From positions 114,743 to 163,010 of the forward strand of contig JABJNO010000017.1 in assembly GCA_018664825.1 (NCBI GenBank): a stretch of DNA of 48,268 nt, written 5' to 3'. Below, one piece after another: positions 1 to 48,268 of the stretch; the stretch's first letter is position 1; every line of letters starts with the position of its first letter. This stretch comes from Candidatus Parcubacteria bacterium (GTDB taxonomy: Bacteria; Patescibacteriota; Patescibacteriia; UBA1558; GWA2-36-10). Position numbers and translations under genes: made by a program. The notes beneath the pieces are model-generated. The model did not search any database. It had not been told where the DNA came from and saw only the letters and a program-made list of their open reading frames with translations.

Positions 1-848
1 ATATTACGAGCATCTATCTTGGTTTTATCGACATTGGCTACATCCAATAATTTTTGCAAACCAACTCTCTGTGTTTTTTGTAAAACTATCAAACCATAAA
101 TAAGTAAGGTTCGATTTTCACCCAAAAGAGGAACCATGTCAGCTACAGTAGAGATCGCCACCATATCAAGAAGCCACTTTTCTTGTAGCTCTTTTTCTTT
201 GTCTGATTTTTTGTTGCTATTATATTTTATCAAACCTTGAGCAAGCTTAAAGGCTACTCCTCCACCAGCCAAAAATTTGAATGGATATTCTTCTCCTGGA
301 CCTTGAGGGTGGATAATAGCTACGGCTTTTGGTGGTTTTTCTGGTACTGCATGATGATCTGTAATAATAATATCAAGATTTTTATCATTGGCTAAACTAA
401 CTTCTTCGGTATTACTGATTCCACAATCACAAGTAATTACTAATTTGGTATTATTTTTAGAAAATTCTTCAATCGCCTTAGCGTTTAAACCATAGCCTTC
501 TTTTTCTCTATGAGGCAAATAAGCCTCTACTGTAGCGCCCAAACTTTCTAATACACTAGTCAGAATAACACTAGAACAAACTCCGTCAGCATCATAATCA
601 CCATAAACAACTATTTTTTCTTTTTTTTCTATGGCCCCATATATCCGTTCACAGGCCTTTTTCATATCTTTGAACAAAAAAGGATCATGGATATCATCTC
701 CATAATCAGGATGCAAAAATTCATCAACCTGTGCTTGAGTTTCCAAGCCACGATTATACAATAATTGAGCTACCGTTGGATGTAGCTCAGGAAATTTTTC
801 TATAATTTTTTTATCTACTTTTTCTGGTAAATTCCAAGTATATGACAT
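1..848 (-). CDS. recJ: Single-stranded-DNA-specific exonuclease RecJ (partial, runs off the left edge)
   Basis: Minus-strand translation from ATG at 848: MSYTWNLPEKVDKK...VVYGDYDADGVCSSVILTSVLESLG...IITDHHAVPEKPPKAVAIIHPQ; DHH motifs (DYDADG, DHH) typical of RecJ. Open to window edge. Confidence 0.93.
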   Translation of the reverse strand, partial: MSYTWNLPEKVDKKIIEKFPELHPTVAQLLYNRGLETQAQVDEFLHPDYGDDIHDPFLFKDMKKACERIYGAIEKKEKIVVYGDYDADGVCSSVILTSVLESLGATVEAYLPHREKEGYGLNAKAIEEFSKNNTKLVITCDCGISNTEEVSLANDKNLDIIITDHHAVPEKPPKAVAIIHPQGPGEEYPFKFLAGGGVAFKLAQGLIKYNSNKKSDKEKELQEKWLLDMVAISTVADMVPLLGENRTLLIYGLIVLQKTQRVGLQKLLDVANVDKTKIDARN

Positions 849-907
849 ATTGATTTTTTTAGTGGCTTAATTTTAACAGGTATTGTTAGATTTGCCAATT
901 TTATAAA

Positions 908-939
908 TAAAAACCCCGTTTTTTAGATAAACGGGGTTG
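908..939 (-). terminator. Intrinsic terminator downstream of the 70-aa ORF
   Basis: AACCCCGTTT / AAACGGGGTT stem followed on the minus strand by TTTTTATTT. Confidence 0.75.
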
Positions 940-946
940 TTTAATA

Positions 947-1153
947 CTAGACGTTAACAACAATTGTTACAAAAGTAGTATCATCAATGAAAGCAAGTTC
1001 TCCTGTACTTATACAGGCAATATTTCGATATGCCCTACAATTGGCTACCCAGACTTTCTTTTTGAGTTTCAAGTATATTTTATCTTTATACTCAAAGGTT
1101 TGGCCCGGTTTTAGCAACACAAAAGACTTTCTTTGTGCAACCTGATAAGTCAT
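947..1153 (-). CDS. Small hypothetical protein
   Basis: ORF MTYQVAQRKSFVLLKPGQTF...; ATG at 1153 preceded by AAAGGAG, followed by a terminator. Confidence 0.65.
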   Translation of the reverse strand: MTYQVAQRKSFVLLKPGQTFEYKDKIYLKLKKKVWVANCRAYRNIACISTGELAFIDDTTFVTIVVNV

Positions 1154-1207
1154 GATCACTCCTTTCGAAAATTGAATGGACTATTGGAACATCAGACTAT
1201 AACATAT

Positions 1208-1609
1208 TTATTTTACTTTTACAACTTTTATCTTTACGGGTCTTTTTTTGGGTGTGCTTATTTTCTTTACTTTCTTTTTTACTTCCCTGGTTTCTATCTT
1301 TTCTACTTCTTTATATATTTTGGTGGCTACTTTTTTTACTTCCTTGACCTCGGGACGTACTTTGTTAAATTTTTTGAGCTCTGCCATCAAAAATACCAAA
1401 CCAAAAGCCAAAAATACCAAACCAACCAACAAAAGCCAAAAATATAAATTATCAACATTAAAAAAACTATAGCCCGATGCCTTGGCCGGAATATCTGTAT
1501 AGTCATTGACTATGGTTTCAACTTCGCTATTGAGCTCTCGAAGTTTTATTTCGGACTCAACCAAGTTTTCCAAAACTGTATTTTCTTGAGCAAGTATTAT
1601 TTTAGACAT
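1208..1609 (-). CDS. Hypothetical membrane protein, one TM segment and Lys-rich C-terminal tail
   Basis: 133-aa ORF; hydrophobic LYFWLLLVGLVFLAFGLVFLMA; slightly overlaps the end of ackA. Confidence 0.6.
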   Translation of the reverse strand: MSKIILAQENTVLENLVESEIKLRELNSEVETIVNDYTDIPAKASGYSFFNVDNLYFWLLLVGLVFLAFGLVFLMAELKKFNKVRPEVKEVKKVATKIYKEVEKIETREVKKKVKKISTPKKRPVKIKVVKVK

Positions 1610-2742
1610 TTTAATGTTTTATTTGCTAAATTCATTGTTTCACCTGTCGGCGCTACCAACACTCTACATTTTTTGGGCTTGACCAAATCCTTGAGTATCA
1701 TCTTGCGAATCAAAGCATTGTCGGCAATCGCTCCAGTAAAAACTATAGCGTCCAGTTTTTTGGTCATAGCAATATATGATGCTAAATATCTTTTGATGTC
1801 ATATATAAATATTTGTAGAGCAACTTTGGCCAAGTCTTTTTGTTTTTTATCAAACTTGAGACTAGACTTGTAGCCAGAGACCCTATATCCAGCGGCCAGT
1901 AGCACTTCTCTCAAATCTGCCATGCCCGCTAGGCCCAACAGTCCAGATTTTTTGTTCAACAATTCTTTTATCTTCGGCAAAGGCATTTTGACCTCTTGAT
2001 TCAAGAAAAATACAACACTAGCCGGAATATCACCACTGCGAGTAGCCATGGTTAATCCTTCGTTTGGTGAAAATCCCATTGTAGTATCTTTGACCTTGCT
2101 ATCATACCAAGTGATACTACTACCTGCTCCTAGATGACAAGTGATTACTTTGAGCTTGTTTAGCTTTTTATTGGTCATCTTGGCGGCATACAAAGTAGCC
2201 ATTTCATGACTCAGGCCATGAAAACCATATTTTCGTATTTTATATTTGTTGTAAAGACTAATAGGTAATGAATATAAGTATGCTTCAGCTCCCAAATCTT
2301 TGTACCAAGCCGTATCAAAACTCATTGATGTTTTTACTTTTGGCCAAGTCTTTTTGACCAAGTCAGCCAAATCAAGTGCTGCTGGATTGTGCAAAGGAGC
2401 AAGCTTGTTATATTTTTTTATCCTATTCAAAAATTGATTATTTACTTTGACTGTATCTGTAAATTCTTCACCACCATGTACCATTCTCAAGCCAACGTAA
2501 GTAATATCAAAATTAACCAACAGGTCGTGCAAGTGATGCCACCAATTTTTGAGATTGTGTCCTGTCTGATAATTTATTGTGCTAGTTTTGTTGCCGGATT
2601 TATAAACTAAAATAGATTTTTTACCAGCTATAGAAAAGTGTCCAGACAAAACAGACTTGCCAAGAATTTTTTTGTCTACTTCAAAAACAGCAAATTTCAA
2701 ACTGCTACTTCCATTGTTTAAAACTAATAAATGTTTTTTCAT
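1597..2742 (-). CDS. ackA: Acetate kinase
   Basis: MKKHLLVLNNGSSSLKFAVFE..., RMVHGGEEF, KYGFHGLSHE, HLGAGSSI, TMGFSPNEGLTMATRSGDI: acetate kinase signatures. Confidence 0.95.
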   Translation of the reverse strand: MKKHLLVLNNGSSSLKFAVFEVDKKILGKSVLSGHFSIAGKKSILVYKSGNKTSTINYQTGHNLKNWWHHLHDLLVNFDITYVGLRMVHGGEEFTDTVKVNNQFLNRIKKYNKLAPLHNPAALDLADLVKKTWPKVKTSMSFDTAWYKDLGAEAYLYSLPISLYNKYKIRKYGFHGLSHEMATLYAAKMTNKKLNKLKVITCHLGAGSSITWYDSKVKDTTMGFSPNEGLTMATRSGDIPASVVFFLNQEVKMPLPKIKELLNKKSGLLGLAGMADLREVLLAAGYRVSGYKSSLKFDKKQKDLAKVALQIFIYDIKRYLASYIAMTKKLDAIVFTGAIADNALIRKMILKDLVKPKKCRVLVAPTGETMNLANKTLKCLK

Positions 2743-2746
2743 GATC

Positions 2747-3376
2747 TTAAACGTCTAATTCTGCCAAACTACAAGTCAATAAACCAGCTGCGTTGGCTTC
2801 ATCTGTATCTAGATGAATTGCAGTTGTAAAATCACCAACCCTAGCTATAATATCTAAAAAAATAATTGACCTTGGCCCAGCTACCTTGGCACTTACTTTT
2901 TGTCCATTTTTTATCTTCCATTTTTTGGCATCGGTCTTTGATATGTGTAAGTGTCGTTTTGCTATTATTACCCCTGAATCAAGTTTTACATTTCCGTCAG
3001 ATCCCTTTAGAGTGACCTCGCCCGGTGTATCTTTGAGGTCTCCAGAGATACGAAATTCAGGCTTAACGCCCAAAATCCTAGCATCAGTCAGGGCTAGTTC
3101 TATCTGAGTCTGCTTGCGTACTGGACCTACTATCCTGATACTTAACATACCTTTTGGTCCAATCACATCTATTTTTTCACTAGCCGCAAACTCTCCAGGC
3201 TGAGATAGCTCTTTGAGTGGTTTCAATTGATATCCTTTGCCAAAAAGCTTTTCCAAATGAGCCTTGGAAATATGTAGGTGCCTAGCTGAAATTTCGACTG
3301 GTACTTTTTTCATAATTTCAAGTGAAGATTTATAAAAATACTTATTTATATTTATTTTTGTATAATCTGAACGCAA
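2747..3376 (-). CDS. pduL: PduL-type phosphate acyltransferase (phosphotransacylase)
   Basis: VPVEISARHLHISKAHLEKLFG..., IIAKRHLHISKTDA..., DTDEANAAGL: PduL family His motifs. N-terminus may start at an internal Met. Confidence 0.9.
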   Translation of the reverse strand: MRSDYTKININKYFYKSSLEIMKKVPVEISARHLHISKAHLEKLFGKGYQLKPLKELSQPGEFAASEKIDVIGPKGMLSIRIVGPVRKQTQIELALTDARILGVKPEFRISGDLKDTPGEVTLKGSDGNVKLDSGVIIAKRHLHISKTDAKKWKIKNGQKVSAKVAGPRSIIFLDIIARVGDFTTAIHLDTDEANAAGLLTCSLAELDV

Positions 3377-3399
3377 GAATTATATGCTTTGCATATAAT

Positions 3400-3498
3400 C
3401 TAAACTCTAGCATTATTTAAATTGACAATAGCGGTAATTGATAAACCAAGTATCACAAGTAAAAAGAAAATGACTACTCCCCAAATAATTTTTCTCAT
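3400..3498 (-). CDS. Small single-TM protein (32 aa)
   Basis: Read directly: MRKIIWGVVIFFLLVILGLSITAIVNLNNARV*. Below the ORF-track cutoff. Confidence 0.4.
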   Translation of the reverse strand: MRKIIWGVVIFFLLVILGLSITAIVNLNNARV

Positions 3499-3515
3499 AA
3501 ATATATTTTAAAAAA

Positions 3516-4118
3516 TTAGGATATCGATTGGTCATCAGCAACAATCGCTCTACAAACTGGCCGCTGATTTATATCAAATATAGTATACACCTTTACATTA
3601 TAAAAAGTAGACGATGAAAAAGCATAAGGAACTCCGTTGAAATAATCATAGTATTGATAAACAATTGAGTGTTTATTACCAGCTTTTTGCAAACAACTAT
3701 CATGATCAGCTACACTACCATCTATATACAAATATTTTGAATTTGGGTTAAAAAATTCTTCAGTTTTTACAATTGGCCATTTAGAAGTAAGGCCAGCTTC
3801 ATACTCAAGCTTTATTACATCCACCATGCCGTTCATAAAACTTACTTTTCTACTATTAAATTCTCCTGCTTCTTTCTTCTGGCTTTCAAGAAACTTTGAG
3901 TTCAGGCAATAAAGTTGTCCATCACAGTTAACGGCTTCAGCTTTTTTTATAATATTTAATTCAGTCTCGTCATTATATATCTGTACAAATTTTAAAAGTT
4001 CTACATCAGAACCAAAGCTAAAATGTTTTTTTTGCTCATAGGCCATATAAAACCTAAAAGCATAAAACAAAACAACTAGTCCAATAATTATAAACATTAA
4101 AACTTTTAAAAATTTCAT
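3516..4118 (-). CDS. Hypothetical protein with N-terminal TM/signal anchor
   Basis: 200-aa ORF, MKFLKVLMFIIIGLVVLFYAFRFYMAYEQ. Confidence 0.65.
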   Translation of the reverse strand: MKFLKVLMFIIIGLVVLFYAFRFYMAYEQKKHFSFGSDVELLKFVQIYNDETELNIIKKAEAVNCDGQLYCLNSKFLESQKKEAGEFNSRKVSFMNGMVDVIKLEYEAGLTSKWPIVKTEEFFNPNSKYLYIDGSVADHDSCLQKAGNKHSIVYQYYDYFNGVPYAFSSSTFYNVKVYTIFDINQRPVCRAIVADDQSIS

Positions 4119-4119
4119 A

Positions 4120-5109
4120 CTATAATTTATACTTCTTTAAATCTGCTTTGCCAAGCAAACCTTCTTGAGCACCTATCTTCATAATTACTGAATTACTATT
4201 GAGAATACCAAGTTTCAATGATTTTTCAATATCTCCTTTGTATTTGATAAGTCCGGCCACAAAACTAGAACCAAAACTATCTCCGGCGCCAGTGGTATTG
4301 ATACCCCTGCGCTTTAGAGCTGCCTTAAAGTATATCTTTTTACCATCATAAACATATGCCCCTTTTGCTCCATCGGTCACTACGGTCAATTCCTGACCAT
4401 AGCTATGTAGTTGTTTTAGTATTTGATTGATATTATTTTTTACCTTGTCTCCTTTGACGCTTACCAAAAGCTCCAAAGCCTCGTCTCTATTTACATCAAA
4501 GACTGTTGTATTAGCCATATAACTCTTAAGACCCTTTAGACCCATAGCCAATTGATTTTTGCCAGGATTCCAGGCTACTTTAATTTTTTTGTTTATACAA
4601 TGATTAAACAATCCCTTGAGTCCTGGCTTGAAACTACCAGACAAAGAAGTCATGTATAACCAAGGAGTGTTTATCTTTTTGGTTGTTTTTTTGGTCAAAT
4701 CCATCTTGGCATTTGCTCCCCGATAAGCAAAAATAACATGTTCGTTGAATTTGCCAACATTGGCAATAAACGAAGTGCCTGTATTTATACCTTTCTGCAT
4801 CTGGACCAACTTTGAACTAATTTTCTTTTTTTTGAGCTCCAAAACTATTTCCCTACCAACCAAATCATCACCAATTGATAAAATTGCCTGAGTCCTAATC
4901 CCTAAAGCCCCAAAATTGGCAGCCGCATTCATACCACCACCACCAAAAGTCATATAAACCTCCTCACTATAAATTTTGGCTCCATACTCAAAGGCAATGA
5001 GTTTTTGACGCAACAAATCCTGCTTGTTATCAAGTAGAATCATATCGTCAGTATAAAACATAATATCGCGAGTGGCCCCGCCTATTGTTGTAACTGTATT
5101 TTTTACCAT
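4120..5109 (-). CDS. PfkB-family carbohydrate kinase
   Basis: GGGGMNAAANFGALG..., RRGINTTGAGDSFGSSFVAGL: PfkB/ribokinase signatures. Confidence 0.92.
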   Translation of the reverse strand: MVKNTVTTIGGATRDIMFYTDDMILLDNKQDLLRQKLIAFEYGAKIYSEEVYMTFGGGGMNAAANFGALGIRTQAILSIGDDLVGREIVLELKKKKISSKLVQMQKGINTGTSFIANVGKFNEHVIFAYRGANAKMDLTKKTTKKINTPWLYMTSLSGSFKPGLKGLFNHCINKKIKVAWNPGKNQLAMGLKGLKSYMANTTVFDVNRDEALELLVSVKGDKVKNNINQILKQLHSYGQELTVVTDGAKGAYVYDGKKIYFKAALKRRGINTTGAGDSFGSSFVAGLIKYKGDIEKSLKLGILNSNSVIMKIGAQEGLLGKADLKKYKL

Positions 5110-5118
5110 TTAGATAAT

Positions 5119-5346
5119 TTAAATGTATCGATTATAATCTTTGATCTTATCAACGATTAGTTTCATGATGTACATAAAGACACCAAACATACCGGCGATA
5201 AATATTATCTGGCCATTGGTACCAACATCAAAATAAGATAATTGTTGAACAATAGTAATACCTACTAAGACTCCCAAAACCAAGGTAGCCAAAAATAAAA
5301 GCATTATCAGTGTAAAAATTAATTCCGCAATTTTATGCAGGGTCAT
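5119..5346 (-). CDS. Small membrane protein (two TM segments)
   Basis: 75-aa ORF with two hydrophobic segments. Confidence 0.55.
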   Translation of the reverse strand: MTLHKIAELIFTLIMLLFLATLVLGVLVGITIVQQLSYFDVGTNGQIIFIAGMFGVFMYIMKLIVDKIKDYNRYI

Positions 5347-5405
5347 AATTTTATTTTATTACTTAATGATTATATTATACCAAAAATTGACACTTACTAC
5401 CAATC

Positions 5406-5870
5406 TTAACGATGTGAGATAATATGATATCCTGCCACGGCCATAGCCACCCCGACATTGAGTGATTCTTTTATGCCATGCATAGGTAAATAGATAGTTT
5501 GGTCTACTTTATCTATGATACTTTTTGAAACTCCAGAAACCTCATTGCCAACTATCAGAGCTAGTGGAAACTTTGGCTTGAAGTCTAGATAATTTTTTGC
5601 CTTATCGTCAATTTCTAAAGCTACAATATTTACTCCTCTACTTTTTAATTTTTTTAAAAGATAAGATAAATTTTTATAATGCTGCCAAGGAACACTATCT
5701 TCTGCCCCAAGGGCTACCTTGGATATCTCCTTACGAGGCGGCTGACCAGAATAGCCAGTCAAAAACAGCCGATCTACACCCATAGCATCAGCTGTCCTAA
5801 ACATCGTCCCAATATTGTAGAGACTACGAATATTGTGCGCAATAATAAAAACTTCCTTATTCGTTGTCAT
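5406..5870 (-). CDS. TrmH/SpoU-family RNA methyltransferase
   Basis: MTTNKEVFIIAHNIRSLYNIGTMFRTADAMGVDRLFLTGYS..., LIVGNEVSGVS, IYLPMHGIKESLNVGVAMAVAGYHI: SPOUT motifs. ATG at 5870 preferred over the track start at 5930. Confidence 0.92.
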   Translation of the reverse strand: MTTNKEVFIIAHNIRSLYNIGTMFRTADAMGVDRLFLTGYSGQPPRKEISKVALGAEDSVPWQHYKNLSYLLKKLKSRGVNIVALEIDDKAKNYLDFKPKFPLALIVGNEVSGVSKSIIDKVDQTIYLPMHGIKESLNVGVAMAVAGYHIISHR

Positions 5871-7461
5871 GATAAACTTCTTCTTTCTTTTCTCGAATAA
5901 AACCAAGCCAATCTTCAAAGGCAGAAACAAACAACTTGAACGGAGCTTCGATAATAAAATCCATCACAAAGGCAAATAAATTTATCTTTTTGAACTTGGT
6001 AGACATCCAACGGCCAACTGCGACAATTGGCAAGGCAAAAAAGTTTATAAAAAATGAAATTATTCCTTCTTTTTTCTTTACGACTCTCAGTTCTTTGGCG
6101 GTATTACGTATCCTGATCGCAAAAAAGCTGACCGCGGTCAAGAAGAACAAGAATATCGCTCCACTTATTAGATTGAAATCTAGTTGATTTAAAAAGTAAA
6201 TAATACTTCCAAAAACTACTATATACAATATTGTATACATCAAATAATAAAACACCTGAAAGCCCAAATTCATACGATATTTTGATTTGAGTTGGCACAA
6301 AATAGATTGCTCGGCTTTGTTGTATATCAAATTGTGTAAGTTTTCCAAAATCTTTTGGGTATTTGCTTTGCTAGGTGGTAAAATACTCAATGTCACCAAA
6401 AACATAAGTAATGGCGGGAATACAACGTTGATCCCCAAATTAAAGTAATTCACTTCTTTGATTACGTACATTTCATACGGAAACTCAAGTAATATTGCCA
6501 ACAACACCTTGGTAGCAAAAATATAAATAATCGCCCGAACAGAAGATCTACTAATCCTACTTTTTATTTTTTTGTATTTTCTGTTTATCAACAATTTAGC
6601 CTCAGCTTCCAAGGCATCTGGATCTACCAAAAGTTGTTCCCAACCTTGTCCTTTTTCTAGTATCAACTCGTGTAAAATTTGAAAGGTTACAACTGGTTCT
6701 TTGATAGAATTCAAAATTTTTCTCTGATAAGGATGGTTGAGATGATCTTGAATAGTCTTGTAAATCGCTGGTAATTTGGCAGCAAATAATTTTGTCAGAT
6801 TTTCATCTGCTTTGAGCCATTGGGGAAAATATAAATTTATAAGATGAAAAGAAATAATCACATCATCAGATTTCACCAAAGACTTGTGAGTAGCTATATA
6901 TAGCTGAATATTTTTCTCTCGGATGCTTAATTGATCACCTTTTAGCTTGACCCTTGGTTTGGTGACCTGATACATAGCCTCGATCACAGAATCTTCTATA
7001 TCTTCTGGTTTGAGTAGCATGTCAATTTCACAAGCTTCTACACCAATCAACCAATCAAAATAATCTCTAATATTATCACCGTGATACATGTCATTCATCA
7101 TCAAAAACAAATCATTGTATTTTTGAATGATGCGAGCTACATCTTTTACTTTTTTTTCAGGAATTGTCTTATTTGGCAGATATTTGGCACGAATCAATTC
7201 TTCGACCAAGCCTTGAGCAATGTCTGGCTTCAACATTTCCATTATAAAACGTCGTTTTATATTTCTCTCAATCGCAAAACGGCGCAAAAGATGCACTTCT
7301 TTAAAATCAATACTATTTCTCAGTTTTTCATAGAGAGAAGCAAAATGACTGGCAATTTCCTCAACTTCTATTTTGTCTTCTTCTTTGTCTATTTTGCCTC
7401 TTTTCTTCCAAATCTGGTTTAGTTTTTTGTATAAAACTATTATTTCATCAGATATTTTCAT
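5857..7461 (-). CDS. Large hypothetical membrane protein
   Basis: 534-aa ORF with several TM segments; 3' end overlaps the trmH start by about 14 nt. Confidence 0.7.
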   Translation of the reverse strand: MKISDEIIVLYKKLNQIWKKRGKIDKEEDKIEVEEIASHFASLYEKLRNSIDFKEVHLLRRFAIERNIKRRFIMEMLKPDIAQGLVEELIRAKYLPNKTIPEKKVKDVARIIQKYNDLFLMMNDMYHGDNIRDYFDWLIGVEACEIDMLLKPEDIEDSVIEAMYQVTKPRVKLKGDQLSIREKNIQLYIATHKSLVKSDDVIISFHLINLYFPQWLKADENLTKLFAAKLPAIYKTIQDHLNHPYQRKILNSIKEPVVTFQILHELILEKGQGWEQLLVDPDALEAEAKLLINRKYKKIKSRISRSSVRAIIYIFATKVLLAILLEFPYEMYVIKEVNYFNLGINVVFPPLLMFLVTLSILPPSKANTQKILENLHNLIYNKAEQSILCQLKSKYRMNLGFQVFYYLMYTILYIVVFGSIIYFLNQLDFNLISGAIFLFFLTAVSFFAIRIRNTAKELRVVKKKEGIISFFINFFALPIVAVGRWMSTKFKKINLFAFVMDFIIEAPFKLFVSAFEDWLGFIREKKEEVYHDNE

Positions 7462-7548
7462 AAGCTAAAAATACCATAAATCATGTTTTTTTTCAATGGC
7501 AATCTTTTTTTAAACGACTTGTATTATTATTGCCAATATCCCAAGGGC

Positions 7549-7577
7549 TTGACAAGATTGTATTATTATGTTAACCT
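7549..7577 (+). promoter_or_regulatory. Putative sigma70 promoter for the tandem leader
   Basis: TTGACA (7549-7554) - N17 - TAACCT (7572-7577). Confidence 0.5.
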
Positions 7578-7602
7578 CCGATATTGACAATTTAATTATC
7601 TC

Positions 7603-7710
7603 AAATGAGGCGAAGAATTATAGTCCGTATTTGGACGCTTGGACTATAAGGAGCTAGTAGCGTAACCGGCATTCAATAGCTTTTTGGCACCTCATTTTAG
7701 GTGTTTTTTT
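7603..7710 (+). promoter_or_regulatory. Structured leader element copy 1 plus terminator (riboswitch/attenuator-like)
   Basis: 68-nt unit 7606-7673. P1 AAATGAGG (7603-7610):CCTCATTT (7690-7697). P2 TTATAGTCC:GGACTATAA (7618-7626:7641-7649). Possible pseudoknot ACGCT:AGCGT (7635-7639:7659-7663). Terminator CACCT..AGGTG + T7 (7688-7710), mutually exclusive with P1. Confidence 0.65.
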
Positions 7711-7803
7711 GTACGTACATTACAACAAAAATATTTGAGGCGAAGAATTATAGTCCGTATTTGGACGCTTGGACTATAAGGAGCTAGTAGCGTAACCGGC
7801 ATT
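7606..7803 (+). repeat. Two direct copies of a 68-bp unit (7606-7673 and 7736-7803), 130-bp period
   Basis: TGAGGCGAAGAATTATAGTCCGTATTTGGACGCTTGGACTATAAGGAGCTAGTAGCGTAACCGGCATT occurs twice with no mismatch; the 62-bp spacer is unrelated to the sequence after copy 2. Confidence 0.95.
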
Positions 7804-7854
7804 GTTTTTGTTGGTTTTTGGTACTCTCAACGCCTCTTAGAAGAGGTGTTTTTT
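7736..7854 (+). promoter_or_regulatory. Structured leader element copy 2 plus terminator, directly upstream of an SD and start codon
   Basis: 68-nt unit 7736-7803, identical to copy 1. P1 GAGGCG (7737-7742):CGCCTC (7831-7836). Terminator CGCCTCTT/AAGAGGTG + T6 (7831-7854), different in sequence from terminator 1. Confidence 0.65.
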
Positions 7855-7875
7855 GATATAACAGGAGGTTTTGTT

Positions 7876-8055
7876 ATGACTCACAAAAAACGAATGCTCA
7901 TCAAAAGAGCCCAAGGCTTGATTGCCAAACATCATGAAAACTTGGACTGGGATACAAAAGTATTGTACGAAAAAGTCCGGTTTCTGATACAAGACATGAC
8001 CCCCGAACAAATAGCTCAGGCTATGTTACGGGAAATGCATCGGGGCTCCAAGTAA
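7876..8055 (+). CDS. Small hypothetical protein (59 aa)
   Basis: MTHKKRMLIKRAQGLIAKHHENLDWDTKVLYEKVRFLIQDMTPEQIAQAMLREMHRGSK; SD AGGAGG at 7863-7868. Confidence 0.75.
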   Translation: MTHKKRMLIKRAQGLIAKHHENLDWDTKVLYEKVRFLIQDMTPEQIAQAMLREMHRGSK

Positions 8056-8099
8056 AGGCATTCGCAAATTTCCGCAACTCAAACCAAGGAGGACAAATC

Positions 8100-8510
8100 A
8101 TGTCCCAAGTCTTCATCTTTGATTTTTCACCGGAACGCATCAAGGCTTTGCAAGCATCCCTCGAAGAGGATGGTCACACAGTTTTTAGTAATCTTGTCGT
8201 CAATGATGACGATCCTGATAACCCCCAACTGATCACCGAAGTGGTTGATGTGGTTCAAATCCTACTCAAGGACAAGCCCTTCCCGAATATAGTCATCGCT
8301 GAAGCCGACAAGGTGGATGGTGGTTGGCTGGGTGGGCTAATCTACGATATGGAGCTGGGCAACAACACTAGTCTAGTGCTATTGGCCGAACACGAAAATG
8401 AGAAAATAAAGCAACTCAAACGTCTTTATGGTGCTCATTTTTGGCCCACAGATGCTAAGCTGGAGCATCTATTGGAATACATCAAAGTATTTCACTGTGT
8501 TTCCAGCTAA
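8100..8510 (+). CDS. Receiver (CheY)-like domain protein, apparently degenerate at the phospho-site
   Basis: MSQVFIFDFSPERIKALQASLEEDGHTV...NIVIAEADKVDGGW...SLVLLAEHENEKIKQLKRLYGAHFWPTDAKLEHLLEYI: receiver-like beta/alpha order; SD AAGGAGG before ATG. Confidence 0.6.
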   Translation: MSQVFIFDFSPERIKALQASLEEDGHTVFSNLVVNDDDPDNPQLITEVVDVVQILLKDKPFPNIVIAEADKVDGGWLGGLIYDMELGNNTSLVLLAEHENEKIKQLKRLYGAHFWPTDAKLEHLLEYIKVFHCVSS

Positions 8511-8536
8511 CTCTGGTCACTAATTAGAGTGACCAA

Positions 8537-8586
8537 GGGAGTCTATCGGAACGACAGCTACTCCCCCCAGCTGCCGATAGGCTCCC
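8537..8586 (+). promoter_or_regulatory. Long intergenic hairpin with C-rich loop
   Basis: GGGAGTCTATCGG:CCGATAGGCTCCC (one T-G), 5-nt bulge AACGA, CAGCT:AGCTG, loop ACTCCCCCC. Confidence 0.6.
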
Positions 8587-8643
8587 ACCCTGACACCATC
8601 TGCATTCCGTGGATGGTAAAAGACCCGTTTAGGAGGTTTGATC

Positions 8644-9363
8644 ATGAAGCACATCCTTACTATCATTCTGATTCTGGCTGCCAGCATGCTTTTTGTTGGT
8701 TGCGAGCAGGGCAATGACATCACTGTTGCTGTACCTGATTTTGACGAAAATGGCGTCAATGTCACTGCCGATGAAGTTCACACCGAACTTCTCGAAAAGA
8801 TGTATGCCGAACGAGATTTCGCCAAGTTGGACAAGTCCGCGATGTCTACTGATGCTACCAGAATTACTAACGAAGTTCTGACTAGCTATGGTGAAGCTCC
8901 GATGAGCGAAGAGGATATCGCTGACGCTATCGAAGAAGGTCGTCGTATGGCCAAGATGGACCCCGATGTGTTGATTGCTAGCATCCTTGATGCTAATGAT
9001 CTTGTCTGGTGGAATCGCTTTGCCAACGAGGCTACGGCCATCAACTGTCGTCAGGTTTACAAGGCTCACTGCAAGACCTATGGTACCCCTGAGGCCGGTA
9101 GTATGCTGGAAACTCTAACTGGTGTGGGCATGTCTTCCGGTGAATTCTGGAGCAAGTACCGCAAGGACGATATTCCTACCTACAACAACCCTTATGTCCC
9201 CCAGCAGAACGAAAAAAGCTGGCGTGGATTCTTCCGCTTTGTGGTGGCTGTGGCTGTTGACGGTGGCGCTGGTGCGGCTTCGTCTGCTGGTGGTCCGATT
9301 GTTGCTGGTGCTGTCGCCGGTTTGGCCAGCATCGGTGCTGACACTGTTATCTTTGGTGAGTAA
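8644..9363 (+). CDS. Putative lipoprotein with Gly/Ala-rich hydrophobic C-terminus
   Basis: MKHILTIILILAASMLFVGCEQGND (lipobox LFVGC); SD AGGAGG at 8631-8636; C-terminus GGAGAASSAGGPIVAGAVAGLASIGADTVIFGE. Confidence 0.75.
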   Translation: MKHILTIILILAASMLFVGCEQGNDITVAVPDFDENGVNVTADEVHTELLEKMYAERDFAKLDKSAMSTDATRITNEVLTSYGEAPMSEEDIADAIEEGRRMAKMDPDVLIASILDANDLVWWNRFANEATAINCRQVYKAHCKTYGTPEAGSMLETLTGVGMSSGEFWSKYRKDDIPTYNNPYVPQQNEKSWRGFFRFVVAVAVDGGAGAASSAGGPIVAGAVAGLASIGADTVIFGE

Positions 9364-9416
9364 ATTTTACTCTCACCAAAAAAACTAAACTTGATAAAAC
9401 ACACTGGAGGCAAAAA

Positions 9417-9647
9417 ATGCCGAGTCCTCTTCTTTACATTATTTTTGGTGTTGTTGGTACCTTTATTGGTCACCTGATGCTGAAAAATGACAAAATTACC
9501 TACCCCTTGGGCATTGGTATTGGTCTGGCAATCGGCTTTACGATTAGCAACCAAGCCCCTGCCTATTTGTTGGCGATTTTGCTCTTTGCTCCGCTTTTGA
9601 TCTGGCGCAGGAAACACGTTCTTGCTCAGTCTATTAGTATGAGCTAA
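9417..9647 (+). CDS. Small membrane protein
   Basis: 76-aa hydrophobic ORF, SD GGAGG immediately upstream. Confidence 0.65.
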   Translation: MPSPLLYIIFGVVGTFIGHLMLKNDKITYPLGIGIGLAIGFTISNQAPAYLLAILLFAPLLIWRRKHVLAQSISMS

Positions 9648-9789
9648 TCCCTCAAGGGCTCATATATTTATATATGAGCCCTTTCTATTTGACAAATAAG
9701 CTATATTATACTTGAATTAATAGTTATATAGTAATATACTTTAAGCAGTTCATTGAAATAGGGTAAATAAACAACGAAAGGAACCTGTC

Positions 9790-10080
9790 ATGAGGCGAAT
9801 AAGCTTAGTTTTGAGTGTTTGTCTTTTGGCAACACTCCTCTGCTCTTGTAGCTATCATCCTCCAATCAACACCGCTACTTCTTATATAGCGAGCAATGAT
9901 AGTACTGGCACACAAAAAATCATCGTCGTCAACGGCAAAAAATATACTTGCATCAACGAAGATGGTACTTGGCGATGTGTAGAATTGGCAGATTTTGAGA
10001 ACAAACTCACTGGTATGGGAAGTTTAAATGCTTCCCAACAAAACTCAAATATTGGACCAAACAATCCAAACGAAAGGTAA
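9790..10080 (+). CDS. Small putative lipoprotein
   Basis: MRRISLVLSVCLLATLLCSCSYHPP: signal peptide and lipobox LCSC. Confidence 0.65.
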   Translation: MRRISLVLSVCLLATLLCSCSYHPPINTATSYIASNDSTGTQKIIVVNGKKYTCINEDGTWRCVELADFENKLTGMGSLNASQQNSNIGPNNPNER

Positions 10081-10084
10081 GGAA

Positions 10085-10720
10085 ATGCGAAAATATTTTC
10101 TTTTGGGCACAATCTTGCTACTCATGCTGAGTATCTCGGCTTGCTCAACAACTGGTTCTAGATTTGCTGCTACACGCCAGCTCTCTATCCACCAAGCCGC
10201 ATACAATGATAGTACCAAGCTGGACTTCTTTCAATACAAAGAAGGTTGGTTGGACCCACAAACAGTAATTCTCGCTGAAGCCAACCGTATGTCGCAGCAA
10301 AGTGGTGGTATGCCTGTTGAAACTGTACGAGCAATCATGCCTGATATGCCAAGGTATAAAATATTTTTTTACCTTGCCAAGCAAAATGTTGTTGTTTATA
10401 GAATAGGCATAGATATGCCCTCTGATCTTTTACTCAAATTCTCTTCGCGTGGTAGCCTGACCTTTAACTTGGCTTCTGGCAAAGAGGTCCCTGACTTAGG
10501 AATCATTGTTCCGCAAGATTTTAGTCCAATCTCTGATTGGCATGATTCACGTCGACAAGTAGCTGTCTTGAGCAAAAATTCGAATAATGGCAAACCTGCG
10601 GGTATGCCAAATGTAATATTCGTCTTGATGCCAAAATCAGTCTATGGTCAACGTGTAGTGAAAGTCACTCCCAACAAAAGCATGAGCTTTTCTGGTCAAG
10701 CATCCTTTGCTCTTAAGTGA
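10085..10720 (+). CDS. Putative lipoprotein
   Basis: MRKYFLLGTILLLMLSISACSTTGSRF (lipobox SISAC). ATG at 10085 preferred over the track start at 10028. Confidence 0.7.
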   Translation: MRKYFLLGTILLLMLSISACSTTGSRFAATRQLSIHQAAYNDSTKLDFFQYKEGWLDPQTVILAEANRMSQQSGGMPVETVRAIMPDMPRYKIFFYLAKQNVVVYRIGIDMPSDLLLKFSSRGSLTFNLASGKEVPDLGIIVPQDFSPISDWHDSRRQVAVLSKNSNNGKPAGMPNVIFVLMPKSVYGQRVVKVTPNKSMSFSGQASFALK

Positions 10721-10808
10721 CTTTCTCCTGATAGGTCACGGGGGGAACGAAAGGAGGATTTTGTACAAATCACCCCGAATAGACAATTCCAACCCCATGG
10801 AGGAAGTA

Positions 10809-11009
10809 ATGAAGAAGATCACCATGACTATCATGATAGTCATCCTGGCAATCAGCCTGACGGCACCAGCTGTCATGGCGGGTTACCTGCCACCCCTGTC
10901 TTGCACAACCGCAGCGGAACTCGGTTGGAAAAGCTGGGGATGGAACACGCGTTGTCTCTATGCAATGCAGGACAACTGTTGTGACCCAATGGGCGATCCT
11001 TGGTACTAG
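10809..11009 (+). CDS. Small secreted Cys/Trp-rich peptide precursor
   Basis: MKKITMTIMIVILAISLTAPAVMA|GYLPPLSCTTAAELGWKSWGWNTRCLYAMQDNCCDPMGDPWY; SD GGAGG 5 nt before ATG; followed by a terminator. Confidence 0.65.
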   Translation: MKKITMTIMIVILAISLTAPAVMAGYLPPLSCTTAAELGWKSWGWNTRCLYAMQDNCCDPMGDPWY

Positions 11010-11056
11010 AAAAAGTACTAGGACAAACTAACTACTAAAAGTAGTTACAACAAAAG

Positions 11057-11098
11057 ACCCTACTTCTGGATTAATCTAGAAGTAGGGTTGTTTTTTTT
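11057..11098 (+). terminator. Intrinsic terminator
   Basis: CCCTACTTCT..AGAAGTAGGG followed by TTGTTTTTTTT. Confidence 0.85.
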
Positions 11099-11103
11099 AT
11101 TTA

Positions 11104-11140
11104 AAAAGCCGTTCTTTGCTGTATAGCAAAGAACGGCTTA
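11104..11140 (-). terminator. Terminator hairpin for the beta-propeller gene
   Basis: AAGCCGTTCTTTGCT-GTAT-AGCAAAGAACGGCTT, perfect 15-bp stem, T-rich on the minus side. Confidence 0.75.
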
Positions 11141-11143
11141 TGG

Positions 11144-12319
11144 TTATTGGTCTATCATTCGACACAGTATGACCTGTGCCAATTCCTCTTCTCCTAACTT
11201 GCTGTTAGGATTTTCATGAAAATATGATTTTCTAGGAAAGTCATATTTTCCCTTTATGATAGCCACCAAGCCATCACCAAGAAAAATGATATCGTCTCTA
11301 AAACTACTTCCAGGGTAAATCAGGTTGACAATTTGTGTATGCTGCCCCTGCTCGTCAAATACTTGGTATTGACGATAGACCCCTGGAATGTGATCACTCC
11401 GTGATTCCCTAACCCAGAGATGATCATTTTCATCAACATACAAGCCCTTTATAGCAGGTTCAAAATCCTCAACCTGCATATACTCACCTTCTCCCATGTA
11501 GGACAAAAATTCCTTTTCCTGAGCAGAACGCCGATGGGGCTCATGTTCTTGATTGATGGTACTCAAGCGTTTCCCCTGATCATCATATATTTGAACCAAA
11601 TATTGATGTCTATCAGGCACAACATAAAGTTTTCCATCTGATGATATATCCCAAACATCATAATTGAATGGATGGGGTATATCAGCTTCGTCAGGCATAT
11701 CAAATGTCAATATATACTCTTGCTCCAACACTCGGGCCTGTTCTCTGGCCACAGGAGTACCTCTAATAGTATCCCTGACAGCAAAGATGGACAGGGCTGT
11801 AGTTTTGGATTCTCTATCCAAATACATAACAGCATTGCAAGAGACCAAATATCCGTGACGGTACTTGGTATAAGGCAAGTGAAAGACAACTCGCTCGCCT
11901 GGCTCTGGCATGACTTTGGTCATAAAACGAATAGTAGGCTCAGGACGACCCTGGAGATCACTAACAATGATTCTACCTGGCATAGCTTTTACTAGACCAA
12001 ATTGATTGCCTCCAAAAATGATTAGATCAGCTGGGTTGTCACATTCGCCCGGACCTTCACCATCTACACGGTAGACAGCAATAAGCTCGCCATCAATAGT
12101 GAGCTTATATACCTTTGAAGTGGCATTGTCCAAAAAATAGACACTGCTTCCATCACGCTGAACCGAAGTGACAACCTTTAGAAGATGGTCGTCGTCGTCA
12201 GCACCACCGATGTTCCATAGTTCTTCAAGGGCTATGTTTCTAAGCTCCTGAGCATCAGATACCGAGGTCATAAAAAACATAGTCAAAAGCACTAACAGGA
12301 ACAGATTGTAAGTCTTCAT
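11144..12319 (-). CDS. Secreted 6-bladed beta-propeller-like protein
   Basis: N-terminal signal peptide (...MTSVSDAQ); repeated propeller-like strands; VDGEGPGECDNPADL resembles the G-x-GPGEF motif of 6-bladed propeller proteins. Confidence 0.65.
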   Translation of the reverse strand: MKTYNLFLLVLLTMFFMTSVSDAQELRNIALEELWNIGGADDDDHLLKVVTSVQRDGSSVYFLDNATSKVYKLTIDGELIAVYRVDGEGPGECDNPADLIIFGGNQFGLVKAMPGRIIVSDLQGRPEPTIRFMTKVMPEPGERVVFHLPYTKYRHGYLVSCNAVMYLDRESKTTALSIFAVRDTIRGTPVAREQARVLEQEYILTFDMPDEADIPHPFNYDVWDISSDGKLYVVPDRHQYLVQIYDDQGKRLSTINQEHEPHRRSAQEKEFLSYMGEGEYMQVEDFEPAIKGLYVDENDHLWVRESRSDHIPGVYRQYQVFDEQGQHTQIVNLIYPGSSFRDDIIFLGDGLVAIIKGKYDFPRKSYFHENPNSKLGEEELAQVILCRMIDQ

Positions 12320-12469
12320 GGTATTCCCTTTCCTTTGATTTCAAGTTAATTACCACTAAGTTATGAACGTACGCGAACAATATAATATAATATATATAGT
12401 AATATATGTCAATTTATACGATTGACAAAAATCAAAATAAATAGTAGTATACTACCGTATTAAAAGTAT

Positions 12470-12543
12470 TCGGAGATCGTCTAATGGTAGGACACCTGGT
12501 TTTGGTCCAGGCAATCGGGGTTCGATCCCCTGTCTCCGAGCCA
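12470..12543 (+). tRNA. tRNA-Gln (anticodon TTG), CCA encoded
   Basis: Acceptor TCGGAGA:TCTCCGA; D arm GTCTAATGGTAGGAC; anticodon arm CCTGG-TTTTGGT-CCAGG; T arm GGGG-TTCGATC-CCCT; 3' GCCA. Confidence 0.95.
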
Positions 12544-12596
12544 AATCGAGCTAAGTTATTTACGCACGAGACGCGTAATATAAAATATATTAAAAA

Positions 12597-12632
12597 ACAA
12601 CCCATTCGACTATGCTCAGGGCTGTTTTTTTG
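12597..12632. terminator. Bidirectional terminator containing a TTCGACTATGCTCAGGG palindrome-like loop
   Basis: ACAACCC..GGGCTGT stem flanked by A6 and T7. Confidence 0.7.
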
Positions 12633-12654
12633 TTATTACAATTTTTTCTATTAA

Positions 12655-15600
12655 CTATGTCAACATTTTAAGTAATTGACCTATTTTTTTATTTTTTGTC
12701 TGTGTATATACACTTTCTAATTCTTCTTTCTCTTCATCAGAATAATTAAAACTAGCAACAAGATCTAGAGAGATATCATCTGATAGTAATTTATTTATTT
12801 TATTTTCATCACCAATGCTTGTTAAAAACTTATATTTTTCAATCATATAATCTGCCATACTCATTTCCTCCATCACACGATGTTGAAATCCATCTTTCTC
12901 AAATAATGTATTATAACGAGCATAAGTCGCTTCCTGGCTTTCTAATTCTTCCACTGAAGATTTAACAAAATCTTGACTTAAAGATATATCAGTTGGTTTG
13001 TCAGGTGTCTCATGACTTAATACCATAAATAATACAGATGCTGCTACGGCAACCTTGGTTATTGGTGATTGCATTTTCTTTCTTATCCAACTAGATAAAT
13101 ACACAATATTATCTGGCTTTTTGAAAATCATCTCTTTTTCAGCCTGAGCTTCAAAACTAGAAAATTCATTTTCAACGATCGTGGACAATGCATTGTCAAT
13201 CCTACCTTTAAACTCATCTATTTCATCTTCAGTATTATCCACACTAAAAGAAACACGAATTACTCCATTACCAGCGCGATGATCATCATCTTCTTGTAAT
13301 TTTGTACGATCAACATAAGAAACAAAAATACCCTGTTCAGAAAGCTCTTTAGCAAACCCACGATTATCAATTCCGGAAATACTAAATGCATAAATAAAAT
13401 CGGTACCATTTTCTACCTCAGTTAGCTCTAATCCATGCCCCTCAGTTGTATTTTGGATAACACTTCTAAAATGATTTTTTACTTCAAGTCGTCTTGCGCT
13501 AATTTCTTCAAAATTTCCATCTGAATACCCTCTCTCTGCTAAATGTCCCATTGCGGCTGTAAATCCATAAATATCCCTCGGATCTATACTATCATCAACA
13601 TTTGACTCTACACCTAATGATGGATCAACCATACCATCTAAGATTACCTGCTCATCCTGCCAAAATAATTTATTTAATTTTGGTAAATTTTTCTTAATAA
13701 TAGGATTATCTGGATTTATAAAACCTAGACCCACTGGCGTACTCCCCATTGTTTTGTGTGGGGTACCTACATAAGCATCACAACCAATATCTGCAAAATC
13801 AACATTTGGAATATTGCCAAGGGCTTGTGCTCCATCTATGATTATAAATATTTCTGGATCATCTGGATTTATTTCTTTTTTCTTTTGACGAACAAATTCA
13901 CTAATTTCTTTAACAGGCAACTCTTCTCCTGTGTCTCGTATTACATGGCTAATTACAAAACATTTTGTTTCAGGTGTTAAATTATTTTCAATATTGGCAT
14001 ATATATTTTCTAAATTTTCATTTACTACACTTACAACATCTGTTTCAACTCCGGTGAGCTCATCTACTGTATCACCATAGCCCTTTCCACGTTGATGGTA
14101 AAATGTTGGATAGGCTGACCATGGGTCATTACCAGTTGGATTACCATGATCCATATTTACCTCAAACAAGCGAGTTATTGATTTATTTTCAGCATTGGTC
14201 AACATTACTCTATCACCCTTTTGCATACCGACAAGCCAAGATATTAGTTTTGTTACCTCCGTAGTATTACGACCAAATATTACACCTTCTTTTTCTATAC
14301 CAACTAGCTTAGCAGCCTCTTCACGTGCCTGCGTAGAAACATTTTCCCAATCACTATTAGAAAGCCCTGCTATCGCATCTGTTATCTCCTCTACTTCATT
14401 GGCTCGATTTGATATTGAAGCGTGGTTAAGATGCAAAGCTTCAACTTCTCCTTTTAGATACCCACCATATTGCTCATCATCAAAATAGAAATCATTACTA
14501 AATTCTTTACGATATCTTTCTAAATGTTGTTGAATTTCTTGATTACTATATTCTACTCCAATCAAACCATCGCCAATCTCTTGTCTGGCATAAGCATAGA
14601 TCTCATTTACTTTATCCGTGGTTAAATTAGATAATTGATGAGCAGATTCAAATCGTGGATGCCTTTGTAGCTCTTGATTAAAATCAGGTTTATTCTCCAT
14701 GTCTAGCCACTCCTTTGTCCCTGGATATGGCGTATTAATATTTATTGCGATTGAATTTTTTGTGATTAAGCCTGTTGAATATAGTTCGCCAATATAATCA
14801 ACTGTCTCTTTATAATCACCTAAACCTTCCAATCCAAATTGCAATGAAACGCCCGCACGTAAATCAATTTCACTACACCAGGCTAATACTTCTTCAACTT
14901 TTTCTAATTTAACAATTTTACCTTTTTTGCCAATTTGTTCTTCAATTTGTTCAAAGCCAAAATAAATATATGAACACCCAGCTTGCTGCATCTTTTCTAA
15001 AGACTCCTTATTAGGAATATCAGCAAAAGAAGTTTGACAGCCCCACTCAAACTCAGTACCTTTTTCCTGCAGTGCTATTATGCCCTCCATTAACTCATCA
15101 ACTCTTTTGGGGATTTGAGTGAATGTTGAATCATCAAAGAATATCGCCTCGTATTGATATTCATTTATCAACATTTCGATTTCTTCTAACGCTTTCTCAA
15201 CAGTGGGCTTACTAGACTTATTTGTTTTGTACATTGCTGAGCTGAGTGATTCCATACAAAAACTGCAACTATACTTACAGCCCATTTGTGTCATGATTTG
15301 CGCAGTTTTTTTCCCATCAAATATTGAAAATTTATTTTCACTTGTAAGCCTCCCTCTAAACATCAATGGTAATTTATTCCAATCCAAAGGCATTCCGCTT
15401 AATGGCACTGTTTCAACTTCATCATTTGTATTTACAACTGAAATATTTCCTACTCCCTCAATATTACTAAATGAATCTTTATGTTTGAGAATCTCTTCTG
15501 TAATTTCCCTATTATCCATTCCCTTATTATTTGCAATGATTTTTAAAACTTCAGTCAAAGCATATGGAGCATCTCCTGACACAACTATATCAAATAGTTT

Positions 15601-16287
15601 TTTTGCGTCAGCATTATGCAAAGTAGATTGTTCACGAATAGCATCAACATCTTGCTCTGAATCTACTAAATTTAAATATGCCTCTGCATTCACACCGTCC
15701 TCATGTGATCCTCCTAATATAATTATTGTCTCTGGTGATTTTTCTTTAATCCTCTTTGCAATTTCTCCAGCAAAAAAATGTCCTTCACTGGTATTACTAA
15801 TACCCACCACGCGAGGTTTTTCAGATTCTATACTTTCAACTAATTGTTGAATAAATTCATCATTGAATTGTCCGGGGTTCATCATAGCTGTTACCTCGGG
15901 GCTGGTATCTGCAGGAAAAGTATCGGTTCGGATATATCTATCTAATACAGACGTAGCATACATCAATGGAGTTGGCTCTCCAGGAAAAACTCCACTCACT
16001 TCTTCTCCAATATGTGGAGCACTAATAAATAAAACCGGGAAATATTTCAATTTATGTACTTCTCTTTCTAGTGCAATAGGATGTTCTTCATCAGGAATAT
16101 TCTGATTTGATAAATTTTTTCTTGCCTGTTCCTCTATTATAGCATCTCTTTCTTGTAAAAATTCCATATACTGCTCAGTATTTTGTTCATCCTCTGGACG
16201 AAAATACTCCTGTTCATTTTTTTCTACTTCAAGATCAACCCTATCATCAGGATTAAATGGTTCTAAATTAAACAATTTTTCACTCAT
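12655..16287 (-). CDS. B12-binding-like / radical SAM / class-V aminotransferase (PLP) fusion with C-terminal TM segment
   Basis: CKYSCSFC (CX3CX2C) with TQMGC context; aminotransferase-V features LHLNHASISNRANEVEE, IIIDGAQALGNIPNVDFADIGCDAYVGTPHKTMGSTPVGLGF (PLP Lys in HK); TM-like VAVAASVLFMVLS near the C-terminus. Confidence 0.85.
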   Translation of the reverse strand: MSEKLFNLEPFNPDDRVDLEVEKNEQEYFRPEDEQNTEQYMEFLQERDAIIEEQARKNLSNQNIPDEEHPIALEREVHKLKYFPVLFISAPHIGEEVSGVFPGEPTPLMYATSVLDRYIRTDTFPADTSPEVTAMMNPGQFNDEFIQQLVESIESEKPRVVGISNTSEGHFFAGEIAKRIKEKSPETIIILGGSHEDGVNAEAYLNLVDSEQDVDAIREQSTLHNADAKKLFDIVVSGDAPYALTEVLKIIANNKGMDNREITEEILKHKDSFSNIEGVGNISVVNTNDEVETVPLSGMPLDWNKLPLMFRGRLTSENKFSIFDGKKTAQIMTQMGCKYSCSFCMESLSSAMYKTNKSSKPTVEKALEEIEMLINEYQYEAIFFDDSTFTQIPKRVDELMEGIIALQEKGTEFEWGCQTSFADIPNKESLEKMQQAGCSYIYFGFEQIEEQIGKKGKIVKLEKVEEVLAWCSEIDLRAGVSLQFGLEGLGDYKETVDYIGELYSTGLITKNSIAININTPYPGTKEWLDMENKPDFNQELQRHPRFESAHQLSNLTTDKVNEIYAYARQEIGDGLIGVEYSNQEIQQHLERYRKEFSNDFYFDDEQYGGYLKGEVEALHLNHASISNRANEVEEITDAIAGLSNSDWENVSTQAREEAAKLVGIEKEGVIFGRNTTEVTKLISWLVGMQKGDRVMLTNAENKSITRLFEVNMDHGNPTGNDPWSAYPTFYHQRGKGYGDTVDELTGVETDVVSVVNENLENIYANIENNLTPETKCFVISHVIRDTGEELPVKEISEFVRQKKKEINPDDPEIFIIIDGAQALGNIPNVDFADIGCDAYVGTPHKTMGSTPVGLGFINPDNPIIKKNLPKLNKLFWQDEQVILDGMVDPSLGVESNVDDSIDPRDIYGFTAAMGHLAERGYSDGNFEEISARRLEVKNHFRSVIQNTTEGHGLELTEVENGTDFIYAFSISGIDNRGFAKELSEQGIFVSYVDRTKLQEDDDHRAGNGVIRVSFSVDNTEDEIDEFKGRIDNALSTIVENEFSSFEAQAEKEMIFKKPDNIVYLSSWIRKKMQSPITKVAVAASVLFMVLSHETPDKPTDISLSQDFVKSSVEELESQEATYARYNTLFEKDGFQHRVMEEMSMADYMIEKYKFLTSIGDENKINKLLSDDISLDLVASFNYSDEEKEELESVYTQTKNKKIGQLLKMLT

Positions 16288-16407
16288 AGTATTATAATAT
16301 TATTTATGACTCTATTGAAATAATAGCTAAATTAAACCATTTTGTAAATAAAAACCCCTCACTGAGACTCTTCATTTATGAAGCTTTTTTTTGTTATAAA
16401 TTGTTAT

Positions 16408-17148
16408 CTAATATCTAGTAAAGTTTCTATAATTACGTGCCTCTAATATTTTTTCACTTGCCTCTTCTTCTAGGCTTTTATTACATTCATAGGAATCTAC
16501 CTCTGTAATTCCCTTAATCCTATCTATTCTAAATGTTCTTATGTCCTTAGCGTAATGACAGTAGCCAGAAAAATATGTGTCATTAACAACATAGGGATCA
16601 ATAACCCTGGATTTTCCTTTATAATTTATTTGCACAGAACGCCTACTATCAATACAATTTTTTATTTCTTTATAAAAGTCTATTTTTGGTTTTTGTATAA
16701 CCTTGGCAGTTTTGATCTTATTTTTTTTAGTATATACTAAACCCTCAGTCCAATTTCTTCCGCAATCTTTACAGATATATCTTTGTTTGCCCACCCTAAA
16801 ACCCTTTCTCTCAAATCTAGAAGATTCACAATTAGGGCATTTTATGAAGTTATCTTTTTTTTCATGGCTATATTCTTTACTATCATAATCCTTTTTAATA
16901 TTTGTATCCTTAGCCTTAGAAAATAAATTTAATCTACTTCTAAATGCATGCAACGTTTTACTTCTATCCTTCTCATAACACCACAAACATAAATTAACAT
17001 TTTTATAAGGAAAATAAATATTACTAAATATTTTTTCACAACCATCACAAGCTCTATCTTCTCTATCTTTTAATCTATCTATTTGATTATGAAATTGTTC
17101 AAGTACTAAGCTATTTTTAGTTTTTTTTTTACTAAATTTTCTAATCGA
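16408..17148 (-). CDS. Zn-ribbon + WYL-domain protein; open frame begins inside the helicase 3' end, no ATG
   Basis: The track ORF begins at TTG (16986), but the frame is open to 17148 and encodes CDGCEKIFSNIYFPYKNVNLCLWC, then CPNCESSRFERKGFRVGKQRYICKDCGRNW, then WYL-like SVQINYKGKSRVIDPYVVNDTYFSGYCHYAKDIRTFRIDRIKGI. Confidence 0.65.
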   Translation of the reverse strand, partial: SIRKFSKKKTKNSLVLEQFHNQIDRLKDREDRACDGCEKIFSNIYFPYKNVNLCLWCYEKDRSKTLHAFRSRLNLFSKAKDTNIKKDYDSKEYSHEKKDNFIKCPNCESSRFERKGFRVGKQRYICKDCGRNWTEGLVYTKKNKIKTAKVIQKPKIDFYKEIKNCIDSRRSVQINYKGKSRVIDPYVVNDTYFSGYCHYAKDIRTFRIDRIKGITEVDSYECNKSLEEEASEKILEARNYRNFTRY

Positions 17149-20100
17149 TTATTCAAAATTTCTATAGGATTTTCACCTATGTTAAATCGATTTATTCTTA
17201 AAAATTTATAACCATAGCCCTCTAAAACTTTTTGCCTATAAATATCATCCTCTTTCATATAATATTGATAGTTTGATTCATCCACTTCGTCAATATTAAT
17301 AAAGTGTTCTTTGAATCCATCATATTCAATAACTATTTTTAAATTATTAAAAATTAACAAAAAATCTACTTTGTAATTTGGATGATTATAATCTTTATTT
17401 AATTGTTTTAAATATTTTCCTATTTCAAATTGTGGAATAAACTCTATATTATCCTTATTATCCTTATAAAATTTTGTATTATAAAATATTTCTTCTACCT
17501 TATATTCCATTTTAGAATCAAGTTTTTTGATAATTCTTTTTTTACCACTTTCTAATTCATTTTTATAATGAATCATGGCGTTCTTTATTTCTCCATTAAA
17601 CTCTTCTATGGGTTTACTTAAAACAAAATGCATACATTCCTTAGCACGACTAAATCCAACATTCATCCTCTGTGATTTTATTGTGCCATCATTTTCTTCT
17701 TTTATTGAAGAAAAATCTTTAAGAAAAATCCAATTTAACCTATCTTTCTCTTTTGTCGCTACCATTGAATAAAAAATATAATCTCTTTCTTCACCCTGAC
17801 ATGTATCAAATGTCATTATTTTTAATTTACATTGACCGAATAACCAATCTCTTTCACTCATTCCATTTATTCTATCAAAAAGAAGAGTTACTTGTTCTCT
17901 ATGTGGAGTAATAATACCAATACTTTGTACTATATTTTTTTTATTGAATTCTTTGAGTTTATCTATAATAAAATTAATTTCTAATTCATTTGTGTTTTTA
18001 TTCTCATCAAATTTACCATCATGCTTTATTACATCAAATTTAATAACATCTTCAATACTCTTCCCTCTAATCTTCATGCATTGTAAATTATTACCATAAA
18101 AGAATTTATCTGAATAAGAAATTATTTCGGGATAACAACGAAAATGTTTTCTTAATTGACACTCATAATTAAAAATAAATTTTGTGAATTTCAATATAGA
18201 ATTTTTAATATCAAAATTTTCCTTAACTTTGGTTTCCCATCCTTTATCATCTAAATTTCCGCCCTTACTATCTACAAATGCCTTTTGAACTTTTTTTCTT
18301 AATTCTTGGTTCGTAACTTTACTTGCATTATTAGCTTTAACATTTGAAAACTGCTTATCATCTCCAAGTATTATAACTTGTTTACCCCTAACTAAAGCTG
18401 GTAATGCCTGCGCAATACTAACTTGCGAGGCTTCATCAATTATTATCAAATCAAACAAATTCTTTTCTAGAGGTATAAATTCTGCATAATCTCGTATCCC
18501 CGCGAGCATACAAGGAAAAGCCTTTTTTAAATTTTTAAAAAGCTCTTTAGGAAATCTTTGTTTCTTACTAATAATATTTTTTAAAGTTCCTACTTCACTA
18601 GCAAAATTTTGAGTATACTTAATTATTCGCTCATCTAAAAAATATGTCATTCTTGCCGTTGTTAAATCTTCCAATTCAACTATATTGTCGGAATATAAAT
18701 CTTGTGGCTGCTCATTAAATATTTTTTCAAGATTTTCCTCTAGTTTTTTAAATTGCGTATACTCTTTGATTTCTTCATCCGAAAAATTAAATAAGTCACT
18801 AGAAGCATTGTTAACCTTATTTATATCTATATTTAACTTTATTCTTTCTGTAAAATCTTTATAATTATTTTTTATGTCTACAATAAAATCAATATCTTGT
18901 TCATATTTGATTAATTTTTCAACATCAGTAATATATTTTTTTACAGATGAAATTCTTTTAACGTCAAAATAATCATTACATTTAGTATTTTTTATAAATA
19001 AAAATTCTTTAGGAATAATACCTGATAACCTTTGAGTAATACTGTTTATTTTATCTATTTCCTCAAAAATATCTATATTCCAAGTTATTTTATCTATTTC
19101 CTCAATAATATTAATCTCACCTATTAAAGATGGCTCTAACTCTTCTAGTTTATTATTAATTTTTAATAATAATTCTTGTTGTTTCTGTATGTCAGAATAT
19201 GTTTTTAAGCAATCTTTCTCTTGTTCTAGGTAAGTTAAATAATTAATTAATAACTTAAAAGCCAGTTGACCACTCTCTATATTTGTTAAATAATTTTCAG
19301 ATATTTTAGTAAATAAAAATTCATACAAATCTGCAATATCTTGTATATCCTCAGCATGTTTCTGTGGTTTTTCTATTGAAAAATAATTAAAAGTTTTCTT
19401 AAATTCTCTATTTAAAATAGCTATTTCTTTATTTTTAAATACATAACCAAGTATAGGAAGCTTAAGGTCATTTAATTTTTGCGCATATTTTTGTAAAATA
19501 CCTATGGCTTCGGTAATATCTTGATCATTGGAAATTTCAAAATTAGATAACAATTGATAATCATAAAAATTTTCGCCTAAAAACTTTTTTGCTTCATCAA
19601 ATAATTTAAAAGATGTATTTAGCACTTCCCTTCTCCATCTTAAATCTATAATATTAGTAAATTTTTTATCCTTAAAAATTTCTGAAATAATAACATTATC
19701 CTCACATAAATGGTGTAAATTTATTGACACATCCTTAATATCTATCAAGTTATCTAAAACTGATTGTTCATAGGGCCCTCTCTCATCAAAAACTCCCAAT
19801 AATTCACTAATATTTATATAGTTATACTTTTGTTTAAAAGATTCTTTTAAACCCTTTAAATTAACTAAGGAATCATTATATTCAACTAATAATTTATAAT
19901 TTTTTTCAATAAGAATATCTCTGCTTACTTGAAAATTATTTTTATTTTTTGATATTTTTTTTAATACATTTTTAATTTTTAGCAAATCAATTGTGATAGT
20001 TTTATAATTACCAAACCAATTAATTTTAGATAACCTATTAAAATTTTTAAAATAAAATTTAATATCATCAATATTAATATCCTTAAAATAATTTATATTT

Positions 20101-21848
20101 TCATTTATATTTTTTTCTAGTTTTTTTAAAACTACATCTCTATTATTATCATATTCCTCTTTTTTAAATTTATATGCATTGTAGTGTTCTTTAATTTTAT
20201 TTATTGTCTGCCCCTGTACAATCTTATAAAATTTATTACCTGTTTTACCCAATCTTAAAATTGGGTTCTGAAAATCATCTTCGTGTCTTATTTTATTCAA
20301 AGTCTCAGATATTTTACTTTCAACAACGTCAAGAGCCTCTTTTTTATCAGATAAAACTAAAACTGATTTTTCCTCTAATAATGCCTTGCAAATTATTGCG
20401 GTAATTGTATGACTTTTACCCGTACCTGGGGGGCCTTCAAGAATCATAAAATTACAATCTTTCTTTTGAAGAGCTATTAAAACTTTCTTTTGCTCATCAT
20501 TTAAAGGTATTGGACTTTCAAAAACTAATTTATTTGAAGTACTTTTTTCATGCCAATCATCATTAACTTCTTCTTCAAAATTTTGTGGGTTTTTTTCAAT
20601 AAAACCATTCAAAAGAGCTGAAAAATTATCAATAATATCCCCATCATTATTTAAAATTTCTTCATAATCATTTATAAGTGATTCGTCAGATTTATCAAAT
20701 AAATACAAATAACTTTTATTGGAAAAAGAAGTTATCAAGTTCATTCCTTTTTGTAACTTAGCTTCTTTTAAATCAATATTTTTATTAAATTCAAAGAAAT
20801 TTTCAATTTTCCTAACAATATTTTCTAAAACTAAATAAAAATTTTCTTCCCCATTATTTGTATATAAAATTCTATCAAACTCCCCCCTTAATGAGGCTTG
20901 TTTATCGGTTTGTAAATTAAATTCCTGCACAACAAAATCGATAGCCTTTGTGTTTATATAGACTTTATTCTCAAATTGACAAGTAATTTTTTTCTCTTGT
21001 TTAAATAAAGATATTGGAACATAAAAAACTGGAAATTTTTCATTACCTAGCGATAATTCATAAAAATATAAATAAAGTTCAGTTTTATCTACTAATTGAT
21101 TATTTCTATACAATTGATAAATATCAAAAAAAGCGTCAGCAATAGCAAATTTTTCAAAAAAATTAATTAAATTATCCTTAATATCATCTAGGTGTATAAT
21201 TTTATTTAATTCTTTTTTGATATTTAATTCTTTCTTTTTCTGAAAACAAACTTGTAAAAAATCTGAATAAACCCCTTCAAAAATTGAAAAGACAGAATCA
21301 ACTACATCAACTTCTAATTGGAACTTACTATTCTCATCAGCAATATTAAGATTTTCTAATGGCTTATCAAGTTCGTCCAATAAACCGATAATCAAGCTTC
21401 TTGAAAAAATATTCTTAGTTTCTACAATACTTTCTTCTAGAAACTTATCGTATTCTTTATGATAAATAGAATTATTTCTTTCTATCATTTTTTCAATTTC
21501 ATTGAAAACTACATTTAACTCTTTCTTTGAAATAACCTTAATCTCATCCTTAATTAACTTGAGTAAATTATGAGGAACTGTATTCGTATACTTTCCCTTT
21601 GTAATATTTAATTCATTGTTTTTAAAACCATCATTAAAAATCTTAAAAAAATCTTTTTTAAGCTTTGGGTATTTTTCTAGATCAATACCAACTACCAATC
21701 CTTTTTGAGTTTTCTGTATAACGTTTCTTTTGGGTAATCTTCTTTTCTTGAAATCTGTTTCCAAAAAATTCATGAAGTATTTAGCAACTTCTTTCACGAA
21801 TCCACCTGCAGGCTTTTCTATTTTTTGATTTAAATCCTTTTTTGTCAT
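17106..21848 (-). CDS. COG1112-like SF1 (UPF1/DNA2-type) helicase with C-terminal Vsr/DUF559-like nuclease domain
   Basis: ILEGPPGTGKSHTITAIICKAL (Walker A), LIIIDEASQVSIAQALPALVRGKQVIILGDDKQF (Walker B), MTFDTCQGEERDYIFYSMV, RMNVGFSRAKECMHFVLS; C-terminus YKVDFLLIFNNLKIVIEYDGFKEHF. ATG at 21848. Confidence 0.88.
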   Translation of the reverse strand: MTKKDLNQKIEKPAGGFVKEVAKYFMNFLETDFKKRRLPKRNVIQKTQKGLVVGIDLEKYPKLKKDFFKIFNDGFKNNELNITKGKYTNTVPHNLLKLIKDEIKVISKKELNVVFNEIEKMIERNNSIYHKEYDKFLEESIVETKNIFSRSLIIGLLDELDKPLENLNIADENSKFQLEVDVVDSVFSIFEGVYSDFLQVCFQKKKELNIKKELNKIIHLDDIKDNLINFFEKFAIADAFFDIYQLYRNNQLVDKTELYLYFYELSLGNEKFPVFYVPISLFKQEKKITCQFENKVYINTKAIDFVVQEFNLQTDKQASLRGEFDRILYTNNGEENFYLVLENIVRKIENFFEFNKNIDLKEAKLQKGMNLITSFSNKSYLYLFDKSDESLINDYEEILNNDGDIIDNFSALLNGFIEKNPQNFEEEVNDDWHEKSTSNKLVFESPIPLNDEQKKVLIALQKKDCNFMILEGPPGTGKSHTITAIICKALLEEKSVLVLSDKKEALDVVESKISETLNKIRHEDDFQNPILRLGKTGNKFYKIVQGQTINKIKEHYNAYKFKKEEYDNNRDVVLKKLEKNINENINYFKDINIDDIKFYFKNFNRLSKINWFGNYKTITIDLLKIKNVLKKISKNKNNFQVSRDILIEKNYKLLVEYNDSLVNLKGLKESFKQKYNYINISELLGVFDERGPYEQSVLDNLIDIKDVSINLHHLCEDNVIISEIFKDKKFTNIIDLRWRREVLNTSFKLFDEAKKFLGENFYDYQLLSNFEISNDQDITEAIGILQKYAQKLNDLKLPILGYVFKNKEIAILNREFKKTFNYFSIEKPQKHAEDIQDIADLYEFLFTKISENYLTNIESGQLAFKLLINYLTYLEQEKDCLKTYSDIQKQQELLLKINNKLEELEPSLIGEINIIEEIDKITWNIDIFEEIDKINSITQRLSGIIPKEFLFIKNTKCNDYFDVKRISSVKKYITDVEKLIKYEQDIDFIVDIKNNYKDFTERIKLNIDINKVNNASSDLFNFSDEEIKEYTQFKKLEENLEKIFNEQPQDLYSDNIVELEDLTTARMTYFLDERIIKYTQNFASEVGTLKNIISKKQRFPKELFKNLKKAFPCMLAGIRDYAEFIPLEKNLFDLIIIDEASQVSIAQALPALVRGKQVIILGDDKQFSNVKANNASKVTNQELRKKVQKAFVDSKGGNLDDKGWETKVKENFDIKNSILKFTKFIFNYECQLRKHFRCYPEIISYSDKFFYGNNLQCMKIRGKSIEDVIKFDVIKHDGKFDENKNTNELEINFIIDKLKEFNKKNIVQSIGIITPHREQVTLLFDRINGMSERDWLFGQCKLKIMTFDTCQGEERDYIFYSMVATKEKDRLNWIFLKDFSSIKEENDGTIKSQRMNVGFSRAKECMHFVLSKPIEEFNGEIKNAMIHYKNELESGKKRIIKKLDSKMEYKVEEIFYNTKFYKDNKDNIEFIPQFEIGKYLKQLNKDYNHPNYKVDFLLIFNNLKIVIEYDGFKEHFINIDEVDESNYQYYMKEDDIYRQKVLEGYGYKFLRINRFNIGENPIEILNNRLENLVKKKLKIA

Positions 21849-21961
21849 AAAAATAATAAATTGTTTACACAAAAATATTTATAACCCTATTATAAATACT
21901 ATACCACTTTATTCTCCCACTTTTGAAGTAAAAGGTCAATAATTATACCTACATTAGCAAA

Positions 21962-23278
21962 TTATTTTTTAAAAGCTAATAATTTATTATTTAACATCAA
22001 TCTACTATTAAAACAATCTAATAATTCCCTTTTTTCCAATATACTACCCTCTTTTAATATATATTTTGCATAATTTCGTATATCAATATCCTTCACTATA
22101 ATTTTATCTTTTACTCCCAATAATGATTGTTGAAATTTTTTAAATCTTTCAACCTCTATTTTAATCTTTTCCTTAATCCCGATATCATCAATATCTATAG
22201 TTTCAATCAGTTTTTCAAATTGCTTAATAAGATCTAATTCATTTATATATCCAGATTTACAAAACCTATCTTTTGTTTTTGCACAACTATAATAAACATA
22301 ACGATGAACATTCCCATTTTTCTGTTTCTTTATTTTTTCATCAGCTATTATCCCCGAACCACATAATCCACATTTCATTAATCTAGTAAAAGCAAACTCT
22401 TTATTATTAACTTTAACAATATGACTTTGCATTTGTTCTTGAGCTTCATCAAATAATTCTTTGGTAATAATGGGTTCATGTTTACCAGTGTACCAATTAC
22501 CACTTTTCTTTGGATATTCAAAAACACCATAATAGAAAGTATTCTTAAAGAGTACATAAAGATTACCTAATGTAAGATTTTTATTACCTGCTGTCTTAAA
22601 ATTTAAATCAAATTTAAGCCAATGATATACTTTACGACCACTCCATTTTTCATAAGCAACCTTTTCAAACATCTGTTTAATAATAGGAGCTCGATCTGGA
22701 TCAATAATAGCCTGACATTTTTTATCCATATTTTTATCTTTAAAATATCCAGTTGGAGCAGGTGCTGGCCATAATCCCATCTCAACTCTTGCCTTAAGTC
22801 CTCTTCTTACATTGATACTTTTATTATCATTCTCTAACTTTGCCTGACTACAAAGAATCATTAAAAGGAATTTTTCATTTGGCGAATTTTTAAACTGCTG
22901 GCCATAGGTACGTATCTCAATTAATAACTTCTGATCCATAAGATCTACTAAACTCCCCAGATCCCCCGCATTCCTACTTAACCTATCTGGTGCCCAAGTA
23001 ATAATTCCGTTATATCTCCCACGCCTTATATCTTCAAGTATTTCTTTAAATACTGGTCGTTGTCCAGAATCTTTAGCAGAATGAGCCTCTCTACGTATAT
23101 CTATAATCTCAAGCTCATCACGTTCTGCAATTGCAAGCATTTCTTTAACCTGTGAATCAATAGAAAGAGCTTGTTTTTCGTCTGATTCAGTTGATTTACG
23201 TGCATACAAGCAATACTTAATTTTAACATTTGGAGCTATAGTTTCCTTGCTAATTAAGGCTGATGTATTGTTTTCCAT
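21962..23278 (-). CDS. Large serine recombinase / resolvase-integrase
   Basis: YCLYARKSTESDEKQALSIDSQVKEM, ITWAPDRLSRNAGDLGSLV, Zn-ribbon CGLCGSGIIADEK...YYSCAKTKDRFC. Confidence 0.93.
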   Translation of the reverse strand: MENNTSALISKETIAPNVKIKYCLYARKSTESDEKQALSIDSQVKEMLAIAERDELEIIDIRREAHSAKDSGQRPVFKEILEDIRRGRYNGIITWAPDRLSRNAGDLGSLVDLMDQKLLIEIRTYGQQFKNSPNEKFLLMILCSQAKLENDNKSINVRRGLKARVEMGLWPAPAPTGYFKDKNMDKKCQAIIDPDRAPIIKQMFEKVAYEKWSGRKVYHWLKFDLNFKTAGNKNLTLGNLYVLFKNTFYYGVFEYPKKSGNWYTGKHEPIITKELFDEAQEQMQSHIVKVNNKEFAFTRLMKCGLCGSGIIADEKIKKQKNGNVHRYVYYSCAKTKDRFCKSGYINELDLIKQFEKLIETIDIDDIGIKEKIKIEVERFKKFQQSLLGVKDKIIVKDIDIRNYAKYILKEGSILEKRELLDCFNSRLMLNNKLLAFKK

Positions 23279-23355
23279 ACCTTAATTAATGACACACTTC
23301 ATAGCTTTTGCTAAGAGCTAGCTTGTCGATAACTTTCCTTATATGTAAGAGTAAA

Positions 23356-24822
23356 TTAAAAGAAATAAACTCTTGGTAAACAAGGTGTTTTTTCAGATAC
23401 ACTGTGTACAAGATTTGCAAATGAATCAGCCAAATCATCATGTTTTTCTACACCGAAATGTACAATTTGTTGTATGAGTTGTTCGGCACCCTCTCGAGGG
23501 AATAAGATTTGTCCAGATTTAATTAAATTGGCTGTAAGAACAAGACGACTACGTTTATCTTGATTTCCTGGTCTAGTTGTCATCACATCAAAAATACCTT
23601 CGTTCTGTAATTGTTGCGGAAGAGCTTTCTGATAAGCTACATCTTCTATAACAAATGTAGGATGAACTCCATCTTTTTTATAACTTTCGTATAATCTTTT
23701 ACAGGTATCAACAGTCTCTGGAAAAGTCATGCGTTTATTTATAATCTTTGGTAAAATATAAATTCTATAACCAGTTTTAATTTCATACAAAAGACCAGGA
23801 ACCATAGCCGTGTAATCTGCAACATTACTTTTTGAAATAGCAGGATCTATACCAATTCTTACCTCCATATGAGATGAATAACCACTATCAAATATCATTG
23901 GAGGTGGTATTTTGTCATAATAATGAATCCAATCTGGATGTATAGCTTGATCTTCATCTGGAACTATATTGAGCATGTACTCTCTCTGCCAAGCAATCTC
24001 ATTACCTGTTTTTCTTCGTTCCTTTTCAACATCATCTTCTGTTGGATATTTACCAGGCCATAGACATTTTCCTTTAGCATCAATAATTGGAAAATGAAGA
24101 AAATTACCATCAGCACGATCACTAACAATCTCACCTTTAAGTCGCATAAGAAGTGAATCCTCGTGCAGTAAATTACCAACTACAATTAATCTAGTATTTT
24201 TATCTCCTGCAGGAATAACTTCTCCTTTTAGCCATTGATAAGTCTTATTTCTCCCTTCTCTAGTTTTGGTGGAAGCAATATTTTCAACATCATCACATAT
24301 GATTAAGTCAGGTCTATGTTCATGATGTCTCAGTCCGCGAATACTTTGTTCAGCAGAAGCAACAGTAATACGAGCATCAGTATTAGAAAATACAATAGAA
24401 TGTGAACCCCACTCATCGCTAGTTCCACTAAAGGGACCTAGATCTTTTTTTAATAAATCATTATCTTCTAGTTCTCTTCGTAAATTCATCATATGCTGTT
24501 TTGCTTGGGATTGTGTTTGACAGAAAATAATAACAAATCTTTTCTGTTGTTTTCCGAGTATCGCCCAAATAGGATAGGCAGTAGTAACCATTGTAGATTT
24601 TCCTGATCCTCTAAAAGCAACGACAATTAAATTTTCATTATCACTTTTTTCGAGCAGATGAATAATCTCTTTTTGAAAATCTGCTGTGGCATATTTAACA
24701 TAATGAGCATAGTAGAAATGAAAGAAGTATGAAAAGCTTTCTTTAGTTATTGCTACTCTCACTTTTTTGTCCCTTGTCATCTGATTTACTAGATCCTGAG
24801 GGATTATTTTTTTCTCTAACAT
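23356..24822 (-). CDS. Phage terminase large subunit
   Basis: VVAFRGSGKSTMVTTAYPIWA (Walker A), DLIICDDVENIAS (Walker B), nuclease-domain VRIGIDPAIS and HDDLADSFANLV. Confidence 0.9.
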   Translation of the reverse strand: MLEKKIIPQDLVNQMTRDKKVRVAITKESFSYFFHFYYAHYVKYATADFQKEIIHLLEKSDNENLIVVAFRGSGKSTMVTTAYPIWAILGKQQKRFVIIFCQTQSQAKQHMMNLRRELEDNDLLKKDLGPFSGTSDEWGSHSIVFSNTDARITVASAEQSIRGLRHHEHRPDLIICDDVENIASTKTREGRNKTYQWLKGEVIPAGDKNTRLIVVGNLLHEDSLLMRLKGEIVSDRADGNFLHFPIIDAKGKCLWPGKYPTEDDVEKERRKTGNEIAWQREYMLNIVPDEDQAIHPDWIHYYDKIPPPMIFDSGYSSHMEVRIGIDPAISKSNVADYTAMVPGLLYEIKTGYRIYILPKIINKRMTFPETVDTCKRLYESYKKDGVHPTFVIEDVAYQKALPQQLQNEGIFDVMTTRPGNQDKRSRLVLTANLIKSGQILFPREGAEQLIQQIVHFGVEKHDDLADSFANLVHSVSEKTPCLPRVYFF

Positions 24823-25216
24823 AATTTTTTTTATTAATTGGTAAAATCTCCGCCAATTGCAAAGCCTTACGAACTATTGCAGTTTGTGACGGAGTAAGCT
24901 CTCCTGAATCATCTAATTTAGAAGTAACTTCTACTTTATCTCTAAAACGTGGATTTCGGTGATTAAGCCAAAATCTTATAGCAGAAAAGTTTTTTTCTTT
25001 TATAAGAGTAAGTAACTGGCTTTCACTCATATCATTAACCAAGGCCTCACCTTCAACTAATGCCTCGTCCATAGTTTTGGAGAATTTTTTATCTTCTCGT
25101 TTCCAACGATAGATACTATTTCTTGATATACCTGTTTTCTCGCAGGCTACTTGCACTATTGGAATTTTTTTCAATTCTGCAAGAAAAGTATTTCTAACTC
25201 TATTTTTCTTAGACAT
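24743..25216 (-). CDS. Terminase small-subunit-like HTH protein
   Basis: VACEKTGISRNSIYRWKREDKKFSKTMDEALVEGE...NFSAIRFWLNHRNPRFRDK; immediately upstream of terL. Confidence 0.75.
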   Translation of the reverse strand: MSKKNRVRNTFLAELKKIPIVQVACEKTGISRNSIYRWKREDKKFSKTMDEALVEGEALVNDMSESQLLTLIKEKNFSAIRFWLNHRNPRFRDKVEVTSKLDDSGELTPSQTAIVRKALQLAEILPINKKNYVREKNNPSGSSKSDDKGQKSESSNN

Positions 25217-26483
25217 GTTCCACCCTTACCTTTCTGCCAGTTAATTTCTCATATCTTCTGATCGTCAAATCACAAAATATAGGTTCCAGCTCAATTGCAT
25301 AAACTTTTCGCTTTAATTGTTCCCCAGCAATAATAGTACTACCTGATCCAGAGAAAGAGTCTAGAATGATATCACCAGGCTTAGTACAACGCCTTATAGC
25401 CTTTTCATGAAGCTTTGGTGGCTTACTAGTCGCATGTTCATATTTTTGACCAGATAAACGCTTTACAAGCCATATATCAATCTCATCAAAAGCCTCTTCG
25501 AGTAGATTATTTCCTGTAGTCATCTCTTTATTCAATACTTCATTGAGATTGTTAATATTAGGTGTAATATATGGTTTACCCTGCACTCCATATACCACGG
25601 GCTCATAACATTTATTGAAAGCGACCTTGGGTGTGGGATTCTGTGAGTTTTTTAACCACAAACACACTCGTTTATTTACAATACCGAGTTCTCTGTATAA
25701 TTCTTGAATTAAACCAATGTAAGTCTGGTCACACCAGTAAAAAATATGACAATTTGATTTAATAACTGCTAATGCAGTAACCAAAGTTTCTTTTATAAAG
25801 TTTTTATATTCTTTATAAGTTCGCTTATCATTTACATTCCCACCATAGTCTTTTTTACCTCCAATGCCTTTGGAATAATCTAGATTTATATTATATGGTG
25901 GATCTGAATAGATCATTGAAGCTTTTTCGTTTCCAAACAACCGTTTAAGATTTTTTGGATCAGCAGAACTACCACATAGTAATTTATGTGGTCCTAAGTG
26001 AATTAAGTCACCTAACTTAGTTTTGGGTGTCTTAATTTTTTTAAGTTCTTCTTCAACATCAAAATCTTCATCTTTAACCTCTAATTCTTCATCCCATAAA
26101 TTAGAAAGGTCTATTTGATCAAAACCTATATCAACTAATAAATCTAACTCAAAGGATTTGAGTTTTTCAAAATCCCAATCACCACCTAGAGCATTGCTAG
26201 CTATAAGGTAGCGTTCAGATTCTTCTTTAGTAAGTTGTCTATTAGGAATTCGTACATCAATCGACTCCTTACCTCTACCTAAAAGTTGCAAAGCTTTAAT
26301 TCTTTGATGACCAGCTAATATTTTCCCGTTTAGATCAATAGCTGGAATTTCCACTAAATTGAACTTTTTTAAGTTCTTTTTGAGATCCGACATTTGCTTA
26401 TCGGAAATGATACGAGGATTAACGTCTTGTGGAACAAGATCGTTAATGTGTTTTTGCACTGTGTGCCATTGTAGTTTTTGCAT
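25209..26483 (-). CDS. ParB-like N-terminal domain + N4/N6 DNA methyltransferase
   Basis: ParB-like PRIISDKQMSDLKKNLKKFNLVEIPAIDLNGKILAGHQRIKALQLLG; SDPPYNI and DSFSGSGSTIIAGEQLKRKVYAIELEP (DPPY before FxGxG). Confidence 0.9.
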   Translation of the reverse strand: MQKLQWHTVQKHINDLVPQDVNPRIISDKQMSDLKKNLKKFNLVEIPAIDLNGKILAGHQRIKALQLLGRGKESIDVRIPNRQLTKEESERYLIASNALGGDWDFEKLKSFELDLLVDIGFDQIDLSNLWDEELEVKDEDFDVEEELKKIKTPKTKLGDLIHLGPHKLLCGSSADPKNLKRLFGNEKASMIYSDPPYNINLDYSKGIGGKKDYGGNVNDKRTYKEYKNFIKETLVTALAVIKSNCHIFYWCDQTYIGLIQELYRELGIVNKRVCLWLKNSQNPTPKVAFNKCYEPVVYGVQGKPYITPNINNLNEVLNKEMTTGNNLLEEAFDEIDIWLVKRLSGQKYEHATSKPPKLHEKAIRRCTKPGDIILDSFSGSGSTIIAGEQLKRKVYAIELEPIFCDLTIRRYEKLTGRKVRVEHV

Positions 26484-26516
26484 ACAATTTTATTATTAAT
26501 TATTAATAAAATGTAT

Positions 26517-26580
26517 GGAAATAGAAAAAACCTATTCCACACACGAAATAGATAGGGTTTAAAAACCTTAAAACTATTTC
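26517..26580 (-). promoter_or_regulatory. Attenuator-like leader (mutually exclusive hairpins + T tract) upstream of the ParB-methyltransferase gene
   Basis: Minus-strand order: GAAATAG (26574-26580), CTATTTC (26545-26551), GGAATAG (26532-26538) + G TTTTTT, CTATTTCC (26517-26524). Confidence 0.45.
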
Positions 26581-26661
26581 TTGCGCGGAACAGGCACGGC
26601 CTTAAAGGCGATACACTATTCTACTTTTTACTACGCATTAACTTGTACTTATATATTACTC

Positions 26662-27048
26662 CTATTTTTTATCTTTTGCAATTTTACGAATAATCCTTTT
26701 ACCTTTCTTGCTATTTATGAATTCATCAGTATCTTTTCCTGCTAATACAGGTACCTCTTTGGGTATTTCTATGAAGACACGCTTTCCTTGCTCATTATAC
26801 CCTTTAATTACTTCTAATAAATCAGAATCTTGCAGTATTAAGTCTAATATTGGCTTATTATCTTGTCTTTTTTCTATATTACTATAAACTCTGCCTGGTT
26901 TATTGGTTTCTACGGCCTTTTTAATAGTTTTACCAATAGACCCCTCTCTTTTATTAGTTGTATGAAATTTAATATCTGTAATAGAGATAATAATATCGCT
27001 ACTACCTGGATCTGATTTTGGCTTATTTACTACTAATTTATATTCCAT
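26662..27048 (-). CDS. Hypothetical protein
   Basis: 128-aa ORF, no family recognised. Confidence 0.6.
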   Translation of the reverse strand: MEYKLVVNKPKSDPGSSDIIISITDIKFHTTNKREGSIGKTIKKAVETNKPGRVYSNIEKRQDNKPILDLILQDSDLLEVIKGYNEQGKRVFIEIPKEVPVLAGKDTDEFINSKKGKRIIRKIAKDKK

Positions 27049-27136
27049 ATCTTCATTATGCTCTTTTTCTTATACTTGTCAAAAACTTGAACTTTACTAA
27101 CTTGCCTTTGTCAAACTTTCAGGCTAAAGTGAATAT

Positions 27137-27316
27137 ATGGGACTATCAGATAAAACAATAAAAGAATTTCAAAGGATATTTAAAGAAAACTACAATCATC
27201 CTGTTTCTTATGAAAAAGCTGAAGAATATGGGAATAAATTAGCTGACTTTTTCCAATTAATGCATGATATTGATATTTCAAATAAAAAAAAGAATAATAT
27301 ACCCTTAAAAAATTAA
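27137..27316 (+). CDS. Small hypothetical protein (59 aa)
   Basis: Read directly: MGLSDKTIKEFQRIFKENYNHPVSYEKAEEYGNKLADFFQLMHDIDISNKKKNNIPLKN*. Not in the ORF track. Confidence 0.6.
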   Translation: MGLSDKTIKEFQRIFKENYNHPVSYEKAEEYGNKLADFFQLMHDIDISNKKKNNIPLKN

Positions 27317-27324
27317 TTAAGCTT

Positions 27325-28815
27325 ATGCTATTAACAAAAACAAACTACCTATTGTACAGAGAGTGCCCTGAAAATGCCTGGGTAAAAATCTACGAGCCTA
27401 AAATATTTCATTCTTTTAAGCCATCTGATTTTGATAAAATGATAATGGAGACTGGTAATGAGGTTGATAAGCTTGCTAGAGAATTATTTCCAGGTGGTAT
27501 TTTAATTGAAGATAGAAAAGATGCTAAAAAAACAAAAGAATTGATTGATAAAAAAGAAAAAATAATATATCAGCCAGTTTTTTTCACAGATAAATTTGAA
27601 TTTATTGCTGATATACTTGTATGGAATGATGAACAAGAAGCTTATGATATTTATGAGGCAAAATCAACAAATAGTGGTGAAAAGAAAAAAAAGAAGTTAG
27701 ATGATTATAAATATGATCTAGCATTTCAAGTTAATATTTTAAAGAAACTGTCTATACCTATCAATAAGATGTATATAATTAGATTAAATTGTGATTATGT
27801 ACGAGAAGAAAAATTAAATATCAAAGAATTATTTGTTATTGAAGATATGACGAACACAGTTAATGATATATCAGAAATAGTTCTCGAAGAAATGGAAGTA
27901 GCTCATGATGTTTTAAATAAATTAAAAAAGAAGCCAACTGACTGTTCTTGCCTTATTAAAGGAAAAAGTGCTCATTGTTCAACATTTAAATATCTAAATC
28001 CCAAAGTTCCAGAATACAGTGTTCATAATATATCTAGAATTGGTAATTCTAAGAAAAAATTAGCAGAATTAATAGATCTTGGCATATATTCAATTTATGA
28101 TGTCCCAGAAGAATTTCCATTAACAGCTATTCAAAGAAGCCAAGTTAATGCTGCTCAATTAAAAAATATCACAATTGATAAAGCTGCTCTAAATGATTTT
28201 TTAAACACCATAGAATACCCTATTTCTTTTATAGATTATGAGTCATGCATAGCAGCTGTACCAAAGTTTATAGGATACAAACCTTATGACCAAATACCTT
28301 TTCAATTTTCTTTGCATATTCTAGAAGATAAAAATGACGCTTTAAAGCATTTTGAATTTTTACATATAGAAAATACTATACCAGATATAGCTTTTGTAGA
28401 AGAATTAAAAAAAGTTTTACCAAAAAAAGGGTCAATAATTGTTTGGAATAAATCGTTTGAATGCAATATCATTAATAATAGGTTAGCAGAAAGAAATCCT
28501 AGCTATTTAACATTAATTAATAACTTTAATGAAAGGGTTGTTGATTTAGAAGTGCCTTTTAAAAAACAATTTTATGTGCACCCTGGTTTTCTAGGAAAAT
28601 CCTCTATTAAAAACATTCTACCAACTCTATCACCTAAATTTTCTCATAAAAACTTAAACATCCAAGAAGGTGGCGCAGCCTCTGATACATGGAATAAGAT
28701 TGTTAATGGAGAATTTGATGATAATGAATTAAAAGATAAAACAAAAGATCTCCTTGTTTATTGCGAATTAGATACTATAGCAATGTATGAAATTTGGAAA
28801 AAATGCCTAGAATAA
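27325..28815 (+). CDS. DUF2779-type protein (PD-(D/E)XK-like N-terminal part + DEDD-like C-terminal part)
   Basis: DIYEAKSTNSGEKKKKKLDDYKYDLAFQVNIL; SFIDYESCIAAVP...PFQFSLHILED...VYCELDTIAMYEIW. Confidence 0.8.
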   Translation: MLLTKTNYLLYRECPENAWVKIYEPKIFHSFKPSDFDKMIMETGNEVDKLARELFPGGILIEDRKDAKKTKELIDKKEKIIYQPVFFTDKFEFIADILVWNDEQEAYDIYEAKSTNSGEKKKKKLDDYKYDLAFQVNILKKLSIPINKMYIIRLNCDYVREEKLNIKELFVIEDMTNTVNDISEIVLEEMEVAHDVLNKLKKKPTDCSCLIKGKSAHCSTFKYLNPKVPEYSVHNISRIGNSKKKLAELIDLGIYSIYDVPEEFPLTAIQRSQVNAAQLKNITIDKAALNDFLNTIEYPISFIDYESCIAAVPKFIGYKPYDQIPFQFSLHILEDKNDALKHFEFLHIENTIPDIAFVEELKKVLPKKGSIIVWNKSFECNIINNRLAERNPSYLTLINNFNERVVDLEVPFKKQFYVHPGFLGKSSIKNILPTLSPKFSHKNLNIQEGGAASDTWNKIVNGEFDDNELKDKTKDLLVYCELDTIAMYEIWKKCLE

Positions 28816-28969
28816 CATTACACAATACTGTAACTATATAACTGTATATAGTGTCACTTTTGTCACTTTTTAGTAGCGCTCGAGACCCGTCGAAATACCT
28901 CAACAAAAATACTCCCAAAAGCCTTACAGGGCTTGATTCTAAAAAGTTCTAGCACGAGACGGCGAGCCA

Positions 28970-29003
28970 TCAAAAAAACACGCCTAAAGCGTGGTTTTTT
29001 GTT
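28970..29003. terminator. Bidirectional terminator between the DUF2779 gene and pyrG
   Basis: AAAAAACACGC-CTAAA-GCGTGGTTTTTT. Confidence 0.75.
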
Positions 29004-29007
29004 TGTA

Positions 29008-30624
29008 TTATTTATTCAGCTTCAGAGCTGCTTTTATAAAATCTCTAAATAATGGATGTGGCCTCAAAGGCCTAGACTTGAACTCTGGATGGAACTGACT
29101 AGCTACAAAATATGGATGATCTTTGAGCTCTATGATCTCTACTAGTTTTTTGTCTGGAGAAAGCCCAGAAAATAGCATACCAGCTTCTTCTAGCTGTGTA
29201 CGATAATCCATATTGAATTCATATCTATGTCTATGTCTTTCTGAAATTTTTGGTGTGCCGTAGGCTTTGTAGCTCAAAGAAGTTTTGTCCAACACACAAG
29301 GATAAGCTCCTAAGCGCAAAGTACCGCCCTTGTCTTCGTCTTTGTGGTGTCCTGGTAATATATGAATTACTGGATTTGGAGTCTTGGTATCAAACTCTGT
29401 AGAATTTACTTCACTGGTATTCATAACATGTCTAGCAAACTCTATGGTAGCTACTTGCATACCCAAGCAAAGTCCTAAATATGGCTTTTTGTTTTCTCTG
29501 GCGTATTTGGCTGCTATAATTTTACCTTCGATTCCTCTACTCCCAAAACCACCGGGCACTACAATGCCAGCTGCTTTTTTTAGTTTTTTCAATTCTTTTT
29601 TATCACCTTTTTCTAACTTGCCAGAATGTACCCAAATAAGATCAAGTTTTACTCCGTTGTGATAACAAGCAGATTTCAAAGCCTCTACTACAGAAATATA
29701 GGCATCAATATTTTCATTGTATTTTCCTACTAGGGCAATAGGAAATCTTTTCTTGGCAGTTTTTATTTTTTTGACCAAAGCTTCCCATGCTTCAAGTTTT
29801 ACTTTTTTCTTTGGTAATTTTAACTTATCAAAAATAATATCTGAAATGTGACTATTTTTTTCAAACAAAAGAGGTACTTCGTAAATACTATCAACTGTCA
29901 AAGCTGGAATTACCGCTTTGGGATCAATATCAGCAAACATGGCAATCTTGTCTAGCTCATCTTTGCCAATCTTGAGATCAGACCTAGCCATTATGATATC
30001 TGGCTGGATACCACGACTATGTAGCTCACGGACAGACATTTGAGTTGGCTTTGTCTTGAGCTCTCTAGAGGCACTCAAATATGGCAATAAAGTAAGATGA
30101 ATAAACATCACATTTTCATCTCCCATTTCGTTGTGAAATTGTCTCATAGCTTCCAAAAATGGCTCACCTTCTATATCACCTACTGTTCCGCCAATTTCTG
30201 TCAATAAAAAATCAGTTTTGGATTCTTTGGCAACATGACGTATATAATCTTTGATCTCATTGGTAATATGAGGAACAATTTGGATAGTTTTACCCAAATA
30301 AGCACCACTTCGCTCTCCTTTTAGTACTTTGTCATATATTCTACCTGTAGTTAGGTTTGATAATTTGGAAAGATTAATATCAATAAATCTCTCATAATGT
30401 CCCAAATCAAGATCTGTTTCTGTACCATCATCTGTCACAAATACTTCACCATGTTGATGAGGACTCATGGTACCTGGATCAATATTGAGATAGGGATCCA
30501 ACTTGCTTGTAAAAACTGAATAACCAACTGATTTTAGTATTGCTCCGATAGATGCAGAGGCTATTCCTTTACCTAGGCCCGAGCAGACGCCACCAGTTAT
30601 AAATATGTATTTGGTCTTAGACAT
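29008..30624 (-). CDS. pyrG: CTP synthase
   Basis: KYIFITGGVCSGLGKGIASASIGAILKSVGY, KLDPYLNIDPGTMSPHQHGEVFVTDDGTETDLDLGHYERF, glutaminase GLCLGMQVATIEFAR. Confidence 0.97.
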   Translation of the reverse strand: MSKTKYIFITGGVCSGLGKGIASASIGAILKSVGYSVFTSKLDPYLNIDPGTMSPHQHGEVFVTDDGTETDLDLGHYERFIDINLSKLSNLTTGRIYDKVLKGERSGAYLGKTIQIVPHITNEIKDYIRHVAKESKTDFLLTEIGGTVGDIEGEPFLEAMRQFHNEMGDENVMFIHLTLLPYLSASRELKTKPTQMSVRELHSRGIQPDIIMARSDLKIGKDELDKIAMFADIDPKAVIPALTVDSIYEVPLLFEKNSHISDIIFDKLKLPKKKVKLEAWEALVKKIKTAKKRFPIALVGKYNENIDAYISVVEALKSACYHNGVKLDLIWVHSGKLEKGDKKELKKLKKAAGIVVPGGFGSRGIEGKIIAAKYARENKKPYLGLCLGMQVATIEFARHVMNTSEVNSTEFDTKTPNPVIHILPGHHKDEDKGGTLRLGAYPCVLDKTSLSYKAYGTPKISERHRHRYEFNMDYRTQLEEAGMLFSGLSPDKKLVEIIELKDHPYFVASQFHPEFKSRPLRPHPLFRDFIKAALKLNK

Positions 30625-30630
30625 TGCTGT

Positions 30631-31077
30631 TTATATTGAATTAATAGTTATATAAAAAATTATTTTTTGGCCTGTTGGTAGCTGTAATTCTACACTATGT
30701 TTGCCAACCTTTTTAAAAGACACTGGCCTAGCAAACCAGTTGTCGTTTATTTCTAAATTAAATTTCTCTTTTACTTCGACGATAATGTCTTTGTTGGATA
30801 CGCCCTTGAAGAGATTATCTTTGTCGGACACCCGTCCTGAAAATACTAGGTTTTGTTTGTTGAGTGATTTGAATACTTTGTCATATGCAGTATCTCTGGC
30901 TTTTTGTTGTTTTACAACTTTATTTGCCTTGGCTTGGACTCTTTGAACATTTTCCATCGTTGCTATCGCTGCTTTACCAGCTGGCACCAAAAAATTGCTA
31001 GCATAACCATCAGAGATGTCTTTGATATCTCCTTTATTTCCAAGTGAAGCAATATTTTCAAGTAAAATTACTTTCAT
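30631..31077 (-). CDS. rplI: 50S ribosomal protein L9 (bL9)
   Basis: MKVILLENIASLGNKGDIKDISDGYASNFLVPAGKAAIAT; ATG at 31077. Confidence 0.93.
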   Translation of the reverse strand: MKVILLENIASLGNKGDIKDISDGYASNFLVPAGKAAIATMENVQRVQAKANKVVKQQKARDTAYDKVFKSLNKQNLVFSGRVSDKDNLFKGVSNKDIIVEVKEKFNLEINDNWFARPVSFKKVGKHSVELQLPTGQKIIFYITINSI

Positions 31078-31081
31078 ATAT

Positions 31082-32359
31082 TTAAAATTCAAAAATTAAT
31101 TCTTTGGCCCTTTCCATCTGTGGGTCAACATCATTGTTGTAGTCTTCATAAGTCAGTTCTATCTCGATATCTGGAGTTACTCCTTCTCCTTCGATCGTTC
31201 TGCCTTTTGGTGTTAGCCATTTGGCTACCGTGATCTTGATAGAAGAATCATCATCCAAAGGCAAGAGTTGTTGAACTGAACCTTTACCAAAAGTAACTTC
31301 TCCAACAATAGTAGCTTCTTCATAATCCTGAAGAGCTCCAGCCAAAATCTCACTAGCCGAGGCTGAGCCTTCGTTTACCAAAACAATGGTCTTGAAATGA
31401 GCTAGACTGACAGTATTGATAGCTTTGTATACTTTATCTTTTCTTTTATCACTATATGTTTCTCTGACGACTGGTTCTTTTTCATCAAGCCAGCTACTTG
31501 TAATATCTACGGAAGTTGTCAAAAATCCACCTGGATTATTGCGTAAGTCCAAAATAATTCCTTTTGGATTGTCAGCAACGACCTCTTGAGCCACATTGGT
31601 AAATCGATCTGTAGTATCACTATTGAAATGAGTAATTTCTATGATTGCGATCTCATCTTCCAATCTATAGGTGACGCTAGGTACATCTATCTTTTGACGA
31701 ACAATTGTGATTTCTTTTGTTTCTACAGAATCTGGTGACAAAATAGTCAAAACCACAGGAGTCCCCAATTCACCACGTATATGATAGACCGCTTCTCCAG
31801 TAGACATATTGGTTGTATCTATATCATCAATAAACAAAATCCAATCTCCAGGTTTTAGGCCTGCGCGTTCTGCTGGTGTATCAGCCAATGGTGCAACTAC
31901 TACCAATTGATCATTTTTACGCCCAATCTCAGCTCCAATACCAAAAAAGGTACCTTCTAATCCTTGGGTAAAATCATCAGTCAACTCGGGATTCAAAAAT
32001 ATAGAATGCGGATCTCCCAAAGCATCTACCATACCTGTCAAAGCTCCATAAAACAAAGCCCTGTCGTCTATTTCTGATTTATCATAAAAATCATCATGTA
32101 TTATATCCCAGACTTGTTCAAATAAATCTATATCTATTTCATCATTATTACCAAATAGCTCAACCAATTCGTTTGTAGTTTGTTTTATTACATCAGCAGA
32201 TGATTGGGGTGGATTTTCGTCACTAAAAGTAGCCATAGTCAAACCAAAGATAAATGCTGCAGTCAAAAGCATCACCAAAGCATAAAACTTGGCTAATTTC
32301 TCCCACCAAGGTTTTTTTGTTTCAATAGGTTGTTCGCTATTTGTGCTAAATTGATCCAT
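31082..32359 (-). CDS. S41-family C-terminal processing peptidase
   Basis: PDZ-like GIGAEIGRKNDQLVVVAPLADTPAERAGLKPGDWIL; ILDLRNNPGGFL; VLVNEGSASASEILAGALQDY; GKGSVQQLLPL. Confidence 0.93.
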   Translation of the reverse strand: MDQFSTNSEQPIETKKPWWEKLAKFYALVMLLTAAFIFGLTMATFSDENPPQSSADVIKQTTNELVELFGNNDEIDIDLFEQVWDIIHDDFYDKSEIDDRALFYGALTGMVDALGDPHSIFLNPELTDDFTQGLEGTFFGIGAEIGRKNDQLVVVAPLADTPAERAGLKPGDWILFIDDIDTTNMSTGEAVYHIRGELGTPVVLTILSPDSVETKEITIVRQKIDVPSVTYRLEDEIAIIEITHFNSDTTDRFTNVAQEVVADNPKGIILDLRNNPGGFLTTSVDITSSWLDEKEPVVRETYSDKRKDKVYKAINTVSLAHFKTIVLVNEGSASASEILAGALQDYEEATIVGEVTFGKGSVQQLLPLDDDSSIKITVAKWLTPKGRTIEGEGVTPDIEIELTYEDYNNDVDPQMERAKELIFEF

Positions 32360-32386
32360 ATATTCTATACTAAATTCCTCGAAGTA

Positions 32387-33682
32387 TTAATCGTCTACTC
32401 TTTCTATTTTTGCACCCAATTTTGATAGGCGAATATCCAAAGCCTCATAGCCCCTATCAACTTGGTAGATATTTGAAACCACACTAGTGCCAGTTGCTGC
32501 TAAAGCTGCAATAATCAAAGTAGCCCCAGCTCTCAAATCAAAACTAGTGATTTCTTTGCCAAAAAGTGGAGCAGGTCCAATCACGATGATGCGATGTGGG
32601 TCAGAAACCACGATATTGGCTCCCATTTTTTTGAGCTCAGATACATATTTTAGTCTTCCGTCATACATCCAATCATGTATCAGAGAAGTACCCATAGCCT
32701 GAGACATCAGTACGGTAAATGGCTGTATAAGATCAGGAGCAAAGCCAGGATGAGGCATATCGTGTAATTTTTTGATAGCCTGCAAATCTACTTTACCATC
32801 TACTCGGATGTTGGCTAATTTATAATTTTTGTTTGGTGATAAGTCTAAATATTCTATTTCTAGTTTCAAACCAATTTCTTTGTATTTTTCTATTTCTAGG
32901 GCAATAAATCTTGGGGCAGCATTTTCGATAGTAAATCTTGACTTGGTAGCACCAGCTAGTGAAATAAAAGTACCCGTCTCGATTGGATCGGGCATGATAT
33001 GATATTCGCCTCCTTTTAGATTGCGGACACCCTTGATAGTCAAATCATGAGTACCAACACCTTTGATTTCGGCTCCAATGCTATTCAAAAACCAGCACAA
33101 ATCCTGCACACTTGGATCACAAGCTGCTACGCGAAGATCAATAGTACCTGTATTCAAGGCTGCTGCCAAAATAATATTTTCTGTACCAGTCACAGACAAT
33201 TCTCCCATGACTATTTCTTCTTCGGCTGCTTTGTTTTTTTCTAGAAAATAAAACTTGTCATTATAGTCAATATCAATACCTAGTTTATTGAATCCTTTGA
33301 GATGAGTCTCTAAACTACGGTTGCCAATCTGACATCCTCCTGGTTCTTTTGTTTTGATACGGCCAAAACGACCAACCAAAGAACCCATAAATAAAATAGA
33401 TGAACGTAAAGTTGTAATAAGCTTCATGTCCATCTTGGCGGGATCAAGCTCTGAATTGTCTATTTTGACACTATTTGTGTCCGTCCAAACGATTTTGGAT
33501 CCCATAGACGTCAGTATCTGGATCATCTTTTTTACATCTTCTATAAGAGGCACATTGTGTAACAAAACCTCCTCCTTGGTCAAAATAGTAGCGGCAATAA
33601 TAGGAGTAGCGGCATTTTTGAAGCCAGCTACCCTGATGTTTCCATGCAGCGTATTACCACCTTGAATTATAAATTTAGACAT
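32387..33682 (-). CDS. murA: UDP-N-acetylglucosamine 1-carboxyvinyltransferase
   Basis: KFIIQGGNTLHGNIRVAGFKNAATPIIAATIL; catalytic-loop EPGGCQIGNRSLETHL with Cys. Confidence 0.95.
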   Translation of the reverse strand: MSKFIIQGGNTLHGNIRVAGFKNAATPIIAATILTKEEVLLHNVPLIEDVKKMIQILTSMGSKIVWTDTNSVKIDNSELDPAKMDMKLITTLRSSILFMGSLVGRFGRIKTKEPGGCQIGNRSLETHLKGFNKLGIDIDYNDKFYFLEKNKAAEEEIVMGELSVTGTENIILAAALNTGTIDLRVAACDPSVQDLCWFLNSIGAEIKGVGTHDLTIKGVRNLKGGEYHIMPDPIETGTFISLAGATKSRFTIENAAPRFIALEIEKYKEIGLKLEIEYLDLSPNKNYKLANIRVDGKVDLQAIKKLHDMPHPGFAPDLIQPFTVLMSQAMGTSLIHDWMYDGRLKYVSELKKMGANIVVSDPHRIIVIGPAPLFGKEITSFDLRAGATLIIAALAATGTSVVSNIYQVDRGYEALDIRLSKLGAKIERVDD

Positions 33683-33739
33683 AGTATAGTGATAATGATT
33701 TCTTAATAAATTATACCTTAATTTTGATAAACAAACAAG

Positions 33740-35032
33740 ATGGGCAAAACTATAAATAGACTGACTTATTCCTTCTTTTTTCTCCTATTTATTGTACTGA
33801 CTCCGATTTTTTTATTATACGCCGGAGGATATCGTTATAACTTTGATACTGCTCAAGTAGAAAAAAATGGAGCTTTTTATATAAAATCATACCCTCGTGA
33901 TGCTGATATTTATATTGATGGAGAAAAAAATAAAAACCGTACTCCAAATCAAATTACAAATATCAAGCCTGGACGTCATTTGATTGAGATAAAAAAAGAA
34001 AAATACGGTTCTTGGCAAAAAGAACTCGAAGTTTCCTCAGGAGAAACTACCTTTGCCGAAGATATTGTACTATTTTATCAAGACACAGACAAAAAAACCT
34101 TGTCCTCTGGTTCGACAAATTTTTTGCTAAACAAAAATGAAGAAAAATACGCTCTTATAGACGATGACAACAAATTCAAAATTACCGACGTCGAACAAGC
34201 CAAGATGTTTGAAATATATGATTTTGCTAGTAGCTCATATAGCTTTGTTGACTGGTCTCCCAATGATCAAAAAATACTTTTGAAAGATACTACAGAAGCT
34301 CTTATTATTTTTGATATAGGACAAAAAGAATTTTATCCTTTAGAGCTGGCAAATATAGAAAAAATAATCTGGGACAACCAAGATTCGAATACTTTGTGGT
34401 ATTTGCAAAAAGAAAAATTATTTCAACTAAACATCGCCCAAATATTTGAGCCAACCACACATGACCTTGATCTAGATAAAAACATCAAAGATTTTGATCT
34501 AAAAGATGACTATATAGCTATCTTATACTCTGTAGACAACGCAAACTACGTTGAACAACTTGATAAAAACCTAAACAGCAAGCAAATATTGGAAAACCTC
34601 AATCTTGGCAAACTAAAAATAATGGTCACCAATGACCGACAATTTATCTTTACTCTTGGATCACAGCTTTATATAAAAAATATCTTTCAAAACCTTATAG
34701 ATATTCCTGTCACTTCAGTCAAAGTCCACAATCAAAGATTATTACTTACCAATGGCCATGAAATTATCCTCTATAATTATCAAGATGACTGGCAAGAACT
34801 AATAGATAGATCTAGCCAGATAGTATCTGACTTACTCTGGCATCCAAATGGTAGCTACTTCCTCAGTGAAATCAATGAACAAACCAATATTACCGAAATA
34901 GACGGCCGAGACAAAAGAAACTCTGTACCTATCCTAGAAAACCCTCACAAAAAACTATACTTATTCAATAAAAAGGGTAATCGATTATTTATCCTTACCC
35001 CTGAAGAAAACTATTATTTGACTATACAATAA
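33740..35032 (+). CDS. PEGA-domain protein
   Basis: GAFYIKSYPRDADIYIDGEKNKNRTPNQITNIKPGRHLIEIKKEKYGSWQKELEV. Confidence 0.8.
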   Translation: MGKTINRLTYSFFFLLFIVLTPIFLLYAGGYRYNFDTAQVEKNGAFYIKSYPRDADIYIDGEKNKNRTPNQITNIKPGRHLIEIKKEKYGSWQKELEVSSGETTFAEDIVLFYQDTDKKTLSSGSTNFLLNKNEEKYALIDDDNKFKITDVEQAKMFEIYDFASSSYSFVDWSPNDQKILLKDTTEALIIFDIGQKEFYPLELANIEKIIWDNQDSNTLWYLQKEKLFQLNIAQIFEPTTHDLDLDKNIKDFDLKDDYIAILYSVDNANYVEQLDKNLNSKQILENLNLGKLKIMVTNDRQFIFTLGSQLYIKNIFQNLIDIPVTSVKVHNQRLLLTNGHEIILYNYQDDWQELIDRSSQIVSDLLWHPNGSYFLSEINEQTNITEIDGRDKRNSVPILENPHKKLYLFNKKGNRLFILTPEENYYLTIQ

Positions 35033-35035
35033 TAA

Positions 35036-35068
35036 AAACCCCCTATATTTCTATAGGGGGTTGTTTTT
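35036..35068 (+). terminator. Intrinsic terminator
   Basis: AACCCCCTAT..ATAGGGGGTT followed by GTTTTTTT. Confidence 0.85.
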
Positions 35069-35410
35069 TTAGATTTCTACTACCTCATATTTGGGTAGTA
35101 AAGCTTTGACTGCTTCAGGAGTAGCTCCCTCAAGAGCAAAGGCCTCAATAATCGGACCCGCAATCTTGGGGTGTAGGTTCTGATTCAAAGCTTCAGCAAC
35201 ACTGTCACCAAAAAGTCCTCGTCCACCACCACCATGAGACAAGTGTCCCGAAACCTTTCCATCTTCATCTTGATTGATACCTATGGTCTCCATAGGGACG
35301 AGATTCCACAATGTCCAATCGGACAAAGAGATTACTCGACCAGCTTCGATGGTGATCGTTGATTTTGGCATTTCCTCAAGAAGTTTTCCAACATCGGGTG
35401 ATTCAGACAT
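35069..35410 (-). CDS. Hypothetical protein co-oriented with hpt
   Basis: ORF MSESPDVGKLLEEMPKSTITIEAGRVISLSDW...; overlaps the hpt 3' end only if the longer track start (35443) is used. Confidence 0.6.
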   Translation of the reverse strand: MSESPDVGKLLEEMPKSTITIEAGRVISLSDWTLWNLVPMETIGINQDEDGKVSGHLSHGGGGRGLFGDSVAEALNQNLHPKIAGPIIEAFALEGATPEAVKALLPKYEVVEI

Positions 35411-35414
35411 ACTA

Positions 35415-35990
35415 TCACTCACTTTCTGTGTCTTTGTAGGCACTTTCTTTAAGCACCGAAATCCACGGATGATTACGATAATGACCAGCGTAGTCTAGGC
35501 CGTAGCCAACTACAAAGACATTTTCAATCTCAAAGCCGATATAATCAATCGGCACTTCGACTTCGCGAGCTGCGACTTTGTCCAAGAGGACACAAATTCG
35601 TAAACTAGCAGGCTCACGTCTGAGTAGGATGTCTCTCAAATAATTGAGAGTCAAACCAGTGTCGACAATATCTTCGACCAAGATGACGTGACGTCCAGCG
35701 ATGTTGACTCCGATGTCTTGAGTGATTTCTACTACACCAGAGCTTGTCTGTTCATCACCGTAACTCGAGACAGACATAAATTCTGTCTCAATCATCACAT
35801 CACCCATATCACGAGTGAGATCAGCAAAAAATACAAAAGCACCCTTGAGCACACAAACCATCAGAGGAATTTCTCCCTCAGGGATATCCTCCACAATTTT
35901 CTGGGCCAACATCTTTACTCGATGCTTGAGATCATTATAATTGATCTCATCATATTCTAGGCTCGGCTCCATTGACTGTCCGTTTTTCAT
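35415..35990 (-). CDS. hpt: Hypoxanthine phosphoribosyltransferase
   Basis: VCVLKGAFVFFADLTRDM, VILVEDIVDTGLTLNYL: PRTase signature. Confidence 0.93.
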   Translation of the reverse strand: MKNGQSMEPSLEYDEINYNDLKHRVKMLAQKIVEDIPEGEIPLMVCVLKGAFVFFADLTRDMGDVMIETEFMSVSSYGDEQTSSGVVEITQDIGVNIAGRHVILVEDIVDTGLTLNYLRDILLRREPASLRICVLLDKVAAREVEVPIDYIGFEIENVFVVGYGLDYAGHYRNHPWISVLKESAYKDTESE

Positions 35991-36077
35991 GGCTTTCTCC
36001 TTTGTTGCAAAGTTTTGAGTTTTGGAAGGATCAAATATTCAATATAATTTAGTCTAAATACGCTTTATTGTCAAATA

Positions 36078-36104
36078 AAAAACCCGAGCCTAGCTCAGGT
36101 TTAA
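36078..36104 (-). terminator. Terminator of the three-paralogue cluster
   Basis: AAACCCGAGC-CTA-GCTCAGGTTT; minus strand ends in TTTTTTATTT. Confidence 0.7.
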
Positions 36105-36110
36105 GTTATA

Positions 36111-36692
36111 TTATTTTTTTACTATATGTATATCACCCAAAAGATTTCCTTCGGCTTTTAATTTTTCAAAATATTTTAAATTTTGTTTTATAGTATAGAC
36201 ATCTCCATATATTTCTGTACCTTTTTTGAAAGTTGGACGACATATTCCTTTTGCCCTAAAATCTCCAGTCACTATCAAACCTTCGCCAAATATAGGATCG
36301 TAGGTATCTATTTCTACATCGCCCGAAACAAGTATATGTGGTGGAATAGTGCCTCTGGAGTGGCCCGATATTTCACTAGATAACACCAAAGACTTTACAA
36401 TAACTTTTCCCATCCTATCATGAATTTGACTCCTTTCTACACCAGGGGCATTGGCTACCAACAATTTATCCATAGTAACTGCCCATTGTCTCAATTTATT
36501 CAAACCAGGAACACCCAAGTCAACACTAGCATCAACTAAATCTTCTTTCATATCCAATAAATCCTTAATTCCTTCTAACTGCTTTATGTTTTCAGCGGTA
36601 GCCAAAATAGTCCCTGCTGTATCAAGGTACCGCCTAAAATTATCCAAGGCTTGTTTTGCTCTATTACATTTTCGTACTTGGTATAAATGCAT
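36111..36692 (-). CDS. Paralogue A of a tandem family (helical N-term, beta-rich polymer-forming-like C-term)
   Basis: GKVIVKSLVLSSE...PPHILVSGDVEIDTYDPIFGEGLIVTGDFRA...GDVYTI...GNLLGDIHIVKK. Confidence 0.65.
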   Translation of the reverse strand: MHLYQVRKCNRAKQALDNFRRYLDTAGTILATAENIKQLEGIKDLLDMKEDLVDASVDLGVPGLNKLRQWAVTMDKLLVANAPGVERSQIHDRMGKVIVKSLVLSSEISGHSRGTIPPHILVSGDVEIDTYDPIFGEGLIVTGDFRAKGICRPTFKKGTEIYGDVYTIKQNLKYFEKLKAEGNLLGDIHIVKK

Positions 36693-36694
36693 AT

Positions 36695-37285
36695 CTAAAT
36701 TTTATAAACACTTCCTTTTATTTGACCTTGCTCTTTCAACATATAAGCCAATGTTTCCAAACTTTGTGGTACATAAATATCACCATGTACCATCAAATTA
36801 TTTCCTATATTTTCTTCCGAAATACTAGAATTTTTATCATAAATTCTCAAATCACCTTCTATTTCTACTCCAGATCCAAGGGTAAATTCAAGGTCCTCAA
36901 CTTCCAAGTCGCCTTTAATCAAAATATTAGCTGGAAAACTATCCTTTTTCCAAAACTGGGATCCCTTTAATTTCAAAGAATGATGAACAACCACTTTTTT
37001 CCTAAACATATCAATAGTTAGAGTTTTTTCTTTTCTATAAGTAGATAATAAATTAAATAAGTTATCTATTGCTAAAAAACTTTTTTTCAGCACCTTTAAT
37101 GTTTCAGGATCAATATCCCCCATTATAATTTCCAACTTATTTCGTATCATTCTGGCGATAACTTTTAGCCCCTCAAGACTTTTAACAGTTTTTGCACTAG
37201 AAAATCCAATGTCAAATTCCTCTTTGCTTCTTTTGGCAAGTAATAATCTTTCTCTAAATTTTTTGCATTGTTCTGTTGCAATCAT
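36695..37285 (-). CDS. Paralogue B of the tandem family
   Basis: KKVVVHHSLKLKGS...PANILIKGDLEVEDLEFTLGSGVEIEGDLRIYDKN...NLMVHGDIYV...GQIKGSVYKI. Confidence 0.65.
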   Translation of the reverse strand: MIATEQCKKFRERLLLAKRSKEEFDIGFSSAKTVKSLEGLKVIARMIRNKLEIIMGDIDPETLKVLKKSFLAIDNLFNLLSTYRKEKTLTIDMFRKKVVVHHSLKLKGSQFWKKDSFPANILIKGDLEVEDLEFTLGSGVEIEGDLRIYDKNSSISEENIGNNLMVHGDIYVPQSLETLAYMLKEQGQIKGSVYKI

Positions 37286-37287
37286 AT

Positions 37288-37879
37288 TTAAATTCCGTAA
37301 ACACTTTTTACTTGTCCCTTCTTTTGTAATTTTGTAGCTACATCTGCCAATTGAGGTCCTACCCAGATATCACCACGTATAATTATATCTTCAGGTAAAT
37401 AACGTATATTTTCATCTTCTATTCTCAAATCACCTTCTATCACCAAACCGCTATTCATATTTAGTAAAAGATTTTCTACTATCAAATTACCTTTGATCAA
37501 TATATTTTCGGGTAATATACCGTCTTGTATTTCTGTTATCTTTCCTTTTAAAACTAAATCGTGTTTAACAACAACTTTTTTTAAATCTGTGTCAATTTCT
37601 ACATCAAAGGCTCCTGCATCGTAGCGAAGATCTAACATTAATTTATCCAAGGCTAGATAATTAGGTTTAAGTCTTTTTCGGATTTGTTTCGGAGTTTCCC
37701 CAACTCCTGATTGGATTGTTTCTAAATACTCTTTTATTTTACTTTCCAAAATTTTACAGTCGTCCAAATATTGAATTGTATCCGTTGTACCAAAAATAAT
37801 TCCAAACTCATTCATAAAACTTTTTACCAGACTTAACTGACTTCTCAACATTTTACATCTTTCTTTTTTATCTATCATA
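37288..37879 (-). CDS. Paralogue C of the tandem family
   Basis: MIDKKERCKMLRSQL...KKVVVKHDLVLKGK...PENILIKGNLIVENLLLNMNSGLVIEGDLRIEDEN...DIIIRGDIWVGP...GQVKSVYGI. Start taken at internal ATG near 37879 because the track start (38016) would overlap the lexA promoter. Confidence 0.65.
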
Positions 37880-37943
37880 TTATTTAAATTATATAATATT
37901 GGCGGAAAAAAGAAAGCTTTTTTAGTTATCCACAGAGATAGAC

Positions 37944-37972
37944 TTGACGTTCGGTTTTTGTTCGGGTATGAT
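37944..37972 (+). promoter_or_regulatory. lexA promoter with GTTC-N7-GTTC direct repeat in the spacer
   Basis: TTGACG (37944-37949) - N17 - TATGAT (37967-37972); GTTC GGTTTTT GTTC at 37949-37963. Confidence 0.65.
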
Positions 37973-38000
37973 GAATGTATACTTATTAAACAATAAACAT

Positions 38001-38603
38001 ATGCCAAACTTAACAAAAAAACAAAAAGAGGTCTTGGACTTTATCACTCAATTTATCCAAACCAACTCTTATGCTCCTAGCTATAGAGAGATCGCCGAAT
38101 ATTTTGGACTCTCCTCTACCGCTACTGTTCATGAGCATGTAAGATCTCTTGAAGACAAAGGTTTGATTACCTCTAGCCACAACGCTGCTCGTTCACTAGA
38201 GATAGTCCACCAAGAACACTTTAGTAAATCAATAGAGCTTCCACTAGCTGGCTTGATTACTGCCGGTGAACCTATCGAGGCTATTGAGACCAATGAGACT
38301 ATTGCTATACCCCAAAATTTTGTCAAAGACGAAAATAGCTACGTCCTCAAAGTCAAGGGTGAGTCTATGATCGACGAAGGTATATTGAGCGGAGACTATG
38401 TAGTCGTAGAAAGAAATTTCTATCCCAAAAACGGAGATGTAGTAGTTGCACTTTTGGACAACACCTATGCTACTCTCAAAAAATATTATAGAGAAAAAGA
38501 TAGAATTAGATTACAACCAGCTAATAAAACCATGAAGCCTATCTATGCCAAGAACCCAGCCATCCAAGGTATAGTCAAGGCAATCTTAAGAACTTTTTTA
38601 TAA
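38001..38603 (+). CDS. lexA: LexA repressor
   Basis: LTKKQKEVLDFITQFIQTNSYAPSYREIAEYFGLSSTATVHEHV; cleavage Ala-Gly in LPLAGLITAGEPI; GESMIDEGI (Ser) and NTYATLKKYY (Lys). Confidence 0.95.
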   Translation: MPNLTKKQKEVLDFITQFIQTNSYAPSYREIAEYFGLSSTATVHEHVRSLEDKGLITSSHNAARSLEIVHQEHFSKSIELPLAGLITAGEPIEAIETNETIAIPQNFVKDENSYVLKVKGESMIDEGILSGDYVVVERNFYPKNGDVVVALLDNTYATLKKYYREKDRIRLQPANKTMKPIYAKNPAIQGIVKAILRTFL

Positions 38604-38696
38604 AACTATGCTAAATAGAAAAACAAAAATCAGGTATAGGAAATTATTAGGGGAACTCTTTTTCAAAAAATACACAGAAAGAATAAATTATCACAA

Positions 38697-39512
38697 ATGT
38701 CCACAATTAATATCAAGGAAAACTCAGCTAAAACTATTTTAACAAAAAGTAAATTACCAAAGTGTGATTATGTTATAAATCCCTACCTTGGATGTTTGCA
38801 CGGATGTCATTATTGTTATGCAGACTTCATGAAAAGATTTAGCAATCATGCTGAGCCCTGGGGCAAATTTATAGACATCAAAAAAAACGCCGCTCAAACT
38901 CTGGACAAAGAATTGAAAAAAGTTCGTCCCAAAAGCGTATTACTGAGTAGTGTCACAGATGCTTATAATCCTATTGAAAAAAAATATGGTCTAACTAGGC
39001 AAATCCTCAAAGTATTATTGAAATATCAAATACCCACATCTATTTTAACCAAGTCTGATTTAGTACTACGAGATATAGACTTATTATCTAGATTTGATGA
39101 CTGCCAAGTAGGTTTTTCTTTTCTAAGTCTCAACTCAAGAGATTCGCGCAATTTTGAGCCCACCACAACCATACCCAAGAGGAGGATCAATGCCCTCAAG
39201 GAGCTCAAAAACAACGATATCCGCACTTATGCCTTTATTGGCCCAATTATGCCTTACATCACCGAATTGGACCCTTTATTCATGCATTTGAGCGACGTAT
39301 CGGTAGATTATATATTCTGTGAAAGTTTCAATAATCGTGGCCAAGCTAGATCAAACATACGCTCCATCATCAAACAAAAATATAGCCACATTCAACAAGC
39401 TTTCTGGGATAGTTTTGATAAAAACAGCGATTATTGGCCTGAAACAGCCCAATATATAAACAAGTTAAGTGATTTTTACAAAATACCAGTAAACATATTT
39501 TTTCATCGTTAA
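38697..39512 (+). CDS. SPL-family radical SAM protein
   Basis: KCDYVINPYLGCLHGCHYCYADFMKRF (CX3CX2C). Confidence 0.87.
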   Translation: MSTINIKENSAKTILTKSKLPKCDYVINPYLGCLHGCHYCYADFMKRFSNHAEPWGKFIDIKKNAAQTLDKELKKVRPKSVLLSSVTDAYNPIEKKYGLTRQILKVLLKYQIPTSILTKSDLVLRDIDLLSRFDDCQVGFSFLSLNSRDSRNFEPTTTIPKRRINALKELKNNDIRTYAFIGPIMPYITELDPLFMHLSDVSVDYIFCESFNNRGQARSNIRSIIKQKYSHIQQAFWDSFDKNSDYWPETAQYINKLSDFYKIPVNIFFHR

Positions 39513-39591
39513 GTCCTACCTTGCCTGCCTGGGGTCGTGCCTGTCGACTAAGAGCTTCCCTCTAAGCTACCGGGCAGCCAAGGTAGGACTT
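39511..39591. ncRNA. Structured intergenic element: 13-bp outer stem and two inner hairpins
   Basis: AAGTCCTACCTTG:CAAGGTAGGACTT (39511-39523:39579-39591); CTGCC:GGCAG; GTCG-TGCCTGT-CGAC; AGCTT-CCCTCT-AAGCT. Confidence 0.45.
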
Positions 39592-39618
39592 GACATATCT
39601 CTATTTTTTAGCTATTAT
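39590..39618 (+). promoter_or_regulatory. rpmA promoter
   Basis: TTGACA (39590-39595) - N17 - TATTAT (39613-39618). Confidence 0.7.
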
Positions 39619-39650
39619 ATTACTGTTTTAAAAAATTATAGTTTAAGAGT

Positions 39651-39929
39651 ATGGCACATAAGAAAGCTGGCGGATCCACTAGCCTGGGACGTGATTCCCG
39701 AAGTCAAAGATTAGGAGTAAAACTATTTGCTGGACAAGAAGCTAAATCCGGTGCTATTTTGGTAAGACAAAGAGGTACAAAATTTCATCCTGGCCTAAAT
39801 GTTGGAAAAGGTAGCGATGACACCTTGTTTGCCAAGATTACTGGCGTAGTCAAATTCAGAAGACTAAAAAAGAAAAAATTTGATAGCTCAATAAAAGAAA
39901 CAAAATATATTGATATTATTCCTCAATAA
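39651..39929 (+). CDS. rpmA: 50S ribosomal protein L27 (bL27)
   Basis: [61 protein letters not shown]. Confidence 0.97.
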
Positions 39930-39963
39930 AATAAAAACACCCCTCTCAAAGGGGTGTTTTTTA
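39930..39963. terminator. Bidirectional terminator rpmA/ftsX
   Basis: AAAAACACCCCT-CTCAA-AGGGGTGTTTTTT. Confidence 0.8.
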
Positions 39964-39975
39964 ATTGGATAATTT

Positions 39976-40893
39976 TTATGATTTCAAATACTTTTTCATC
40001 GCTACTGCAGTACTGACTACGTTGAGTGTTGCTAGGGCCAAAAATTGCCAGCCAAATATATACAAAAAATTACTCTGGAAATATCCAGCCAAATTTATGA
40101 CTTGAGTATCTTGGAAATAATTGGTCAAACTTGGTTGAATAAAATTGACAATTGGATAAGTGACTCCTATCACTATCAATACCGAGACCAGTGCATAAAA
40201 AATACTCTCTATAAAAAACGGTGCGCGAATAAACCAATTGCCCGCTCCAACAAGTTTCATAATCACAATCTCATCTTTACGAGTATAAATACTCATACGG
40301 ATAGTATTAAAGATTACTACCAGGGATATCACGGCAAATATTGCTATTATATACCAACTATACTTATTCAAAATTTTTGATAGATTATTTATTTTGTTTA
40401 CAAACGACTCATAATCATGAAAAGTACTAGCCTTGACTATGCCCGCGTATTCTTCTTTTTCTATAAAAGCAGAGATTGTTTTATATTGATCCAGATTATA
40501 GGCTTGGATAGCAAGTGAATATCCAAATGGATTTTCATCATCTTCAAAAACATCCAAAGCTTTGATGGCTTTGCTATTGGAATTGTTTTGTTTAAACAAC
40601 TCCATATTGTCTTCTGGACTAATAATCCTTACTTTTTTTACTTCCGGTAGCTCTTCTAAATCCAAAACAAGAGTATCTACATCCTCTCTTTCTATTTCAT
40701 ATTGCATAGATATCAAAATATCTACCTTCTGCTCAACTCCGGCAATAGTAGCTTGTTTTACATAATCAATACTAACCAGCAGAGTGACGGAAACAATTGC
40801 CATCAACATCATAGTAATGGTCACCAAGGACAACCAAAAATTTCTAAAAAATCCTTGAATAGCAAACTTAAAAATTCTCCACAATTTATACAT
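39976..40893 (-). CDS. ftsX: Cell division protein FtsX
   Basis: Four-TM topology, VVIFNTIRMSIYTRKDEIVIMKLVGAGNWFIRAPFFIES; downstream of ftsE. Confidence 0.93.
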   Translation of the reverse strand: MYKLWRIFKFAIQGFFRNFWLSLVTITMMLMAIVSVTLLVSIDYVKQATIAGVEQKVDILISMQYEIEREDVDTLVLDLEELPEVKKVRIISPEDNMELFKQNNSNSKAIKALDVFEDDENPFGYSLAIQAYNLDQYKTISAFIEKEEYAGIVKASTFHDYESFVNKINNLSKILNKYSWYIIAIFAVISLVVIFNTIRMSIYTRKDEIVIMKLVGAGNWFIRAPFFIESIFYALVSVLIVIGVTYPIVNFIQPSLTNYFQDTQVINLAGYFQSNFLYIFGWQFLALATLNVVSTAVAMKKYLKS

Positions 40894-40907
40894 ATTTTTA
40901 TTTTAAA

Positions 40908-41588
40908 TTATAACAAGTACCTACCTTTTTGCTGATCGCTAATCACATAACCATTGTCTAGGGTGATTACCCTACCCCTTAGATTGTTTACAACTTCCCG
41001 GTTGTGAGTCACCAAAAGTACAGTTGTCCCAAGGTTGTTTATTTTTTTAAGCAAATCTATAATCTCACGAGTATTGATAGAATCTAAATTTCCCGTTGGC
41101 TCATCAGCTACCAATAATTTTGGTTTGTGTACCAGGGCACGAGCTATGGCTACCCTTTGTTGTTCTCCACCTGACAACTGGAGCGGATAACGATCTGTTT
41201 TACCTTTTAGTCCAACCAAGGCAATCATTTGGTCAACAGTTTTTTTGATCACTGAGGGTTTAAAACCACAGGCCTGCATAGCAAATGCAATATTTTCAAA
41301 AACAGTCTTTTTTTCCAAAAGTTTAAAATCCTGAAAAATTACTCCGATTTGTCTCCTTAGAGTAGGAATCTCTCGGTCTTTTATTTTGGTAATATCCCAA
41401 CCGCCAATAACTACTTGTCCTAAATCTATTTTTTCTTCGGCTATAATCATCTTTACCAGGGTAGATTTCCCAGAGCCACTTTGTCCCACAATAGAAACAA
41501 ACTCACCTGGTTTAACATGCATATTAACCTCCCTGAGAGCTTCTACTTTTTTGTTATAAATTTTTGATAGATTAGAAATTTTAATCAT
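40908..41588 (-). CDS. ftsE: Cell division ATP-binding protein FtsE
   Basis: [48 protein letters not shown]. Confidence 0.94.
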
Positions 41589-41603
41589 ATTATTTATTTT
41601 TGT

Positions 41604-42539
41604 TTATATTTTAAATTTTCTCTCAATATCAACCATATTTAAATACTCAGTATAAAAAGAATCAAAACTTTTTGAAGCAACAAATATCCCCCTTACTTCT
41701 TTGGCTTCTTTTTGAGTTTCTTCGTCGAGAGCTTCTGTTTCTATATTCCAAATGACATAACCAATTGGCAACTGGACAATCTTACTAAAATCACCAACTT
41801 CCAAGTCCCTCACAGACTCATAAAGACCGCTAGACTCTCCCTCTGTAAGCCACAGGGTGTTATCAATAAAAGACATATCCTCCGAGTACTTTTTGGCTGT
41901 TTCATCAAAATCTCCCCCCTGTTCAAGCCAGGCCCAGGCTTCTTGAATCTTTTGGACACCCTTAACATCTTTATAGTTTTCAATTAAACTTGCATACACC
42001 TCTGCCTCCAATATTGCTGGCTTTATCATATACTCTTTATAGAGATCAAATGACAAACCATAGCTCTCCTCCATTGTTTTTTTTATTTTTTCAGAATCAC
42101 CAAATATATGCATCCTTTCTTCGATTTCCTCTTCACTCAAAGTAATTTCATTTTCTCTAGCCACTTTAGCTATCCAGGCTTCTTTGACAAGTTTATCCCA
42201 AATCACTTTATCTACTACCGCTGGTTTTGGTATCTCATCGATTGCAAAAGGATCAAATATATCATCTTCTTCGGTAGCCACATCACTTTGCTCGTACTCA
42301 ATCTTGGCTTTTAAATATTCGTTTACAAAATTTACATTTTCAAAATAATCACTTAGATATATAGCCAAATCTTGATTCGGCTCATGAATCACACCTATTT
42401 TTAAATTGTAGAGCCTGGCAAAAAATTGAGCTGATTTGCCTGTGATTTTATTGGCATAGACCATTTTTACCACTACAAAATTTGCCAAGACAACCAACAA
42501 TACAATCAAACCTAGTTTTACTAATTTTTTATATTTCAT
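41604..42539 (-). CDS. SurA/PpiC-like peptidyl-prolyl isomerase domain protein
   Basis: N-terminal TM; IQEAWAWLEQGGDFDETAKKYSEDMS...GLYESVRDLEVGDFSKIVQLPIGYVIWNIE. Confidence 0.75.
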   Translation of the reverse strand: MKYKKLVKLGLIVLLVVLANFVVVKMVYANKITGKSAQFFARLYNLKIGVIHEPNQDLAIYLSDYFENVNFVNEYLKAKIEYEQSDVATEEDDIFDPFAIDEIPKPAVVDKVIWDKLVKEAWIAKVARENEITLSEEEIEERMHIFGDSEKIKKTMEESYGLSFDLYKEYMIKPAILEAEVYASLIENYKDVKGVQKIQEAWAWLEQGGDFDETAKKYSEDMSFIDNTLWLTEGESSGLYESVRDLEVGDFSKIVQLPIGYVIWNIETEALDEETQKEAKEVRGIFVASKSFDSFYTEYLNMVDIERKFKI

Positions 42540-42540
42540 C

Positions 42541-42951
42541 TTATTTAAAGAAATAATTAAACCATTTTACAAAATTTGGAGAATTTTCACCATCCAAGGC
42601 TATTTCTTCTCCGTATTCACCAGAAGTAATGTTTATTTGTTTTTCCCCTGGTTTACTCAAATTAAGTTTTAATCTAGCTTGTTTTTCTATATACTCGTCA
42701 GTTTTTAGGTAAGAAATCAGTTGTTCCATCTGACCTTTTTGGCCTTCTAGGTCTGTTTTTTGATTTTCAAGATGTTTAATTTCTTGATGAATCTCATATC
42801 TCAATAAAACTTCCTTGGTCACTTTTACAAATGACAAAACTAACAACAAGACCAAAACTACCGTAGAGATATTGGAACCCCATATTTTTCTGCCACTGGT
42901 GTCTTTTTTTCTTTTACTAGTTTGGGATGTACGATAGTTTTTTAGTGCCAT
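42541..42951 (-). CDS. FtsB/DivIC-like septum formation initiator
   Basis: MALKNYR...VVLVLLLVLSFVKVTKEV + coiled coil HLENQKTDLEGQKGQMEQLISYLKTDEYIEKQARLKLNLSKPGE. Confidence 0.8.
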   Translation of the reverse strand: MALKNYRTSQTSKRKKDTSGRKIWGSNISTVVLVLLLVLSFVKVTKEVLLRYEIHQEIKHLENQKTDLEGQKGQMEQLISYLKTDEYIEKQARLKLNLSKPGEKQINITSGEYGEEIALDGENSPNFVKWFNYFFK

Positions 42952-43058
42952 GTATAAATTTATTATAAAACAATTATACCATAAACAAAGTTTTTTTTCC
43001 AAAATCTTTTGCCTTAAAAGCCAAAAAGTATTATAATGTATACTATACTAAGTTATTT

Positions 43059-43982
43059 ATGAAAATAAAGAAAATAAAAACAAAAAAATTACACTGGATA
43101 CACTTACAAAAACCACATAAAGACGAATTAGAATATCTTCGAAAAGAATATGATTTCCACCCCTTGGACCTGGAAGATTGCCTCATAAAAGTCCAACGTC
43201 CTCAAATAAGTGAATACGCTCACTATGTTTTTTTTATTTTGACTTTTCCTGTTTACAACAATAAAACCCGTGAAATGGAATCTGCTGAGATTGATTTTTT
43301 TGTTGGACCAAAATATTTGATTACTATTTCAGATGGACGAATTCATACTTTGGAAAACTTTTTTGATGAAGTAAGTACAAATCTATACAGCAAAGAAAAA
43401 TACATGTCCACTACTCACCCCGTTGTTTTGCTTTATGAAATACTACATCGCTTGCAAAACTATACTTTCCCCATGCTTGACCATATCAGTCAAGACATAG
43501 AAGACATTGAAAAAAGAATTTTCCAGGGTGAAGAAAAAAAATTGGTGAGAGAGATACTACACATCAAGAGAAATATCGTTGATTTCCGTCGTATCATGCA
43601 GGCTCACAAAAATATTGTAAAAAAACTAATCAACACTCATACCAAATTTTTCCCACACAGTAAAATGAATATATATTTTACAAATATTTTAGATCGTACC
43701 AAAGACATTTGGGATATTTTGGAAACTCAAAAAGAAAATATAAATGCTTTCCAAGAAACAAACGAATCACTGATTTCATATCGTCTAAATGACATCATGA
43801 AAACTTTGACCGTTATTTCTGTGATTATGATACCAGCCAACCTTGTTGCTTCTATATTTGGCATGAACAGCAGCCATATGCCCTTTATAGCCGAGCCGTA
43901 TGGATTTTATGTTGTAATGACCATAATATTTATAATGATATTCTCATTTATGATATATTTCCGTAGAAAAGACTGGCTATAG
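43059..43982 (+). CDS. corA: CorA-family divalent cation transporter
   Basis: C-terminal two TM with IFGMNSSHMPF (GMN); HPLDLEDCL near the N-terminus. Confidence 0.93.
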   Translation: MKIKKIKTKKLHWIHLQKPHKDELEYLRKEYDFHPLDLEDCLIKVQRPQISEYAHYVFFILTFPVYNNKTREMESAEIDFFVGPKYLITISDGRIHTLENFFDEVSTNLYSKEKYMSTTHPVVLLYEILHRLQNYTFPMLDHISQDIEDIEKRIFQGEEKKLVREILHIKRNIVDFRRIMQAHKNIVKKLINTHTKFFPHSKMNIYFTNILDRTKDIWDILETQKENINAFQETNESLISYRLNDIMKTLTVISVIMIPANLVASIFGMNSSHMPFIAEPYGFYVVMTIIFIMIFSFMIYFRRKDWL

Positions 43983-44045
43983 TTGCCTTTTTTAAAACTT
44001 TGATATAAACTTATCCCACTCAAAAAGTGGGCTTTTATATAACTT

Positions 44046-45029
44046 ATGAATAACTTTTGGCAAAAATTGAATAAACCCATCCTCACTACCACACCTATGG
44101 CTGGAATCACCGATTCTGCTTGGCGTCAAATCTGTAAATCCTGGGGTGCTGATATAGTACATACAGAATTTGTCTCTGTGGATGCTTTGTATCATGGAAG
44201 TACAAAGACTCTACAAATGCTAGAATACAAAGCCTCAGAACAACCTGTAGTAGTCCAAATATTTGGTAAAAACGCCGAATTATACCCAAAGGCCGCCAAG
44301 ATAGTGGCAAAGACTGGTGTAGCTGGTATTGATATAAACTTTGGTTGTCCCGCCAAAAAAGTAGCTGGACACGGAGGTGGTATTTGTTTACTTAGGGACA
44401 TGGATACAGTCTACAACATTGTAAGTGCTACCATGAACTCCGTTGACTTACCTGTTTCTGTCAAAACCAGAATCAACCTAAACAAAATTACCGGCGCGCC
44501 AAATAAAGGACAAATAACTATTTTTGATTTTCTTGAAAAACTAAAAGACTTACCAATAGCAGCTTTGATACTACACGGGCGTAGTTACGAAGTACCTTTT
44601 ACTGGTCCTGTAGATCTCGACATGCTCAAATCAGCTGGAGAAAAATTCAAAGAATACTTTCCGAATAGTCCCTATATAATCAATGGATCTTTCCAGACCA
44701 TAGAATCAGTAGTAGATGATCTAAAATACACTGAGGCTGATGGAATTGCGCTCTCCAGGGCTTTGTATGGACGTCCTTGGATATTCCAACAAATAAAAGA
44801 TTATCTAGCAACTGGTAAATACGAGGAAATAACTTGGACTGATACTAAAGACACAATTATAAAACATGCTCATCTACTTTATGAATCAAAGGGCGAGAGT
44901 GGCTTCCGAGAAATGCGTAAACATCTATTATTTTATGTCAAAGGCAGACCCGATGCTTCGACTCTCAGAAAACAGCTAGTCTCAGTAGACAATCCTCAAG
45001 ATGTTGAAAAAATATTTTCTAAAATATAA
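44046..45029 (+). CDS. dus: tRNA-dihydrouridine synthase
   Basis: TPMAGITDSAWRQICKSWGADIVHTEFVS; GIDINFGCPAKKVAGHGGGICLLRD; LILHGRS. Confidence 0.95.
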   Translation: MNNFWQKLNKPILTTTPMAGITDSAWRQICKSWGADIVHTEFVSVDALYHGSTKTLQMLEYKASEQPVVVQIFGKNAELYPKAAKIVAKTGVAGIDINFGCPAKKVAGHGGGICLLRDMDTVYNIVSATMNSVDLPVSVKTRINLNKITGAPNKGQITIFDFLEKLKDLPIAALILHGRSYEVPFTGPVDLDMLKSAGEKFKEYFPNSPYIINGSFQTIESVVDDLKYTEADGIALSRALYGRPWIFQQIKDYLATGKYEEITWTDTKDTIIKHAHLLYESKGESGFREMRKHLLFYVKGRPDASTLRKQLVSVDNPQDVEKIFSKI

Positions 45030-45061
45030 AAAAGACCTCCGAGTGGAGGTCTTTTAAAATA
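45030..45061 (+). terminator. Intrinsic terminator
   Basis: AAAAGACCTCC-GAGT-GGAGGTCTTTT. Confidence 0.8.
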
Positions 45062-45066
45062 TAATT

Positions 45067-48000
45067 TTATTCAACTCCTATCCTTTTTACATTTTCATAC
45101 AAATCCTCTTTATCAAGTCCATATGATTCAGATAATACCTTTGCAAATCTTTCTCCTACCCTCGCTATTGAAGCAGCTTCTGGACTATCACCCAAGCCCT
45201 GCTCCTGAAGTGCATTCATAACATCACGGTTCATTATTATTTTACTAGCCAGGCTTTTTAATTTGAAATTAGTCTCTATTGTTTGATTTAATTTCCCCCA
45301 ACCGCTTATTCTATCCACCCCATCTATGGTTGTCTTAAAATTACCAGGAATTCCATCAGAAGATGGTTCAAAAGTAATCTTGGCTCCATGCGCAGTGTTT
45401 ATCTCTACATTTTTCACACCTTCAACAGCTGGCTCTACTGGAATTTCAGCGGCTGGCTCTACTGGAATTTCAGCGGCTGGCTCTACTGGAATTTCAGCGG
45501 AAGGTTCAGGCATACCCAGCCCTCTAACCTTGGAATCTCCTGGTAGTTCTACATTATTGTCTCCGCCGCCCTCAGCAGCAGGCTCAACCGGAGTTTCAGC
45601 GGCAGCAGGAATTTCTAAATCTGTAGGAGGAGTGTCCATACCAACGGTTGGCACAGCCTCTGTACTAGCTGTTGCCCAATCATTTCGAGTAAATGCATTT
45701 TTCAATAAATCATCATCTTCATACAAAACAGGCTCTTTACCATCCAAGAAATCTACTTGGTAATGATCTTGTTTCCATGGATTGAGGCCACCTAAGCTAC
45801 GACTATGAGTTTTTCTTACTAGAGCATAAATATTTTTAATCTTAGCTGGAGCCCATTCTCCGTCATCAGTTGCTTCTTTTACTTCAGAAAAAGTACCAGC
45901 AGTATCTGCATCAAATCTTTCCACCCATTCATCCAAACGAGCCACGTCACCAGCATGATTCAATAAATCTGGCTTTATATCATCTGTATTACTAAAAATT
46001 GATAAAAAGGCGTTTATTTTACTCTCATGAAAATCTTGACCACCAAAATGTTTGGCAATAAAAGATTCAACATCTTTATCACTACCACTTTTTAATATTT
46101 TTTCAAAAACATCATTCAATTTTCCTGTTTCTTTTGCGGTTGCATACATTTCGTTGCTAAAAGTACCACCTTCAGCAGATAAATATTTATCAACCGCTAC
46201 TTCGCCTTGTTTTTGTAAAAACTCTTTGGCATTTTCTCCGCCATGATTTGTGATATTTTCCAGTTGATCAGGAGTCACTGCTTGTCCTGTTTCTGCAACT
46301 ACAAATTCCCCACCTTGTTGAGTAACAGCTGAACCATCAAGTGTCCATTCCTGAATAGCTCCGTCTTTTGATATAAAATCTATTCCGTGTTCTCGCATTT
46401 CGCGAGCAACTTCATCAACATTTTCAGTGCTAATTTTTATACCCGCCTTGGCAGCCTTGGCAATGGCGTCATTATTTTCAAGAATATTTGCAGATTGATC
46501 AGGTGTCAATGCGCCTGCGTGTTCTTGTATCTTTCCTAAAAATTCTTGATCTTCAAATAATTTTGTAAAATCTACCTTATCACCAATACCAATTACATCG
46601 ACATCACCTTCTATACCAAAGGCAGCTGGATCAGCAACTACTCTATCTTTGATAGCATCTATAAGGTAGGTTTGTTTTGCCTTATCCAAAGAATCCCAGT
46701 CTTGTTCACCAAGTCTTTTGACAAGTTGTCTCTCGGCCATCCTCCAAACACTATCACCTTTGATGGCAGTTTCAGCACCACTCACAGGGAGTTTTTCGAC
46801 TACAGCAGGGATTTCAGTGTCTTTAGCGGTGTCAGCGAGAGCTTCGGTGTCTTTAGCGCCTTCAGTGGCATCGGCACCGCTTTCAGAAGGAATTCCGGTA
46901 GTCTCACCACTATCAGTAGGAGTTTCGATATTTTTTGCAACATCCTCAGGGGCTCTTATACCATCAGGCAACTCACTATCTTCAGGGGCTCTTATACCAT
47001 CAGGTATTTCACTGTTGGTAGTTTCTTTGGCGGCTTCGGTAGCCTCTTTGGCAGCAACTTCGGCAAGTTGGTCGCCATCAAGTGCATCACCACCCTCAGC
47101 ATCAAGAGCAGCTTCTGGTAAATCAGAAACAGGGTCTACATCAAGAGCAGCCTCGGCTTCGGTAGCCTCTTTGGCGGCTTTTCTGGCAGCAACTTCGGCA
47201 AGCTGGTCGCCATCAAGTGCATCACCACCCTCAGCATCAAGAGCAGCTTCTGGTAAATCAGAGACAGGGTCTACATCAGAGACAGATTCAGCGCCAGATT
47301 CTGCAAACTTATTAACCAATCTTGAACCTCCTATCACACCAACTGTCAAGCCCACACCAACCGCCAAGCCCTGTCTAACCATGGCTTTTAGTCTATTACT
47401 ATCAGTTTCCCATTCCATGCCCTCTTGGGTAAATTTATTTTGATCCTCCAAAACAGACAGTAAAGTACCAAGTGCTGAATTATCCTCATTTTCAGATGAA
47501 TTTTTCCAACTCTTAATACTTTCTTTAAGCTTTTTATAATAAGCTTCCTTCAAAAGTTTTGTTAATTTTTCTTGAGATTTTCCAAAACGACCAGATTCGG
47601 CTACTGATGTACCTTTTTCAAATCCAATAACCCTTAATCTAGTTATCTCCATGTGTAACTGCTCTAAGTCATAACTTTCAAAAGCATTTTCAGCGACTAC
47701 ACCATTAGCTTCTTGAGCTCGAACAACTTCTAGTCGTTTTGTAATATATTCTTTTTCTTTTTCATAATTAGGGTCATTTTGATCTAAAGCTTCCAGGTCT
47801 TTTTCTAAGCCTTCGGAGGTTTGAGCTCTTTCAGTCAAAGCATCAATCTTTTCTGTATTTTTTTGACCTCGTTTAAATACATTTAGACCTGCCTTTTTAC
47901 CAATAGCACTAACATCATCAATAAGCCCTTTTTGTCCCAGGGTTTTGGTTCTGGTATCCATCATAGCTTCGGCAGTCATATAAGTACCCACACCAGACAT

Positions 48001-48268
48001 ACTACCTCTAGCAACAGCAAAGGCTGTGCCAAACAATCCAGCTCCAGCAGCAGCTCCTACACCAGTAAAAGTCAAAGCCAAACCAGTAGCACCCAAAACA
48101 AGACCGGCTGCCATTCTTTTCTTAGAACTCCTCTTCCAGAATTCTTTAAATTTTATAAGTGCATTTTTTTCAGAAGAAGTAGAAATTTCATCAAGGGCTT
48201 GTTCTTCTGCTTCAAGTAAAGCAATGTATTCATTTAATAACTCTTCTGATATCTCACCACTTTCACTT
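45067..48268 (-). CDS. Large low-complexity repeat protein with TM segments (partial, runs off the right edge)
   Basis: The track ORF starts at 48114, but the frame remains open to the window end (...EISEELLNEYIALLEAEEQALDEISTSSEKNALIKFKEFWKRSSKKRMAAGLVLG). Internal Ala/Glu/Pro/Asp repeats. Confidence 0.8.
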   Translation of the reverse strand, partial: SESGEISEELLNEYIALLEAEEQALDEISTSSEKNALIKFKEFWKRSSKKRMAAGLVLGATGLALTFTGVGAAAGAGLFGTAFAVARGSMSGVGTYMTAEAMMDTRTKTLGQKGLIDDVSAIGKKAGLNVFKRGQKNTEKIDALTERAQTSEGLEKDLEALDQNDPNYEKEKEYITKRLEVVRAQEANGVVAENAFESYDLEQLHMEITRLRVIGFEKGTSVAESGRFGKSQEKLTKLLKEAYYKKLKESIKSWKNSSENEDNSALGTLLSVLEDQNKFTQEGMEWETDSNRLKAMVRQGLAVGVGLTVGVIGGSRLVNKFAESGAESVSDVDPVSDLPEAALDAEGGDALDGDQLAEVAARKAAKEATEAEAALDVDPVSDLPEAALDAEGGDALDGDQLAEVAAKEATEAAKETTNSEIPDGIRAPEDSELPDGIRAPEDVAKNIETPTDSGETTGIPSESGADATEGAKDTEALADTAKDTEIPAVVEKLPVSGAETAIKGDSVWRMAERQLVKRLGEQDWDSLDKAKQTYLIDAIKDRVVADPAAFGIEGDVDVIGIGDKVDFTKLFEDQEFLGKIQEHAGALTPDQSANILENNDAIAKAAKAGIKISTENVDEVAREMREHGIDFISKDGAIQEWTLDGSAVTQQGGEFVVAETGQAVTPDQLENITNHGGENAKEFLQKQGEVAVDKYLSAEGGTFSNEMYATAKETGKLNDVFEKILKSGSDKDVESFIAKHFGGQDFHESKINAFLSIFSNTDDIKPDLLNHAGDVARLDEWVERFDADTAGTFSEVKEATDDGEWAPAKIKNIYALVRKTHSRSLGGLNPWKQDHYQVDFLDGKEPVLYEDDDLLKNAFTRNDWATASTEAVPTVGMDTPPTDLEIPAAAETPVEPAAEGGGDNNVELPGDSKVRGLGMPEPSAEIPVEPAAEIPVEPAAEIPVEPAVEGVKNVEINTAHGAKITFEPSSDGIPGNFKTTIDGVDRISGWGKLNQTIETNFKLKSLASKIIMNRDVMNALQEQGLGDSPEAASIARVGERFAKVLSESYGLDKEDLYENVKRIGVE
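45427..45498. repeat. Coding 24-bp repeat x3
   Basis: RGCTGGCTCTACTGGAATTTCAGC repeated three times (EIPVEPAA). Confidence 0.9.
47030..47280. repeat. Coding ~120-bp tandem duplication
   Basis: DVDPVSDLPEAALDAEGGDALDGDQLAEVAA(RKAA)KEATEA present twice with near-identical DNA. Confidence 0.9.

Follow-up and report, generated by a model that had tools for sequence, protein, structure and literature searches.

What is the exact tandem repeat that precedes a run of secreted-protein genes in this Candidatus Parcubacteria genome, in which direction does it switch transcription, and to what signal does it respond? The preliminary description of the window (the whole 48,268-nt stretch analysed here) had proposed two aptamer-terminator units of an orphan class, and the layout that it reported is present in the sequence. 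Identical copies of a 68-nt segment lie at 7606–7673 and 7736–7803, with no third occurrence in the window at ≤3 mismatches (shuffled sequences give 0 expected), and each copy is followed by its own distinct terminator-like hairpin and T tract. The 9-bp stem, the ACGCT:AGCGT loop pairing, and the complementarity of the edge of each copy to the arm of its terminator (AAATGAGG:CCTCATTT and GAGGCG:CGCCTC) could all be located, as could the 8 nt that separate the second T tract (7849–7854) from the Shine-Dalgarno sequence. A consensus scan of the + strand found no sigma-70 promoter. The genome is represented by a 1.16-Mb assembly that is 98.7% complete, and these two aptamers are the only ones that it carries.

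Both copies belong to a known riboswitch class, c-di-GMP-II, which senses the bacterial second messenger cyclic di-GMP and is characterised by binding at a subnanomolar Kd. The Rfam scan that had been suggested as a check, and in which a confident match to a known class was to count against the orphan reading, returned two RF01786 matches with cmscan, each spanning the whole model, extending beyond the 68-nt repeat (Table 1), and scoring well above the gathering threshold (cut-off, 53.5 bits). An orphan class is thus ruled out, and the broader proposal of a riboswitch built from tandem aptamer-terminator units is borne out by the two matches and the two terminators, the pseudoknot also being real. 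The altered-ligand variants c-di-GMP-II-GAG and -GCG were also rejected, as RF01786 won the clan competition in both window copies. Agreement with RF01786 covers the sequence, the P1-P2-P3 fold, the pseudoknot, and the AACCG segment, as well as the score above the curated cut-off. The A, A, and G of this segment, which we take to be conserved ligand-site residues, are kept in 32 of 33 aptamers, and the two window copies are among these 32. The window elements differ from typical RF01786 members in their pseudoknot, which is ACGCU:AGCGU rather than the consensus GCAC:GUGC, in their genomic setting, which lacks a detectable GGDEF domain, and in their predicted transcriptional OFF behaviour. The ACGCU:AGCGU pairing is nevertheless the class pseudoknot with an altered sequence; it is invariant in 25 aptamers, and one family member carries GCGCU:AGCGC, a compensatory change.

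Relatives show that the fold covaries and that the tandem is common. Of the 21 family genomes, 12 carry RF01786, mostly as pairs with a spacing of about 155–190 nt, and the named relatives recovered by a lipoprotein-based search were metagenome-assembled genomes (MAGs) labelled Candidatus Komeilibacteria and Parcubacteria. Among the 25 family aptamers of normal length, which formed the covariation set, 96.6% of pair cells were standard pairs, 11 of the 20 pairs in P1, P2, and P3 had changed on both sides, and 78 cells were changed on both sides compared with 3–11 in slid controls. All 8 pairs of P3 have changed on both sides among relatives, and in most tandems the two copies are unlike each other, P3 included, with near-identical copies seen only in the window, G002 (L033), and G005 (L037). 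This variability runs against the earlier argument that the invariant core reflects selection and not fresh duplication. With P3 so free to change among relatives, the identity of the window cores points to recent homogenisation, by duplication or gene conversion. For the tandem itself, recent duplication was rejected as the source, since many family members have the arrangement; what is recent is the identity of the cores. A mobile repeat of the IS or att type was likewise rejected because the tandem pairs that relatives carry before the same genes have diverged and come with terminators of their own. In one relative (G013; L041 3928–4011), the first copy of the tandem reads AACCC instead of AACCG and possibly has an inactivated ligand site, and the second copy is intact.

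Two complete aptamers of the same class, each coupled to a separate expression platform, constitute a tandem, pseudo-cooperative riboswitch, a layout already known from 59 doublets and 9 triplets of c-di-GMP-II riboswitches (PMC9481103). Most of those tandems come from Paraclostridium and its relatives, where a gene for a surface anchor protein follows (PMC9481103), whereas the window tandem lies in a member of the Patescibacteria, before receiver-like and lipoprotein genes. A literature search of partial coverage found no report of c-di-GMP riboswitches in Patescibacteria. The class and the tandem layout are thus familiar, and what is unusual here is the predicted polarity, compared with the characterised Clostridioides difficile members, and the setting of a receptor without a synthase.

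The polarity prediction derives from how the terminators pair with the aptamers. A terminator was detectable after 32 of the 33 aptamers. In copy 1, the aptamer segment AAATGAGG forms an antiterminator with the 5' arm and the loop of the terminator, and in copy 2 the terminator 5' arm CGCCTC pairs with GAGGCG. Placed on the RF01786 model, AAATGAGG:CCTCATTT occupies the positions of P1, the intervening A, and two P2 bases; GAGGCG also takes P2. Terminators are matched to their own aptamers: for 32 aptamers, the pairing of the 5' segment with its own terminator 5' arm averaged −10.0 kcal/mol compared with −7.8 kcal/mol for permuted partners, with 0 of 20,000 permutations as good and also 0 when permutation was confined to the copy class. 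The matched variants include GAGGCG/CGCCTC, GAGACG/CGTCTC, GAGATG/CATCTC, and GAGGTG/CACCTC. A second design occurs in several first copies of relatives, where the antiterminator consists of the aptamer 3' segment GCGUAACCGG, which contains pseudoknot and ligand-site residues, paired with CCGGAAACGC (own versus permuted, p about 0.005). Energy calculations without ligand or pseudoknot predicted the antiterminator as the best fold of copy 1, at −30.8 kcal/mol compared with −19.9 kcal/mol for aptamer plus terminator. The two states of copy 2 lie close together (−39.1 kcal/mol for the best fold, with the terminator, and −38.1 kcal/mol for the antiterminator) and are not separated by energy; therefore, the polarity of copy 2 rests on comparison.

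The complementarity had first been taken to mean that closing P1 blocks termination. That interpretation probably fails, since the arm pairing consumes the P1 and P2 strands of the aptamer and so excludes the ligand-bound fold. Because folding of the aptamer requires the very strands to which the terminator 5' arms pair, ligand should cause termination, and we infer OFF polarity in the cell for both antiterminator designs. Taken together, the two aptamer-terminator units are probably c-di-GMP-II termination OFF switches arranged in series upstream of an operon. When ligand is absent, the P1 5' and P2 5' strands would hold the 5' arm of the next terminator in a duplex and allow read-through; when ligand is bound, the folded aptamer would reclaim these strands, the terminator would form, and transcription would stop. 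With two such switches in series, the operon would be transcribed only when both aptamers are empty, which should sharpen the response.

This predicted polarity is unusual because each of the four class II riboswitches of C. difficile acts as an ON switch (PMC6200980); they share the aptamer class and surface-related targets with the window. That precedent, together with the complementarity in the sequence, could favour reading the same RNA as an ON switch in which ligand closes a long P1 that includes the terminator 5' arm and prevents termination; such a reading is improbable, however, given that the pairings of copy 1 and copy 2 use bases that the RF01786 fold needs for P1 and P2, making the states mutually exclusive, and that several first-copy antiterminators of relatives draw on a segment with pseudoknot and ligand-site residues. 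The OFF arrangement has a functional parallel in the Cd1 class I riboswitch, where c-di-GMP favours terminator formation and the ligand cannot bind the antiterminator conformation (PMC9262584): the working principle is the one predicted for the window switches, and the aptamer class is unrelated.

Table 1. Features of the tandem riboswitch and of the genes downstream (window coordinates).
Feature	Position	Strand	Basis or remark
Aptamer copy 1, c-di-GMP-II	7597..7680	+	RF01786, 63.9 bits, E 4.5e-12, window scan
Intrinsic terminator, copy 1	7686..7710	+	Stem 7686–7705, then T tract
Aptamer copy 2, c-di-GMP-II	7727..7809	+	RF01786, 66.7 bits, E 7.4e-13, window scan
Intrinsic terminator, copy 2	7829..7854	+	Stem 7829–7850
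Shine-Dalgarno AGGAGG	7863..7868	+	Read from sequence; ATG then at 7876
59-aa ORF, first gene of operon	7876..8055	+	G002 (L034) has a similar small ORF ahead of its receiver-like gene
136-aa solo receiver-like (CheY-fold) protein, main conserved target	8100..8510	+	11-member alignment A1
239-aa lipoprotein, lipobox LFVGC, second conserved target	8644..9363	+	Alignment A2, 45–69% identity
76-aa membrane protein	9417..9647	+	Also behind lipoprotein in relatives
Block: small lipoprotein, second lipoprotein, small secreted Cys-containing peptide	9790..11009	+	Similarity by eye

The targets form a single gene run on the + strand and are probably one operon, which includes lipoprotein and secreted genes, in agreement with the original placement of the element ahead of a secreted-protein block. 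The 59-aa ORF had no match in Pfam or NCBIfam. Pfam Response_reg was matched by 6 of the 11 A1 members (best, 1.5e-5), and an AlphaFold2 model of the receiver-like protein (pLDDT 85) gave Foldseek matches to the receivers CheY4, PhoP, and DivK. By eye, the position of the phosphoacceptor Asp is Glu in many A1 members, that of the window included, and the window protein has no conserved KP(F) motif; these two features suggest a pseudo-receiver. The 239-aa lipoprotein gave a helical model with no PDB match below E 0.5. Within the family, aptamers are followed either by a solo receiver-like gene (A1) or by the lipoprotein (A2) and then a small membrane protein, and by inspection an aptamer also precedes a similar lipoprotein or receiver-like gene in genomes from another two of the class's families (G054; G062 and G127). 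The predicted class II OFF polarity, the two antiterminator designs, and this conserved, uncharacterised surface regulon offer handles on gene regulation in Patescibacteria.

The last block of the run has no aptamer of its own in the window; its counterpart in G019 does have its own c-di-GMP-II aptamer (L044 5841–5924). Small secreted peptides lie beside aptamer-controlled genes in several genomes (window 10809–11009; L044 7106–7327; L064 in G054), with conserved cysteines and a D-P-rich C-terminus (CCDPMGDPWY in the window, CCDPLGDPWY in G019), and had no family match. The same lipoprotein, at 39% identity, was also seen on a contig labelled Krumholzibacteriota (L059) without an Rfam riboswitch match, perhaps through misbinning or transfer.

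Where the ligand would come from is a separate question. RF01786 riboswitches usually, if not by strict definition, occur in genomes with c-di-GMP metabolism, and here such metabolism was not detected. GGDEF was found in 0 of the 21 family genomes, among them the one-contig genome G020, and a profile built from Patescibacteria GGDEF domains also found nothing in these 21 genomes (control genomes, 5.7e-47 and 1.5e-40). EAL, PilZ, and DAC were absent from the 21 genomes and from seven further aptamer-bearing genomes. These absences are as reliable as the MAGs and the sensitivity of the profiles allow, and MAG incompleteness is an unlikely cause of the missing GGDEF given the 0 of 21 count with G020 included. 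Because the family has no detectable GGDEF, EAL, PilZ, or DAC domain, a c-di-GMP signal cannot be assumed. A receptor without a synthase is unusual, implying either that the cells sense the messenger of another organism or that they have an unrecognised c-di-GMP enzyme.

The wider samples bear on the ligand in two ways. In the class sample of 389 genomes, GGDEF occurred in 104 and RF01786 in 17, with both only in G253; since the aptamers of G253 fit the c-di-GMP-II-GAG variant model better, all 16 genomes with a canonical aptamer are without GGDEF. GGDEF was thus present in 1 of 17 aptamer-bearing genomes compared with 103 of 372 others (Fisher p 0.05), counts that are not independent because the 16 genomes represent five families, ten of them coming from one. 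In the phylum sample, by contrast, GGDEF was present in 14 of 24 aptamer-bearing genomes versus 123 of 365 others (p 0.025). Two genomes from elsewhere in the phylum show it next to such genes: in G646 an aptamer and terminator lie directly 5' of a GGDEF gene, and in G673 an aptamer is followed by a protein that resembles PilZ. This co-occurrence and these neighbours make c-di-GMP the likely ligand in the phylum, and we infer that it is also the working ligand of the window aptamers.

One possible source, which we put forward tentatively, is c-di-GMP from another organism, a host or prey, taken up by cells that are presumably host dependent, so that the riboswitch eavesdrops on a foreign signal. 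It accords with the canonical aptamers of 12 of the 21 genomes in a family where even the Patescibacteria-derived profile finds no GGDEF, with the lack of EAL, PilZ, and DAC, with the 16 of 16 GGDEF-free carriers in five families, and with targets that are in part surface lipoproteins; its uptake route is putative, however, and a synthase of an unknown kind could exist. This proposal concerns the source of the ligand and is compatible with the OFF-switch explanation. Combining the two, very small Patescibacteria may keep c-di-GMP riboswitches as their sole recognisable c-di-GMP part, read a foreign messenger, and switch off a receiver-like/lipoprotein operon, a composite picture that we regard as conjectural.

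Alternatively, the ligand could be made in the cell by an enzyme that GGDEF profiles miss, such as a CD-NTase, some of which make c-di-GMP, or a highly diverged palm domain. The conserved aptamers imply a ligand that is regularly met, but the GGDEF and DAC profiles returned nothing, and we consider such a synthase about as possible as a foreign source. It is unlikely that the working ligand is instead pGpG or GpG, linear dinucleotides that RNA turnover yields, or a cyclic dinucleotide related to c-di-GMP. Class II aptamers do tolerate analogues, with a Kd of about 0.3 µM for pGpG and ≤10 nM for cyclic GpAp (PMC9495366); however, the ligand-site segment in the window is the canonical AACCG, and genes for GGDEF and PilZ-like proteins accompany canonical members of the class in the phylum.

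Two further observations concern neighbouring material. Also within this bacterial class, the GGDEF-bearing G253 has several aptamers of the c-di-GMP-II-GAG type (L070–L073), among them a tandem that precedes the gene of an 840-aa protein similar, by eye, to a DNA ligase D-like protein. Elsewhere in the window, a serine recombinase (Resolvase, Recombinase, and Zn ribbon), a terminase-like/helicase protein, and a DNA methylase are encoded in a row at 21962–26483, possibly a mobile or prophage-like segment.
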